DNA of 64,000 bases from Nitrospirota bacterium. GTDB lineage: Bacteria > Nitrospirota > Thermodesulfovibrionia > Thermodesulfovibrionales > Magnetobacteriaceae. Below are positions 1-64,000 of the stretch, in pieces. Position 1 is the stretch's first letter, and the number at the start of each line of letters is the position of its first letter. The notes beneath the pieces are model-generated. The model was given only the letters and a program-made list of their open reading frames with translations. It ran no database searches and was not told the DNA's origin. A program made the translations under genes and the position numbers. The DNA is taken from NCBI GenBank assembly GCA_015233015.1, contig JADFYO010000010.1:1-64000 (forward strand), given 5' to 3'.

Positions 1-1200
1 CTACTCCAACACTTCCGTAACGACGCCGGCACCAACCGTTCTTCCGCCTTCTCTTATGGCAAAGCGCAGTTCCTTCTCCATCGCTATCGGTCCTATTAAT
101 TCTATCTTAACACTTATATTATCTCCAGGCATCACCATCTCCACTCCTTCAGGCAGCTCCACTACTCCCGTTACGTCTGTCGTCCTGAAGTAAAACTGCG
201 GCCTGTATCCCTTGAAAAACGGCGTATGCCTTCCGCCCTCTTCCTTTGTCAGTACATAGGCCTCTGCCTTAAATTTCGTATGCGGCGTTATGCTCCCGGG
301 CTTCGCTAACACCTGCCCGCGTTCCACCTCATCCTTTCCTACGCCTCTTAACAACGCACCTATGTTGTCTCCGGCCCTTCCCTCGTCCAGCAGCTTTCTG
401 AACATCTCGACCCCTGTGACAACCGTCTTTCTCGTCGCCCCAAGTCCCACTATCTCCGCCTCGTCGCCTACCTTTACTATGCCCCTCTCCAGTCTGCCCG
501 TCACTACCGTGCCCCTGCCGCTTATCGAAAACACATCCTCTATCGGCATCAAAAACGGCTTGTCAAGCGCCCTCACCGGCTCAGGTATATAGGCGTCCAC
601 CGCAGCCATCAGCTCATGTATGCACTTATACTCAGGAGCGTTCGTATCTGTCGATGTGCTCTCCATCCCCTTTAACGCGCTTCCCTTTACTATCGGGATG
701 TCGTCGCCGGGGAAGCCATACTTGCTCAGCAGCTCCCTCACCTCAAGCTCCACCAAATCCAAAAGCTCAGGGTCGTCAACCATGTCCGTCTTGTTCATAA
801 ACACTACTATAAATGGCACGCCTACCTGTCTGGCCAACAGTATATGCTCCCTCGTCTGAGGCATCGGGCCGTCTGCCGCACTCACTACCAATATCGCACC
901 GTCCATCTGCGCCGCACCAGTTATCATGTTCTTAACATAGTCGGCGTGCCCGGGGCAGTCAACATGGGCGTAATGGCGCTTGTCCGTTTCGTATTCCACG
1001 TGTGCGGTGGCTATAGTTATACCCCTTGCTTTTTCTTCGGGGGCGTTATCTATCTGATCGTAGGCCGTGAACTTCGCCTGTCCCGTCATGGCCAATACCT
1101 TGGTTATCGTCGCCGTCAATGTCGTCTTGCCATGGTCAACGTGGCCTATCGTTCCCACGTTTACATGCGGCTTTGTCCTCTCAAATTTGGTCTTTGCCAT
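1..1200 (-). CDS. tuf: Translation elongation factor Tu
   Basis: [38 protein letters not shown] and NKTDMVDD GTPase motifs; full length, 399 aa. Confidence 0.98.
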
Positions 1201-1271
1201 TTGCTTTCCTCCTTACTTTAAGTAGCCCGACATAATATTTTTTATTCATTATACAATTATCACATTCAATA

Positions 1272-1344
1272 AGCCCATGACCGGAATCGAACCGGTGACC
1301 TCATCCTTACCAAGGATGTGCTCTGCCGACTGAGCTACATGGGC
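1272..1344 (-). tRNA. tRNA-Thr(GGT)
   Basis: Reverse complement GCCCATGTAGCTCAGTCGGCAGAGCACATCCTTGGTAAGGATGAGGTCACCGGTTCGATTCCGGTCATGGGC folds as a cloverleaf; anticodon loop TTGGTAA. Confidence 0.95.
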
Positions 1345-1391
1345 ATAGTGTAACATTTTCAATGAGGCAACCGCCTTAATATATTTATTGA

Positions 1392-1466
1392 TGGAGCGGG
1401 AAACGGGATTCGAACCCGCGACCCTCAGCTTGGAAGGCTGACGCTCTACCACTGAGCTACTCCCGC
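1392..1466 (-). tRNA. tRNA-Gly(TCC)
   Basis: Reverse complement GCGGGAGTAGCTCAGTGGTAGAGCGTCAGCCTTCCAAGCTGAGGGTCGCGGGTTCGAATCCCGTTTCCCGCTCCA; anticodon TCC; CCA encoded. Confidence 0.95.
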
Positions 1467-1508
1467 GCGATAAACTACTATTGTATTAAAATCGTTCGTC
1501 AAAACAAA

Positions 1509-1593
1509 TGGTGGAGAGGGGAGGATTCGAACCTCCGAAGGCGGAGCCAACGGGTTTACAGCCCGTCCCCTTTGGCCACTCGGGTACCTCTCC
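1509..1593 (-). tRNA. tRNA-Tyr(GTA)
   Basis: Class II tRNA with long variable arm; anticodon loop CTGTAAA; GGTTCGAATCC T-arm; CCA encoded. Confidence 0.95.
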
Positions 1594-1917
1594 ATGCGAA
1601 AGGCCGCGACATCTATCGACATTTCATACGTTTTCAACAACATTCCTTCCAATAACGTAACGTCCTTTTTGCGAGACTCTATTCTCCATAGAATTGAATA
1701 TTATATAGTAATAAATAAGCATTGTCAACATTATTTTAAAAAATTTCAGAGGGTCGAAGGGTTAAACCGATTTTTTTTTGGCAGCAGGGTACGGCTACGG
1801 TGTTTGTTTATTCGCTGATCTCTCAAGCAGGTACATCTTTGACGCTAATACCTCACATATTAATTGATTCGCATATTGCAACAAACATATACAAAATGTT
1901 ATTTTACCAAACTGACT

Positions 1918-2979
1918 ATGGTAAAGGCAGCGGCATTATTCTCCGGCGGGCTTGACAGTACGCTGGCAATTATATCCATATTACGACAAGGGGTAGAGGT
2001 TACGGCCATATCCTTTCAGAACCACTTTGGGTGCGATATAACAGACAGGTCGTCATGCTCCAAAGACCCGTATGCGGCGGCTGTGAAGTTTGGTTTTAAT
2101 GTAAAACTCTGCCATCTTGCCGATAAGTTTATAGAGATAGTTAAACATCCTAAGTTCGGCCACGGTAAGAACATGAACCCCTGCATAGACTGCCGCATTC
2201 TGATGCTCAAAGAGGCGAAGGCCTTCTTAACTATGACCGGAGGCGATTTCATCATCACCGGCGAGGTCATCGGACAGCGCCCGATGAGCCAGCGGCGTGA
2301 GTGTTTCCCGCTGATAGACAAAGAGGCCGGCGTCGTTGGCATGGTAGTGCGCCCGCTTTCTGCTAAACTCCTGCCGCCCACGAGAGCTGAACTTGACGGT
2401 CTGATAGACAGAGAAAAACTCCACGCCTTTAACGGGCGAACGAGAAGGCCGCAGCTTGAACTGGCGCGGCAGTTTGGCCTCACGGACTTTCCCAATCCCG
2501 CAGGTGGGTGTCTGCTTACTGACCCCATATATTCTTACCGGTTGACAGAGCTGCTCTCTCATATGCCCGACCCTCCCGTCAGAGACATAAACCTATTGAA
2601 AACAGGACGGCATTTCAGGTTGTCCGATACCTGTAAGGCAGTCGTTGGACGCGATGAGGGGGATAATAACGCCATAGACGCCCATGCGGTTGAGGGCGAT
2701 ATTACAATGTGCGTTTCTGACATCGGCTCGCCTGTTACGCTTGTTGCCGGTAATGCGGATGCCGACGCGCTTACTACAGCCGCTTCGCTGACGGCAAGAT
2801 ATGCCGATTGTAAATATGAAGCTACTGTAATTGTCTCCGCGTACAGAGTGGACAGCGCGGGCGTTCGTGTGCCGCTTGCCCCCTTGACGGCAGCCCCGGC
2901 GGACAATGAGCTTCTTAACGCCTTACGCATAGAGGAAAAAAGACAACGTGCCGGAAAATATGACAGAAAACATTCCTGA
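1918..2979 (+). CDS. PP-loop ATP-pyrophosphatase family protein (ThiI/MnmA-like thiouridylase-type)
   Basis: SGGLDSTLA PP-loop near the N-terminus; CxxC in NPCIDCRILM; GGCLLTDP motif. Confidence 0.7.
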   Translation: MVKAAALFSGGLDSTLAIISILRQGVEVTAISFQNHFGCDITDRSSCSKDPYAAAVKFGFNVKLCHLADKFIEIVKHPKFGHGKNMNPCIDCRILMLKEAKAFLTMTGGDFIITGEVIGQRPMSQRRECFPLIDKEAGVVGMVVRPLSAKLLPPTRAELDGLIDREKLHAFNGRTRRPQLELARQFGLTDFPNPAGGCLLTDPIYSYRLTELLSHMPDPPVRDINLLKTGRHFRLSDTCKAVVGRDEGDNNAIDAHAVEGDITMCVSDIGSPVTLVAGNADADALTTAASLTARYADCKYEATVIVSAYRVDSAGVRVPLAPLTAAPADNELLNALRIEEKRQRAGKYDRKHS

Positions 2980-4240
2980 ACAGGCTCTCCTAAGCCTTTA
3001 CGAGTTTAATCTAATCGTCAAAGAGGCTCTATCTTTGACTTTCCCCTCCCGATACCTGATTAAGGCCGAGACGGCGTCCATCAACATTGACGCCAAAGGG
3101 CATTGCTATATGGAATTAATCGAGAAGGACGACACGGGGATAAAGGCGCAGATGAGCAGCCGCATATGGGCAACGACATGGAACTACGTATCGAAGACGT
3201 TTACTTCTGCCACAGGCCAGCCCCTTACAAAGGGCATGAAAATCCTCGTCGAGGCCACGTTAAATTTTCACGAGAGGTTTGGCATGAGCCTTATAATTCA
3301 AGCAATCGACCCGTCATATACACTTGGCGAGATGGCCATGGCAAAACGCCAGATAATCGAAAGATTAACCAAAGAAGGACTGATAGATAAGAATAAGTCC
3401 GTCCCATTCCCTATAGTGCCTCTACGTATAGCGGTATTATCGTCAAAAACGGCGGCAGGCTATGAGGATTTCGTCAAACACCTCAGGGGAAACCCTTACG
3501 GCTACGCATTCAGCGTTACGTTGTTTGAGACGGCCGTTCAAGGGGATGCAGTGGAGTCAACTATGCTAAGGGCGTTATCGCTGTGCCGCGCAGAGGATTT
3601 CGACGTGGTAGTGATTACGCGCGGTGGTGGAGGGGCGTCTGACCTGTCTTGTTTTGATAACTACGCCGTTGCCCGTGCGATAGCCCTGTTTCCAATTCCG
3701 GTAATCTCAGGCATTGGGCACGAACGGGATAAGACGGTAATTGACGAAACCGCCCACACGACGATTAAAACTCCGACGGCGGCGGCGGCCTTTATTATCG
3801 AGAGGGTAAAACGGTTTGAAGATATAATAGACTTCGGTGGACAAAGACTGCTGAAATCGGTAGAGACGCTATGCCATGACGCCTCGGGAAGGCTGTTTCT
3901 ATTGTCGAAGGCCGTTGAGGCAGCGGTCGCTGCGGGGGTGATGAGGCACCGGTTTATGTTTGAGCACTATGCTAAAGGAATAAGCAGCGCCTCCCCGAAA
4001 CTGCTGGAAAAACACGGGGAAAGGCTGAATGCCGCTCTCGCTGCGGCCGGACATCTCGACCCTATAAGTATATTAAAAAGAGGTTTCAGCATTACCAGCG
4101 TAAACGGCAAGACGTTGAGGTCAGTGGAAGGCGTTTCTGCAGGTATACATTTGACGACATATTTATCTGATGGCAGCATTGAAAGCGAGGCCATGGAAAT
4201 AATACAAAAAGGTGGGGTGCAGGATGAAACAGAAATTTAA
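2948..4240 (+). CDS. xseA: Exodeoxyribonuclease VII large subunit
   Basis: OB-fold N-terminus; VVVITRGGGGASDLSCFDNYAVARAIALFPIPVISGIGHERDKTVIDE motif; adjacent xseB. GTG start, or ATG at 2960. Confidence 0.93.
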   Translation: MPENMTENIPEQALLSLYEFNLIVKEALSLTFPSRYLIKAETASINIDAKGHCYMELIEKDDTGIKAQMSSRIWATTWNYVSKTFTSATGQPLTKGMKILVEATLNFHERFGMSLIIQAIDPSYTLGEMAMAKRQIIERLTKEGLIDKNKSVPFPIVPLRIAVLSSKTAAGYEDFVKHLRGNPYGYAFSVTLFETAVQGDAVESTMLRALSLCRAEDFDVVVITRGGGGASDLSCFDNYAVARAIALFPIPVISGIGHERDKTVIDETAHTTIKTPTAAAAFIIERVKRFEDIIDFGGQRLLKSVETLCHDASGRLFLLSKAVEAAVAAGVMRHRFMFEHYAKGISSASPKLLEKHGERLNAALAAAGHLDPISILKRGFSITSVNGKTLRSVEGVSAGIHLTTYLSDGSIESEAMEIIQKGGVQDETEI

Positions 4241-4481
4241 ATACTCTGAAGCACTGAGAGAAATCGAGGGAATAATCTCTGAGATAGAAGATGAATCCAT
4301 CGACATCGACGTGCTGACAGAAAAGGTAAAACGTGTGATAACGCTGATAAAGGCGTGTAAGGCAAGGCTTCGCGCCACGGAGGAAGACCTGAAGGATGTC
4401 CTTAAAGACCTGAGTGATGATAAACCCGGTGCGTCGTTGCCGGCAACAGGGTTGGGCGGGGCGTCTGGCCTTTTCGATTGA
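4224..4481 (+). CDS. xseB: Exodeoxyribonuclease VII small subunit
   Basis: Small acidic helical protein KFKYSEALREIEGIISEIEDESIDIDVLTEKVKRVITLIKACKARL directly after xseA. Confidence 0.88.
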   Translation: MKQKFKYSEALREIEGIISEIEDESIDIDVLTEKVKRVITLIKACKARLRATEEDLKDVLKDLSDDKPGASLPATGLGGASGLFD

Positions 4482-4595
4482 CAAAAAATTAAGACAACAA
4501 AAATTTGCATATATTTGTTAATATATGGTGTTGAAGAGGAAAGCGTACCAAAAATAAAATATCAAATGGAGAGATTAGGAATGGAGAGATTTGGA

Positions 4596-6428
4596 ATGAA
4601 GAAACTACTGATGCTGATTTTAGCCGTGATGATGCTCGTATCCTGCAATGACGACAAGTCCGGCGTCCCGAAAAAAGAAGGGGCAAAAGAAGGGGCAAAA
4701 GAAGGGGCAACTGTTATTAAAGTCAATGATGTCAACATAACAACCGGGGTACTGCAGGAAGACCTCGCAAAGTTGCCGCCAAATTATAAATCGGCGTTTG
4801 CCGGCAAAGACGGCCTTCTGAGTTTTGTTGACGAGATTAAGAGGAGAGAAGTCCTTTATCTCGAGGCAAAAAAACAAGGTCTCGATAAAGATCCTGCGTT
4901 TGCAAAAAGACTGGATGAGTTTTCGAGGCTGAACCTTGTAAACTCCCTGATTTCGAAAAATGTGAATACGACCGATATAAAAGTAACTCCTGAGGAGGCG
5001 AAGGATTATTACGATAAGAATCCGAAAGAGTTCATTGTGCCCGATCAAATCAAGGCAAGTCACATACTGCTAAAGACTGAGGAAGAGGCAAAAAAAGTAT
5101 TGGACAAGGTAAAAAATGGCGGAGACTTTGCCGCTATCGCCAAAGAGAATTCTGTGGATAAGGTATCGGGTGAGAAGGGTGGAGACTTGGGATTTTTTGC
5201 GAAAGGGCAGCTTGATCCAACATTTGACGAGGCGGTGTTTAAGCTGAAAAAAGGTGAGGTAGGCCCGGTAGTCAAGACCAATTTCGGTTATCATGTAATA
5301 AAGGTTGTTGACACTAAAGCTTCCTCGAAAATGGAATACGAGCCGTCTAAGGCGATGATAATACAGTATCTGACCTCTGAAAAACAGAAAAAGGCGTTTG
5401 ACGAGTATGTCTCCCGGATTGAAAAGGGTTATAACGTGCAGATTGACCAAAAGGCAATGGACAGTTTCATGTCGAAATACACGGGCAGCGCTCCGCAGGA
5501 GAAGGCCGCGGCAACTCCGCCTGATACAACCCCAATTGTCAAAATTGGAGAAGCCTCTATAACCGCTGCCGGCATTGAAAGCGAATTGTTGAAACTTCCG
5601 CCTGAAGTAAAACAGTTTTTCAAAGGCAAGGAAGGCATGACAAAACTCATAGAAGAAATGAAAAAGACCGAGCTGCTCAACCTTGAAGCCAAAAAGGCAG
5701 GCATAGATAAATCCCCTGAATATGTCGCTAAGGTAGAGGAATTTAAAAAGGTAAATCTGATAAACACGCTGGTCAGGAAGGCATTTAAACCCGAAATGGC
5801 CCAGGTCACCCCTGATGAGGTAAAGGCGTATTATGATAATAACTCGAAAGACTTTACGCAGCCGGGACAGATTAAGGCAAGCCATATCTTAGTGAAGACC
5901 GAGGCAGAGGCACTAGCTGCTGCCGAAAAAATAAAAAAAGGCGCCAGCTTTGTTTCAGTTGCGAAGACCGACTCAATCGACAAGATGACGGCGGACAAGG
6001 GCGGCGACCTTGGATTTTTCTCTAAGGGCCAGATGGAGCCTTCGTTTGACGATGCGGTTTTTAAACTAAAGACGGGCGAAGTGAGCGCCCCTGTTAAGAC
6101 AACTTTTGGCTATCACATAATAACAGTAACAGACATAAAGCCCCCCAAGAAGGTTGACTTTGACGCGGCTAAAGACATGATAAACCAGCTGCTCTCAGAG
6201 CAAAAGAAAAACAAGGCATTCGACGATTATTACTTGGGCATAGAGAAAGGTTATAGCGTAATGGTCGATAAAAAGGCCCTTGATGAGTTTGTTATTAAAA
6301 ACACATCGGTAAAACCTGACCAGGGTGCCGCGGGGCACGGTGTGAATGTTCCTCAGGGTGCTTTGCCGGAAGGCCATCCACCAGTAGGCAGCCAGGGAGG
6401 CGCTTTGCCGGAAGGCCATCCCAAATAA
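4596..6428 (+). CDS. Lipoprotein with two tandem PpiC/SurA-type parvulin peptidyl-prolyl isomerase modules
   Basis: MKKLLMLILAVMMLVSC lipobox; two copies of IKASHIL(L/V)KTE...GGDLGFF(A/S)KGQ...FD(E/D)AVFKLK.GEV...FGYHxI; KEGAKEGAKEGA linker; C-terminal GALPEGHP repeats. Confidence 0.88.
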   Translation: MKKLLMLILAVMMLVSCNDDKSGVPKKEGAKEGAKEGATVIKVNDVNITTGVLQEDLAKLPPNYKSAFAGKDGLLSFVDEIKRREVLYLEAKKQGLDKDPAFAKRLDEFSRLNLVNSLISKNVNTTDIKVTPEEAKDYYDKNPKEFIVPDQIKASHILLKTEEEAKKVLDKVKNGGDFAAIAKENSVDKVSGEKGGDLGFFAKGQLDPTFDEAVFKLKKGEVGPVVKTNFGYHVIKVVDTKASSKMEYEPSKAMIIQYLTSEKQKKAFDEYVSRIEKGYNVQIDQKAMDSFMSKYTGSAPQEKAAATPPDTTPIVKIGEASITAAGIESELLKLPPEVKQFFKGKEGMTKLIEEMKKTELLNLEAKKAGIDKSPEYVAKVEEFKKVNLINTLVRKAFKPEMAQVTPDEVKAYYDNNSKDFTQPGQIKASHILVKTEAEALAAAEKIKKGASFVSVAKTDSIDKMTADKGGDLGFFSKGQMEPSFDDAVFKLKTGEVSAPVKTTFGYHIITVTDIKPPKKVDFDAAKDMINQLLSEQKKNKAFDDYYLGIEKGYSVMVDKKALDEFVIKNTSVKPDQGAAGHGVNVPQGALPEGHPPVGSQGGALPEGHPK

Positions 6429-6449
6429 ATGCCGGCGTTAAGGGTGTAA

Positions 6450-7304
6450 ATGTTAAAACTATTAGACGGGATCGTCGAGCTGTATAAAAAAGTGGCGTCG
6501 TCGGTCCCGCCAGATGTCGAGAAAGCGATTGTCGGGGCATGTGAGGCCGAGCCTCTGGAGAAAGCAGGTAGAAACACATTAACCGCCTTAATCGATAAGA
6601 TAAGGGCTGCAAGGGCGGCAAAAACGCCCGTATGTGCCGATACCGGTATTCCGGTGTTCAGGATAAAAATTCCCCGCAGCCTGAGCCAAAACGAGATAGG
6701 GGAAATTGTTATTGAAGGCACAAAGGCGGCGAGTAAGAAAATCGGGTTTCACGACGCAGGCGTAATGGAGTCGCTTATGAACAGCCCTGACGGCAACCCT
6801 GCAGAAGGCTATCCTATCATTTACTTCGAAGAGTCGGAGGGGACATCCCTCGTGATAGACCTACTCTTAAACGGGGCTGATTGTGAAAATGCGGGAAGGC
6901 TCTTTACTCTTGCCCCCGGGGGGTTAACAGCCGGTGGGGTTATTCTGCCGCGAGGTTACGAAGCCATTGCTGGGTGTATCGAAGAGACAGTGGCAGGTGT
7001 GGGCGGCAATATTTGTTTCCCGTTAATTGTGGCTGTCGGTGCCGGTTCGGCAAGGGAGCAGGCCGCGGCACTCTCGAAACGACAGCTGATGAGAAAATTA
7101 AACGATGTTAATCCTGTAAGCCTTGCCGATGAGTTCGAGCATCAGGTGTTAATGAAAATAAATGCCAGGCCGGGTAATCATGGACTGAGAACGACCCTGA
7201 TAGGGGTAAAAATGGCGTCAGCGCCCATTCATCCGGCGTCATTCTTTGTTGACGTTACGATTTCATGCTGGGCATTACGCCGTGGAAGGCTCATCTGGAG
7301 TTAA
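6450..7304 (+). CDS. Class I fumarate hydratase, alpha subunit (Fe-S hydrolyase N-terminal domain)
   Basis: CADTGIPVF, APGGLTAGG, GGNICFPLIVAVGAG and SFFVDVTISCWA motifs. Confidence 0.85.
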   Translation: MLKLLDGIVELYKKVASSVPPDVEKAIVGACEAEPLEKAGRNTLTALIDKIRAARAAKTPVCADTGIPVFRIKIPRSLSQNEIGEIVIEGTKAASKKIGFHDAGVMESLMNSPDGNPAEGYPIIYFEESEGTSLVIDLLLNGADCENAGRLFTLAPGGLTAGGVILPRGYEAIAGCIEETVAGVGGNICFPLIVAVGAGSAREQAAALSKRQLMRKLNDVNPVSLADEFEHQVLMKINARPGNHGLRTTLIGVKMASAPIHPASFFVDVTISCWALRRGRLIWS

Positions 7305-7379
7305 ACTTATGTCAGGGAGTTAAACTTATCTTCCTATTTGACCGATATATAATTAAGCACTGTTTCACGGGAGGTTGAT

Positions 7380-7550
7380 ATGCCAGGTGAATATTTAATG
7401 ATGCCAGTTGAATCTATAGGAAGTATAGTAGGCCCGAGAGCCGTAGGAGCATCGTCTGGATGGGCTAAAAGAGAAGGCGGCAGAAAGAAGATGCGCAAGG
7501 AAAAGAGAAAGGTCGAGACTGAGAAGAGTCTCATAGATATAGTGGTCTGA
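7380..7550 (+). CDS. Small hypothetical protein (56 aa), below the ORF-track cutoff
   Basis: GGAGGT RBS then ATG: MPGEYLMMPVESIGSIVGPRAVGASSGWAKREGGRKKMRKEKRKVETEKSLIDIVV*. Confidence 0.5.
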   Translation: MPGEYLMMPVESIGSIVGPRAVGASSGWAKREGGRKKMRKEKRKVETEKSLIDIVV

Positions 7551-7586
7551 CCCTAAAAGAGTACTTGTAGAAGTATAGAGGTTTTA

Positions 7587-7666
7587 ATCATCCTGAGCCT
7601 GTCGAAGGATGTTCCTGTCTTTCACATTACCCTATAAACAGGAAATCCTTTGACAGGCTCAGGATG
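7587..7666. repeat. Inverted pair of ATCCTGAGCCTGTCGAAGGATG-type REP elements forming a long hairpin
   Basis: atcatcctgagcctgtcgaaggatgTTCCTGT...ACAGGAAatcctttgacaggctcaggatg; both the outer ~22 bp and inner 7 bp arms are complementary. Confidence 0.8.
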
Positions 7667-7839
7667 GATGAGTAACATTAGTAAATCTGTCTGTCCCGCC
7701 TACGTAATAATAGCCTTTAGCCGGAGTTCGGAAGCCGCCAACGGCGGCACCCCAAACTTGATGATAAAGCATGTGCGAGAAACAGGGGTGAAGGGGGATT
7801 ATCCCCCTTCGTCTTTAATCCTTATGCTGTTGGCGGTGT

Positions 7840-8793
7840 TTAATAAGCCGCCGTTGAGAATTCCGCCTCGAATCTCTTGTTGTATGCCTGTCTTGTGAAT
7901 GAGTAATTTTGGGTTCCATGGACTTCCACGCAGAATGATGCGGAGACCGCGCCCATTTTTGCCGCGTGAATGATTCCCATGTCCGGCATCATAAGTCCTT
8001 TAATGAGGCCGGCCCTGTACGCGTCTCCGGCGCCTGTTGGGTCACTAATCGTGGATGGAATCACGGCAGGGATGTCAACGGTATCAAGCCTGCCGTCTTG
8101 TCTGGATATCACGGTAGAGCCTTTCTCCGCCTTAGTGGTTATTACAATTTCGGCCATCGAGGAAATATCGCCGGCAGTGGCGCGGGTTTTCTCCATAGTA
8201 AGGCCGAGTTCGTAGTCATTGCTTATGAAAATCATTGCCCCTTTTATCATCTCTGTCAGCTGGTGTTGGTTCCATGCCGGCAGTGACTGTCCGGGGTCAA
8301 ATATATAGCGAATTCCTCGTTGTTTATATATCTTAATGAAATTATACATATCGTCGAGATTTCCCGGGGCTACAATGGCAATGGTTTTTTGCGGGTCGAG
8401 CGCGTTGAAATCATATGATGAGCTGTGTTTCATTGCCCCAGGATTAAAGGCGGTGATTTGATTCTCCGAGAGGTCTGTGGTGATATATGCCCCGGCGGTA
8501 AGCTCACCGGGTATTATTTTTATGAACTCGGTAGAGATACCGTTTTCTCTGAGCCAATTGCCGTACGGTTCGAAGTCATGACCGGCAGCGGAGACAATCT
8601 CAGGCCTTTCGCCAAGCAAGGACAAGGCGTAGGCGATATTGCCGGCCGTGCCGCCAAAATTCTCCTTGAGTTCGTTTATCATAAAGCATACGTTTAACAT
8701 ATGTAACTTGTCGGGCAGCAGGTGGTCAGAGAAATTGCCCGGAAAGTCCATTATCCTGTCATACGCGATAGAACCGGAAACTATTATGTTCAT
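7840..8793 (-). CDS. PfkB-family carbohydrate/adenosine kinase
   Basis: GGTAGNIAYALSLLG; DPTGAGDAYRAGLIKG PfkB signature. Confidence 0.9.
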   Translation of the reverse strand: MNIIVSGSIAYDRIMDFPGNFSDHLLPDKLHMLNVCFMINELKENFGGTAGNIAYALSLLGERPEIVSAAGHDFEPYGNWLRENGISTEFIKIIPGELTAGAYITTDLSENQITAFNPGAMKHSSSYDFNALDPQKTIAIVAPGNLDDMYNFIKIYKQRGIRYIFDPGQSLPAWNQHQLTEMIKGAMIFISNDYELGLTMEKTRATAGDISSMAEIVITTKAEKGSTVISRQDGRLDTVDIPAVIPSTISDPTGAGDAYRAGLIKGLMMPDMGIIHAAKMGAVSASFCVEVHGTQNYSFTRQAYNKRFEAEFSTAAY

Positions 8794-8924
8794 AGTACCT
8801 CCAATGTGCGGCATAACAACAATGCCAATCTATCACAGCGAGTTACATTCTGTCAATAATGATCGTGGATGAGCCGGGATGAGTTACTTCTATGTTTCGG
8901 GCCTATGTGTCAGGGTTCATTAAC

Positions 8925-11783
8925 TTATTGCCAGCTGACCCCTAAAGCATACGAAGTACCGTTATAATAAGTATATAGGTATCCATCTGTCCACGCTACG
9001 ACGGCAGCACCATTTGTAAACCACTGGACATAGTATGCGGCTGAACTGGACGTTCCAATATAGATGCTGCCGGATGTTGAGCCAAACCACGAGGCATATT
9101 GATTATAAATTGCGGTAATCTTCGTAGCTGCCTTGCCTAACGATTGCCAGGCCGCCCCTAAACCGGACAACTGGCCATTGTAGTATAAGTATATATTTCC
9201 ATCTGTTGCGGCTACGAGGTAAGCACCGTTGCTATATAACTGGTAATAGGCTATCCATGATGTTCCCGTCTGTATGCCTCCGGATGTTGCGCCAAACCAT
9301 GAGGCGTATTGATTATAGATTGCGGTAAATGCCGCGGAGGCGGCGTCAGAGTCTGAAATTCCCGATGTAAATGCCGCGGTTACGCTTTTAGCCGCCGACA
9401 TTGTTACAGTACAGGAAGAACCGCTTGTCGAATCACACCCTGACCAGCTTGTAAAAGTGGAACCGGATGAGGCCGCTGCCGTAAGCGTTACCGGCGTGCC
9501 TGACGTGTATGAAGCAGTGCCGGTGCTGCCGCTCCATGTGAGAGTTCCGCTTGATGCTGTTACGGTGCCCGTGCCGGTGCCGGATTTAGTTACACTAAGG
9601 GTATATCCGGTCGTGCCTCCTCTAACGGTTAACGTTGCCTGGTTACTGGTCACAGACCCCACTGAATTGCTGACCTGCACTGTAAATACCGTGCCGTTGT
9701 CGGCGGATGTTGTTACAGGCGTTGTATAAGTCGCGCTTGTGGCGCCACTGATGTTCACGCCGTTTTTCTGCCATTGATAAGTCAGAGTTGGTGACCCCGC
9801 TCCGGTTACCCTGAATGTTGCGCTCTGTCCGGCGGACACCGTCACGCTGTACGGCTGCGTTGCAATCGATGCCGAGACTAAACCGCCAGAGACAGCCGGC
9901 GGGTTACTGGAAGAACATCCGGTGAAATTGCAGCCCACTTGCACCGAAGAGGTCATCTCGTTCGCACCCGTTGCCGCCGAACTGTTATTGCTCACAGTGC
10001 AGGATGAGTTATCTACTTCGACAGGAACGAGGACATAGTTGTTAACAATTTGTGTGCTGCCGCAGTTAGAAATGTCTTGGATAAAAATAGAACTTTTTGA
10101 GCTCACATCGATAATGGAATTATTATGAACGTTATTGTTGTTCGGATATGGTTCACTCCCCCCAGTACCATCCGAAAGAACCTGAATACTGTGGAACTGA
10201 TTATTCCAGAAAATATTCTGATCTATCTCGAGACCACCGGCAAACATATCCAGATAAATGCCGACATAACCATAGTTATAAGTTGGCCCGGAATACAGCG
10301 ATTGAGTATATTGAATCCATGATTGAGTATCATGAATCCAGTTGTGGTGAATTCTGACTCCTGTAAGAGGCGGCATGCCTGCGCCGCCGGTATATATAGC
10401 ACCCGCGTCAATCGAAAGCATCATGGCATTGAATAAATTGTTATAGCTAATATCGTTATTGTTGGAATAAGTTTCTGTGCCGTTAGGCCAGTAAGCTTTT
10501 TTAATGAAAATAGAGTCACGTCCACTGGCGTAAATAGTATTGTTTTTAATCGAATGTCCAGTACCTGAAATATTAACGCCGGCGGCGTCGTTTGCCATAT
10601 AATCGATATGATGAATCAAATTATTCTGCACGATATTACTCCTTCCCATTAAAGCGACCCCGTTACCCGCACTGTATGAGATAGTACTGTTTTTCAAGGC
10701 ATTGCCGGTTCCGTTGATAACGATGCCGCTGTCATCAGTATGTGTATCCCAGTAGGAGGTCGGGTAAACAGGATTGGACGTGAGAGTCGTATAATGCGAG
10801 ACGTAAGTTGCAGTGATGCCGTCAACTGTATTGTTCTCGCTTGAAACATTGGTATTGATAGTACCTGCAAACAGATTTAAGTTCTGGATCGTCACATTCG
10901 ATTTTCCGCTCAGGTCAAGGGCGTACAGACGCTGCTTGGCGCGGACATCCAGAGTGTTGGGGTTTACACCTCCAGGAGCCCAGAAATACAGAGTACTGGA
11001 GCTGTTGTCATAATACCATTAGTTCTCTGTATCCAAAGCGCCCAGAGTACCAAACACGTAATAAAAACCTCCGGCAGTGGGGCTGATCATGGGAGGGAAA
11101 GTGGCTCCATCCAAGGTGAAAGCTAGTTGGCTGCTTTGCGACCCGGTTACAGTTCCGGTTTGTGAGGACCAAGGATCTGTGCCGCTCCAAAAATGAACCC
11201 TTGCGCCGGTCCAGTCGATATTCGGCAAATTCGAATCAACAAGTTTCGATGCGGTAGTGCCGGTCTGTGCAGTGGCCCAATTTATGTGGAAAAGATCGTC
11301 GCCGTTGGGCCAACGTGCCTCTGTCATCATCTGCTGTCCAACGAATAATTGATTGGTGTCATAAACGGTAGTACAATTATCACCGTTAGCACAAATCACG
11401 TATTTGATGTTACTCATTCTTGCACTTGCGCTGTAAATCGATCCATGGTACACCTTCCAACCTGTAACAGCATCGGTGCCGTCTATGGTCACTTGTTCAC
11501 TGTTGTAAGAGGTAATCGTTATTCCAGAATTTGGCGTCACTGTTTCGCGGTAGGTTCCGGCGCGAATATAACAAACCGAGCCGCTTGCGGCCGTGGAGGC
11601 GCATTTCTGGATGGTGAGAAAGGGCTGGCTGATTGTGCCTGGGTTAGAATCACTGCCATTGGTGGCTACATAGTAGTTTGCCGCATACGCTGACGCCGCG
11701 AAGCCGCTTAGTATAATAAATAGCACGGCCAGCACGGCTGAAGGAGTAGGGGTGGAACGCTTTATGGGGTTCCTGTCGGCCAC
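8925..11783 (-). pseudogene. Secreted right-handed beta-helix / Ig-like repeat surface protein interrupted by one in-frame stop
   Basis: ORFs 11019..11783 (signal peptide, parallel beta-helix N-terminus) and 8925..10895 (beta-helix plus Ig-like and AIYNQYASWFG repeats) are in the same frame; a single TAA at 11019-11021 lies between DTEN and WYYDNSSSTLYFWAPGGVN. Confidence 0.8.
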
Positions 11784-11923
11784 CAGCGCAGTTTATCATA
11801 AAGTTGACCGATTGTCAAGAATATTTTTGATTCGATGTTTTTGTTGGAAAATATTTTTGTTTGAGCCGGATTTTTTTAACGACCGCCCGTTGATAAAATC
11901 AAAACCGTGTGATAAACTATCAC

Positions 11924-12454
11924 ATGGAGACGCTTATTTCAGATAAAGACTTTGATTTGACAGAAATAATCGATGGGGTAGAGGTTATGGGGCCTAGTCC
12001 GTTTGGAAGGCATCAGGATATTAGTATGAGGATAGTTGATATTATCCTCTATCATTTGAGGAAAAACAGAACGGGGAATTTATATTTTTCCCCGCTTGAC
12101 GTTATTCTCGAAGAAGGTGTGCAGGTATTGCAGCCAGACATCATATTTATAAGGAATGAAAATATGGGTATCTTTCAGGATTATATAAGGGGCGCACCGG
12201 ATATGGTGTGTGAAATAGTCTCTAAGGGATCGGTTACCAAAGATACCGTTACGAAGAAAAAGATCTACGAAAAGTTTGGAGTGGCTGAGTATTGGATTGT
12301 TATACCTGAACTTGAAACCATAGAGGTCTTCACCTTAGAGGGAAATGCCTACGAGGTGTTTTCCATAGCGGAAGGTGGGGGCGTTGTTAAGTCCAGGGTA
12401 ATTGATGGTTTGGAAATAGCAAATAAGGATGTGTTTGGCGACTTCGGTTTCTAA
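11924..12454 (+). CDS. Uma2-family (DUF820) restriction-endonuclease-like protein
   Basis: VLQPDIIFIRNEN...GAPDMVCEIVSKGSVTKDTVTKKKIYEKFGVAEYWIV motif. Confidence 0.85.
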   Translation: METLISDKDFDLTEIIDGVEVMGPSPFGRHQDISMRIVDIILYHLRKNRTGNLYFSPLDVILEEGVQVLQPDIIFIRNENMGIFQDYIRGAPDMVCEIVSKGSVTKDTVTKKKIYEKFGVAEYWIVIPELETIEVFTLEGNAYEVFSIAEGGGVVKSRVIDGLEIANKDVFGDFGF

Positions 12455-12503
12455 GGTTTTTGATGATATAACGCGGCGGGCCGAAGTGGATAAATATTTT
12501 ATT

Positions 12504-12527
12504 TTGCAGTGATTTAAGTTACTGCAA
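12504..12527. promoter_or_regulatory. Inverted repeat TTGCAGT-N10-ACTGCAA upstream of the respiratory operon
   Basis: Perfect 7-bp arms, about 50 nt before the first operon gene. Confidence 0.4.
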
Positions 12528-12575
12528 CGGGGAGGCATGAGATGTTTCAATATGTGAAAAACAGCGAGGTCAGCC

Positions 12576-14387
12576 ATGCCTGAGAAGCCATATAAGGTAG
12601 TAGTACCGGATTACAAATACTGGAGACAAAACGTCAAATGCCAGACCGGCTGCCCTGTGAACACGGACTCAAGGGGATACGTCAGGGCAATTGCCGACGG
12701 TGATTATGAGAGGGCATACTGGATAGCAAGGATACCGAACCCGTTGGCTTCCATATGCGGCAGGGTTTGCGCCGCCCCGTGCGAACTTGCGTGCAGACGT
12801 GGCCTAATTGACGAGGCGGTTTCGATAAGGGCGCTAAAGAGGTTTGTTACCGAAAAATTCGGCGTAGAGGCCAACGCCCCTCAATACAGGGGCGAGCTTC
12901 TTGGCAAATTAAAAGATGAAGGATGTGGCATCACAGGCATAGCCGCGGAGACTGATAAGCCCGTCTCGATAATAGGCGGCGGGCCTGCCGGTCTTGCCTG
13001 TGCGCACGAGCTGGCCCTGATGGGCTACAAGCCGGTGATTTATGAGATGGAAAAGGTAGCGGGCGGGATGTGTGCCGTTGGTGTACCGCCATACCGCCTG
13101 CCCAGGGAATTGCTGCAAGCTGAAATAGATGTAATAAAATTCCTTGGGGCAGAGATAAAGTGCGGCGTACAGATAGGCAAAGACATAGAATTAAAGCAAT
13201 TATACGGCGAATCCGCCGCGGTGCTTCTGGCCGTAGGGGCAAAGAAATCGAAGGTACTGCCGCTTGACCACTGTAATGCCGCCGGCGTTAGCGGGGGTGT
13301 GGATTTTCTGAGAGACGTATTTACGGGAAAGACGGTGAAAGCCGGCCCTAAGGTCGTCGTAGTGGGCGGCGGCAACGTGGCATATGATGTGGCAAGGACT
13401 GCCGTCAGGCAAAAAGGCGTTCAGTCTGTAACCCTTGTCTGCATCGAGCCGGAAGGCCATATGCTTGCCGACAGGGTTGAAGTGGAAGAAGGCGAAGAGG
13501 AAGGCGTAGAAAGGATAAACAGTTTCGGCCCTGACAAGATACACGTAGATGCAACCGGCACCGCAAAAAGCGTAACCTTTAAAAAGGTAATATCCATAAC
13601 CGGCCCTGATGGGCGCTTTAACCCCAGATACGACGAGGATGACAAGATAACACTCGAGGCCGATACGATATTCTTTTCCGTAGGGCAGGCATACGACCTT
13701 TCGTTTCTTGACAACTGCGGCCTCGATGTGGCAATGACACCGCGCTCAACGATAAGCGTGAAAGAGGACAAGGTCTCGACATCGCTGCCCGGACTTTTTG
13801 TCGCGGGGGACTTGGCTTATGGCCCTAAACTGATAATAGACGCAGTGGCTTCGGGAAAGGCGGCGGCGATGGCAATTCACGAGTACATCAGCGCCTCAAA
13901 ACCGGCTCTCAAAATTGATGAGAAGCACACAGTAGTGCCCGGCAACGCGGCTGCCCAGTTCTGGAATTACGAGAAGCTGCCGCGCGAAGAAGCAGGAGCC
14001 TTTGGAACAGAAGCAAGGCTTAGCGATGTATTTACGCCGGTTGAGACAGGCTATGCCAAAGATGAGGCGGAGCGGCAGGGGCAGAGGTGTCTGAACTGCG
14101 CCGTCAATACAATATTTGACGGCAATAAGTGCATACTTTGCGGCGGATGTGCCGACGTATGCCCGGAGTACTGCCTGAAGCTCGTCAGTCTCGATAGGAT
14201 AAGAGGCAGCGAGACGCTTACGGCGCTTTACAGGGCAAGGTACGGGAAAGAACCGGCGGGGGCAGGCAGCGCAATAGTTAAGGACGAGGACAGGTGCATA
14301 AGGTGCAGCCTGTGCGCAAAGCGCTGCCCCGTAGATGCAATAACGATGGAGCGATTTTCATTTAAGGAGGCTTATATCAATGAGTAG
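12576..14387 (+). CDS. GltD-like FAD-dependent NAD(P) oxidoreductase with N-terminal Fe-S region and C-terminal 2x[4Fe-4S] ferredoxin domain
   Basis: [80 protein letters not shown]. Confidence 0.9.
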
Positions 14388-14856
14388 CGAGGCGCAGCAC
14401 AAGGACGGGGTTATATCGAGGCGGGAGTTTTTGAATGTGGCGGCGGCAGGGGCGGCTTTTTTGTCAATAGCGGCTGTGTTTGCCGGATTGTCAAGGTTTT
14501 TAAAGCCAAAGGTGGCGTATGAGGAGGCAACGAAGTTCAAAATTGGAACGGCGGACAACTTCCCCGTGGGGGTTGTTACTAAGTTTGACGAAAACGGGGT
14601 GTTTGTGTTTTCGAGTGAGGATGGGCTCTATGCCATATCCTGCGTGTGTACCCATTTAGGGTGCAGGGTGGCGCTGACAGAGACAGGTTTCGACTGCCCG
14701 TGCCACGGTTCGAAATTCAATAAAAATGGCAAGGTGACCGGCGGACCGGCGCCGAGGGCGCTCCCCTGGCTTCAGATCAGCCGCAGCGTAGATGGAAGCC
14801 TCGAAGTTGACACGGCAAAAGAAGTTTCGGCCGGGACAATATTTAAGATCGCATGA
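14380..14856 (+). CDS. Rieske [2Fe-2S] protein of a cytochrome bc-type complex
   Basis: Tat-like [12 protein letters not shown] anchor; [10 protein letters not shown] and [12 protein letters not shown] Rieske boxes. Confidence 0.94.
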
Positions 14857-14869
14857 TTTTGGAGGGACA

Positions 14870-16426
14870 ATGAGTGAATCAAAAAATTCAGGGATAGGCG
14901 TACTGGCAGATAACCTGAAGTCTGTCTGGGGTTCGTTTGCGGGGTCTTTTTTCAGGGCAGGCAGGCCCGCGTCCGATATGTCAAGGGCTGCCATAATGGT
15001 CAACAACTTCTTCCTGCACATTCACAGCGTAAAGACACATATAAACTCATTGAGACCGGGCTTTACGCTCGGCATGGGGCTTATATCGATGTTTTTGTGC
15101 CTGATAACGGTCGGCTCCGGCGTTGCCCTCATGGTTTATTATAATCCATCTATCGAAAACGCCTATAACAGCGTTAAGGACATTAATTTTGTCGTTTTCG
15201 CGGGCAGGCTTATCAGGAATTCGCATAAGTGGGCTGGAGAGGGGATGATAGTGTTTGTGTTCCTGCACATGGCGAGGGTCTTCTATACGAATTCGTATAA
15301 GAGCGGGCGGGAGTTCAACTGGCTTGTTGGCGTGGTGCTGCTTGGTCTGACCTTCATGTTGAATCTGTCGGGGTATCTGCTGCCGTGGGACCAGCTCTCT
15401 TACTGGGCATTGGTTATTGTGTCCAATATCATGCAATCGCCCAAAGAACTAACGGATTCTCTTGGCTTAACCAAGTATTTCGACGTAGGCGGATTTTCAA
15501 AGGAACTCTTTCTGGCCGGTCTCAAACCGGGCAAGGAGGCGCTGAACAGGGTGTATCTGCTGCATGTGGTGTTCCTGCCGGTAACGCTTATGGTAATCGT
15601 TGGCGTGCACTTCTGGAGGATAAGAAAAGACGGCGGCCTCACAAGGCCGGCCAACTATACGGCAAAATATGAGGATATGAAGTATGTGATAGCGCCAGAT
15701 AAAAAGGGTGGAATATTCACCCCCAACAAGACCTACGGCCTGATGGAACTTGCAAAGGGCAAGACCCCGGCGGTCAACATTGACGTTGAGAACACGGTGT
15801 TGAGCTGGCCTAATCTCCTTGTTGCGGAGGCGGCGGTGTTTATGCTCTGTCTGGCCGGTGTAATCGCGTATTCGTTCTATATCGACGCGCCTCTGAAGGA
15901 ACTGGCCAATCCCCTGATACCTGAGAATCCGGCCAAGGCGCCGTGGTATTTTCTGGGGCTTCAGGAGCTGCTTTCATACTCCGCCTTCATGGGAGGCGTG
16001 GGGCTTCCCACGGTAGCCCTGATGGGACTGGCGCTGATACCGTTTTTGGACAGGGAGACTGACAAGGTTGGCGTATGGTTTTCAGGGAAGCGGGGAAAGG
16101 GTGTTGCCATTGAGGCCCTTATCGTTGGTGTAATCGCCTTAGCAGGCCTTATGGCGTTTGTCATATCCTTCGGCTGGTTCAGGACATGGTGGCCGGATAT
16201 CCCTCAGATAGTGATAACCTTTATAAATCCCGGTGTGATTTGGGTAGGGTTCATGATATTCTGGGCATTGTCGGTAACTGCAAGGACACGCTCGACTAGA
16301 ATGGGCGCAATAGCCTTGTTTACGATGTTCCTGCTCAGCTACCTGATACTGACCTATATAGGGACAGAACTCAGAGGGCCGAACTGGGGCTTTTATTGGT
16401 CAAAGAGCCAGTGGCCGATGCACTAA
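14870..16426 (+). CDS. Cytochrome b (fused cytb6/subunit IV type)
   Basis: NSHKWAGEGMIVFVFLHMARVFYTNSYK heme-ligand helix; LSGYLLPWDQLSYWA; APWYFLGLQELLSYS at the PEWY position; many TM segments. Confidence 0.93.
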   Translation: MSESKNSGIGVLADNLKSVWGSFAGSFFRAGRPASDMSRAAIMVNNFFLHIHSVKTHINSLRPGFTLGMGLISMFLCLITVGSGVALMVYYNPSIENAYNSVKDINFVVFAGRLIRNSHKWAGEGMIVFVFLHMARVFYTNSYKSGREFNWLVGVVLLGLTFMLNLSGYLLPWDQLSYWALVIVSNIMQSPKELTDSLGLTKYFDVGGFSKELFLAGLKPGKEALNRVYLLHVVFLPVTLMVIVGVHFWRIRKDGGLTRPANYTAKYEDMKYVIAPDKKGGIFTPNKTYGLMELAKGKTPAVNIDVENTVLSWPNLLVAEAAVFMLCLAGVIAYSFYIDAPLKELANPLIPENPAKAPWYFLGLQELLSYSAFMGGVGLPTVALMGLALIPFLDRETDKVGVWFSGKRGKGVAIEALIVGVIALAGLMAFVISFGWFRTWWPDIPQIVITFINPGVIWVGFMIFWALSVTARTRSTRMGAIALFTMFLLSYLILTYIGTELRGPNWGFYWSKSQWPMH

Positions 16427-16450
16427 AAATAAATTGGGAGAGTGTTACAT

Positions 16451-19400
16451 ATGAATGACGATAAAAAAGACGAAAAAGGGAAAATATCACGGCGGCAGTT
16501 TCTGACGTTTGCCGGCGGCGGCCTTATGCTCGCAGGCGTAAACGTCAACGTTCTGGGGCTTTTAGAGTCCAACACGTCAAACCCGCTCGAGCAGTATCCA
16601 AACAGGGACTGGGAGAAGGTCTTCAGGAATATATACCAGGAGGACAGCCACTTTCACTTCCTCTGCGCCCCCAACGATACGCACAACTGTCTCCTGAAGG
16701 CGCACATGAAAAACGGCGTAGTAACAAGAATAAGCCCGTCGTATCAATACGGCGAGGCAACGGATTTATACGGCAACAAGGCATCTCACCGCTGGGACCC
16801 GCGCATATGCCAAAAAGGCGTGGGCCTTGTCAGAAGACTCTACGGCGACAGGCGCGTAAAGGGCGCTATGATAAGAAAGGGTTTTAAGGACTGGGTAGAT
16901 AAGGGTTTCCCGCGTGATAAGGAAACGGGGAAACCTCCGGTTGAATATATGAAACGAGGCGACGACAAGTGGCTTAAGATCTCATGGGACGAGATCTATG
17001 ACATCACGGCTAAGGCACTTCGCAACATAGCCGAGACATATTCAGGCGCGCAGGGTACGCAATATCTGAACAAACAGGGCTATGACCCCGCCGTGGTGGA
17101 AGCGACACACGGGGCAGGGGTGCAGACCCTTAAATTCAGAGGCGGCATGGCATTCCTTGGAGCTACCAGAATATTCGGATACTACAGATTTGCCAATATG
17201 CTGGCGCTTCTCGATGCGAAGGTGAGAAATGTCAAACCCGAGGACGCCGTTGGCGCACGCGGCTGGGACAGTTACACGTGGCATACCGATCTGCCGCCCG
17301 GACATCCTATGGTTACCGGAGCGCAGACCAACGAGTTTGAGTTGTTTGCCGTTGAGAGGGCAAAGCTCCTCCTCGTATGGGGACTGAACTGGATAACGAC
17401 GAAGATGCCCGACGCCCATTGGATGACGGAGGCCAGATTAAAAGGCGCTAAGGTGGTGGTGATTACCGTTGAATATCCGGCTACCGCGTGCCGCGCCGAC
17501 GAGGTAATCGTGATAAGGCCGGGCACAGACCCCGCGTTTGCTTTGAGCCTCGCGCAGGTAATCATAAAGGAAAATCTATACGATGTTAATAACATAAAGA
17601 AAAATACAGATCTCCCGTTTCTCGTAAGGCTCGATACCCTCAAACTCCTCCATCCAGAAGATGTAATTCCTGGATATAAGAGGATAAACGCAACAAGAAA
17701 GACCAATGTCATGGGTAAGGATATAAAGCCCCCGCTGATAAAGGAACAGGGAGACCAGTACATAACGGAGGCACTGTTTAACGAATGGCAGGACTTCGTC
17801 GTATGGGATGTAAAGAAAAACGGCCCGGCTGCCATAAACAGGGATGACTTTGGTGATAAGATGCCCGCAGACCCGGCTCTTGAAGGGCTGTTCGATATTA
17901 CTACGGTTGATGGAAAGAAGGTTCAGGTACGTCCCGTATTTGACCTTATGAAGGAATACGTCAACGAAAACTATACCCCTGAACAGGCGGAGACTATAAC
18001 ATGGGCGCCAAAGGACGCGATAATATCCCTCGCCAGACAGATTGCCGCCAACAAAGAACAAACACTGTTTACAACTGGCATGGGGACGAACCAGTATTTT
18101 AATAACGATTTAAAGGACAGGGCGTTATTTTTCCTGTGCGCCCTGACGCGAAACCTCGGCTATCCCGGCGGCAACGTGGGAAGCTATGCCGGCAACTTCA
18201 GAGGGGCAATCATAGGCGGCATACCGACATACGCAATGGAAAACCCGTTTGACCAGGAACTTGACCCGACGAAGAAGTCGAAGCTCAGAAAGTGTCTCAA
18301 GTATGAATCCGCCCACTTTTTCAACAACGGCGACAGGACACTTCGCGTAGGCGGTCATGTGTTTGCCGGCAAGACCCATATGAACACGCCGTCAAAGGTG
18401 ATGATGATAAACAACTCCAACTCACTGATAGGAAACGCCAAGGGCCACTACGACGTGGTATTTAACACGTTGAAGGGTTTTGAGATGGTAACCGTGGCTG
18501 ACTATTGGTGGACTGCCTCGTGCGAGTATGCCGATATAGTGTTTGGCTGCGACGCACCGGCGGAGTTTAAGAAATACGATTTTACTGGTTCCTGCACTAA
18601 TCCTTTTGTTCAGGTATATCCACGCACTCCCCTTCCACGGCTATTCGATACTAAGCCGGACGTAGATATTCTTGCGGGTGTTGCCATTGCGCTTGGTAAA
18701 CAGTTAAATGACAAGAGGTTCGCCGACCACTGGAAGTTCGTAACCGATGACAAGATGGAGGTCTATTCCCAGAGGATAATAAACGCCTCGGCCAATCTTG
18801 CCGGTTATACGATACAGAAGCTCGAAGAGGACGCCAAAAATGGAAAACCGGCGCTGATGAACTGCCGGACGTATCCCAGAATATCCAGCTATGAGCAGGT
18901 TCACGACGGTACGCCGTATTATACGAAATCAGGCAGGCTTGAGTTCTATCGCCACGAAGACGAGTGGATTGCGCACGGCGAAAATATGGTCGTTTACAGA
19001 GAGCCGATAGATGCGACATTCTATGAACCAAACGTCATAGTCGGTAAAAAACATACCGCCATAAGGCCAAAAAAGCCGGAGGACTGGGGGTTTTCATCAA
19101 ATGACCTTTCAACTGATACCAGACAGGTAAGAAACATACAGAAGTCGGGAGAGGAGCTTATGCAGACAAAGCATCCCCTGATGGGCAAGGGTTATAAATT
19201 TATCCTGCATACGCCCAAATACCGCCACGGCGCGCATACCACGCCGTCTGATACCGACCTTGTAGCCGTATGGTTCGGGCCGTTTGCCGATATGTACAGG
19301 CGGGACAAGCGAATCCCATTCGTTACTGAGATGTATGTGGATATAAACCCGCTTGACGCCAAAGAGATAGGCGTCAACGACGGCGACTATGTCCATATTG

Positions 19401-19918
19401 ACGCCGACCCCGACGACCGTCCATACAGAGGGGCAAAAAAGACCGACGAGCATTATAAAGTCGCACGGCTTCTATGCCGGGCGCGCTACTACCCCGGCAC
19501 TCCTCGGGGTGTGACAAGGATGTGGCACAATGTCTATCCTGCAACCATAGGGAGCGTCAAAGGACACGAGACCAGACCGGACGGCCTTGCCAAAAGTCCT
19601 GAGACGAACTATCAGTCATTGTTTCGCTACGGCAGTCACCAGAGCACGACGCGCGCATGGCTGCGGCCAACGCTGCTCACCGATTCCCTTGTGCATAAGG
19701 AGATGTTTGGCCAGACAATCGGAAAGGGGTTTGAACCTGACATCCACTGCGCTAACGGCGCGCCGCGTGAAGGCTTTGTCACAATTCAAAAGGCCGAAGA
19801 CGGCGGCATAGATGCAAAAGGCCCGTGGAGGCCGGTAAAGAGCGGCATTCGCCCTACTATGGAAAGCGAGGCCATGTTAGCGTTTATAAACGGGAAATTT
19901 ATAGCCACTAAAAAATAA
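16451..19918 (+). CDS. nxrA-like: Type II DMSO-reductase-family molybdopterin oxidoreductase, nitrite oxidoreductase/nitrate reductase alpha-like, Tat-exported
   Basis: SRRQFLTFAGGG Tat motif; HFHFLCAPNDTHNC Fe-S ligand region; SYTWHTDLPPGHPMVTGAQTNEFE around the predicted Mo-ligating Asp; adjacent NxrB/NxrC-like genes. Confidence 0.9.
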   Translation: MNDDKKDEKGKISRRQFLTFAGGGLMLAGVNVNVLGLLESNTSNPLEQYPNRDWEKVFRNIYQEDSHFHFLCAPNDTHNCLLKAHMKNGVVTRISPSYQYGEATDLYGNKASHRWDPRICQKGVGLVRRLYGDRRVKGAMIRKGFKDWVDKGFPRDKETGKPPVEYMKRGDDKWLKISWDEIYDITAKALRNIAETYSGAQGTQYLNKQGYDPAVVEATHGAGVQTLKFRGGMAFLGATRIFGYYRFANMLALLDAKVRNVKPEDAVGARGWDSYTWHTDLPPGHPMVTGAQTNEFELFAVERAKLLLVWGLNWITTKMPDAHWMTEARLKGAKVVVITVEYPATACRADEVIVIRPGTDPAFALSLAQVIIKENLYDVNNIKKNTDLPFLVRLDTLKLLHPEDVIPGYKRINATRKTNVMGKDIKPPLIKEQGDQYITEALFNEWQDFVVWDVKKNGPAAINRDDFGDKMPADPALEGLFDITTVDGKKVQVRPVFDLMKEYVNENYTPEQAETITWAPKDAIISLARQIAANKEQTLFTTGMGTNQYFNNDLKDRALFFLCALTRNLGYPGGNVGSYAGNFRGAIIGGIPTYAMENPFDQELDPTKKSKLRKCLKYESAHFFNNGDRTLRVGGHVFAGKTHMNTPSKVMMINNSNSLIGNAKGHYDVVFNTLKGFEMVTVADYWWTASCEYADIVFGCDAPAEFKKYDFTGSCTNPFVQVYPRTPLPRLFDTKPDVDILAGVAIALGKQLNDKRFADHWKFVTDDKMEVYSQRIINASANLAGYTIQKLEEDAKNGKPALMNCRTYPRISSYEQVHDGTPYYTKSGRLEFYRHEDEWIAHGENMVVYREPIDATFYEPNVIVGKKHTAIRPKKPEDWGFSSNDLSTDTRQVRNIQKSGEELMQTKHPLMGKGYKFILHTPKYRHGAHTTPSDTDLVAVWFGPFADMYRRDKRIPFVTEMYVDINPLDAKEIGVNDGDYVHIDADPDDRPYRGAKKTDEHYKVARLLCRARYYPGTPRGVTRMWHNVYPATIGSVKGHETRPDGLAKSPETNYQSLFRYGSHQSTTRAWLRPTLLTDSLVHKEMFGQTIGKGFEPDIHCANGAPREGFVTIQKAEDGGIDAKGPWRPVKSGIRPTMESEAMLAFINGKFIATKK

Positions 19919-19932
19919 GGAGACCAGCCCCG

Positions 19933-21066
19933 ATGCAAATGAGAAAGGTTTACAACTGGCAATTAGGCAGGAACGCGTCATACATATATCCTCAGGTGAG
20001 GCCACAAAAACAATGGGCCATGGTCTTCGACCTGAATAAGTGCATAGCCTGCCAGACATGCTCACTGGCTTGTAAGACGACATGGACCTCCGGCAAAGGC
20101 CAGGAATACATGTTCTGGAACAATGTGGAGACAAAACCCTACGGCGGATATCCGGTAGGCTGGGATATGGGCATTCTGTCCAAACTGGGGCCGCAGGAAT
20201 GGCATGGCGAGAAATATGCCGGCAAGACCCTCTTTGAGGCTGCCGAAAAGGATGAGAAGATACTCCAGCACATAGCCGCCGATGAGGACTGGGCACATCC
20301 CAACATTGGTGAGGATGAGATTGCCGGTTCGATTAATAAGGGCGACTGGCTCACCCTACCCCACAGGGTGTGGATGTTCTATCTGCCACGGACATGTGCC
20401 CACTGCACATACCCGGCATGTCTGGCGGCCTGCCCGCGAAAGGCGATTTACAAGAGGCCAGAGGACGGCATCGTCCTTATCGATCAGTCCCGATGCCGCG
20501 GCTACAGGGAGTGCGTGCGTGCATGTCCCTACAAGAAGCCGATGTTTAATGTTGAGACGAGGATAAGCGAGAAGTGCATAGGTTGCTACCCTAAGGTTGA
20601 ACAGGGCCTGATGACCCAATGCGTTACCAACTGTATTGGAAGAATAAGGCTGCATGGATACTTAAATACACCAGAGAAGGCAGTGAAAGAAAACCCTATC
20701 GATTATCTTGTGCATGTGAGGAAGCTGGCGCTGCCGCTATACCCGCAGTTTGGAACGGAGCCGAATATATACTACATCCCTCCGATACACGCGCCGGTGT
20801 CCTATCTGGAGCAGATGTTTGGCCCGGGCGTGGGCACTGCGGTCAGGACGTATAAGAATATACCCAACGACCAAACTCTTAAGGGACTGCTGGTCTTATT
20901 CGGGAGTATGGAGAAGATCCTCTCTTCGTTCAAGGTTGACGATAAGCTCGCATACGGCTTCGATGATAAGGGCAACGAGATAGTTAAGGTGCCCGTAACC
21001 GAGCCTATGTTTGTGAGGGAATTTTTCGATTCAAAACTCAAAGTATTCAGGCAAAATACACCTTAA
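19933..21066 (+). CDS. nxrB-like: Nitrite oxidoreductase/nitrate reductase beta-like Fe-S subunit
   Basis: CIACQTCSLACKTTW, CAHCTYPACLAACPRKA, CRGYRECVRACPYKK and CIGCYPKVEQGLMTQCVTNC clusters. Confidence 0.93.
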   Translation: MQMRKVYNWQLGRNASYIYPQVRPQKQWAMVFDLNKCIACQTCSLACKTTWTSGKGQEYMFWNNVETKPYGGYPVGWDMGILSKLGPQEWHGEKYAGKTLFEAAEKDEKILQHIAADEDWAHPNIGEDEIAGSINKGDWLTLPHRVWMFYLPRTCAHCTYPACLAACPRKAIYKRPEDGIVLIDQSRCRGYRECVRACPYKKPMFNVETRISEKCIGCYPKVEQGLMTQCVTNCIGRIRLHGYLNTPEKAVKENPIDYLVHVRKLALPLYPQFGTEPNIYYIPPIHAPVSYLEQMFGPGVGTAVRTYKNIPNDQTLKGLLVLFGSMEKILSSFKVDDKLAYGFDDKGNEIVKVPVTEPMFVREFFDSKLKVFRQNTP

Positions 21067-21081
21067 GGGGCAACGGAGGCT

Positions 21082-21954
21082 ATGATGATAAGAAAGATTT
21101 TTTTAGTGCTTGCAATAGCCCTTGCATTTGTACAGGGCGCGTATGGACAGGGAAAACCCTTTGTAGAGATTACATCGTTTCACAAGGATGCCGATGTCTC
21201 TAAAGTTGGTATAAACGATGATGTGTGGAAGGATGTTGCTTCTTATAAGCAGCCGCTTCAGAGGCAGTTTCTCTTGGAGCCAAAGCCAAAGGATGTGGGC
21301 GTGAAGGAGGTGCATGTACAGTCTGTTAACGACGGCAGGTTCATCGCATTTCGCCTGACGTGGAAAGACGATACGAAAGACGATACACTCAAGATAACTA
21401 ATTTTTCTGACGCGGCGGCGATACAATTCCCCGTTTCCTCCGACCCGCTCCCTGAGTATTTCATGGGAGAGCCAAAAAAGCCCGTGCATATCCTCTATTG
21501 GAAGGCATGGAGGACTAAAGACCAGAGAGATGGGACGCAAAGCGTCAACACAAGCTATCCCAATATGACAATCGATATGTACACCTTCGACTACAAGGTC
21601 ACAGGCACGGGAACTGATAAGACACAGGCACAGAAAGATATGTTTATTCCCGGAAGAGCGGCTTTAAATCCTATAGACAGCGCTCACAAGGAGATAATAG
21701 AAGAGGCATCGGCAGAAGGGCCAGGTACATTAAAAACCAAACCAGTGGAAAATACGGTGGGAGATGCCCAATGGCAAAACGGCACATGGACGCTTGTGAT
21801 GAGAAGGCCGATGACGGTAGCCGACAAGGAAAGCGTACAGTTCAAGGCCGGAGAGAGAAAACCAATAGCCTTTGCCGTATGGGAAGGACACCATATGGAA
21901 GGCGGCGGGCGTAAGGCAGTGTCCCCGGCATGGGCCGAAGTGATGGTGCAATAG
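21082..21954 (+). CDS. nxrC-like: NxrC-like gamma subunit (ethylbenzene-dehydrogenase-type heme-binding domain), exported
   Basis: Signal peptide; VNDGRFIAFRLTWKDDT; NGTWTLVMRRPM; AFAVWEGHHMEGGGRKAVSPAW. Confidence 0.85.
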   Translation: MMIRKIFLVLAIALAFVQGAYGQGKPFVEITSFHKDADVSKVGINDDVWKDVASYKQPLQRQFLLEPKPKDVGVKEVHVQSVNDGRFIAFRLTWKDDTKDDTLKITNFSDAAAIQFPVSSDPLPEYFMGEPKKPVHILYWKAWRTKDQRDGTQSVNTSYPNMTIDMYTFDYKVTGTGTDKTQAQKDMFIPGRAALNPIDSAHKEIIEEASAEGPGTLKTKPVENTVGDAQWQNGTWTLVMRRPMTVADKESVQFKAGERKPIAFAVWEGHHMEGGGRKAVSPAWAEVMVQ

Positions 21955-21956
21955 CT

Positions 21957-22679
21957 ATGGATGAATTAGTCTATCTGTATAAGTTAGCCTCATTGGGACT
22001 TCAATATCCCGACGAAACAGGCTGGGCTTCCATAGAGAATATACTTTCTGAAAGGGAAGCGCTCTTCGAGGGGGAAATGCTACTGTTGGTAAATAATTTC
22101 AACAATGAATTCAGGGGCGCGGCAATTGAGGATATTCAGTCGGACTATCTGAGCTTCTTTGATTTAGGGGGCCAGATTTCCCCATACGAGACCGAGTATC
22201 TGACAGAAAAAATATCCAGAAAACCATTTGAACTGTCTGATATCGCCGGTTTTTACAGTGCGTTTGGTCTGAGTATCAATCAGTCGTCCAATAACAGGGA
22301 GATAGTTGACCACATCTCAGTAGAGCTTGAGTTCATGGCGCTCCTCACATGGAAGGAACGATATGCCGTGGAAACGAAGTCTAAGGAACATGAGGAGATT
22401 GTTCTTGACGCGAAGAGGAAATTTTTGAAAGACCATCTTGCAAGGTGGGGATTTTTTTACTGCCGTCAGATGGAGAGTCTCGAAGGAGCTTTCCATAAAA
22501 GCCTTGGGAGGATTGTGGAGGCGCTGCTCACGTCGGAGTGTGAAAGGCACGGTCTCGATAAGACCCTCTATAACAAAGATTTGACGAGAGAGGCCCTGAG
22601 CGGCGTCAGGTGCGATACGCTGACTTGCGGTGCTTTGCCGGAACTACATATAACGGAGAGGGAGGATTATGCACGGTAG
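21957..22679 (+). CDS. TorD/NarJ-like molybdoenzyme assembly chaperone
   Basis: Acidic helical protein with DYLSFFDLGGQISPYETEYL; position after the NxrABC-like genes. Confidence 0.8.
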   Translation: MDELVYLYKLASLGLQYPDETGWASIENILSEREALFEGEMLLLVNNFNNEFRGAAIEDIQSDYLSFFDLGGQISPYETEYLTEKISRKPFELSDIAGFYSAFGLSINQSSNNREIVDHISVELEFMALLTWKERYAVETKSKEHEEIVLDAKRKFLKDHLARWGFFYCRQMESLEGAFHKSLGRIVEALLTSECERHGLDKTLYNKDLTREALSGVRCDTLTCGALPELHITEREDYAR

Positions 22680-24072
22680 ATATTATTCATGGATGATATT
22701 CATATCGGCAGCGGTGCTGATAGTATTCACTTTAATGTTTGTTCGCGGCGAGATGTCGCCTGAGTGGAAACCGTACCAGCTGCAGTACAGAGACCTGGCT
22801 ATAGCCTCAGCCAAAGACACGGACACTAAAAAGACTGCCCTGTCAATGGACATCGAGGTCAGGCAGCTCTACCTTGGAGCGCTGAAGCGAGTTGACAGGT
22901 GCACAAGCTGTCATCTGGGCGTTGAGAATCCCGCAATGGAAAAGATGCCGCAGCCGTTAAAGACACACAGCGGTCCATATCTGAAAAATCACCCGTCAGA
23001 CAAGTTCGGCTGCACAGTATGCCACAACGGCCAGGGCCGCGCGGTGGATATGGAAAACGCGCACGGGCTTGGTCACAAGGCGCATTGGGATTTGCCCATA
23101 TTGCCGTTGAAGTATATTCAAAGCGCGTGTGCCTCCTGCCATGACGCCGGCATGCTGAAAGACAACGGCGGCGTTAACGTGGCAAAGGGCGATGTGCTCT
23201 TCAGAGAGCGCGGTTGCAAGGGCTGCCACAAACTTGACGGCGTGGGCGGCGTCATAGGAAAGGCACTCGACGGCGTAGGCTCTCAGCCCGTGGCGTATTT
23301 TCCGATGAAAAACATTCAAGGCGAGAAAACCGTCTATGCCTGGATGAAGGAACACTTCGACGACCCAAGAAATGTCGTTGCCACCAGCGAGATGAAATCG
23401 GACTTCACCGACGAGGAGACAGACCAGTTGACGACATTCGTGCTGTCGCTGCACGCAGATGAGATACCCAAAAAGTACAGGCGTCTCGGGAAAGGCTTGG
23501 ACATACCAGATTCTGGGGAGTATTTGTATAAGATGTACTGCGGCGCCTGCCATGCCTCTGGAAAGGACAGCGTCTATGACGAAGTGTTTAAAAGGACTAT
23601 TCCATCAATTCAAAATCCTTCATTTTTGAAGGCAGTGGATAAGAAATATCTGAAGACGGTTATAGAAGAGGGACGCGCCGGAACTCAGATGACGGCATGG
23701 AAATCCTCTGCCGCCGGACTAACAGACGGGCAAATCGACAAGATAATTGATTACATTGTTCAGGATAAGCCTGCCACAGTTGCAGCGGCGTTTGACTGCA
23801 CACCGTATAAACCTGACGTACAAAACGGCGAAGAGCTGTTCAGGGTACGCTGCGTAAGCTGCCACGGCAAAAAAGGCGAGGGCGGCGTCGGCCTTAACCT
23901 CAGAAATCCCGTAGTCCAAAAAGAGGCAAGCGCGGAGTTCCTCGCTATCACACTGCGCGATGGAAGAGAAGGCACCCACATGGCGTCATTCGGACCTGAT
24001 GGGGCAGGCCTGAGTAACGAAAACATCGCCGACATCGTGGCATTCGTTAAGACGCTTTCAACGAAGAAGTGA
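22669..24072 (+). CDS. Membrane-anchored hexaheme c-type cytochrome
   Basis: Six CxxCH motifs: CTSCH, CTVCH, CASCH, CKGCH, CGACH, CVSCH; N-terminal TM anchor. Confidence 0.92.
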   Translation: MHGRYYSWMIFISAAVLIVFTLMFVRGEMSPEWKPYQLQYRDLAIASAKDTDTKKTALSMDIEVRQLYLGALKRVDRCTSCHLGVENPAMEKMPQPLKTHSGPYLKNHPSDKFGCTVCHNGQGRAVDMENAHGLGHKAHWDLPILPLKYIQSACASCHDAGMLKDNGGVNVAKGDVLFRERGCKGCHKLDGVGGVIGKALDGVGSQPVAYFPMKNIQGEKTVYAWMKEHFDDPRNVVATSEMKSDFTDEETDQLTTFVLSLHADEIPKKYRRLGKGLDIPDSGEYLYKMYCGACHASGKDSVYDEVFKRTIPSIQNPSFLKAVDKKYLKTVIEEGRAGTQMTAWKSSAAGLTDGQIDKIIDYIVQDKPATVAAAFDCTPYKPDVQNGEELFRVRCVSCHGKKGEGGVGLNLRNPVVQKEASAEFLAITLRDGREGTHMASFGPDGAGLSNENIADIVAFVKTLSTKK

Positions 24073-24103
24073 TTTAACCTGCTAAGAGGTGAGCTGATGA
24101 GGA

Positions 24104-24149
24104 CAACAGCCCGCGCCCAGCCCTGAGTAAGAGGGTGCGCGGGCTGTTG
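24104..24149 (+). terminator. Hairpin terminator-like structure at the end of the respiratory operon
   Basis: CAACAGCCCGCGC ... GCGCGGGCTGTTG, perfect 13-bp stem 30 nt after the stop; no clear U tract. Confidence 0.7.
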
Positions 24150-24178
24150 CCTGATACCAATCAAAGGAGTAATTCGGA

Positions 24179-24210
24179 GCATCCTTCGACAGGCTCAGGA
24201 TGATTCAATT
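24179..24210. repeat. REP-like element GCATCCTTCGACAGGCTCAGGATGATTC
   Basis: Same core as 7587, 24395, 24743, 26231 and 26318. Confidence 0.8.
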
Positions 24211-24300
24211 GTTTTATGATGATTCGATTATTAGAGGAATATCCCTTCTATGAACGAATACCCTTACTTCTATGAACGTATCTATGTACAAGAAGATTTC

Positions 24301-24350
24301 TATAACAATCAAATAAATCTATAACAATCAAATAAATCTATAACAATCAA
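24301..24350. repeat. Tandem 19-bp repeat TATAACAATCAAATAAATC x ~2.6
   Basis: Identical copies begin at 24301, 24320 and 24339. Confidence 0.85.
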
Positions 24351-24394
24351 CTCACACTATGATAATCGAAGAACTCTATAATAATCGAAATAAA

Positions 24395-24429
24395 AATCGA
24401 ATCATCCTGAGCCTGTCGAAGGATGCTCC
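24395..24429. repeat. REP-like element (opposite orientation) 3' of the GIY-YIG gene
   Basis: aatcgaatcatcctgagcctgtcgaaggatgctcc. Confidence 0.8.
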
Positions 24430-24432
24430 TTA

Positions 24433-24723
24433 TTACTCCTTTGTCTTGAGCTTGGCATTAGAATATTCAACAAGTTTCTCCCATTCACCGCTAATCAATG
24501 CCTCTTTTTTCCTTCGTGACCAACCTTTTATCTGTCTTTCTCTCAAGGAAGCATCATGGGTTGTAGCCATTTCACAACAGTATTCCAGCTTCTCTGGCAA
24601 CCTTTTGGCTGTATATCCATCGTAACGGCCATCGTTATGCTCATAAAGCCGTTTTTCTAAATCCACAGTAGAACCAGTGTAATATGAGCCGTCCGAACAT
24701 TTTAAGACATAGACCCATGCCAT
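24433..24723 (-). CDS. GIY-YIG endonuclease domain protein (UPF0213/YhbQ-like)
   Basis: MAWVYVLKCSDGSYYTGSTVDLEKRLYEHNDGRYDGYTAKRLPEKLEYCCEMATTHDASLRERQIKGWSRRKKEALI. Confidence 0.92.
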   Translation of the reverse strand: MAWVYVLKCSDGSYYTGSTVDLEKRLYEHNDGRYDGYTAKRLPEKLEYCCEMATTHDASLRERQIKGWSRRKKEALISGEWEKLVEYSNAKLKTKE

Positions 24724-24742
24724 GTTTTTAGGATAGCAATTC

Positions 24743-24778
24743 GGAGCATCCTTCGACAAGCTCAGGATGATTCGATTG
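24743..24778. repeat. REP-like element 5' of the GIY-YIG gene
   Basis: ggagcatccttcgacaagctcaggatgattcgattg. Confidence 0.8.
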
Positions 24779-24881
24779 TTATATGATGATTCGATTGTTC
24801 AGGCAATTAATATATTCGTTGCAATGTCAAATTGATTATGCTACAATCTTTCATTCTTATACCAGATGATGGAGGCGTTAT

Positions 24882-26192
24882 ATGCCCAAAAAAATAAAGA
24901 AGCCCCCCAAACCTAAAGATCGCTCTAAAGTATTACTATGGATTGTCGACAAAATTATTCTTATTGTTATAGCGATAGCTGCTGGTTATGCTGTTTATTA
25001 CTTTACGACACACAAAGAAGATGTTAGGAAACAAGAAGCACTCGTCGCTACAATTGAAAACGCTGAAAAGATTCAGGTGAATGATCCAAAAGCGGCTTTA
25101 GAAATATATAAAGATACCCTGAAATCATTATCCCCACAAAGCGACCCTCAACTCTTCGCCCGAGTAAAGCAGAACGAAGGTGACTGTTTATCTGATTTGT
25201 CGTTAGTCAATAACAGGGAAGATAATCTGAAAAACGCGATAATTGCATATGAAGCGGCGCTGGAAATAAGAACATTTAATAAATATCCTAATGAATATGC
25301 CTCTATTCACAATAATCTTGGAATTGCTTACAGAAACCTTTCAGAGGTGCGGGAAAAAGAGAAAAATGTAAAATATGCCATTAAGGAATATGAGGAGGCC
25401 CTTACAATATATACCATTGACAAATTTCCGATTGATTACGCACAGACTCAAAATAATCTTGGAAATGCTTACGGAAACCTTTCAGAGGTGCGGGATAAAG
25501 AGACAAATGTAACCCTTGCCATTAAAGCTTACGAGGAGGCCATTAAAATCAGAACCATTGACAAATTTCCGATTGATTACGCACAGACTCAAAATAATCT
25601 TGGAAATGCTTACGGAAACCTTTCACAGAAAAGGAATAAAGAGACAAACATAAAACTCGCCGTTAAGGCATACGAGGAGGCCCTTAAAATATATACCATT
25701 GACAAATTTCCTACTCAATATGCAGGGATCCAAAATAATCTTGGAGTTGCCTATTGGGAACTTTCAGAGGTGCGGGATAAAGAGACAAATGTAAACCTTG
25801 CCATTAAGGCATATGAGGAAGCCCTTAAAATCAGAACCATTGACAAATTTCCGATTGATTACGCACAGACTCAAAATAATCTTGGAAATGCTTACAGAAA
25901 CCTTTCACTGGCACGGGATAAAGAGACTAACGTAAAACTTGCCGTTAAGGCATACGAGGAGGCTCTTAAAATCAAAACCATTGACAAATTTCCTAATGAT
26001 TACGCACAGACTCAAAATAATCTTGGAGCTGCTTATAAGGAACTTTCACAGGTAAGGGATAAAGAGACAAATGTAAAACTTGCAGTTAAGGCATATGAGG
26101 AGGCATTGAAGATTTATACTCAAAAAGATTATCCCGATTCTTATGAACTTGTAATGAAAAACCTGAATAAGGCCAGGGAAATGCTGCGGTGA
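24882..26192 (+). CDS. TPR-repeat protein with N-terminal TM anchor
   Basis: Repeats of IDKFPxDYAQTQNNLGNAYxNLSxxRDKETNVxLAxKAYEEALKI. Confidence 0.88.
   Translation: MPKKIKKPPKPKDRSKVLLWIVDKIILIVIAIAAGYAVYYFTTHKEDVRKQEALVATIENAEKIQVNDPKAALEIYKDTLKSLSPQSDPQLFARVKQNEGDCLSDLSLVNNREDNLKNAIIAYEAALEIRTFNKYPNEYASIHNNLGIAYRNLSEVREKEKNVKYAIKEYEEALTIYTIDKFPIDYAQTQNNLGNAYGNLSEVRDKETNVTLAIKAYEEAIKIRTIDKFPIDYAQTQNNLGNAYGNLSQKRNKETNIKLAVKAYEEALKIYTIDKFPTQYAGIQNNLGVAYWELSEVRDKETNVNLAIKAYEEALKIRTIDKFPIDYAQTQNNLGNAYRNLSLARDKETNVKLAVKAYEEALKIKTIDKFPNDYAQTQNNLGAAYKELSQVRDKETNVKLAVKAYEEALKIYTQKDYPDSYELVMKNLNKAREMLR
25272..26117 (+). repeat. Six tandem 141-bp (47-aa) coding repeats
   Basis: accattgacaaatttccgattgattacgcacagactcaaaataatcttggaaatgcttac recurs; repeat starts near 25272, 25413, 25554, 25695, 25836 and 25977. 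Confidence 0.85.
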
Positions 26193-26230
26193 GCGCGTCG
26201 TTATAGGAAGTTGCTGACAAATGAGTAGTC

Positions 26231-26344
26231 GGAGCATCCTTCGACAGGCTCAGGATGATTCTATTGGTAGGATGATTCTATCGTTAGATGATTCTATCGG
26301 TGGTATTTTGATCTCGGGAATCATCCTGAGCCTGTCGAAGGATG
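26231..26344. repeat. Inverted pair of REP-like elements
   Basis: ggagcatccttcgacaggctcaggatgattcta at 26231 and aatcatcctgagcctgtcgaaggatg at 26318. Confidence 0.8.
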
Positions 26345-26353
26345 AGGGTTTAT

Positions 26354-26770
26354 TCAAATATCAAATATAATTACGGCAGTCCAACCCTTATCACCCTTGT
26401 CAAGTTGCAGCTTATGATACGTGGCCGCCTTTATCAGGAAACCGCAGTCGTGTTTCTCCAGATTAAAATGCTCGCCTTTGATTTCAGCGCTGAGGTGGCG
26501 GTTGTCCAGGGATGCTATATTAACCTGTCTTCCTATAAACCCGTTCGTGTCAAACAGGCAGATTAGTTCATTAAGCCATGCGACTAGTAGTCTTTCGGTA
26601 GTGTCCTCTGTAACTGTTACCTGTATTGTTGTAAGAGGCTCGACGTTATCTATTTCTGTTGTGAGCGAATAAAACCCAATCGCGGCGGTTTCAAAGATTT
26701 CCTCAAGCGTCGGGGCAGATACTTTTATCCCCAAATCGCCCGATATGTCAAGCATCTCAATGTTTTCCAT
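26354..26770 (-). CDS. Archease family protein (RtcB-associated)
   Basis: DISGDLGIKVSAPTLEEIFETAAIGFYSLTTEID...LLVAWLNELICLFDTNGFI...EIKGE. Confidence 0.88.
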   Translation of the reverse strand: MENIEMLDISGDLGIKVSAPTLEEIFETAAIGFYSLTTEIDNVEPLTTIQVTVTEDTTERLLVAWLNELICLFDTNGFIGRQVNIASLDNRHLSAEIKGEHFNLEKHDCGFLIKAATYHKLQLDKGDKGWTAVIIFDI

Positions 26771-26934
26771 GCCTCAGTAAATTACCATTTCAGGCCGATT
26801 ACGTGCAACTCGCAGCTGCGGCTATGCGAATAGCTGGCCTCAGTCGTCAGGGCAATCGCATTTGAAAAATAAAGCAGAAGATACCGATGCAATCATTCCG
26901 GCTTGCAGACTGTGTCATAATTATTTTTATCCAA

Positions 26935-27490
26935 TGCGGAACAAAGTTACGGATTCAGACCCGGAAGGTGTTGTAAGGATGCACTCATACGAGTGGATAT
27001 GATGCTTGGGACGGGCAGGCAATGGGTAATGCCGATATCAGGAGCTACTTTGTGAGCATACCTCACGACAGGTTGATGGAGGACATCAAAGAGCAAGTGG
27101 CGGATGGACGGGTAGTGAAACTGATAGAAGGCTATCTGAAGCAGGGCGTAATGGATGGCCTCGACCTGTGGGAACATGAAAGAGTTACACCGCAGGTGTC
27201 AGTCCACTACTGGCTAATATCTATCTGAACAAAATCGACCATGCAATGAGCGGTTTAGGATACGAAATGGTAAGATACTCTGATGATTGTGCGCCACGAG
27301 GCTGCACAAAAGATGAGAGTAGGTCTCTCGGAGCCGGTTTTCAGGAACAGGCTTCAAACCACCTCAAGCGGCTGTAGTCAAAGGGTTCTTTGATAGCATT
27401 GACCATGAACTTATGATGCGAGCGGTGCATAAACGTGCCGAATCCAAGTGGATATTGCTGTGTGTTGAACGGTGGCTTAAAACACCGGTA
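26935..27490 (+). pseudogene. Degenerate group II intron reverse transcriptase fragments (two different RT remnants)
   Basis: ADIRSYFVSIPHDRLM, then frameshifted SPLLANIYLNKIDHAMSGLGYEMVRYSDDC; then VKGFFDSIDHELMMRAVHKRAESKWILLCVERWLKTPVQLPDD. Confidence 0.75.
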
Positions 27491-27712
27491 CAACTACCAG
27501 ATGATACAAAAACGACATAAATAAGTTTGAAGATATAAGGATTGCAGTCGTCTCGCCTTACGAATTGCTTTTAAAGGAACTTTTAAGCCTATGAGATACA
27601 AAACATGACGGCCATGATGGGGAACTTGAGACATCTATGTTGCTTGTCATGTCCCCAAGCCTCGTGAAGAAAAACATTTGGCGCAAGCAACTACCATTAT
27701 GGAAAAATGTTC

Positions 27713-27742
27713 TTGACTTTTTGGGTAGCATTTCGCTATGCT
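27713..27742 (+). promoter_or_regulatory. Sigma70-like promoter upstream of the NusG-like gene
   Basis: TTGACT-N18-TATGCT, about 70 nt upstream of the predicted start. Confidence 0.5.
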
Positions 27743-27813
27743 ATATAGGTAATTTATTTAAGAGTATCGGATTGTTGGTATGCTGAAGAGGTGGATATAA
27801 TGCATCTGATGGA

Positions 27814-28325
27814 GTGGACCTTCTATGGAATTGTGTTTATGTCATGCCAAATCGCGAATTCAAGGTTAGGGAGAGATTGTTAAGAGCTAAAATAGAGGCG
27901 TTCCTGTCGACTGCAATAAAGTTAAGCAGATGGAAGGACGGGGAAAAACTGATGGAGTTTCCTCTCTCCCCGTATTATTTGTTTGTACGGATAAGAGCCA
28001 ATTCAGAGGATAAAGGCTTTGTGTTGCGAACGCCGGGAGTTATACGCTTCGTAGGTGCGAAAAATAGCAACGGGTATGGTTATGAATCCGTACCGCATCG
28101 GCAGATAACCTATCTGAAGATAATATCAGAAAGTAAGGAAGCAGTAAATTCCTATCCTTTTATGATCGAAGGGCAAAAGGTAAGGGTAACGAAGGGGCCT
28201 TTTGTCGGAGTCGATGGTCTCCTTAATTAAGGAAAAAGGTTTGCACAAGCTGGTTTTTTTTTATTGATATGTTACGGCAGGGAGTGTCTGTCGAAATAGA
28301 CGCTTCCGACGTAGAATCTATTTAG
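27814..28325 (+). pseudogene. NusG/RfaH/UpxY-like transcription antiterminator; NGN domain intact, C-terminal KOW region frameshifted
   Basis: ORF 27814..28230: WNCVYVMPNREFKVRERLL...FPLSPYYLFVRIRA...VLRTPGVIRFVG...VRVTKGPFVGVDGLL; KOW continuation (IKEKGLHKLV...FIDMLRQGVSVEIDASDVESI) found in other frames up to 28325. Confidence 0.75.
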
Positions 28326-28380
28326 CGTTTAGTTAGAGTTCAGGGAAGATATTTGCCTTGAGTCTGTAACATGATGTTTT

Positions 28381-28439
28381 ACTTACATTTTCTGGGCGGG
28401 ATATGTAAGTGACAGCGGTGGAGCTATGTGCATCATAGC
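28381..28439 (+). promoter_or_regulatory. Two hairpins in the leader between the antiterminator gene and the flippase gene
   Basis: ACTTACAT-N14-ATGTAAGT and GCTATG-TGCAT-CATAGC. Confidence 0.45.
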
Positions 28440-28505
28440 CTGAACGCAGCGCCTGTCCCCTTCTATGACAGAGAGAAATACAGAGAGAAATAGAGAAATA
28501 TAGAT

Positions 28506-29783
28506 ATGTCTTTACTTAAAAGCAGCTCGTTGATTTTCGCAGGCTTGATGATTGGAAGTATAGCTAATTACCTGTTTCAGGTTACCATGGGGCGGATTCT
28601 TACTGTTACGATGTACGGAGAGCTAAACGCCCTTTTTTCCATCACTGCGATTTTTGGCGTACCGTTTGCGAGCCTGACCACCTATTTGGCAAAGAGCATA
28701 TCCCACGACCATGCTATCGGCAGGAACGATAGCATAAAATTGGTCATTAAGAAGGCATACAAATCTATTGGTATAGCTATCGTTGTTATATTTCTCATAG
28801 GAGGTCTTTTCTCCGGCTTTACAAGCGAACGGCTGAAGATGGATAGTATAATTCCAGTTTTGCTGCTTTTTTTGTATATAGGCATATCCACTGTAACTCC
28901 GGTTAATATGGGCATATTACAGGGATTGCATAACTTTAGGATGATTTCATTCTTGTCCGCCGGAGGGGGCGTTTTAAAATATCTGTTCGGAGTTGCCCTT
29001 GTTGCCCTCGGCCTCGGGCTAAATGGAGTCATGGCAGGGATGATTATTGCCGGTATATTAGTGGGCTATTTATCATTTATTCCTATAAAAAAAGAGATGA
29101 AGCCCCCTGATGGCCCGGCTATGATTAATGACGATAATAACAGCACCCCGCTGTCTTTCTTTATTCCGGTTATTGTTGCGAATTTGGCCTTTGCCGTTTT
29201 GACGCAGTCTGATATTATAATGGTTAAGTATTTTTTCTCACCGGAAGACGCCGGCTTCTACAGTTCTGCAGCTGTTATTGGCAAGACGGTGATGTATATT
29301 CCGGGGGCGATAGTGTTGGCTCTTTTCCCTTCGGTCGCATCCAGTAAGGCGAGGGAGGAAGGCACCATGAACCTGATTCTTAAAGCGCTTGCGCTTACTG
29401 TGCTGATGTCTGGTGGAGGCGCTTTAGTTCTCTACTTTTTCCCGGGGCAGGTAATATCGGTATTTTTTGGAGGGAAGTTCGCTCAGGCAGCTCATCTGAT
29501 AGGACTTTTCGCAATAGTGATGCTTCCTATGGCATTTATAATGGTACTGATGAATTACAACCTTGCGAGGGGCAGCTGCATGTTTGTCTATATTATGATT
29601 TTTTGCTCGCTTTTTCAAGTTGCGGGGATTTCTGTTTATCACAACAGCCTCAAATCAGTCCTTAGAGTAATATTGCTTTCAGGGAGTCTTTGCGGTTTAC
29701 TAATGTTTATCGCGTTAGGGATTGAATACTTTGGATTTGGGGCTATGTTAAATAGTTATCGTAAAACTCAGGCGGTACATTGA
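28506..29783 (+). CDS. Wzx/MATE-type polysaccharide flippase family membrane protein
   Basis: About 12 TM segments; GRILTVTMYGELNALFS N-terminus; ALFPSVASSKARE. Confidence 0.85.
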   Translation: MSLLKSSSLIFAGLMIGSIANYLFQVTMGRILTVTMYGELNALFSITAIFGVPFASLTTYLAKSISHDHAIGRNDSIKLVIKKAYKSIGIAIVVIFLIGGLFSGFTSERLKMDSIIPVLLLFLYIGISTVTPVNMGILQGLHNFRMISFLSAGGGVLKYLFGVALVALGLGLNGVMAGMIIAGILVGYLSFIPIKKEMKPPDGPAMINDDNNSTPLSFFIPVIVANLAFAVLTQSDIIMVKYFFSPEDAGFYSSAAVIGKTVMYIPGAIVLALFPSVASSKAREEGTMNLILKALALTVLMSGGGALVLYFFPGQVISVFFGGKFAQAAHLIGLFAIVMLPMAFIMVLMNYNLARGSCMFVYIMIFCSLFQVAGISVYHNSLKSVLRVILLSGSLCGLLMFIALGIEYFGFGAMLNSYRKTQAVH

Positions 29784-29833
29784 TTGAGAAACATGCGATT
29801 CTACTGTAATAAAAATGAATGCGGCAATATCTT

Positions 29834-30085
29834 ATGAAGCTGATATCCATAGTCGTTCCTTTGTACTGTGAAGAAATAAATATAGCTATGATGTTAATGA
29901 CATATCTTTTTTATAAACCGGGATTTTTCTATCCTATGACGATGATACTGGTAAGTAATACGTTTCTTATCGTAATAGCGCCAATATGCCTTGGTTTTAT
30001 AGCCTTATACATAGGTAATATCCAATCTGAGGTTACTAAAAGGCCTTTGTATAGAGTTAAAGACCGGATTATTTTGATGAATTAA
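29834..30085 (+). pseudogene. Internally deleted GT2 (DPM1-like) glycosyltransferase: N-terminal strand joined to C-terminal TM region
   Basis: MKLISIVVPLYCEEINI resembles the GT2 start, followed directly by ICLGFIALYIGNIQSEVTKRPLYRV, resembling the DPM-like C-terminus. Confidence 0.65.
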
Positions 30086-30161
30086 TTGCGGCATTATATT
30101 GTTGGCAGTGTGGTAAAAGTCCATTTGCGTCATTGCTGTTTATTTAATATAGTAAGAGAAG

Positions 30162-30878
30162 TTGCTGAGAGGAAATGCCTTGAAATATATTATAAATGAA
30201 AAGCCAGGTGATCCTTTAGCCGGGCGTACGCTGTACATAACTAAATTTGTTTCGGATGGAGACATAGAAGACAAGAACGTTTTAGATATAGGTTGCGGGT
30301 TTGGGTGGTTTCCGTTAAATTGCTTAAGTAGAGGTGTGAAAAGTATAGTTGGATTAGAGATTAGCGAGGATAGTCTTAGTATTGCAAAAAAGTATTTAAT
30401 TTCAGAAAAGCTATCTTTAAATATTGGCATCGCGACGGATTTAGCTTTTGACAACGATAGCTTTGATACGGTCACAGCATGGGATGTTATAGAACATATA
30501 CCTTTAAAGACTGAAGAAGCGATGTTTAAAGAAGTTTACAGGGTTTTAAAACATAATGGAGTCTTTTATATGTCAACACCTCATAGTTCTTTATTCTGCA
30601 CTATTTTTGATCCTGCATGGTGGTTAATGGGACATCGTCATTATTCACAAAATGAGCTTGTTTCTATCGCAGAAGATAACGGATTTAAGGTGGAACTATT
30701 TGAAATACGAGGCGACTGGTGGGATTTAGCAACAATATGGAATCTATATATATCAAAATGGATATTTAGAAGAAAACCATTTTTTTATTCTTATTTTCGT
30801 AAGCAAATAAACAAAGAATATGCTAAAGGAAATGGTTTTACACAGGTCTTTATGAAGGCAAAGGCAATGAAAGAATAA
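30162..30878 (+). CDS. Class I SAM-dependent methyltransferase
   Basis: NVLDIGCGFGWFPLNCLSRG; FDTVTAWDVIEHI; EVYRVLKHNGVFYMSTPH. Confidence 0.88.
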   Translation: MLRGNALKYIINEKPGDPLAGRTLYITKFVSDGDIEDKNVLDIGCGFGWFPLNCLSRGVKSIVGLEISEDSLSIAKKYLISEKLSLNIGIATDLAFDNDSFDTVTAWDVIEHIPLKTEEAMFKEVYRVLKHNGVFYMSTPHSSLFCTIFDPAWWLMGHRHYSQNELVSIAEDNGFKVELFEIRGDWWDLATIWNLYISKWIFRRKPFFYSYFRKQINKEYAKGNGFTQVFMKAKAMKE

Positions 30879-31090
30879 AATTGGACTTCATATTATTCAA
30901 GATAGCAGGTGTGGAGTTTTGGAAATGGGTTAGAGCTGTGAGTTAAATGATCATATTATTCGGAGCAAAAAATATAGAGGATGTCCATGCCCTATATGCA
31001 TTGATCTTCAGAGGGCATTGACATCTCGACCACTCATAAAAAGCAAGGAGAACAAAGCGATACCATTAAACACCTATAAGGCGTTTCGAG

Positions 31091-31336
31091 ATGGCAAGTC
31101 TCTTTAGAAAGACGCTTTCGACAACTAATCCCATAGAGTCCTGTTTTTCAGTAACCAGGACAGTAACCTTTAGAGTGAAGCGCTGGAGGGAAGTTGACAT
31201 GAGACAAAGGTGGGCGGCCGCAGCGCTGCTGTGTGTCGGGAAGAAATTTAAACGGATTAAGGGTTACAAAGATATTTCAAAACTCGTAGCTGCTTCGCAG
31301 CAAAAAACACTTGACAAGAAGGAGGTTGCTGCGTAA
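31091..31336 (+). pseudogene. IS256-family transposase C-terminal remnant
   Basis: SLFRKTLSTTNPIESCFSVTRTVTFRVKRWREVDMRQRWAAAALLCVGKKFKRIKGYKDI. Confidence 0.8.
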
Positions 31337-31659
31337 AATATGCGTACTGAAGGCATTCCTGCTTCAATGGAAATCGGGATAACCTCTCGTCGAGGGATAA
31401 CCTGTTGGGACTAATCAGACGGTTAGAAGGGAGTGGGCGAAAGTTTACGCCCTACAAAAACCTTAACCGGATGAAAGGTCTCTGATGCCTTAAAAACTCA
31501 TGCTTTTAGGTATGGATGCTTCTGAGCATAACTGCTCTCGCAGTATCTTAAAATGTGAATCGGATTTGTCCAATTCACGCTGAACCAGGACAAAACCACG
31601 ATTGCAGATAAGGGTCCACTATACAGATAGGTCCCGCGCAGAACTGATTGGAGGTCACA

Positions 31660-33186
31660 ATGACTAAAGAAAATATATTGTTTATACGTGAAAGAGAAAG
31701 TGTTCAAAGCAATTGGGTAAACTATGGAATGGGAGTAGTTGCAACAATTGCATCTAAGGAATTTAACGTAAAATTAATAGATAATGTATCGAAGTACGTT
31801 ACATATTCAACAGGAGATATTCTAGGTGTAATAAAAACATTTAAGCCGGCTGTTGTTTGCTTTTCGATTGCAACAGTAAACGCATACTCATCGTATGCGA
31901 CTATATCGGCTATTAAAGAACTATATCCCCGATTGCCAATCGTGGCCGGAAGTCTCCACGTAGGCCATAAGTACAAAGAAGGTCTTGATCATAAAATTGA
32001 TTACATAGTAAGAGGTGAGGCTGATCTGGTCATAATTCCATTGCTAAATAAGATTATTAAAAACAATTTCGACAAATCGGATTCAATAGATATTGAAGGT
32101 GTAGCATACTATCGTAATAATGAATTAGTTAATAGCGGAATAACCCCGTTGCCCTTCAACCTCGACGAAACGTCGTCTGTTGATTATAAGCTCTACGATT
32201 TAGATAAATACATACGCTGCGATGCTGACCTTGATCTGTTTGGACGAGTTTTAACTCAAAGAGGTTGTCCATTCAGATGCACTTTTTGCAGTGATGAGTT
32301 TACACAAACAAAAGTACGTTATAGGAGTCTCGATAATGTTATGATTGAGATAGAAGATAAGTATAAGATGGGAATTAAGACCATTAATTTACAAGACGCC
32401 GATTTTACAATGTCAGAAAAGCGTGTTACCGACTTTTGCAATCGCATGATAGATAGTGGCTTAAGTAAAAAGCTCAAAATTACTTGTCAGACTGACTCGT
32501 TTAAACCATTTAACCTGGCAACGTTAGAACTAATGAAAAAGGCCGGATTTACAACTATAGCATTAGGTATTGAAAGAATGGTAAAATCGTCGCAAGTAAT
32601 GATCAATAAGAAGCTTAATAACGACATTGTTATACAAAATCTCAAGAATATACGGCAAGTAGGGTTTAATACAATGGTTAATTTTTTAGTAGGTTTTCCG
32701 TTTGAAACAATGGCTACGTTAGAAGAAGAGACCGTAATTTTTAAAGAGATTATGAGTAAATACGCCGATATTACACAAGTACCCATCTTGATGCCGATGC
32801 CTGGAACGGTCGAGTATGACCGTCTGACCAGCAACAGGGAATGGTATTTAAACCCCATGTTGTTTCAAGATAAGGTGCCTCTCTATAAAGTCATAGAAAG
32901 ATTAAGCGTTGACCCGGAGGAAGTTAATATTTACGGTTTTAAAAAAGGCTTGATCAAGAAGATGCTGAAAATTAGAGAAGATTTCAGACTGGCGGGAATA
33001 CTTAAGAAAAGCAGGATTTTGTACATGTTATATAAATATAGTCTAATCTTAGCAAAAATATCAAGAATGCTATATAAACTGAATCCCAAACTAGAGTATT
33101 TCTTATTCGGATATTTAAGACTGGTTCTTGTAAATTTGCAGGATTGGCTAACTATTTATTGGTATAAAAAAGTAAATAAACATTAA
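31660..33186 (+). CDS. B12-binding-domain radical SAM protein
   Basis: VAGSLHVGHK and YIVRGEADLVI (B12-domain style); QRGCPFRCTFCSDEF radical SAM cluster. Confidence 0.9.
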   Translation: MTKENILFIRERESVQSNWVNYGMGVVATIASKEFNVKLIDNVSKYVTYSTGDILGVIKTFKPAVVCFSIATVNAYSSYATISAIKELYPRLPIVAGSLHVGHKYKEGLDHKIDYIVRGEADLVIIPLLNKIIKNNFDKSDSIDIEGVAYYRNNELVNSGITPLPFNLDETSSVDYKLYDLDKYIRCDADLDLFGRVLTQRGCPFRCTFCSDEFTQTKVRYRSLDNVMIEIEDKYKMGIKTINLQDADFTMSEKRVTDFCNRMIDSGLSKKLKITCQTDSFKPFNLATLELMKKAGFTTIALGIERMVKSSQVMINKKLNNDIVIQNLKNIRQVGFNTMVNFLVGFPFETMATLEEETVIFKEIMSKYADITQVPILMPMPGTVEYDRLTSNREWYLNPMLFQDKVPLYKVIERLSVDPEEVNIYGFKKGLIKKMLKIREDFRLAGILKKSRILYMLYKYSLILAKISRMLYKLNPKLEYFLFGYLRLVLVNLQDWLTIYWYKKVNKH

Positions 33187-33463
33187 AGGAGTACATTCTT
33201 TGGCAGTGTCCGATCAACTTTTTTTGATATCAGGGGTAATCGGCAAAGTTTAGTGTTAAGCGTGCTTTTCTGAAGTGTCCATTTGGATTGGATGTGTTAA
33301 TTAGTTTACGGATGTATTCTGTATGTATTTAATACGAAGAATCGTGAACTTAGGTTTTCCTCAATGGGGCACTATAATTGGGAATGCATGCAAAAATGGG
33401 ATTAGGAGTGATTGCAACGCAGTAATAAATATATTTAGATTCTAAATATTTTTAAAAAATATC

Positions 33464-34240
33464 ATGATAAGCTTTTATAAATACATAAGAAAATATTTAA
33501 TGAAGAGTATTTCGCCAAAAATACTTGGTGACGGATTAAAGAGCTGTAACGAAATTGGGAAGTCTCTCGTTAAAAAGAAGGGTGTCGATTGTTTTTTAGA
33601 CGTAGGGGCCGGAGAAGGACAACTTACTCTAGAGTTTGCAGAAACTATTAAGACTAAACATATTTATGGGATAGATTTTGTAGATAGTAATATTATATTA
33701 CTAAAAGAGAAGTCAATAAATGCGGTTAAAGTTGATTTAAATGGTCATTTTCCATTTGATGATTCTTCTTTCGACATAATTTTATCAAGCCAAAATATAG
33801 AGCATATTTGCAATGTAAGAAGTTATCTTGGGGAATGCTATCGCTGTTTGAAAAAGGGTGGACAGTTTATAGTACTTACGGAAAACCTTGCCGCGTGGGA
33901 TAATATTTTTTCGTTAATATTAGGATGGCAGCCTTTTTCTACAACACCCATAGATGGGTGGAATGTTGGTAATCCTCTTACATGGCATCTTGACGAAGAG
34001 AAGACTCTTCTCAAGTCCGATAATATAGAAACGTATAAAAATACAGGTGTGGTTGGAGTGGCCGGGCACGTTAGAGTGCCTACGATAAGTTCGTTAAAAG
34101 AATTATTGCAAAAAACTGGCTTTATTGATATTGAAATTTATACGAAAGGGTATTTTCCCTTCTGGGGAACATTATCAGAATGGCTGTGCAGTATTGATAA
34201 AAGACATGGTCACTTTTTAATAGCTTCGTGTTTTAAATAA
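33464..34240 (+). CDS. Class I SAM-dependent methyltransferase
   Basis: CFLDVGAGEGQLTLEFAE; FDIILSSQNIEHI; ECYRCLKKGGQFIVLTEN. Confidence 0.87.
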   Translation: MISFYKYIRKYLMKSISPKILGDGLKSCNEIGKSLVKKKGVDCFLDVGAGEGQLTLEFAETIKTKHIYGIDFVDSNIILLKEKSINAVKVDLNGHFPFDDSSFDIILSSQNIEHICNVRSYLGECYRCLKKGGQFIVLTENLAAWDNIFSLILGWQPFSTTPIDGWNVGNPLTWHLDEEKTLLKSDNIETYKNTGVVGVAGHVRVPTISSLKELLQKTGFIDIEIYTKGYFPFWGTLSEWLCSIDKRHGHFLIASCFK

Positions 34241-34373
34241 TAGAAAAGTATTTGTAGCATATTAAGTCAGTGTTGCAATTGTTGCCGCCTGTGAATTTTA
34301 CGGGGAAATCAATCAGAGTAGCTTAAGTACGAACCGGAATTAAACAAAAGGCAATCTATTCAATTGATAAAAG

Positions 34374-35174
34374 ATGGATGAAGCAAGAAAAATAGATATA
34401 CAGCGGAAATTAAGGCTTGACTTAATTGAATTACATTATATAGCTCACGCAGGCCATATTGGTGCTTCGTTGTCTTGTATGGATATAATGATTCATATTA
34501 TGTTATTTGAAATGGGATGTAATGATTATTTTATTCTTTCAAAAGGACATGCTGCCGCTGCATTATATACTATTTTACACTACAAAAAACTTATATCCGA
34601 TGAGGAATTAGCCTCTTTTTACAAAGACGGAACTACTTTGCCAGCGCACCCGCCCGCAATATCGAAAAGTTACATCCCTTTTGCAACTGGCTCGTTAGGG
34701 CACGGTCTGTCAATAGCCGCAGGCATGGCGCTTCATAAAAAGCTTGGGAAAGACACATCAGATTATCGCGTCTTTTGTCTTCTTTCCGATGGTGAATGTA
34801 ATGAAGGTGCAGTATGGGAAGCTGTTTTATTTTCCGTTAAACATAAGCTGGAAAATCTTATAATCATGATTGATAGAAATGGATTGCAGGGGTTTGACAA
34901 AACGGAAGGCGTGACAGATGACGGAGTAAGCGCGTCCAAGTGGAAAGCGTTTGGCTGTGACGTGTATCAGTGTGACGGTCATAATTTAGAAGACATGGCA
35001 TCTGTCTTTCTTAACATAAAAGCGAACTCCGCTCCAATAGTTGTTATTTTTAATACTATAAAGGGGAAAGGGATAGGCTACATGGAAGGCAAGTTGGAAT
35101 GGCATTATCTTCCAATGGATGACATCCAATATGCAACTGCGATAAAAGAAATCAGGGAAAAATATAGTGCGTAA
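34374..35174 (+). CDS. Transketolase, N-terminal (TPP-binding) subunit
   Basis: GHIGASLSCMDI; FILSKGHAAAALY; GSLGHGLSIAAGMAL; LLSDGECNEGAVWEA. Confidence 0.92.
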   Translation: MDEARKIDIQRKLRLDLIELHYIAHAGHIGASLSCMDIMIHIMLFEMGCNDYFILSKGHAAAALYTILHYKKLISDEELASFYKDGTTLPAHPPAISKSYIPFATGSLGHGLSIAAGMALHKKLGKDTSDYRVFCLLSDGECNEGAVWEAVLFSVKHKLENLIIMIDRNGLQGFDKTEGVTDDGVSASKWKAFGCDVYQCDGHNLEDMASVFLNIKANSAPIVVIFNTIKGKGIGYMEGKLEWHYLPMDDIQYATAIKEIREKYSA

Positions 35175-36072
35175 GTTATTTGCAAAATTTATGGAAAACG
35201 TGAGCTTTGAAAAAGAAAATATAGTGTTTTTAACGGGCGATGTCGGCTTTATGTCTCTTGAGGGTCTCAGAGAGAACCTAAAACATAGATTTATAAATGC
35301 AGGCGTTGCCGAACAGAATATGATAGGTGTAGCTGCAGGACTCGCATTTATGGGTAATATGGTGTGGTGCTACAGTATTGCGCCTTTTGTTACGGCAAGA
35401 GTTTACGAACAATTAAGAAACGATGTTGATTTACACTGCATGAACGTCAAGGTGGTAGGCAATGGTGGCGGCTATGGGTATGGCATTATGGGTCCGACGC
35501 ATCACACCATAGACGATATTGCTCTTATGCACGCATTACGAAACTTTAAAATATATGTCCCAGCCTTTGCCAGCGACGTGGAGCAGGTTCTGAAACTTAT
35601 GGTTAATGAAAATGTCCCATCGTATTTGAGACTCGGCTTAGCCCAGGATGCTGCCTTTGATGTACCAGTGTTCTCTCCAATGCGTAATATAAGCAGAGGT
35701 GATAAGATAACCGTTGTCACCGCAGGTCCACTGATACATGAAGTAATAGGGAGTATGGATAAACTTTCCGGCAAGGAGGTCGTAGATTTATGGTGCATTG
35801 GACAATTGCCACTTTCTTTCCCCGATGAGTTCATCTTATCGTTAAGAAAGACTAAGAAATTATTAGTTTTAGAGGAACATATCTCTCATGGCGGTATTGG
35901 GAGTGTGATATCAACTGAAGTGTTGTCAAAGGGCTTTGCGCTTGACATGTTTGTTCACCGTTATGCTCTGGGATACCCTTCGAAAAGGTACGGAAGCCAA
36001 ATGTGGCATAGAAAGGAGTGCAAAATCGACAGCGAAGCTATATACTATGATATAATGGACATGATAGCATGA
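35167..36072 (+). CDS. Transketolase, C-terminal (pyrimidine-binding) subunit
   Basis: RFINAGVAEQNMIGVAAGLAFMG; overlaps the upstream ORF by 8 nt; LVLEEHISHGGIGSVI. Confidence 0.92.
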   Translation: MRKLFAKFMENVSFEKENIVFLTGDVGFMSLEGLRENLKHRFINAGVAEQNMIGVAAGLAFMGNMVWCYSIAPFVTARVYEQLRNDVDLHCMNVKVVGNGGGYGYGIMGPTHHTIDDIALMHALRNFKIYVPAFASDVEQVLKLMVNENVPSYLRLGLAQDAAFDVPVFSPMRNISRGDKITVVTAGPLIHEVIGSMDKLSGKEVVDLWCIGQLPLSFPDEFILSLRKTKKLLVLEEHISHGGIGSVISTEVLSKGFALDMFVHRYALGYPSKRYGSQMWHRKECKIDSEAIYYDIMDMIA

Positions 36073-36132
36073 GGCAGGACGGTAATTTTTGTAAATCTAC
36101 GCTCAGATACATCAGTTCTGGAGGACGTTACT

Positions 36133-37122
36133 GTGCTTACAAATAAATATATTTCTGTAGTTGTAGCATGCTATCGGGATGAACTTAGTGTGACAGAAAT
36201 GTTAAAAAGGCTTCAGGCGACGATGGAAAAGATAACCCCCAACTGGGAAGTTATCTATGTTAATGACGCAAGTCCCGATAATGCCGAATATGTCTTACTT
36301 GAACAGGCTGCAATAAATCCCAGATTAACGGTAATATCCCATGCCCGAAACTTTGGGGCGCAGGTAGCATTTTCGACAGGGCTTGCACAGGCAATAGGAG
36401 ATGCAGTAGTAATAATGGATGGAGATCTGCAGGATCCACCTGAATTGATAGAGGAATTTATACAAACATGGCTTTCAGGTTATAAAGTAGTTTATGGAAT
36501 AAGAAAGAAGCGCCACGAGGGGTCTATTCGTAATATTGGATATAAAGTATTTTATAAAATTTTAAACAAAATAGCATATATCGATATACCGCTGGATGCA
36601 GGGGAGTTCTCTTTAATGGATCGTGTCGTTGTAGATGTTATATCAGCCAGCAGGGAACGAGACAGGCTTATAAGAGGGTTGCGGGCGTATGCCGGGTTTA
36701 AACAAAAGGGTATTGAATTTGAAAGACCGCAGCGCTATTCGGGCGAATCTACCCAAAGTTTGCTGGATTATTTTATGTGGGCATTTAAATCCTTCATATC
36801 TTTTTCATTGGTTCCATTGCGCATAATAACGACGATGGCTTTTATTATGGGTATAGCCTTAACATTTCTTTTAATGTATTATATAGGCGGTTTTTTGTTG
36901 GGTTTTTCTGCTCCTAGAGGATATATGACTTTATTAAGTTTGATTTTAGGTATTGGTACTATGGTTATGCTGTCGCTGGGTATTATCGGAGAGTATATTG
37001 GACGATTATTTGTAGAAATTAAACATCGCCCACAACCGGTAATTAGTGCTTTAGTTAATGACCATCGCAAGGAATCCATTCGCTGGCTTGGTCAAACAGA
37101 CACAAAAAACTCTGAAGATTAA
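36133..37122 (+). CDS. GT2 glycosyltransferase with C-terminal TM segments (DPM1/GtrB-like)
   Basis: ISVVVACYRDE; IYVNDASPDN; VVIMDGDLQDPPELI; two C-terminal TM helices and IGEYIGRLFVEIKHRP. Confidence 0.92.
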   Translation: MLTNKYISVVVACYRDELSVTEMLKRLQATMEKITPNWEVIYVNDASPDNAEYVLLEQAAINPRLTVISHARNFGAQVAFSTGLAQAIGDAVVIMDGDLQDPPELIEEFIQTWLSGYKVVYGIRKKRHEGSIRNIGYKVFYKILNKIAYIDIPLDAGEFSLMDRVVVDVISASRERDRLIRGLRAYAGFKQKGIEFERPQRYSGESTQSLLDYFMWAFKSFISFSLVPLRIITTMAFIMGIALTFLLMYYIGGFLLGFSAPRGYMTLLSLILGIGTMVMLSLGIIGEYIGRLFVEIKHRPQPVISALVNDHRKESIRWLGQTDTKNSED

Positions 37123-37133
37123 AAGGATACCTC

Positions 37134-38708
37134 ATGAAATTGGCGTTTGTCTCGGTAGAAAATGGCATAGTAGCAATCGGTTTTAGGAAGATGGCAGCTG
37201 TTGCCCGCACCATGCAGCCTGACGCGGGAGTGTATTATGTGGTGCCGGCGCAGTTTTTCAATCCCCTCAATTTAATTCTGCCAAATAGAGTGGATAAAGA
37301 TATTTTTTCAGAGAAAGAAATAGACGATATTGCAGAACATTTAGCACTTTTCGACATGGTGTGTTTTTCTTCCATGACGGCTTTTTCCGCTCTGACAAAA
37401 AGGATTATTGCAAAGATACGGCGAGTTAATCGTGATGCGTACATAGTATGGGGCGGGGTTCACTCGATCGTGTATCCAGAAGACGCGATACAATTCGCTG
37501 ACGCCATATGTGTGGGCGAGGGTGAAAAAGACTTTAAGGAATTTTTTACCTTTTTTCGCGATGGATTAGATTTCACAATGACCAAAAACTTTTGGTTTAA
37601 TATAGGCGATAGAATAATAAAAAATGGTTTTTCCCCCCTAAACACACCTCAGGAAATGGATAGTTTTCCGTTTCCTCTTTATGCGGACAGAGAATTAATA
37701 TACAGAAAAAATAAACGAGGATTTGCAGATTGTGGGCTGTCCGACTACCTGGCTAACAATAGTCTTTGCTATAACACAGTTTGGTCGATTGGTTGCCCTA
37801 ATAAATGTATTTACTGCAGCAATTCCAAATTCACTGAAAACGATAAAAACTATAAAATACTCAGACACCCAAGCGTTGAATATATTATTGCCGAGGTAGA
37901 AAGTGTTTTAGAGAAGCACCCGCATATCTCCACAATATCTTTCCACGACGATTCCTTTATGGCAATCCCTTATGCTACCCTTGAAAGGTTTGCGTCTCTG
38001 TGGAAGGAAAGAATTAGCAAACCTTTTTGTGTACTAGGTCTAATACCGTCTTATGTAAAGAGAGATAAGATAGATGTGCTTGTCAATGCAGGGATGATCC
38101 GGGTACGTATGGGAATCCAAAGCGGAAGCGATAGAATTTTGAAATTTTATAAGAGACCAAATCCCGCAGGTGTTATTCTCAACGCCTCTTCTGTTTTAGC
38201 GGAGTTTAAAGAACATATGCTCCCACCATCATATGATATTATTTTGGATAATCCCATAGAAGAGAGGGACGATGTTGTGGCAACCCTCGAAATGCTCTAT
38301 GAGATTCACAGGCCATTCACTCTTAATATATTTTCCCTGAGGGTTATTCCTAATACGGAACTCGCGCGTGAGTTTGAGCGCCTTAATATAAATGTACAAG
38401 ATATTAAACATAATTTTCTAAATGTTAAACCTACCCTTGCCAATCTGCTTGTTTATTTGCTGATACTATTTAAGCCACCTAAATGGATGTTTCGAAGACT
38501 CCTCGGACGTGTGAAACCGTTTCATGAAAAACAATGTCAATATCCTGTATCGATGACAATTTTGAGAATATTGGTTTATGCAAAAAAAGCGCTGGTTTAT
38601 CTTCGGTTTCTATATTTTGATGCAATGTTAGGGAAAGTCGGCTATATTTTATATAAGATTGGACTGATCAAATATTATCAAAGGCGCAATAAGCGGTATG
38701 TTCAATGA
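37134..38708 (+). CDS. B12-binding-domain radical SAM protein
   Basis: GGVHSIVYPEDAIQFADAICVGEGE; SIGCPNKCIYCSNSKF. Confidence 0.92.
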   Translation: MKLAFVSVENGIVAIGFRKMAAVARTMQPDAGVYYVVPAQFFNPLNLILPNRVDKDIFSEKEIDDIAEHLALFDMVCFSSMTAFSALTKRIIAKIRRVNRDAYIVWGGVHSIVYPEDAIQFADAICVGEGEKDFKEFFTFFRDGLDFTMTKNFWFNIGDRIIKNGFSPLNTPQEMDSFPFPLYADRELIYRKNKRGFADCGLSDYLANNSLCYNTVWSIGCPNKCIYCSNSKFTENDKNYKILRHPSVEYIIAEVESVLEKHPHISTISFHDDSFMAIPYATLERFASLWKERISKPFCVLGLIPSYVKRDKIDVLVNAGMIRVRMGIQSGSDRILKFYKRPNPAGVILNASSVLAEFKEHMLPPSYDIILDNPIEERDDVVATLEMLYEIHRPFTLNIFSLRVIPNTELAREFERLNINVQDIKHNFLNVKPTLANLLVYLLILFKPPKWMFRRLLGRVKPFHEKQCQYPVSMTILRILVYAKKALVYLRFLYFDAMLGKVGYILYKIGLIKYYQRRNKRYVQ

Positions 38709-39190
38709 GACCGGTGTTTCATATTATAGCCGCTATATCGGGAAGTGTTCCGGTTTATATTGCCACAAAATCGTTAGACTGCGCATTGATTTATGGTTCA
38801 ACGGTGGTATTTATTGATATAGACCACCTTTTAGATTATGTCCTATGGAACAAGAGACCTATAAATCTTAAGGGGTTTTTGAAAATGGGCAATGCGGGCA
38901 ACTGGTCAAGGGTGCTTTTTATCATGCATGGCTACGAATGGCTTTTAATCTTAATCGTGTTAGACCTGTCATTTCAAAATATTTTTGTCTATGCCATGAC
39001 GGCGGGCTATTTCGTACATATTCTTATGGACGAGACAGGGAACAGACTACCTTCATGCCGAGCGAGGATTAAGCCGCTTTTTTACCTTCTTTCGTACAGA
39101 GCTGCTATGGGGTTTAAAATAGACAAAATATGCTATGGAACTAATATGGTTAGTCCGCAGAATACTTCTAACCTTAACATCCTGAATTGA
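38705..39190 (+). CDS. Small membrane protein, YdjM-like putative membrane-bound metal hydrolase
   Basis: VVFIDIDHLLDYVLW (DxDH) and GYFVHILMDET within TM helices. Confidence 0.5.
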   Translation: MRPVFHIIAAISGSVPVYIATKSLDCALIYGSTVVFIDIDHLLDYVLWNKRPINLKGFLKMGNAGNWSRVLFIMHGYEWLLILIVLDLSFQNIFVYAMTAGYFVHILMDETGNRLPSCRARIKPLFYLLSYRAAMGFKIDKICYGTNMVSPQNTSNLNILN

Positions 39191-39203
39191 GGGAATAATA
39201 ATT

Positions 39204-40271
39204 ATGAATTATAAAATCAGAGGTCTAAAGACACTTGCAGGCCTTGGGTATCAGGTGCTTAGAGCAAATGTGTCAAAAAGAAGAATTCCTATTTTCTTGA
39301 GTCTAAACATTACTAACAAGTGCAATTTACAGTGCAAATACTGCTACATCAGAGACGATAAACTGGACAAATCAATATTAGATGCAGAGTATTCTAAAGA
39401 AGAGATTTTCAAAATAGTCGACGAGTTTTATGAAATGGGTACGAGAATGATTTATATTCTTGGAGGCGAGCCGCTCATTCACAAAGATATCGGTAAGATA
39501 ATAGACTACATAGTGAATAAGAATATATATCTTCACATAACAACAAATGGTACTTTGATAGAGCGCAAACTCGATGAAATAAAAAACGTTCACACACTCT
39601 GTGTCAGCCTCGATGGCATTGAAGACCATAATGACGACCTCCGGGGCAAGGGTGTTTTTAATCAGGCTATTAAGGGTATTAAGTCCGCAGTAAATGCGTC
39701 AATACCGTGTAGGGTTCATGCTGTATTGACGAGAAAAAACCTTCATGAGATAAGAACTATCGTAGAGTTATGCAGGGATTTGAAAATCACTTTCTCCATA
39801 TCACCTCCAAACTTTCTTGGGGAAACGGAGATTCCAGACTTGAGAATCTCTACAGATGAATACAAGGTCTTTTGGAAAGAATACCTGAACATGTACCATC
39901 AGGGATTGCCCATCGGGAATTCTTCCGAAGCTATCAAGCAATGCCTTAACTGGCCGGTAGATTATCACAGATACATAAAAGCCGATGAGAAGGTAGGCCA
40001 TTATAAGCCTACTTTTTGTTTAAATGGTCACTTATATGCAGGTTTGGCTGCAGATGGTACGATGTGCAATTGTATTAATCTAGGGGTATTGAATGGTCCG
40101 AATATAAAGAAATATGGTGTTAAAAAAGCCTGGGAGATGTTATTGCAATGGAGGCCGGACTGTGTTTCCTGCGCGAGCATTAACTGTATCGAGACTGCCA
40201 TGCTGTTGAATTTGAGGCTGGGAACGGTTTTCAACGGTTTAAACTTTCACAGAAAATTCTTTCACAGGTGA
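39204..40271 (+). CDS. Radical SAM protein (SPASM-like C-terminus)
   Basis: NITNKCNLQCKYCYIRDD; GGEPLIHKDI; C-terminal Cys-rich CSCIN/CVSCASINC-like region. Confidence 0.9.
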   Translation: MNYKIRGLKTLAGLGYQVLRANVSKRRIPIFLSLNITNKCNLQCKYCYIRDDKLDKSILDAEYSKEEIFKIVDEFYEMGTRMIYILGGEPLIHKDIGKIIDYIVNKNIYLHITTNGTLIERKLDEIKNVHTLCVSLDGIEDHNDDLRGKGVFNQAIKGIKSAVNASIPCRVHAVLTRKNLHEIRTIVELCRDLKITFSISPPNFLGETEIPDLRISTDEYKVFWKEYLNMYHQGLPIGNSSEAIKQCLNWPVDYHRYIKADEKVGHYKPTFCLNGHLYAGLAADGTMCNCINLGVLNGPNIKKYGVKKAWEMLLQWRPDCVSCASINCIETAMLLNLRLGTVFNGLNFHRKFFHR

Positions 40272-40308
40272 CAGGTTATCGGTGGACAAAACTACCTGCC
40301 GCTAAAGA

Positions 40309-41271
40309 ATGGAATTACAGGGCACAGATACTAACTACTCCATGAATAGCACGGACATAACTTTTGTGGAAACAAAATGTCTGTTTTGTGCTGAGTCCAG
40401 TGACAAACTCTTGTATCCCATGAAGCTTGAAAAGACCGATTTTAATGCCTACGCTTTCAGTGCACGCAGAAAAAGAAAGAGAGAACATTATAGGATCTTA
40501 GTTTGTGAAAAATGTGGACTGGTAAGATCAGATCCTGTCATAGAAAAGGAGCAGCTCGATTTGTTGTACGGGGAAAGTCAGTTTATTTACTCTGAGGAAG
40601 CCCCGTTTGCTGCTGAAACATATCTCCAACTGCTGCAAGAAAAGGTCATACCTTATATAGAAGGAGATTTAAAAAATAAAACGCTTCTTGAGATAGGATG
40701 CGGTAACGGCTTTTTTCTCGAAAACGCTCTCGAGTTGGAAATTAATGATGTAACTGGCATTGAGCCAAGTAGAAGTTGTTATGAAAATGCCTCCGGCAAA
40801 GTAAAAAAAAACATAATAAACGATGTCTTCAGGGTGGAAACCTTTCAGGGCAAAAAGTTTGACATGATTTGTAGCTTTCACGTTTTAGATCATGTACCAG
40901 ATCCTAAGCAAACCCTTGCAGATGTAATGGAGCTGCTTAGCCCGGGGGGATGCGTCCTCCTTGCCTGCCATGATGTCGAAAGCTGGAGCGTGAAACTGAT
41001 GAAAGACCACACCCCAATCTTTGACATAGAGCATATCTACCTGTTTTCGAAGAATACCCTCTCACGTCTCATGAGTGAAGCAGGTTTTGAAGTGGTTGAA
41101 GTCAGCTCCTACACAAACACGTATCCTCTCGGTTACTGGCTGCGTATGATGCCTGTTGTATCAGGTCTTGTGCAGTTTTTACCAAAGAGTTTGAAAAACA
41201 TTCCTTTGCCGGTCAAAGCAGGAAATATCTACGCTGTAGGTAAAAAACCTTGTAGGAGAAAATACAGTTGA
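40309..41271 (+). CDS. Class I SAM methyltransferase with N-terminal zinc-ribbon-like Cys pairs
   Basis: CLFCAESSDK...CEKCGLVRSDP; LLEIGCGNGFFLENA; DVMELLSPGGCVLLA. Confidence 0.88.
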   Translation: MELQGTDTNYSMNSTDITFVETKCLFCAESSDKLLYPMKLEKTDFNAYAFSARRKRKREHYRILVCEKCGLVRSDPVIEKEQLDLLYGESQFIYSEEAPFAAETYLQLLQEKVIPYIEGDLKNKTLLEIGCGNGFFLENALELEINDVTGIEPSRSCYENASGKVKKNIINDVFRVETFQGKKFDMICSFHVLDHVPDPKQTLADVMELLSPGGCVLLACHDVESWSVKLMKDHTPIFDIEHIYLFSKNTLSRLMSEAGFEVVEVSSYTNTYPLGYWLRMMPVVSGLVQFLPKSLKNIPLPVKAGNIYAVGKKPCRRKYS

Positions 41272-41281
41272 AAAGGTTGAT

Positions 41282-42031
41282 ATGGAAAAGTTTCCGTCTA
41301 TAGCCAATTTGCCTCCGGGGGATACTTTACGAAGTAAATTGCTTTTTTTCTTAAGAACCGTGGCCGACTTACAGGTAGCCTCAGTTTTACAAAAACTCGT
41401 GCCGTGGCTTTCGTCTCTTTCGGGCAATGTGCTGGAAGTCGGTTGCGGCGCTCAACCGTACAGACATTATGTGCCCAAAAGATGCACCTACACGGGGTTG
41501 GATTGGGAAAACTCCGAGGCTGCCTTTGGTTATAAAGCCCCGGACACTGTTTACTATAATGGAGGGGCTTTCCCTTTTCCCGACAACTCATACGACAATG
41601 TTTTTCACACCGAAGTGATAGAACATGTTTATCATACAGAGTCCTTTTTCAAAGAATGTAAAAGGGTCTTGAAAGACAGAGGAGAGATGTTTTTTAGCGT
41701 TCCTTTTTCGGCAAGATTTCACTATATACCTTACGATTACTGGCGCTACACCCCGTCGGCTCTAAGGAGACTTTTGGAAGAGGCAGGTTTCTGCGATATT
41801 CAAATAATACCCAGAGGTAATGATTTTACAGTTTTTTTCTATAAGGCGTTAAGTATAATCTACAGGTGGTTTTCCGGTAAGGGCTTGATAAAAGTTCTGG
41901 CAATACTGTTTTCTCCTTTAGCGTTTTTGTCCTTGATAATCGGACATCTTTCTCTGAGAACAAAGATGGGCTCCGATGACGATTGTTTAGGATACACTGT
42001 GAAATCCAGGGCTCAGTTGCTGAGTGACTGA
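41282..42031 (+). CDS. Class I SAM-dependent methyltransferase
   Basis: VLEVGCGAQPYRHYVP; YDNVFHTEVIEHVYHTESFFKECKRVLKDRGEMFFSVPF. Confidence 0.88.
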   Translation: MEKFPSIANLPPGDTLRSKLLFFLRTVADLQVASVLQKLVPWLSSLSGNVLEVGCGAQPYRHYVPKRCTYTGLDWENSEAAFGYKAPDTVYYNGGAFPFPDNSYDNVFHTEVIEHVYHTESFFKECKRVLKDRGEMFFSVPFSARFHYIPYDYWRYTPSALRRLLEEAGFCDIQIIPRGNDFTVFFYKALSIIYRWFSGKGLIKVLAILFSPLAFLSLIIGHLSLRTKMGSDDDCLGYTVKSRAQLLSD

Positions 42032-42140
42032 ATTGGTGTCTACCATTGATATCACACCTCAGTACGTGACATAATTCCCACGAAACTGCTTTAACTATGC
42101 GGCTTGGGTATCATCTTAATCTTATGTACTTATTAGTAAC

Positions 42141-42773
42141 TTGTTTCAACATCTCAAACGAATGATATCGCGTATCCGCTCTTTATTGAACAGTGCTCAT
42201 ATTTATGACGCCTTTACCCTGTTTGTTTGTGGACGGGAAGGCATTGTAAAATCCTATTTACATCCCAAAGAAGGCGACAGTATTTTGGATATCGGATGCG
42301 GTACTGGCATAATCGTCCAGTATTTGCCGGATATTGTTAAATATCGGGGCTGGGACATCAGTCAAGAGTATATCCAATTTGCGAAGGAAAGGTATCGAAC
42401 CCGGCCTAATGTTGTTTTTGAGTGTAAAGACATCAATAGAATAAATGATATTCAGGATATAGCTCTGTATGATATCGTGGTGGCCGTTGGAGTGTTACAT
42501 CATCTTAAGGACGAAGAGGCAGGCAGATTATGTGAGGTTGTTGCCGCCGTCATCAAACCAGAAGGGAGATTTGTAACAGCAGATGGATGCTATGCGAAGG
42601 AGCAATCCATGATTGCACGCTATCTGCTTTCAAAGGATCGTGGCAAATATGTACGAGACAAAGATGGATATATTTCTCTCGTATCTGATTATTTCGGTAA
42701 TATAAAAGTTGATATCCGGCATGATATGTGCCGCATCCCCACTACATCAATTATTATGGAATGCTCTCTGTGA
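42141..42773 (+). CDS. Class I SAM-dependent methyltransferase (TTG start)
   Basis: ILDIGCGTGIIVQYLPD; YDIVVAVGVLHHLKDEEA. Confidence 0.85.
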   Translation: MFQHLKRMISRIRSLLNSAHIYDAFTLFVCGREGIVKSYLHPKEGDSILDIGCGTGIIVQYLPDIVKYRGWDISQEYIQFAKERYRTRPNVVFECKDINRINDIQDIALYDIVVAVGVLHHLKDEEAGRLCEVVAAVIKPEGRFVTADGCYAKEQSMIARYLLSKDRGKYVRDKDGYISLVSDYFGNIKVDIRHDMCRIPTTSIIMECSL

Positions 42774-42936
42774 AGCGAGGGAGTCATGTTTAAACATCTC
42801 TACCGATATCAAGGTGCAGTTGAACCAGAGAAAACTTGGGATTGCATTGGCAAAAGCTCTCCTCAGTAAGGATCATCAGGAGGATAAAAGCATGAACTGT
42901 CCAAAGTGCTAAGGATGTGTATGCTAAACATAAGCC

Positions 42937-45399
42937 ATGAAAGAAAAACTTAAGCATATCTTTTCGAACAACTGCAATCTGTTGGTATTTCTATTATACC
43001 AGGCAGTGAGCGTATTCGTTTTTCAGCAATATTACATGGGAGAGGGCAAAGCACTTTATGCGACGCAGGGAGATTTTCCTACTGAAGTCTCGTTATTCTA
43101 CTATTATTCGAAAAAATTATTGGATTTATTTACTAACCTCCAATGGAATCCCTACGAGTTCAGCGGGTTGCCCTTTCTGTCCGATCTGGCTTATGCGCTC
43201 TACTATCCCTCGAATGTGGTGTTGGCTTTTATGGTAAATATTTTCAATCCTGAAATGCCCACATTCTTCAGAATCTACGAGTATTACTCTATTGCCGGGC
43301 TTAGTACGGGTGGTTTCTTTATGTACTTGTTTCTATATAGGTCAGACTTAAAGCTCAACAAACAGGCCTCCTTCGTAGGTGGTCTGATTTTTATGTATTC
43401 AGGAACTTCAGTGTTGTTGGTTTCATGGTTAACATTGATGCAAACTGTAATATGGTATCCACTTATATTTTTATACGTAGAAAAATATCTTAATACCGAC
43501 AGACTAAAGTTCCTTCTCATCGCATCGTTATTCCACGCCTTCAGCGTTTTCGCGGGCACCCCGGAATTAAATATATATTTTGGGATACCGCTTGTATTAT
43601 TTATAGTGTTCAAGCTGTATTTACAGAGGAATGAAAGCTGCAACCATGGAAGGAACTACTTAAAAACAGTATCATTATTTCTTGTCGTCTTTACCTTAGT
43701 AACGATACTCGTAACTGCAGTCGAATTATTGCCGGCAATGCAATGTGCAGGGCTATCTGCCAGAACGCCATTTAACTATAGTAATCTCTCCTCGCTAGGA
43801 CAACGACCTGTACACAAGTTGCTTAGTCTTTTTTTAAGGGAGTTGCCAGTTTTAAGGGAGCTACCAGAATCGGGCTTTTTTATGGGCGAAATATATGATA
43901 GCCTGCTTAGTTTTATTTTGTTTCTGACCGCCATTTATTTCATATATATGAAGCACTATTATGAGAAAGAAAAGGTGACGGAAAAGATGCATGACATTTA
44001 CTTCTGGTCGTTTACAACAGTATTGTCTCTATTATTATATCTAAGTAAATCTACGATTTTGTGGGACCTTACTTATAATATTATTCCCTATGTAGATAGG
44101 TTCAGAAGTGTGTGGAAATATTCCGCCGTATCGTCGTTTGCTTTGGCAATTATCTCCGCAATCGTACTGAATGCGATGTACAGTTTATCTCCTCTATACA
44201 TTAAATTTGTTAAACGCTTTCTGTTAAAGGTGTTAGGCATTTTCGTGGTATTTGTTCTTTTTTTCTTATTTCTTTTTGTTATAATGAAGCTTGATCCCGA
44301 CCGCGTAGTATTGATTAAATATCTTGACGATGCCGTATTTCAACTTATTTTTATAAGCCTTAACGTCTTCTTGCTTTTGCTTTTCATTAAGAATAGGAGC
44401 AAAATAATATTATCTCTATTAATAATCCTGCTTCTCGTAGATACAAGCGTAACGGTTAAAAAAACTATCGTATTAAATTCTTCCATGAGTCCGGAGCAGC
44501 TATTCTATAATAACGAGGCCCTAACGCTGTTACAGGAAGAAACACACAAAGGGTTATTCAGAGTAGTTTATGCGCATCCGGTGATGGGCGTTTATGGGCC
44601 AATGTTTTATAACATAGAGAGCATTGGTGGGCATATACCGCTCGTCCCCGGTGCCGTTGCAGAGGCTACTGGTATGGCTGGAACATGTGGTTCTGTCTCC
44701 TGCTTGAACCCCTATTTGCTCGGATTCTTAAATGTGAAATACGTTTACACTTTCAATACGCAACTGAACTTGCCTGCATATAAAGAATTTCGGGTTATTG
44801 GCATAACTCGAAAGAATAAGAAAACATTTACCAGACACGATGGAAAGTTTCATCTACCGGTAGCAGAAGGGGATAAGGTGTATATCTACGAACTAACTTC
44901 AGTCTTCCCGAGGTTTTTCTTTAACTACTCTATGCCAGTTTCATACGATTTTACCCTGGAAGATTCCGTAAGGACTTGTCTTGAGGATGTAGAAAGGAGT
45001 TTGGTAAATGGTCTTGCCGTCCCCTTGTGGCTCGATCAGAGAGATTATGACAGTAATCTTATGGAATACGAATATATGAATCCTCAGGGTAATCCTCAGT
45101 ACCAGAATATTAACGGCATAAAAGTAAATAAATATGAAAACAGCTATATAGACCTGGACGTCAATACGGATAAGGATGGTATGTTGGTAATAACCAACAC
45201 CTACTATCCAGGCTGGAGATGCGTGGTTGACGGTCAGGATACAAAGATATATAATGTGTACGGCGCATATCAGGGAATATTGCTGAAAACAGGTAAACAT
45301 AGAGTGCAGTTAACTTTTAGATTACAGCATTATGGACTTTACCTCACGATTTCCATGCTGTCTTTGATCATGGTAATAGTTTTAATAATATTATTATAG
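42937..45399 (+). CDS. YfhO-like polytopic membrane protein
   Basis: Many TM segments; C-terminal VITNTYYPGWRCVVDGQDTKIYNVYGAYQGILLKTGKHRVQLTFR typical of YfhO. Confidence 0.78.
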   Translation: MKEKLKHIFSNNCNLLVFLLYQAVSVFVFQQYYMGEGKALYATQGDFPTEVSLFYYYSKKLLDLFTNLQWNPYEFSGLPFLSDLAYALYYPSNVVLAFMVNIFNPEMPTFFRIYEYYSIAGLSTGGFFMYLFLYRSDLKLNKQASFVGGLIFMYSGTSVLLVSWLTLMQTVIWYPLIFLYVEKYLNTDRLKFLLIASLFHAFSVFAGTPELNIYFGIPLVLFIVFKLYLQRNESCNHGRNYLKTVSLFLVVFTLVTILVTAVELLPAMQCAGLSARTPFNYSNLSSLGQRPVHKLLSLFLRELPVLRELPESGFFMGEIYDSLLSFILFLTAIYFIYMKHYYEKEKVTEKMHDIYFWSFTTVLSLLLYLSKSTILWDLTYNIIPYVDRFRSVWKYSAVSSFALAIISAIVLNAMYSLSPLYIKFVKRFLLKVLGIFVVFVLFFLFLFVIMKLDPDRVVLIKYLDDAVFQLIFISLNVFLLLLFIKNRSKIILSLLIILLLVDTSVTVKKTIVLNSSMSPEQLFYNNEALTLLQEETHKGLFRVVYAHPVMGVYGPMFYNIESIGGHIPLVPGAVAEATGMAGTCGSVSCLNPYLLGFLNVKYVYTFNTQLNLPAYKEFRVIGITRKNKKTFTRHDGKFHLPVAEGDKVYIYELTSVFPRFFFNYSMPVSYDFTLEDSVRTCLEDVERSLVNGLAVPLWLDQRDYDSNLMEYEYMNPQGNPQYQNINGIKVNKYENSYIDLDVNTDKDGMLVITNTYYPGWRCVVDGQDTKIYNVYGAYQGILLKTGKHRVQLTFRLQHYGLYLTISMLSLIMVIVLIILL

Positions 45400-45469
45400 T
45401 ATAGACCGCCAATGTCATTCAAATGTTGCTTTAAATCAGTTAGTATAGTTAAGAAAAGGAGGAAGTGCC

Positions 45470-46237
45470 GTGAATGAGAAGCGGGAAGCGATAGATGGGA
45501 TTATAGGCTTTTATAATAAGAGCGGCTGTTGTAGCATGACGGAGGCTTATTTAAAAACCGATCGGATGTTAAAATTAAAATGTGAAGTATTGAACTTCAT
45601 AAACAATAAACCCTCCCTAAATATCCTGGATATAGGTACGGGGAACGGCGAATTCATTTACCGGTTGTCAAATCAATGTCCCCAACACCATTTTTTTGGA
45701 TGCGATATTTCAGAGGATATAATTCAGCAAAATATTATTGAAAAGACAACCGTTAAATGGTCAGTGGAAAATATTAACACAAGGACAAGTTATAGCAACG
45801 ATTATTTTGATATCGTCATAGCTGGCGAGGTTATAGAACATATGTACGATACTGATTCCTTCATTCTGGAAATAAAACGAATATTAAAAATTAAAGGCTT
45901 ATTATTTATAAGCACGCCAAACCTATCTTCCTGGATAGATCGGTTAACCTTGTTATTAGGTTGGCAGCCACTTAGTACTGAGGTGTCAAATGTCCATAGA
46001 GCCTTTGGCAGAGAAGGATTCTATAAAATGTTACGAGTTAGCGGAGATTCTCAAAGTGCCGGGCATCTACGATGTTTTAGCAGGGGTGCCCTTTATTCGT
46101 TCCTTAAATACTATAAATTCAATGTTATTAAAGATATCCCTTGTCACCTCCATAACTTCTTGATTAACAGGATAATAACAAGGGTATTCCCGCGATTATC
46201 TCAACAAATGCTATTAATTGCGGTAAGGGAGTTCTAA
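45470..46237 (+). CDS. Class I SAM-dependent methyltransferase
   Basis: ILDIGTGNGEFIYRLSNQ; FDIVIAGEVIEHMYDTDSFILEIKRILKIKGLLFISTPN. Confidence 0.88.
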   Translation: MNEKREAIDGIIGFYNKSGCCSMTEAYLKTDRMLKLKCEVLNFINNKPSLNILDIGTGNGEFIYRLSNQCPQHHFFGCDISEDIIQQNIIEKTTVKWSVENINTRTSYSNDYFDIVIAGEVIEHMYDTDSFILEIKRILKIKGLLFISTPNLSSWIDRLTLLLGWQPLSTEVSNVHRAFGREGFYKMLRVSGDSQSAGHLRCFSRGALYSFLKYYKFNVIKDIPCHLHNFLINRIITRVFPRLSQQMLLIAVREF

Positions 46238-46551
46238 AGTAATAACCTAAATTATCTATGTAGTTAACTCTGCCCATGTAATACTATGAGTGTCGTGTTC
46301 TTTACCAAACATAATCCTATTGATTTATTTCTAAAAATGACAAAGGCTCCCTTAAATCCACCAAAGGGTGGTACTGACATTGGGGGCCAGTTCACTTTCG
46401 GATAGATTCCTTTTCGAGGCAACGACTCTATTTTATATAGATTTATGCATGAGGCAATACGTAGGGTATAAAAGCCGGCTCTGCTTGATTTGCCATCGCA
46501 AAAATAACTCTTTTGTTATGCCGTTGTGCTATACTAATACGGTTGCAGTAC

Positions 46552-46593
46552 ATATAGGACAATAAATCAATGAACATGTTATAATAAAGATAT
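46552..46593 (+). promoter_or_regulatory. Promoter-like repeat copy 1 (AGGACA-N18-TATAAT with TGn extended -10)
   Basis: 42 nt closely matching 51175..51216. Confidence 0.55.
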
Positions 46594-46846
46594 GAGAGAC
46601 AGACCGGGTGCAAAGATACTTTCGCCGCAAGGGTGAGAGGCGTTGAGTCTGATTGAAGAGTTATAATATAAAATTATAGAATGGACAGTGGGCTGGAGAT
46701 TGACCAAATCTGTGTCTCGGAAGGTATTTCTGACAACAAGTCGTCATTCTGTGCAGAATGTGTGAGATATGCGGCTATATAATATGTCTTATATTTGCTG
46801 CACTGAGTGATATAACGCTAGTAGAGCGAAAGGTTGAGGAGGTCTC

Positions 46847-48421
46847 ATGAAAGTAGCAGTTGTTTCAGTAGCAAACGATATTATTGCCATAGGGTTTAGG
46901 AAAATAGCTGCCATAGCCCGTCAAGTATACCCATCAACTGAGGTGTATTATGTGGTGTCTAGTTATCCTTACTCTGCTCTCAATTATATAATGCCAACAA
47001 GAGTGGATAAGTTTTTTTTCTCGGATAAGGAATTAGCCGATATTTCAGAACATTTGGCACTTTTTGATATGGTGTGCTTTTCCTCTATGACATATAGCGC
47101 TGATCTGACAAAAGCGATTATTACAAATATCCGGAAAATTAATGCCAATGTGTACATAGTATTAGGTGGGGTTCACTCTATCGTGTATCCCGATGATGCG
47201 ATACAATTTGCCGACGCTATATGTGTTGGTGAGGGAGAGAGGGCTTTTAAGGAATTCTTTTCTGCGTACATAAATGGTTTGGACTTCACTAATACGAAAA
47301 ACTTCTGGTTTAATCAGAAAGGTTCAATAACAAAAAATTCTTTTTTTCCTTTAAGCACACCTCAGGAAATAGAGACTTTTCCGTTTCCAATTTACGCAGA
47401 AAGAGAATTAATATATAGTAGTCATAAACGAGGATTTACTGATTGCGGACTGTCCGACTACTTAGCTTATAATGATCTTTCCTACAATACCGTTTGGTCG
47501 ATTGGATGTCCTAATAAATGCACTTACTGCAGTAATTCTAAATTCATCGAAAATGACAAAAATTACAGAATATTAAGATATCCAAGCGTTGAATATATCA
47601 TAACAGAGATAGAAGGTGTTTTTGAAAAGCATCCGCATATCTCTAAAGTAAATTTTCATGACGATAGTTTTATGGCAATTCCGTATAAAGCCATTGAGCT
47701 GTTTGCATCTCAGTGGAAGGAAAGAATAGGTCTGCCTTTTTACGTAACGGGTTTAATACCGTCCTACGTCAAGAGAGATAAGATGGCGGTGCTTATAGAG
47801 GCGGGGATGAACCAAGTACGAATGGGAATTCAGAGTGGGAGTGACAGAATTCTGGCGTTTTATAAGAGACCAAATCCAGCAGGAATTGTTTTTAGCGCCG
47901 CATCTATTATTACGGAGTTTAAAGAGCATCTGATCTTACCGTCATACGACATTATTATGGATAATCCCATTGAAACAAGAGAAGATATATTGGCAACACT
48001 TGAAATGGCATATATGCTACCTCGGCCATACACTCTTAACTTGTTTTCCCTGAGGGCCATGCCTAATACGGAATTGGCTCACGAATTTGAACGTCTCAAC
48101 GTGAATCTAAAAGACCTTAAAGACAATTACTCAAACTTACGGCCTACCTTTGCCAACCTTCTGATGCGTTTGCTGGTACTATTTAAGCCGCCACAATGGT
48201 TGTTTCAGAGATTCCTCAGGCGAGTAAAACCATTTCAAGAAAAACAGACTTTATTTCCAATATTGCATGTAGTTTTAAGGATATTGTGTACGCTAAAAGT
48301 TGTGATATCCCGTGTTTTAGTTCGCGATTTTGCGCATCCGGCGACGTGTAAAGTGGGGTATTTATTGTGGAAAATGGGACTGATCAAGTTCACTATAAGC
48401 CGCAAAATACGTCGCATATAG
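46847..48421 (+). CDS. B12-binding-domain radical SAM protein, close paralog of 37134..38708
   Basis: Same 524-aa length; GGVHSIVYPDDAIQFADAICVGEGE; SIGCPNKCTYCSNSKFIENDKNYRILRYPSVEYII. Confidence 0.92.
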   Translation: MKVAVVSVANDIIAIGFRKIAAIARQVYPSTEVYYVVSSYPYSALNYIMPTRVDKFFFSDKELADISEHLALFDMVCFSSMTYSADLTKAIITNIRKINANVYIVLGGVHSIVYPDDAIQFADAICVGEGERAFKEFFSAYINGLDFTNTKNFWFNQKGSITKNSFFPLSTPQEIETFPFPIYAERELIYSSHKRGFTDCGLSDYLAYNDLSYNTVWSIGCPNKCTYCSNSKFIENDKNYRILRYPSVEYIITEIEGVFEKHPHISKVNFHDDSFMAIPYKAIELFASQWKERIGLPFYVTGLIPSYVKRDKMAVLIEAGMNQVRMGIQSGSDRILAFYKRPNPAGIVFSAASIITEFKEHLILPSYDIIMDNPIETREDILATLEMAYMLPRPYTLNLFSLRAMPNTELAHEFERLNVNLKDLKDNYSNLRPTFANLLMRLLVLFKPPQWLFQRFLRRVKPFQEKQTLFPILHVVLRILCTLKVVISRVLVRDFAHPATCKVGYLLWKMGLIKFTISRKIRRI

Positions 48422-48573
48422 TATGCTTGCCAACGAGTGTGAGTAGCAAATAAAATTACCGCCTGACGACAATTATAATTGTCTGGTACGAAGTAAAAGT
48501 AACCTATCTGATTTTTTCGGGAAGGAGGGACTTAGATGGCAATAGGTCACCTGATAATTATTCTTACCAAAAA

Positions 48574-48607
48574 TTTTACCAAAATAGACATTTCTACTTT
48601 GGTAAAA
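48574..48607. repeat. Inverted repeat TTTTACCAAA-N14-TTTGGTAAAA
   Basis: Near-perfect 10-bp arms in the intergenic region 5' of the GT4 gene. Confidence 0.6.
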
Positions 48608-48807
48608 ATAGGACATTTTTCATTGGCTTGACAAAAAAATAGGGATCTTGCTTTCTTTGCATGAGAATAGCTATTACAGAGCTACATGAATGCGAAGATG
48701 AGGGGAAAAGGCTCTTTGATGATTTTAGGCGCTGAGAGCGGAAACATTTTGCAATTGCCGCAATAAACAACTGTTAAGTTAATTAATGGCATTGAAGCTG
48801 AGGTAAC

Positions 48808-49911
48808 ATGAAAATACTGTGGTTTACATGGAAGGATATGGAACATCCGTTAGCCGGTGGGGCGGAGCTTGTCAATGAGGAAATAGGTATAAGGCTTGCA
48901 AGAGACGGACACGAAGTAGTATTTTTAGTTGCAGGGTTTAAAGGCGCCGTCAGTGAGACTATTAGAAACGGTTATAAGATTATTAGGGTTGGGAATAGGT
49001 ACAGTGTTTATTATGCGGCGTACCGTTATTACAATAAATATCTTCAAGGCTGGGCAGATATAGTAATAGATGAATGCAATACGGTGCCATTTTTTTGTAA
49101 ATTTTATGTAAAAGAACGTAATTTTTTATTTATTGACCAATTAGCAAGAGAGATTTGGTTCCATGAAATGTTTTTCCCGATAAATATATTAGGTTATTTA
49201 GTTGAACCCGTTTATCTATGGTTACTGAGAGACAGGAGAGTTATCACTATTTCTAATAGCACTAAAAAAGACCTTCTAAGGTATGGTTTCAAAAATGGAA
49301 ATATTGCGATAATAAGTGTAGGTATTGATATTACGCCAGTGGAAGATATAAATCAAATGGCGAAGTATGATGAGCCAACCATATTAAGTATAGGTTATAT
49401 CCGAAGCATGAAAAGAACTCATCATATAATAATGGCGTTTGAAATCGCTAAGAAAGATATAAAAGATTTAAAATTGATCATCGCAGGCGGGTATGATAGT
49501 AAATATGGTAAAAAAGTATTTGAATTAATGCAGAAATCGATTTATTCGTCTTCTATTATCTATCGTGGGAAGGTTGATAAAGAAAATAAATTGGAACTAT
49601 TGCGGAAGTGCCATTTAATCGCGGTGACGTCTGTCAAGGAGGGGTGGGGATTAATTGTCACAGAAGCTAATAGCCAGGGTACGCCTGCCGTCGTTTACAA
49701 TGTGGATGGTTTAAAGGATAGTGTCATTGACAAAGAAACTGGATTGATTTGTAAAAAAAACAGCCCTTCTGAAATGGCCGAGAAAATGAGTGAGCTTTTG
49801 ATAAATAGGGAAATATATTACAAATTCAGACATAACGCGTGGCAATGGAGTAAAGAAATAAATTTTGATCGATGTTATAATGATTTCAAACAGACTATTG
49901 AGAATTGTTAG
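48808..49911 (+). CDS. GT4-family glycosyltransferase
   Basis: GGAELVNEEIGIRLARDGHEV; ILSIGYIRSMKRTHHIIMAFEIA; SVKEGWGLIVTEANSQGTPAVVYNVDGL. Confidence 0.93.
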   Translation: MKILWFTWKDMEHPLAGGAELVNEEIGIRLARDGHEVVFLVAGFKGAVSETIRNGYKIIRVGNRYSVYYAAYRYYNKYLQGWADIVIDECNTVPFFCKFYVKERNFLFIDQLAREIWFHEMFFPINILGYLVEPVYLWLLRDRRVITISNSTKKDLLRYGFKNGNIAIISVGIDITPVEDINQMAKYDEPTILSIGYIRSMKRTHHIIMAFEIAKKDIKDLKLIIAGGYDSKYGKKVFELMQKSIYSSSIIYRGKVDKENKLELLRKCHLIAVTSVKEGWGLIVTEANSQGTPAVVYNVDGLKDSVIDKETGLICKKNSPSEMAEKMSELLINREIYYKFRHNAWQWSKEINFDRCYNDFKQTIENC

Positions 49912-50058
49912 CGAAGTATAACCTAATTGATTGCATAAAACTATATAATGAAGAAGAAATATTGATAATACATCGATTACTTGGGTATAAGAAACTTAGG
50001 GATATGGATTATTATAAGGATAGGGACCGCCGCCTGATAGCGGAAACTATGTTTTTTT

Positions 50059-50904
50059 ATGCAAAGGTTAGTTGAGCAACAACATCATAGAGATGGAACT
50101 TTGAAATATAAGCCTATGGTTTCCGTGATTATCACGACAAAGAACTCCGGAAGGACCATAGAAAAGTGCCTGGAATCTGTAAAAAACCAAAGTTATAATA
50201 ATATAGAATTAATTTTGGTAGATAATAATTCCACTGACTCAACTAAAGAAATAGCTTATAAGTATACGGATAAAGTATATAATTTAGGACCTGAAAGGAG
50301 TGCACAAAGAAATTACGGCGCTAAAATAGCTAGCGGAGATTACTTATTAATTGATGATAGTGATATTTATTTTAATGTTGATACAATAAAAGAGCTTATA
50401 GAAGTTATTGAAAAAGAAGCATGTGATGCAGTAATATTACCCGAAAGGTCAATTGGTCCTGGTTTTTGGGTAAAAGTTAAGGCGCATGAAAGAAGTTTTT
50501 ACGTTGGCAATGATTACATTGAAGCACCGAGGTTTATTAAAAAAAGCGTATATCATATGATAGGTGGTTATGATGAAAATTTAAGTGCGGCAGAAGATTG
50601 GGATTTAACTATCAGGCTAAGAGAGTCAGGGTATAAAATTTGTAGAGCAGCTCTGTTTGTAGAGCATGATGAAGGGAAAATGGGTTTAATGGGTAGTAGT
50701 AAAAAGAAAAGATATTATGCAAATGATATTTTTGAGATATATGCAAAAAAACATCCGGAATATTTTAAGATGCAGATGAGCGTTCTGGTTAGATTTCCCA
50801 TAAAAAAGCTGTTTGTGAATTTTATGAATCATCCTATTCTGACAATTACTATGTTCTTGATGAAAGGGCTTGAGTTGGTTAATAGTTTAAAAGTCAATAA
50901 ATAA
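50059..50904 (+). CDS. GT2-family glycosyltransferase
   Basis: VSVIITTKNSGRTIEKCLESVKNQSYNNIELILVDNNSTDST; AEDWDLTIRLRESGYKI. Confidence 0.93.
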   Translation: MQRLVEQQHHRDGTLKYKPMVSVIITTKNSGRTIEKCLESVKNQSYNNIELILVDNNSTDSTKEIAYKYTDKVYNLGPERSAQRNYGAKIASGDYLLIDDSDIYFNVDTIKELIEVIEKEACDAVILPERSIGPGFWVKVKAHERSFYVGNDYIEAPRFIKKSVYHMIGGYDENLSAAEDWDLTIRLRESGYKICRAALFVEHDEGKMGLMGSSKKKRYYANDIFEIYAKKHPEYFKMQMSVLVRFPIKKLFVNFMNHPILTITMFLMKGLELVNSLKVNK

Positions 50905-51174
50905 TTATGAACTTATCTGCCCTAAACCCGGTTTAGAAAAGTGAAACATGGTGAAAGCCATTGTGGCTTACTAATAAGTAAATATTAAAAATCTAATATG
51001 TAGGTGGACGATATTTATCACGCAATGGTTTTACGTAGCGGCTCGGCTTTGGCAATGCCTTCATACTTATACTCTCCTTAATAAGTAACTATGCTTAGTA
51101 TTTATAAAATAGTTACGATAGTAAATGAGGGAATTGGATGGAAGGAAAGCAGGTAGTATTACTCAGAGCAACAA

Positions 51175-51216
51175 ATATAAGACAATAAACGAATAGAAAT
51201 GTTATAATAAAGATAT
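51175..51216 (+). promoter_or_regulatory. Promoter-like repeat copy 2 (AAGACA-N18-TATAAT with TGn extended -10)
   Basis: See 46552..46593. Confidence 0.55.
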
Positions 51217-51558
51217 AGAAAATGTTTTGTTATAGAAACAAGCGGACACTGTTGAAGTTTCAATTTGTATTATGACATGGGCACTTTTGGGAATGCACCT
51301 GTTATAGAAACGACAGTCTGTGGTTCTATGGATTTCTGCTTTGGCGGGAATCCATTCTATGGAATTTCTTATGCATTTGCGTCACTTATATATTGATTAG
51401 TAAATGTTTCGGATGATACATAATATCAACTGAAATATGAAATGAAAACGTGGGAGCTTCATGAAAAAAAAATACGTTGACTTTGTAAAGTCAATTTGGG
51501 TAGCTTAATAGTCAGATTGAAATCAACTTGCCAAATGGTAACAAAAAAAGGAGGAAAT

Positions 51559-53055
51559 ATGAATATATTGCTTATCAGGCCATACCTGACGAGGACCGTG
51601 CCTGACAAGAGTTTTCCCGTCGAACCACTCGGTTTACTCTACCTTGCCACTTATGCGCGCAGGATGGCTCAAGAAACCGGGATAGAGCTTAATATCGAAA
51701 TTCTTGACGCGCAGCTCAGTGATAGATCTGATTGGCTGAAAACGGATCGTGGATATCGGCAGGGGCTTGACGATAATGAAATTAAGAGTTATCTTAGCAG
51801 ATATAATGCAGATATCGTCGGTATTACAAACAGCTATACTGCACATTTGCAGGATGTCTTAGAATTGGTCGCTATGGTAAAAACATGCAATCCCGCCGCC
51901 CTGATAGTTATTGGTGGCGCTCATGCGACTATAGACCATGTAGCGCTGGCATCACGCAAGGATATCGACATGGTAGTCCGTGGTGAGGGAGAAGAAATTT
52001 TTGCAGACGTCCTCTTGGCAAAAAGCAAAGGAATGGCGTTTGGCAACATAGCAGGAATAACTCTTATGGACAATGGAACATTAAAGATCAATGAAGATCG
52101 ACCTCTTATAACTGATTTAGATACCTTACCAATTCCAGATCGTTCTTATATCAAGTACGAATCGTATCTTCAGAATAATTCAACCGTTGTACCGAAACAT
52201 AAACCGGTTGGAACAATTTTTTCATCCAGAGGTTGTCCATATAATTGTATTTTTTGCAGCACGTCAAAAGTGTGGAGGAACATCTGGCGAGGTAGAAGTC
52301 CTGAAAACGTGATGCGGGAAATCGACTATTTGACAACCACATATGGTGTGCAGGAAATATGCTTTGAGGATGATCAGTTTATGGGAAATAGAAAGCGAGT
52401 AATAGACCTGTGTAATCTGATTGCCGAAAACAAGATGGTAAAGAGTGTTATCGTGCCGCCTGGCATATCGCCTCGCTTCATTGATGACGAAATATTGGAC
52501 GCGTTTAAAAGGGCAAAATTTTATAGGCTTATGCTCTCGGTTGATGTGGGAGTTGAGTCTTCCCGAAAATATGTGAGAAAACCAGTCGACTTGAATAAAA
52601 TACGTGATATAGTGAAAAAATGCAACAAGAAAGGTTTTTGGACATATGCTTCTTTTGTTGTCGGGTTTCCAGAGGAAACGGAACAAGATGTTATAAATAC
52701 GATTAATTTTGCATATAGTCTTCATTTAGATACAGTAGTTTTGTATTTGGCACAGCCTCACTTGGGTTCTGAGTTATTTGAGATCTACAAGAGAGAAGGG
52801 CTTATTAAAGAGGACGTAGATTCATCGTTCACAAGCGATCAGGATATGTTTAAAACTTTTTTTGGCACATACCACGTTTCCTCTAAAGAATTGACGGCTC
52901 TTGTATTATCTGCATCAAATGGATATCAAAAGTATCATCTCCGCCACTTTCTCAATCCATCATATGTTGCAAAGGAATTTGTTCCAAAGATATTCTCATT
53001 AGATAAGGTGAAGTATTTTGCCAAGCTTTTGAGGTGGGTACTAAATGATAAATAG
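51559..53055 (+). CDS. B12-binding-domain radical SAM protein
   Basis: AAAGGAGGAAAT RBS; VIGGAHATIDH; VVRGEGEEIFADVLL; SSRGCPYNCIFCSTSKVW. Confidence 0.93.
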   Translation: MNILLIRPYLTRTVPDKSFPVEPLGLLYLATYARRMAQETGIELNIEILDAQLSDRSDWLKTDRGYRQGLDDNEIKSYLSRYNADIVGITNSYTAHLQDVLELVAMVKTCNPAALIVIGGAHATIDHVALASRKDIDMVVRGEGEEIFADVLLAKSKGMAFGNIAGITLMDNGTLKINEDRPLITDLDTLPIPDRSYIKYESYLQNNSTVVPKHKPVGTIFSSRGCPYNCIFCSTSKVWRNIWRGRSPENVMREIDYLTTTYGVQEICFEDDQFMGNRKRVIDLCNLIAENKMVKSVIVPPGISPRFIDDEILDAFKRAKFYRLMLSVDVGVESSRKYVRKPVDLNKIRDIVKKCNKKGFWTYASFVVGFPEETEQDVINTINFAYSLHLDTVVLYLAQPHLGSELFEIYKREGLIKEDVDSSFTSDQDMFKTFFGTYHVSSKELTALVLSASNGYQKYHLRHFLNPSYVAKEFVPKIFSLDKVKYFAKLLRWVLNDK

Positions 53056-53204
53056 TGCAGGGATAATAATTATAGAACTGAAGTACTCTGGAATAAGTGG
53101 ACACCAAAGCAACTACACCACTGAGACATAACCTAACGTACCGACAGACGAGGGACGTTTGTACATTGCAGGGCATAAGGATATATGCCGCGGCAAAATT
53201 GTTG

Positions 53205-53392
53205 TATATTCCATGTCAACGTATAAAAGAAGAACTTGTCAGCCGAGCGCTGTTTAGGGCAGTTGAATCAAGACGCCCTCGCAAGGGGCTTATCCATCAT
53301 TCTGACTGCGGAAGCCATTACTGCTCACATGAATACAGGAGGCTGCTTGAGCAGTTAGGCATAGTGGCGTCTATGAACAAAATGGTAACCTA
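53205..53392 (+). pseudogene. IS3-family transposase (orfB) remnant
   Basis: LVSRALFRAVESRRPRKGLIHHSDCGSHYCSHEYRRLLEQLGIVASMNK, truncated both sides. Confidence 0.8.
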
Positions 53393-53424
53393 TAGTTGAT
53401 ACTTACTTTATTATCGGGACAACA

Positions 53425-55680
53425 GTGAAAAGATATTTATACCACATATTGATTTGTATAGGAGTAGTGCTTCTACTTGTACTAATATATAACAAGATGA
53501 TATTTTCCAAAATCGTAACATTTAGTGATACTTTCTATTATCACAATGAGACATTGACTTCAATATGCAAAGACGACGCTTGTTTTAATACAACATACCT
53601 GGATGTGGACCGCCAAGGTTCAGTTGGATCGAATCTATTTATACAAAGTTCGCCTTGGTGGGCATGCCTTGCGACGCTTGTACGATATACCGATTTCGCA
53701 AAGGCTCTTTTTTTATTAAACCATTTACTCGCTTTTTTATTGATAGTGTCTGGCGGTTACCTTTTCTTTAAAAAAGTATTAGATTTTAATGGCTATGCAA
53801 TAGTTGTAGCTCTTATTGTTTATTTATTTAACACATATATATTAGTTTTACAAAATACCCATCTCTTGATTTATATAGCAGGTTCTACTACTTATATGCT
53901 ATTATATCTAGTATATAGTAATCTCAATAGAAAGCGTATTTTGCATTTATATGGCATAGTCGTATTTATGACGATCTCTGCTATGGCTGATGTAAGGATT
54001 CTTTACAGTATTATTCTCTTTATATTATTACCCTTTGTAATATTGAATATCTCTAAAAATAAATATACTACATTAGTACGTTTTGCCTTTGCGGGCGTCA
54101 TATTTGTTAGTTTTAATCTATTCTGGATGCTTTGCATATTCAACTACGATAGTGCTAATTATAGTGAGTTTAGCAGGAATTTCTTTAATAGTGGTGGTCA
54201 GACGTTAAAATATGTTTTGTCGTTATATTATTGCTTTTGGCCCGGGAATAACGCATCGCTGGCTGGAGGGACGTTATATGAAGTGCCATTCTATTATGTA
54301 TTAATACCTTTATACGCTATTGCTGGTATATTTCTGCAAAGTAAAAAAAAGTGTATACTATGTTTTGCCTTAATATCAATCATAGGAATAACACTTGCTA
54401 AACTGGATAATCCGCCGTTTGGTGAAATATATGTTTATCTTTGGAAGTATTTGCCAGGATTTAACGTATTCAGAGATTCATCGAAGTTCTATTTTATTAT
54501 AGCCGTAGGATATTCTGTTTTAATCGGTGCCTTTATTGATTATATGTGGAAATATTTTAATAAGACTACCTACCAGATATTTGTTACCGTTGCTATAACA
54601 TTAAGCATTTCTCTACTGTTCTTATTTAATACCGTACCGCTAATTAGCGGGAAGATTGGCGGCTTGTTTATGGAACGTAATATTCCGGAAGATTATTTAA
54701 AACTTAAGAAATTTATATTAGCACAACCCAACTATTTTAGGATAATGTCCATTCCATCAGCGTCAAGATGGCTTATATCTACTGCTGAACATCCGGTTGT
54801 TAACTACCAAATAGTTGCGCGGCAACCATTCTGGTCACCAAATTGTGGGACAGCCCCCGCTAAATATCGCTATCGCGACTTCACAGGAGAAGTGGACATT
54901 CCCATTCCTGTAGATTGTGACAATGACAGTCGTCAAGACATTAAAATTATGTTAGAAATATTTACTGATAAATATGCAAAAGAATATTATGATATGGCAT
55001 CAATCAAATATATACTTATTCAAATTGGTCGCAGCAGTAAAGCAGATGTCGACGATGTGGATGCTGATTGGTTCTGGCGTCAGTTTCTGCCTAAAGATTA
55101 TTTTATTAGGCAATTTAAAAATGACGCGAACTATGAACAAATTGATATTGGCACAAAAAACCTGATTATTATTGAAAATAAACAATATAAACCACACATT
55201 TATTTAACAAATGACAGCGAGGATTCAAGCTATAAAAAGGTGAACTATTCTCCGGTAGACTATAAATATATAAAGTCAACGGAATATAAGATAAACCTTC
55301 GAAACATCAAAACCCCCGTCTTTCTTCATTTTTCCGATCAATATAATACAATGTGGAAAATTAGGGTTGGAGATTTTAGTTGGTTTAACGTATTAAAGGA
55401 TAAGAATTATTTTCTGCCAGATATATATCATTTTAGCAGTCGTCTAAATATGAATACCTTTTATATAGATCCTGAATTTATAAAAAAAGAGTATAAGAGT
55501 AATGTTAAATTGAATTCCGATGGTTCTATGGATTTAGATATGACAATTTACTTTAGGCCACAAAGTTATAATTACATAGGAACAATAATCAGCGTGGGAG
55601 CGTTTTTAGCCGTAACATTATTCGTTATAATATATGAATTATACATTAGAAGACCGTCGATGCTAAGGAGGGGTGTATAA
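53425..55680 (+). CDS. Large polytopic membrane protein, AftD-like/GT-C-like
   Basis: About 11 N-terminal TM segments and a long extracytoplasmic C-terminal region; NPPFGEIYVYLWKYLPGFNVFRDSSKFYFI. Confidence 0.6.
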   Translation: MKRYLYHILICIGVVLLLVLIYNKMIFSKIVTFSDTFYYHNETLTSICKDDACFNTTYLDVDRQGSVGSNLFIQSSPWWACLATLVRYTDFAKALFLLNHLLAFLLIVSGGYLFFKKVLDFNGYAIVVALIVYLFNTYILVLQNTHLLIYIAGSTTYMLLYLVYSNLNRKRILHLYGIVVFMTISAMADVRILYSIILFILLPFVILNISKNKYTTLVRFAFAGVIFVSFNLFWMLCIFNYDSANYSEFSRNFFNSGGQTLKYVLSLYYCFWPGNNASLAGGTLYEVPFYYVLIPLYAIAGIFLQSKKKCILCFALISIIGITLAKLDNPPFGEIYVYLWKYLPGFNVFRDSSKFYFIIAVGYSVLIGAFIDYMWKYFNKTTYQIFVTVAITLSISLLFLFNTVPLISGKIGGLFMERNIPEDYLKLKKFILAQPNYFRIMSIPSASRWLISTAEHPVVNYQIVARQPFWSPNCGTAPAKYRYRDFTGEVDIPIPVDCDNDSRQDIKIMLEIFTDKYAKEYYDMASIKYILIQIGRSSKADVDDVDADWFWRQFLPKDYFIRQFKNDANYEQIDIGTKNLIIIENKQYKPHIYLTNDSEDSSYKKVNYSPVDYKYIKSTEYKINLRNIKTPVFLHFSDQYNTMWKIRVGDFSWFNVLKDKNYFLPDIYHFSSRLNMNTFYIDPEFIKKEYKSNVKLNSDGSMDLDMTIYFRPQSYNYIGTIISVGAFLAVTLFVIIYELYIRRPSMLRRGV

Positions 55681-55995
55681 AACATAATTCCCTCCTATAC
55701 GCCATATTGATGTGGCTTGGTTACCATCTCACTTATGGACTCCTTAATAAATGGAATTTTGCAATCAATGGGTAAACTTGCCATGTCAGTGTTTTGTTAT
55801 AGATTAAAATGAGCAGATAAAAAAAACAATAAAGAGGTATTTTATTACGAAATGGCAAAAGCGTGAAAGAGAAGGTTAGGGTGCATTTGGCACCAGAAAT
55901 GAAGTGGAGATAGTGAAAGAAGCCAGAATGAAAATGGAGACTTTCGGAGCCTGGCAAAAAGCTGTGAATATGCTGCTCCAATATTCTTAAATTCC

Positions 55996-58722
55996 ATGTC
56001 CATCAAGACAACTCTTAAAGCCATAACGGCATTACTAATTTTTACGTCGGTGTTGCACTGCCATTCTCTTGCCTATGCGCTTGCTCGCGAGACATTTATC
56101 TTAAAGGCACGGGTTGAACTGAAAAAAGATGTTTATACAGTTGTGGCACAATCACTACCGATTCATTTGACCAGGGACAGGGTAGTGCCAGCGAATGGCG
56201 GAGGGGGGTGGATTGAGAAAGAAGGCAATTTGGTGTGGATTCCATGTGAAGGAAAATCATTTCTTAAAATTCCAATGGAGATTCCGGGACTCAAAGGCGG
56301 AAATATCGACGCACAGGTGTTTCCTCGTGATTTTGATGAGTTATGGATTGAGTATAACGACATTAATCCTAAAAACCCTTGCAATATAGGCGTTAGCCTT
56401 AGTCTTAATCCTTTAACTAAAAATAAAGAAGTATTAAGGCAGGACAACATTACTGCCATTACTATCAATGAACCCCTTGAGCTAACTGAGAACATTACTG
56501 AGAACATTACTGAAAACATTATTGAAAACATCACTGAAAACATCGATGTGGCCCATTCGCAATGGAAGGTAAAGAACAAGATGTACAGTTTAAAGAGAGA
56601 CCTCGGCCTTTCTTTTGATCAGGACTGGCGTTATGAACAGGACAACAAACACACGGTTATCGAAAGGCGGTTTCATAATCGCATCCCTCCCTTAGAGGTT
56701 ATAGACCTTCAATTTTCTATTAGTACTAAGATCAAAGGTGTTAATCTAAAACTTGCATTCGAAAACAGGCCTAAGCCGGATGTAACTGTGCAGTGGGAAC
56801 AGTTGCCAGTGGACGTTATTCATGCCGCTGATAAAACCATAGTACGCATTTGGATAGGAAAGTATGTAAGGAAGACTTTTCCAGGCAAGGAGGAGGCCTT
56901 TCTTGAGGAGCTGTTAGTACATATTGATAGTCAGGTTGACCAGGTTGTTAAAGCTCGTCCATTCAATATGCTTGTTTTTCAAAATAATATGGCGGGGAAA
57001 AATAACAAAAAAGATACGCATAAAGGGAAAAAACAAAACGCGACTATAGTACTGCCGACTGGAACAGTTAAATTAAACACCGGCATTAATAGGATTAAAG
57101 TGAATATAAAGGAGTTATCGGAACTCTATGCAAATGACAATGGAACCGCCCTTATTAAAGCGTTATTGTATGTGAATCCCTCTGATTCCAATAATTATGG
57201 CGGTGTTCGGCTTGCAGGAGTATGGGCAGTGAGGAACGATGCAGATGTAAGACCAATAGTTCTGTCAGTTATTGATAATATTACCAAAGATTTTGGAGGG
57301 CCATTTCTGAATCCTTCTTTAGACAATGAGCATGTCGAAGCTCTGAAGTTTTCAAGCTATTATTACTTTAATAAGTCCATTGATTGGAGAATATCTGATA
57401 AGAAATCCCCGATAGGTAAGGAAAGTTTAACCAGTAATGATAAAATATTACAGGACAACCATTTTGTTAAAATTATTGCGAATCGTATCACGTCCGATGA
57501 TAATGAACTCGCTATGGAAAAAGACAGGGATAATCGGTTAGAAATATTATGGCCAATCGACACAATCATCGATGAGGACACACGTTTTATCCTTCGGCTT
57601 TCCAGTGGTGATAAATTCGTGAAATCTGGGCTGATGGTCATAAAGTCCGGCACTGGAGATGAGTTCAGAAGGTTTTTCGAACCGAACAAGGCACTGGATC
57701 TAAAAGGTATCGAGGGCAGGATAACCGAAATCAGTCTCAGGATGGAGTTATCTGAAGCCCCATTTTCTCTCGGACTGAAAGATGTGGCTTTGTTCAGGCC
57801 TGTTTCACTTCTCCCCGCAGAGACGCTAAAGATGCAGCGCCCAATTTATGTTCGTGAACCTCTTAACGATGACAAGCTGCGTTCAATAGGTGAAGAAATG
57901 CAAAATTCTGCAATCCTAAATGTCGGCGGAAAAAATTTTTACCCGAGGGAAACAAAAGCTGATTTTGCCGGGGAACTGATATCCGGCGGAGCATGGTTGG
58001 ATATAGGTACAATTGCACTTGACAACACAACGGATTACATAAAAGTTCTTGATAATCCTTATCTAACGGTAACGTCAGTGATTGCAGAGCGGATTCTATC
58101 AACCGGGCAGCTTCATATGCCGAAATTTGAGAAACAGGAAAAAGTTCTCATGTCTCAATGGCCTAAAAGACTGCTCACAACAGGCCTATTGATATTCATC
58201 GTTGCGCCACTTGCCCTTTTATGGCGTAAGGGTTATTGGCAGAGGCTATGGCAAAAGATAAAATACTTTATAGGGTTTATTCTGAGCTGTTTAAGGATAG
58301 TCAGAGAAAAAACATGGGCAAAACTGTTGCATGGCAATGTACATAAAATGATATTCTGGATATTATTGGGTGGCTTAATGTATTTTATTGGACTTATAAC
58401 CAAATCGATGGGAACTGATAGCCCTTTTTTCACTGTTGGCGGTATATCTGGTTTCATGGCGCTTAGGAGCCTGTTATGGTTAGTCCGTCCATGGATTTCA
58501 AAGCGATGGAGCGCAGCCGCTGAAAGAATTTACGAAGAGAGGGGCAATGTATGTATTCTCGGATTTATGGTAACCATTATAGGATGTGCAATATTGTTGA
58601 CTTTAAAAAACGAGATTGTTGCTGGACAGCTTGCCATAATCGGGTATTACTGCCTCGTGGCCGGTACCACGCAAAAGGTGTGGCAAATGAGGAAAGAGGC
58701 TAAGTCCGTTGATGGAGACTAA
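55996..58722 (+). CDS. Hypothetical 908-aa exported/membrane protein
   Basis: N-terminal hydrophobic signal; TENI repeat linker; C-terminal TM helices; no family recognised. Confidence 0.75.
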   Translation: MSIKTTLKAITALLIFTSVLHCHSLAYALARETFILKARVELKKDVYTVVAQSLPIHLTRDRVVPANGGGGWIEKEGNLVWIPCEGKSFLKIPMEIPGLKGGNIDAQVFPRDFDELWIEYNDINPKNPCNIGVSLSLNPLTKNKEVLRQDNITAITINEPLELTENITENITENIIENITENIDVAHSQWKVKNKMYSLKRDLGLSFDQDWRYEQDNKHTVIERRFHNRIPPLEVIDLQFSISTKIKGVNLKLAFENRPKPDVTVQWEQLPVDVIHAADKTIVRIWIGKYVRKTFPGKEEAFLEELLVHIDSQVDQVVKARPFNMLVFQNNMAGKNNKKDTHKGKKQNATIVLPTGTVKLNTGINRIKVNIKELSELYANDNGTALIKALLYVNPSDSNNYGGVRLAGVWAVRNDADVRPIVLSVIDNITKDFGGPFLNPSLDNEHVEALKFSSYYYFNKSIDWRISDKKSPIGKESLTSNDKILQDNHFVKIIANRITSDDNELAMEKDRDNRLEILWPIDTIIDEDTRFILRLSSGDKFVKSGLMVIKSGTGDEFRRFFEPNKALDLKGIEGRITEISLRMELSEAPFSLGLKDVALFRPVSLLPAETLKMQRPIYVREPLNDDKLRSIGEEMQNSAILNVGGKNFYPRETKADFAGELISGGAWLDIGTIALDNTTDYIKVLDNPYLTVTSVIAERILSTGQLHMPKFEKQEKVLMSQWPKRLLTTGLLIFIVAPLALLWRKGYWQRLWQKIKYFIGFILSCLRIVREKTWAKLLHGNVHKMIFWILLGGLMYFIGLITKSMGTDSPFFTVGGISGFMALRSLLWLVRPWISKRWSAAAERIYEERGNVCILGFMVTIIGCAILLTLKNEIVAGQLAIIGYYCLVAGTTQKVWQMRKEAKSVDGD
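56485..56544 (+). repeat. Five 12-bp tandem repeats (ACTGARAACATY) coding for (TENI)n
   Basis: actgagaacatt x2, actgaaaacatt, attgaaaacatc, actgaaaacatc. Confidence 0.9.
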
Positions 58723-60262
58723 AGAATGCCGCCATAGCCTTTACATATTCGTAGCACTGACGCTTATACTATCAAGCCTTGCTATCTTCAAGTACGTTTC
58801 GTTACATTCCACTGTCTGTGACCTGGGGATATTTCTCTGGGTATTTTATAAAATGGGGGTTTACGGAAGGTGGCAGTTGTTTTCCTATGGTCACTTGCAG
58901 CCATTTTTAATACCCTTGTATCTATTTTTAAAGCTATTCCCCTCTAATTTAGTCCCCTATATAATTCTTTTTCTTCAGAGTGCTCTCCTTTCCTTACCTT
59001 CCATATGGCTTCTGCGCCGTTATGGTTATATGGCATTGGCAGGCTTCGTCCTCTACTTTCCCCTCTGGTATAATGCCCTTAATGATTTTCATATGGACCA
59101 CATGGTCGTGCCGTTGCTGTTTGGATTCTTCCTTTTAGCTGAACAGAAAAAGATATGGCTGGCAGTTGTTTGTGCTTCATGCGTTGCCTTCGTCAAGGAA
59201 CCATTCGCGTTACAGACGGCAGCTTGCGGCATCTATCTGATGATAGCTTCAAGAAAATTATTGGCCGGTACTTTCTTATTTCTTTTCGGCATCCTTTACT
59301 TTCACGCAGCGACTCGCTATATGATACCATACTTTACAACAGGAAGTAGTTTCCTCGATGCCCCGGCTTTTTCGTGGATGGGACACGGCGTCGGAGAAAA
59401 GTTGCTTTTTATTGTAAAACATCCTTTAACAATAATATCGGAAATATTTTCTAACACATTGAAAATTAAATACTTGATTGTCATATTTGGCGCGCTTTGT
59501 TTTATCCCTCTTTCAAGGCCAGCCATGTTGATTCCAGCAATTCCCATAATCGGAATTGCCCTGCTTTCCAGACACGATGCTTACTATTCCTTCACAAACC
59601 ATTACACGGCCGGTCTTATTGCTCCATTTATAATGGCATTTATTAAGGGACTTCCAGCAGCTGAATCTTTATGGGAAAAGATGAGGTTGACAAAAAGAAT
59701 GTTTATGCCGTTAGTCTTGACCATTTTAATATTGGGCAATATATGGTTTTCGCCTTCTTTTCTATACCGCTATTTCTGGATTCCCAAGCATTGGGAGCGA
59801 CACTTTACGGCATATATACCTACTGAAAGAGACGCCATAATAAAGGAAGCCATACTGTCCAATATTCCTTCAACCCCTGATATTTTGATCAGTACGCCAA
59901 ACAATATCAATTGGGATTATCTTATATATCGCAGACAATTCCTTGTTTTTCCCCAAGGAGTAATGGACACTGCTGACGAGATAAATCCATCCGAATACAG
60001 TTTCCATGGTTTAATAAGCTTTATAATGCATGGACAGCAACCGCAGGTGAATATCGAAAAACTATCTGCCGATTATGCCGTTATCGATTCCAAAAGGCCT
60101 TATTTTGTCTTTGATAAAGGCTGTCAATGGCATTATGGAAAGTGTACTGATATAAATATGGAAGAAAGATTCCTTGGCTTAGTCAGGAAGGCAATGGAGA
60201 GATATGATATAATTTATGAAATGGACGGCTTGGTGATTCTAAAAAGAAAAACGTATGATTAG
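58709..60262 (+). CDS. DUF2079-type polytopic membrane protein
   Basis: VCDLGIFLWVFYKM; HLQPFLIPLYLFLKLFPS; FHMDHMVVPLLFGFFLLAEQKK. Confidence 0.8.
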   Translation: MMETKECRHSLYIFVALTLILSSLAIFKYVSLHSTVCDLGIFLWVFYKMGVYGRWQLFSYGHLQPFLIPLYLFLKLFPSNLVPYIILFLQSALLSLPSIWLLRRYGYMALAGFVLYFPLWYNALNDFHMDHMVVPLLFGFFLLAEQKKIWLAVVCASCVAFVKEPFALQTAACGIYLMIASRKLLAGTFLFLFGILYFHAATRYMIPYFTTGSSFLDAPAFSWMGHGVGEKLLFIVKHPLTIISEIFSNTLKIKYLIVIFGALCFIPLSRPAMLIPAIPIIGIALLSRHDAYYSFTNHYTAGLIAPFIMAFIKGLPAAESLWEKMRLTKRMFMPLVLTILILGNIWFSPSFLYRYFWIPKHWERHFTAYIPTERDAIIKEAILSNIPSTPDILISTPNNINWDYLIYRRQFLVFPQGVMDTADEINPSEYSFHGLISFIMHGQQPQVNIEKLSADYAVIDSKRPYFVFDKGCQWHYGKCTDINMEERFLGLVRKAMERYDIIYEMDGLVILKRKTYD

Positions 60263-60597
60263 TCCCAACATGTTATCCCTCCACCGGTTGCTCCCATGCA
60301 GAGCCTGTCTACGTTTCTCCTGCTGAAGGTTGTGAATACACTTTGTCCATACCTCTACATCCTGAACCAGGCCCTGGCATTTTGAAAAAACTGATAAGGC
60401 ATGCAAATATTTCCGTGGAGGAGTTTAATAACCTATAGGTTTCTTATCTTATCGGGAGGGTGTAAGGTCATTACAAAAAAAGTTGTCCTGCTTTCAAAAA
60501 GACTACCATGTATGCCACAATAACCATAAGCAGAGGAGAATTACAATCTTAGGTTGGGCAATTCTCACATGTGCTTTTTGAAATCAGGAGGAGTATT

Positions 60598-61107
60598 ATG
60601 AAGAAATCTCTCTTGTCAGCTTTGACAGTCTTAGTGGTCGTGCTATCGGTTGGCGTCGTTTATGCCGCAACAATTACCTATAACATGCCTTATTTCCATA
60701 CCGACCCAGCCAGTGTCGGATACTGTATCATAAGCAACTCCGTTGCTGACAACACCACAGACCTGACAGTGTCTTTTGTCGTATCCGCAGTTGGCAGGTC
60801 TTTAGGTACCAAACCCTCCGGTACTGTTCATACCTTTACAAGACCTCTTGCAGCTCAAACGGCAAAACAATTCACACTCCTGGGAACAACAATCACTGAT
60901 GACACAAATACGTTTGATTTAGCGACTGACATATATGGCAGTGCCGCCAATACCGGTATTAACTTTAGTGGCAGGTTCACTTTCACCACAAGCGGGACTG
61001 CAACTTGTAAAGACGTGTTGATATCATGTTTCCAGGGAACTACGACTCCAAAAAGAAATATGGTTGGTTATTCGTGCTGGGACGGCACAAATATGCAAAG
61101 TTATTGA
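60598..61107 (+). CDS. Small secreted beta-rich protein of unknown function
   Basis: AGGAGG RBS; MKKSLLSALTVLVVVLSVGVVYA signal peptide; Thr/Ser-rich mature region. Confidence 0.7.
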   Translation: MKKSLLSALTVLVVVLSVGVVYAATITYNMPYFHTDPASVGYCIISNSVADNTTDLTVSFVVSAVGRSLGTKPSGTVHTFTRPLAAQTAKQFTLLGTTITDDTNTFDLATDIYGSAANTGINFSGRFTFTTSGTATCKDVLISCFQGTTTPKRNMVGYSCWDGTNMQSY

Positions 61108-61143
61108 GATATGTTTAACCTGCACAGATCTTAACTGTCTATA

Positions 61144-61168
61144 CTCCCTGCGGCGTCGCCGCAGGGAG
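61144..61168. terminator. Hairpin terminator-like structure between convergent genes
   Basis: CTCCCTGCGGC-GTC-GCCGCAGGGAG, perfect 11-bp stem. Confidence 0.75.
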
Positions 61169-61233
61169 ATTATAAAGATGTTCCGCGTTGCTTTGGTCAA
61201 GCCTTTAACGAAGTCGAAAGAAACCGCGCCGGC

Positions 61234-61563
61234 CTATTTGCCAATTTGACGGCTGACCGCGTTCTCCTGCTGATTAATGGCTTTTTGCTCCGCCTTTGTT
61301 ATGTGTCCCCCGTTTTGTTTTGCCATATCGCGTTCTTCCTGACGGATTTGGCGGTCTTCTTTTTTAAGCTGCTTCGCTTTGGCAGGAGACATTTTCCCCT
61401 CTTTAACCTTCTCATTAATGCGCTTGTTCTGATTGTTGAGACGTTTGTTTACCTGTGCCCTGCGTGGGTGGTTCTTTTGCCATTGGTCTTCAGCCGTTGC
61501 AATGCCAGCAAAGGACGACACGAGCATTGCCAACGAAATAATTACGCTAAATACTCTCAACAT
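61234..61563 (-). CDS. Small exported basic protein with KxGKMSPAKAKQL/NGGHITKAEQKAINQQENAVSRQI repeat family
   Basis: Signal peptide ending AGIATA; GxLT-type repeats seen in small proteobacterial periplasmic proteins. Confidence 0.7.
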   Translation of the reverse strand: MLRVFSVIISLAMLVSSFAGIATAEDQWQKNHPRRAQVNKRLNNQNKRINEKVKEGKMSPAKAKQLKKEDRQIRQEERDMAKQNGGHITKAEQKAINQQENAVSRQIGK

Positions 61564-61746
61564 GGGGTTCCTCCTTATACTATTTGATTTGTAATCGCCC
61601 GCCCATAGGGACGTTTGGTTATGCCTCTTAATTATATCAAATCGGCGCTCTGATAAAAAAGTGCAAACTTATCGCCTGAACTGATGTGAGATAAAAATAC
61701 CTACCAAGTGGTCTCTGTTTTATTGTATAATAGCCCAGGAGGGTTA

Positions 61747-63033
61747 ATGCTCGATATAAGGTTTATACGTGAAAATACCGCCCTTGTAAAAGAGGCGCTT
61801 CAGAATAGAAACAGCACCATCGACATCGACGCTCTCCTCCAACTTGAGAACTCACGCCGGGGGCTTCAACAACAGGCAGATGAACTCAGAAGCAGACGAA
61901 ACATCATCTCCGAGGAAATCGGTATGATGAAAAGGCTTCAGCTTAAACCGGACTACAACACAGACATGGTGAAAGATAAAACCGCTGAAGTCAATGAAAT
62001 CGCAGAAGCATTAAAAGAGGCTGAAGATAAGTTGAAGTCAGTTGAAGAGAAAATTGCCTCTGTCACCATGATTATACCAAATATACCGCACGCAACCGTC
62101 CCCGTCGGCAAAGACGAGACCTGTAACGTCGAAATGAGAAAATGGGGCGAGCCGCGCCTGTTTGACTTCCAGCCGCTCAATCACTGGGACATCGCCAGGG
62201 CGCTAGATATTATAGACTTTGACAGGGCGGCCAAGATTGCCGGCGCGCGGTTTGCTATTATGAAGGGATACGGGGCGCGGCTTGAACGGGCGTTAATGAA
62301 CTTCATGCTCGACCATAACGGCGCACGCGGTTACAAGGAAGTACTCCCTCCCATATTGGTCAATCGCGAGAGTATGACCGGCACGGGGCAGCTGCCAAAG
62401 TTTGCAGAGGAGTTGTTTCGCATTGCCGACCCGGAGTTTTATCTCGTGCCCACTGCCGAGGTACCCGTTACGAATATCCACGCGGGGGAAATCCTCAAAG
62501 AAGACGAACTGCCGATTTACTATACCGCATATACGCCGTGTTTCAGACGCGAGGCCGGCTCCTACGGCAAGGACACAAGAGGGCTTATCAGACAGCACCA
62601 GTTCAATAAAGTTGAACTCGTCAAATTCGTCAAACCTGAGCACTCCTACGACGAGCTCGAGGGTCTGACCGCGGATGCCGAAGACATTCTCAGGCAGCTT
62701 GGCCTGCCATACAGGGTAATGCTGCTTTGCACGGGCGACATAGGGTTTTCCGCCTCAAAAACATATGACATAGAGGTCTGGCTCCCAGGTCAGACGCGAT
62801 ACAGGGAAATATCCTCATGCTCGAATTTTGAGGACTTTCAGGCGAGGCGCGCTAAAATACGCTTTAAACGGACAGACAAAAAAGGCACCGAATTCGTCCA
62901 CACACTAAACGGCTCAGGGCTTGCCATAGGAAGAACTGTGGCCGCTATTATAGAAAACTACCAGCAAAAAGACGGCTCCATAACAATACCCCAAGTCCTC
63001 AGGACTTACATGGGCGCTGACGTTATAAAATAA
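61747..63033 (+). CDS. serS: Seryl-tRNA synthetase
   Basis: [63 protein letters not shown]. Confidence 0.97.
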
Positions 63034-63052
63034 CCTAAGAAGGCGAGGCTAA

Positions 63053-63994
63053 ATGGAAATCACAATAGGAACCCGCGGCAGTAAGCTGGCGCTGTGGCAG
63101 GCCGAATGGGTCAGGCGGCAGCTGGTGCAGTTTCAACCGGGGCTTGTCGTAAACATTAAGATAATAAAGACTACCGGAGATAAAATCCTCGACGTGCCGC
63201 TTTCAAAAGTCGGCGGCAAGGGACTATTCGTAAAGGAGATAGAGGAGTCGCTTCTGCGCCATGAGTCAGACATAGCAGTCCACAGCATGAAAGATGTGCC
63301 GACGGACTTCCCCCAGGGGCTGCACCTTGCGGCGATATGCGAAAGAGAAGACCCGCGCGACGCCTTCGTTGGCAGACAGGGGATAGGCAGTTTTAACGCA
63401 ATGCCCGACGGGGCAGTCCTGGGGACAAGCAGCCTCAGACGCTCCTGCCAGCTTCTGAACCTGAAACCAAATCTTAAGATAGTTCAACTCAGGGGAAACC
63501 TTCAAACGCGTCTCAAACGGCTCGACGAGGGACTGTGTGACGCGATAATATTGGCCGCGGCAGGAATGAAGCGGCTTGGCGTGGAAGGCAGGATAACAGA
63601 AATCCTGCCCGTTGAAATAAGCCTGCCGGCAATAGGTCAGGGTGCACTCGGCTTAGAATGCCGCGTGAATACTTCAGACTCAAAAGACAGTATAGTAAAC
63701 GCCCTCGCCGCGCGGCTAAACCACGAAGAGACAGCGGTTTGTGTACGGGCAGAGCGCGCGTTTTTAAAGAGGCTCGAGGGCGGCTGCCAGGTGCCCATAG
63801 CGGCACACGCAACGCTTATTGGAGAAGGCAAAATCCATATGGTCGGTTTAGTAGGAAGGGTTGACGGGAGGGTGATGATTCGCGGCGTTATCGAGGGTAG
63901 TTCGGAGTCCATTGGGGTTACCCTTGCCGAGGACCTCCTCAGGCGCGGCGCGGGCGAGATACTGCGTGAGGTCTATGAAAAAAACAAAGGGTAA
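63053..63994 (+). CDS. hemC: Porphobilinogen deaminase (hydroxymethylbilane synthase)
   Basis: IGTRGSKLALWQAEWV; AVHSMKDVPTDFPQGL; LGTSSLRRSCQL; RGNLQTRLKRL; ERAFLKRLEGGCQVPIAAHA. Confidence 0.97.
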   Translation: MEITIGTRGSKLALWQAEWVRRQLVQFQPGLVVNIKIIKTTGDKILDVPLSKVGGKGLFVKEIEESLLRHESDIAVHSMKDVPTDFPQGLHLAAICEREDPRDAFVGRQGIGSFNAMPDGAVLGTSSLRRSCQLLNLKPNLKIVQLRGNLQTRLKRLDEGLCDAIILAAAGMKRLGVEGRITEILPVEISLPAIGQGALGLECRVNTSDSKDSIVNALAARLNHEETAVCVRAERAFLKRLEGGCQVPIAAHATLIGEGKIHMVGLVGRVDGRVMIRGVIEGSSESIGVTLAEDLLRRGAGEILREVYEKNKG

Positions 63995-64000
63995 GGTCTT

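Follow-up and report, generated by a model that had tools for sequence, protein, structure and literature searches.

An operon of a Nitrospirota genome places an NXR-like cassette inside a Rieske/cytochrome b unit

The analysed window, a 64,000-nucleotide stretch of a Nitrospirota genome, contains an eight-gene operon that is composed of two units. One is a bc unit encoding a FAD protein, a Rieske protein, a cytochrome b (cytb) and a hexaheme cytochrome c (cyc6). The other is a cassette for NxrABC and its chaperone, which is inserted between the cytb and hexaheme cytochrome genes. Judged from sequence, the operon probably (at roughly 60%) encodes a single respiratory device, in which the bc unit would oxidise quinol to feed nitrate reduction by NxrABC.

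Organization of the operon

The eight genes are located on the plus strand at 12576-24072, with gaps of at most 24 bp. The first gene (12576..14387) encodes a GltD/NfnB-like FAD/NAD-binding flavoprotein sequentially composed of an N-terminal Fer4_20 domain, a Pyr_redox_2 domain and two C-terminal 4Fe-4S ferredoxin domains. It overlaps by 8 bp with the Rieske gene (14380..14856), whose product has a Tat-type signal anchor (SRREFL) and a Rieske domain with the 2Fe-2S motif CTHLGC...CPCHGS. The cytb gene (14870..16426) begins 13 bp downstream with an ATG at 14870 and encodes a Cytochrome_B domain protein, a cytochrome b of the b6f type to which a subunit-IV-like half is fused. All four haem ligands, His 120/134 and 233/248, are present, the Qo motif is APWY instead of PEWY, and the protein lacks the Cys that would bind a ci haem covalently. 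The operon therefore encodes each element expected of a bc complex: the Rieske motif, the four haem His, a Qo-site motif and a c-type cytochrome equivalent to c1/f.

The gene for the NxrA-type molybdopterin catalytic subunit (16451..19918) follows cytb after 24 bp. It starts at ATG 16451, with an alternative GTG at 16442, and its product contains a Molybdopterin domain and the Tat motif SRRQFL. The NxrB-type beta subunit (19933..21066; spacing 14 bp) contains a Fer4_11 domain of the NarH/DMSO-II beta type and is expected to bind four Fe-S clusters. The NxrC-type haem-b gamma subunit (21082..21954; spacing 15 bp) belongs to the EB_dh family and has a Sec-type signal. Only 2 bp separate it from the gene for the NarJ/TorD-type chaperone of NxrA (21957..22679, ATG 21957; Nitrate_red_del, PF02613, DMSO-II chaperone). 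The chaperone gene overlaps by 11 bp with the last gene of the bc unit (22669..24072), which encodes a membrane-anchored cytochrome c with six CxxCH motifs and an N-terminal hydrophobic segment.

An earlier sequence-only reading had described eight tightly packed genes joining a Rieske/cytochrome b core to a Tat-exported NxrA/NarG-like enzyme. All eight open reading frames are recovered on the plus strand, and the domains and motifs agree with this description. A promoter scan performed no better on the operon than on shuffled sequences, and an Rfam scan of one relative gave no match.

The bc unit occurs independently of NxrABC

The FAD-Rieske-cytb-hexaheme c set forms a stand-alone operon in 12 relatives, in all of which the hexaheme cytochrome is a constant neighbour. 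Since the stand-alone operon encodes the FAD protein as well as the hexaheme cytochrome, the two are assigned to the bc unit and not to the NXR unit. The sequence-only reading had ascribed both a chaperone and the hexaheme cytochrome to the molybdoenzyme; the chaperone is indeed part of its cassette, but the cytochrome is not. In three relatives, nosZ follows the bc unit (loci L093, L098 and L102; genomes G077, G045 and G011), and in one it is followed by a cbb3-type oxidase (L101). The nosZ product and the cbb3 oxidase are electron-accepting, high-potential partners of the bc unit.

The flavoprotein is a constant part of the unit. No export signal is seen in it, so it is probably cytoplasmic, and its nucleotide-binding domain carries an NADH-like motif (CIE/CLE), from which activity with NADH but not with NADPH would be predicted. 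Its electron exchange is probably with NADH or ferredoxin, at the cytoplasmic face of cytb.

NxrABC is an NXR-like enzyme

With its chaperone, NxrABC is predicted to be an NXR-family molybdoenzyme that the Tat system exports to the periplasm. The closest solved structure to NxrA is that of Kuenenia nitrite oxidoreductase NxrA (7b04_B; E 1.7e-278), with homology along the full length (residues 14-1154). Numbered from GTG 16442, D283 corresponds to the Mo ligand D275 of Kuenenia, and N78/D79 correspond to N70/D71, so that the substrate Asn is kept. D79, aligned with Kuenenia D71, completes the 3 Cys + Asp ligand set of the FS0 cluster. NxrC matches 7b04_C and retains the Met (MGEPKKPVH) and Lys (GGRKAV) haem-ligand motifs. 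The window's enzyme hence preserves every position that provides a ligand to Mo, FS0 or haem b in Kuenenia NXR. The FS0 Asp ligand is common to nitrite oxidisers and anammox bacteria and is also found in the group of Planctomycetota to which Thermogutta belongs. Enzymes of the NXR family work in both directions; this and the shared Asp speak against a reading as nitrate reductase. Kuenenia NXR itself reduces nitrate besides oxidising nitrite (PMC8387239).

NxrA scores below the NCBIfam cut-offs for narG and for the DMSO-II alpha family. In a tree sampled without Nitrotoga and Nitrospina NxrA, it lies within the NXR superclade but outside the clade of Nitrospiria nitrite oxidisers and anammox bacteria, in a sister clade of 46 sequences (support 100). 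The enzyme is therefore named NXR-like. The alpha-subunit phylogeny called for by the sequence-only reading thus places NxrA among NXR proteins, but not with those of nitrite oxidisers and anammox bacteria.

The genome was probed family by family. Its three PF02665 (NarI-family) matches are a DsrM, a second DsrM-like protein beside DsrK, and QmoC, and were rejected as NarI. This search therefore recovered no NarI, the di-haem membrane subunit of NarGHI enzymes; the sequence-only reading had noted the absence of such a subunit from the operon. Its further proposal that the bc complex replaces NarI is not upheld, since enzymes of the NXR clade instead have NxrC, a soluble haem-b subunit (7b04) that is encoded in the operon. 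The genome also contains Dsr/Qmo/Apr genes, typical of anaerobic sulfur or sulfate metabolism, and a caa3-type cytochrome c oxidase that would permit aerobic nitrite oxidation. For any nitrite formed, a search of the genome for NrfA and NirS gave no NrfA and no convincing NirS. The oxidase and the lack of these two reductases both weigh against nitrate reduction.

Conservation of the bc-NXR pairing

The window's genome belongs to the same genus as the magnetic bacterium Candidatus Magnetominusculus xianensis (Nitrospirota), whose strain HCH-1 has the same eight-gene operon (L019/L026) with 74-92% identity per protein. The whole gene order is also present in G117 and G348, two genomes of other families, with 46-83% identity. 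Its retention in these three genomes, recovered by the neighbourhood search that had been suggested, indicates that the arrangement is not due to chance.

In Planctomycetota, the order FAD-Rieske-cytb-(7-9 haem) c-NxrABC-chaperone is found in at least six genomes, including Thermogutta terrifontis (G576), and in two further genomes, one of them identified by coordinates. The same two units are joined there in a different order. Trees reject one exclusive clade of all bc-linked proteins (NxrA p-AU 1e-50; cytb p-AU 0.003), suggesting that the association was probably assembled repeatedly, apparently independently in Planctomycetota. An ancestral pairing followed by many losses would fit equally well. 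The four NXR-linked cytb sequences of Nitrospirota do not form one clade (p-AU 0.006), but the NXR-linked cyc6 sequences do (support 100/99), which hints at a recombination event close to where cytb and nxrA meet. The same test of the FAD proteins does not decide between topologies.

Two groups of candidates were rejected as bc-linked cases. A homologue on a Natronococcus haloarchaeal plasmid (H1, 46% identity) is an NxrA-like gene without an annotated Rieske/cytb neighbour. Relatives in Oligoflexia, Deltaproteobacteria and Phycisphaerae possess NxrABC and the chaperone without such an adjoining cytb.

Proposed function

In the favoured reading, menaquinol, the presumed quinol, would be oxidised at the Qo site of the Rieske/cytb complex with Q-cycle proton translocation. 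Electrons would pass from the Rieske protein through the hexaheme cytochrome to the haem b of NxrC, provided that these proteins form a complex, and then through the Fe-S clusters of NxrB and NxrA to Mo, where periplasmic nitrate would be reduced to nitrite. The purpose of placing NXR genes in a bc set would most likely be nitrate respiration that drives proton pumping. The sequence-only reading had proposed electron flow between the quinone pool and the molybdoenzyme via Rieske/cytb and the cytochrome. Its genetic basis stands, as the joining recurs in another phylum and is mirrored by haloarchaeal nar operons; the transfer itself stays a prediction. The direction, which it had left between nitrate reduction and nitrite oxidation, now leans towards nitrate reduction, given that the bc unit is elsewhere paired with N2O reductase or a cbb3 oxidase and that Thermogutta grows on nitrate.

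Nitrite oxidation appears rather unlikely. NxrABC would then deliver electrons through the hexaheme cytochrome mainly to the caa3-type oxidase, and the bc complex would run backwards on the membrane potential to reduce quinone and, via the FAD protein, NAD+. The oxidase and the NADH-like motif of the FAD protein are in place, NxrA belongs to the NXR superclade with an Asp-ligated FS0, and nitrite oxidation has already been suggested by others for poorly characterised Planctomycetota NXR. However, NosZ and the cbb3 oxidase, beside which the bc unit is encoded elsewhere, both need forward quinol oxidation, Thermogutta respires nitrate with the same gene set, the Dsr/Qmo/Apr genes point to an anaerobic metabolism, and NxrA lies outside the Nitrospiria and anammox clade. 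A related proposal is that the flavoprotein makes the operon a three-way device, in which cytb would couple quinol oxidation towards NxrABC to cytoplasmic NADH/ferredoxin chemistry, either by bifurcation or by nitrite-driven reverse flow to NAD+. This is distinctly unlikely; if true, one operon would combine a high-potential nitrate/nitrite enzyme with a low-potential outlet, in a plug-in bc unit that is also partnered with NosZ, cbb3 oxidase and, in anammox bacteria, HAO.

It is quite improbable that the genes are merely co-transcribed, with NxrABC exchanging electrons with a general cytochrome c pool, the bc complex serving several acceptors and the operon reflecting co-regulation. Most relatives do have the bc unit without NXR, bc genes adjoin only a minority of the family's NXR-like operons, and the pairing is known from gene order, which is no proof of physical contact. 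Yet the pairing was apparently assembled repeatedly, the position of the cassette between cytb and its cytochrome keeps the unit on one likely transcript, and the separate cyc6 clade is what would be expected of a cytochrome that has become specialised for NXR. Another oxyanion (chlorate, perchlorate, selenate or arsenate) as substrate is highly improbable. Such enzymes occur in the DMSO reductase type II family of NxrA, and the NCBIfam cut-offs are not reached, but NxrA matches Kuenenia NxrA with 930 bits versus 196 for PcrA, shares its Mo-site Asn and Asp, and adjoins no visible chlorite dismutase or other accessory genes.

In canonical Nar, energy conservation relies on a redox loop that runs through NarI, and a periplasmic enzyme that lacks NarI would normally conserve none at the nitrate step. 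A dedicated Rieske/cytb unit would give such an enzyme Q-cycle coupling. The bc unit occurs with NXR in two phyla, with nosZ or an oxidase in relatives and with HAO in anammox bacteria, which suggests that it is an exchangeable and widespread module for supplying electrons to nitrogen respiration. Nitrite oxidation should not be the default reading of an nxrA gene in metagenomes of Thermodesulfovibrionia or Planctomycetota.

Comparison with known systems

The nar/bc cluster THTE_1506-1512 of Thermogutta terrifontis R1 likewise encodes Rieske, cytb, multiheme c, NxrA/NarG-like, NxrB, haem-b gamma and TorD chaperone proteins on one strand, and the FAD gene is also there (L184). It differs in having a 7-haem cytochrome between cytb and NxrA, the latter 55% identical to that of the window, and trees indicate a probably independent assembly. 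The organism grows anaerobically with nitrate, and the adjacent bc genes THTE_1510-1512 have been proposed to take part (Elcheninov et al. 2017, PMC5673643).

The haloarchaeal narB (Rieske)-narC (cytb)-narGH operon also has Rieske and cytb genes upstream of a Tat-exported nitrate reductase, and it further encodes a chaperone and a small cytochrome of the b type. Coupling by a Q cycle was proposed for this system, and antimycin A inhibits nitrate reduction (PMC2483277). The likeness is one of operon content, and the FAD protein and hexaheme cytochrome are absent from that operon as described. The window shares with this system the combination of Rieske, cytb, an exported nitrate-reductase-type enzyme and a chaperone in one operon, that is, the gene content of a bc-linked periplasmic nitrate reductase.

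The anammox r/b-3 complex (Kuenenia KSMBR1_3792-3797; PMC7438415) contains a homologous Rieske-FAD-cytb-hexaheme c module (L192-L194), with identities to the window of 33-35% for FAD, about 40% for cytb and 30-31% for cyc6. Its catalytic partner is an octaheme HAO rather than NXR, its cytb is split into two genes and has the ci-haem Cys, and its FAD protein retains an NADP-type YRR motif. The window's operon encodes no HAO and does not belong to this class. Kuenenia NXR (Kustd1700/Kustd1703 + NxrC; 7b04; PMC8387239) shares NxrABC, the Mo-ligand Asp, Asn70/Asp71 and the NxrC Met/Lys ligands, but bc genes do not adjoin nxrABC in a related anammox locus (L185). Clade II nos clusters, which comprise cytochromes and Fe-S proteins, likewise feed a periplasmic N-oxide reductase from a Rieske/cytb complex, and the Wolinella nos system is reported to require the Rieske/bc complex (Hein et al. 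2017, as cited in PMC9697520). Their catalytic enzyme is other than NXR.

A bc complex joined to a nitrate enzyme is thus already known from Thermogutta and, with experimental precedent, from haloarchaeal nar. Given this close equivalent in a cultured nitrate respirer, the window's operon is a variant of a known arrangement, in which the NXR cassette lies inside the bc unit.

Composition of the operon

The sequence-only reading placed eight tightly packed genes on one strand at 12576-24072, and all eight lie there, on the forward strand, with two gene overlaps and a widest intergenic gap of 24 bp. Domain searches identify, sequentially, a GltD/NfnB-like FAD/NAD-binding protein that carries Fer4_20 and, at its C-terminus, two 4Fe-4S domains, a Rieske protein, a cytochrome b, a molybdopterin alpha subunit (NxrA), a NarH-type beta subunit (NxrB), an EB_dh haem-b gamma subunit (NxrC), a NarJ/TorD chaperone, and a cytochrome c in which a motif count gives six CxxCH.

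Among solved structures, NxrA matches that of Kuenenia NxrA best, at 930 bits; the score drops to 196 bits for perchlorate reductase, and NarG likewise scores far lower. The key residues of Kuenenia NXR were described by Chicano et al. (PMC8387239). D283, equivalent to the Mo ligand D275, and N78/D79, equivalent to N70/D71, are conserved, and the three cysteines of FS0, the Fe-S cluster of the alpha subunit, are present. NxrC matches Kuenenia NxrC and retains its Met and Lys motifs. The window's family also has a second NXR type (about 54% identity). Directly upstream of it, at loci L029 and L035, lies a gene for a diheme c, and at locus L010 this second type has a Cys (PNCTH) replacing the FS0 Asp, a differing cofactor ligand inside one bacterial family.

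The FAD protein matches Nfn and NfnB-like stretches of larger flavin enzymes. In GltD and Nfn, a YRR motif binds the NADP phosphate. The motif occurs in Nfn/NfnB-like relatives and in the flavoprotein of r/b-3, the anammox bc complex with HAO (YRRTREEMPA). All 15 Nitrospirota and Planctomycetota module members compared, the window included, have [CS][IL]E at this position, so NADPH use is not expected; the prediction is for NADH, or for no pyridine nucleotide at all.

Immediately beyond the end of the operon, three copies of a repeat of roughly 50-65 nt (GGAGCATCCTTCGACAGGCTCAGGATGATT; 24162-24213, 24392-24443, and 24735-24799), two inverted and one direct, flank a GIY-YIG-like ORF, with four 19-nt tandem copies amid them. 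The repeat looks like a REP-like mobile palindrome. At 8925-11783 on the reverse strand, two listed ORFs for a secreted beta-helix/Ig-domain protein are split by just one in-frame stop (DTEN*WYYDN) and are thus one gene, broken or read-through.

Genome setting

The 3.78-Mb genome that contains the window (on contig 11) is 99% complete and has one NxrA-type gene. The genome encodes DsrMKJOP, QmoABC/Apr, and a caa3-type cytochrome c oxidase (L115:6047-10300, contig 33), a combination of sulfur and oxidase genes that suggests microaerobic capacity. A second Rieske protein and a short cytochrome b6 are encoded elsewhere. A NarI-type membrane subunit, reported missing from the sequence alone, is undetectable genome-wide. 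NrfA was not found in the genome, and NirS gave just one weak, WD-like match.

A bc unit with an inserted NXR cassette

A neighbourhood survey with cytochrome b as query covered 80 relatives. The order FAD-Rieske-cytb-hexaheme c occurs without NXR at 12 loci (one ending at a contig edge), usually with a diheme c next downstream. The unit is followed by a NosZ gene in G077, G045, and G011, with NosD and FMN-binding genes also in G077. In G013 its downstream neighbours are genes for a cbb3-type oxidase, with FixO, and for a copper-type ATPase. Four genomes have nxrABC and the chaperone between cytb and the hexaheme cytochrome: the window's own, its nearest operon-bearing congener Candidatus Magnetominusculus xianensis HCH-1 (G007), G117 from a different family in the phylum, and G348 from a different family in the order. 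The eight-gene arrangement recurs in the last three. Versions in G003 and G019 are broken off by contig ends; G019 keeps the same cytochrome downstream. Given the stand-alone loci, the hexaheme cytochrome and the FAD protein belong with the bc unit, into which NXR has been inserted as a cassette. The FAD protein accompanies the unit in practically all loci seen and is therefore likely an integral partner. In G117, a gene for a 1201-aa secreted alpha/beta-hydrolase and F5/8-type C protein sits at the cytb/nxrA junction (L086:13232-16837).

NxrA is reported to be frequent in Magnetobacteriaceae and Dissulfurispiraceae among Nitrospirota of terrestrial aquifers (PMC11033732). A search of mainly open-access literature turned up no earlier description of the operon in Nitrospirota, nor of the bc unit as an interchangeable part.

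Origin of the pairing

In a quick NxrA tree (LG+G4), with class names deduced from kinship and NxrA identity, the proteins of the window, HCH-1, G117, and G348 form one clade (support 100). The clade is nested in a large NXR-like group that takes in Thermodesulfovibrionia-type Nitrospirota, Planctomycetota, and others; the sister of this large group comprises the Nitrospiria nitrite oxidisers and anammox bacteria. The bc-linked NxrA of planctomycetes falls elsewhere in the group. A single clade is ruled out both for all bc-linked NxrA (p-AU 1e-50) and for bc-linked cytb (p-AU 0.003).

An ancestral bc-NXR linkage followed by many losses is possible. That the cytochrome gene sits at different places is consistent with the pairings having been assembled independently, and repeated gain is the history favoured by these sequence comparisons.

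The single-strand order FAD-(Rieske)-cytb-(7-9 haem) c-NxrA(B)C-chaperone is found in seven Planctomycetota genomes (G460, G540, G428, G749, G702, G576, and G578), and fits G601 by coordinates. The simple ORF caller skipped occasional genes in individual high-GC clusters (for example Rieske in L182 and cytb in L183); a separate search located the L183 cytb. G576, a single chromosome of 4,810,751 bp, is taken as Thermogutta terrifontis R1, with published genes NarG THTE_1509, NarH 1508, 'NarI' 1507, and TorD 1506, and an adjoining bc complex (THTE_1510-1512) proposed by its authors to serve nitrate growth (PMC5673643). In the present analysis 'NarI' is an EB_dh-type gene, and the FAD gene beside the cluster is a new addition to the published list. 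An Oslofjord tunnel MAG study placed Thermogutta in the NXR clade and considered the direction of Planctomycetota NXR not assignable (PMC10732223). On plasmid 2 of the haloarchaeon Natronococcus occultus SP4, an unannotated NxrA-like frame (L119:10001-13380), 46% identical to that of the window, is accompanied by a beta subunit and a TorD chaperone, with a cbb3-type oxidase gene close by.

Electron flow and comparison with known systems

In the operon's cytochrome b, the haem His residues are spaced as in the b6f type (120/134 and 233/248), and the Qo motif is APWY. By sequence comparison this protein lacks the haem ci-binding Cys, unlike the housekeeping cytochrome b6 of the same genome and the anammox proteins. 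Menaquinol would give electrons to the Rieske protein, with a Q-cycle moving protons; electrons would then pass to the hexaheme cytochrome, to haem b of NxrC, and through NxrB and NxrA to nitrate. The nosZ and oxidase partners, plus the nitrate growth of Thermogutta, suggest that the bc unit runs forward. The direction is uncertain: Kuenenia NXR is reversible (PMC8387239), the NXR family is a mixed one, and an oxidase is encoded in the genome of the window.

The anammox loci L192-L194 read Rieske-FAD-cytb-cytb-hexaheme c-octaheme HAO and match the r/b-3 complex (PMC7438415). The proposed flow follows the same logic as that of Haloferax, the system to which antimycin A sensitivity belongs.
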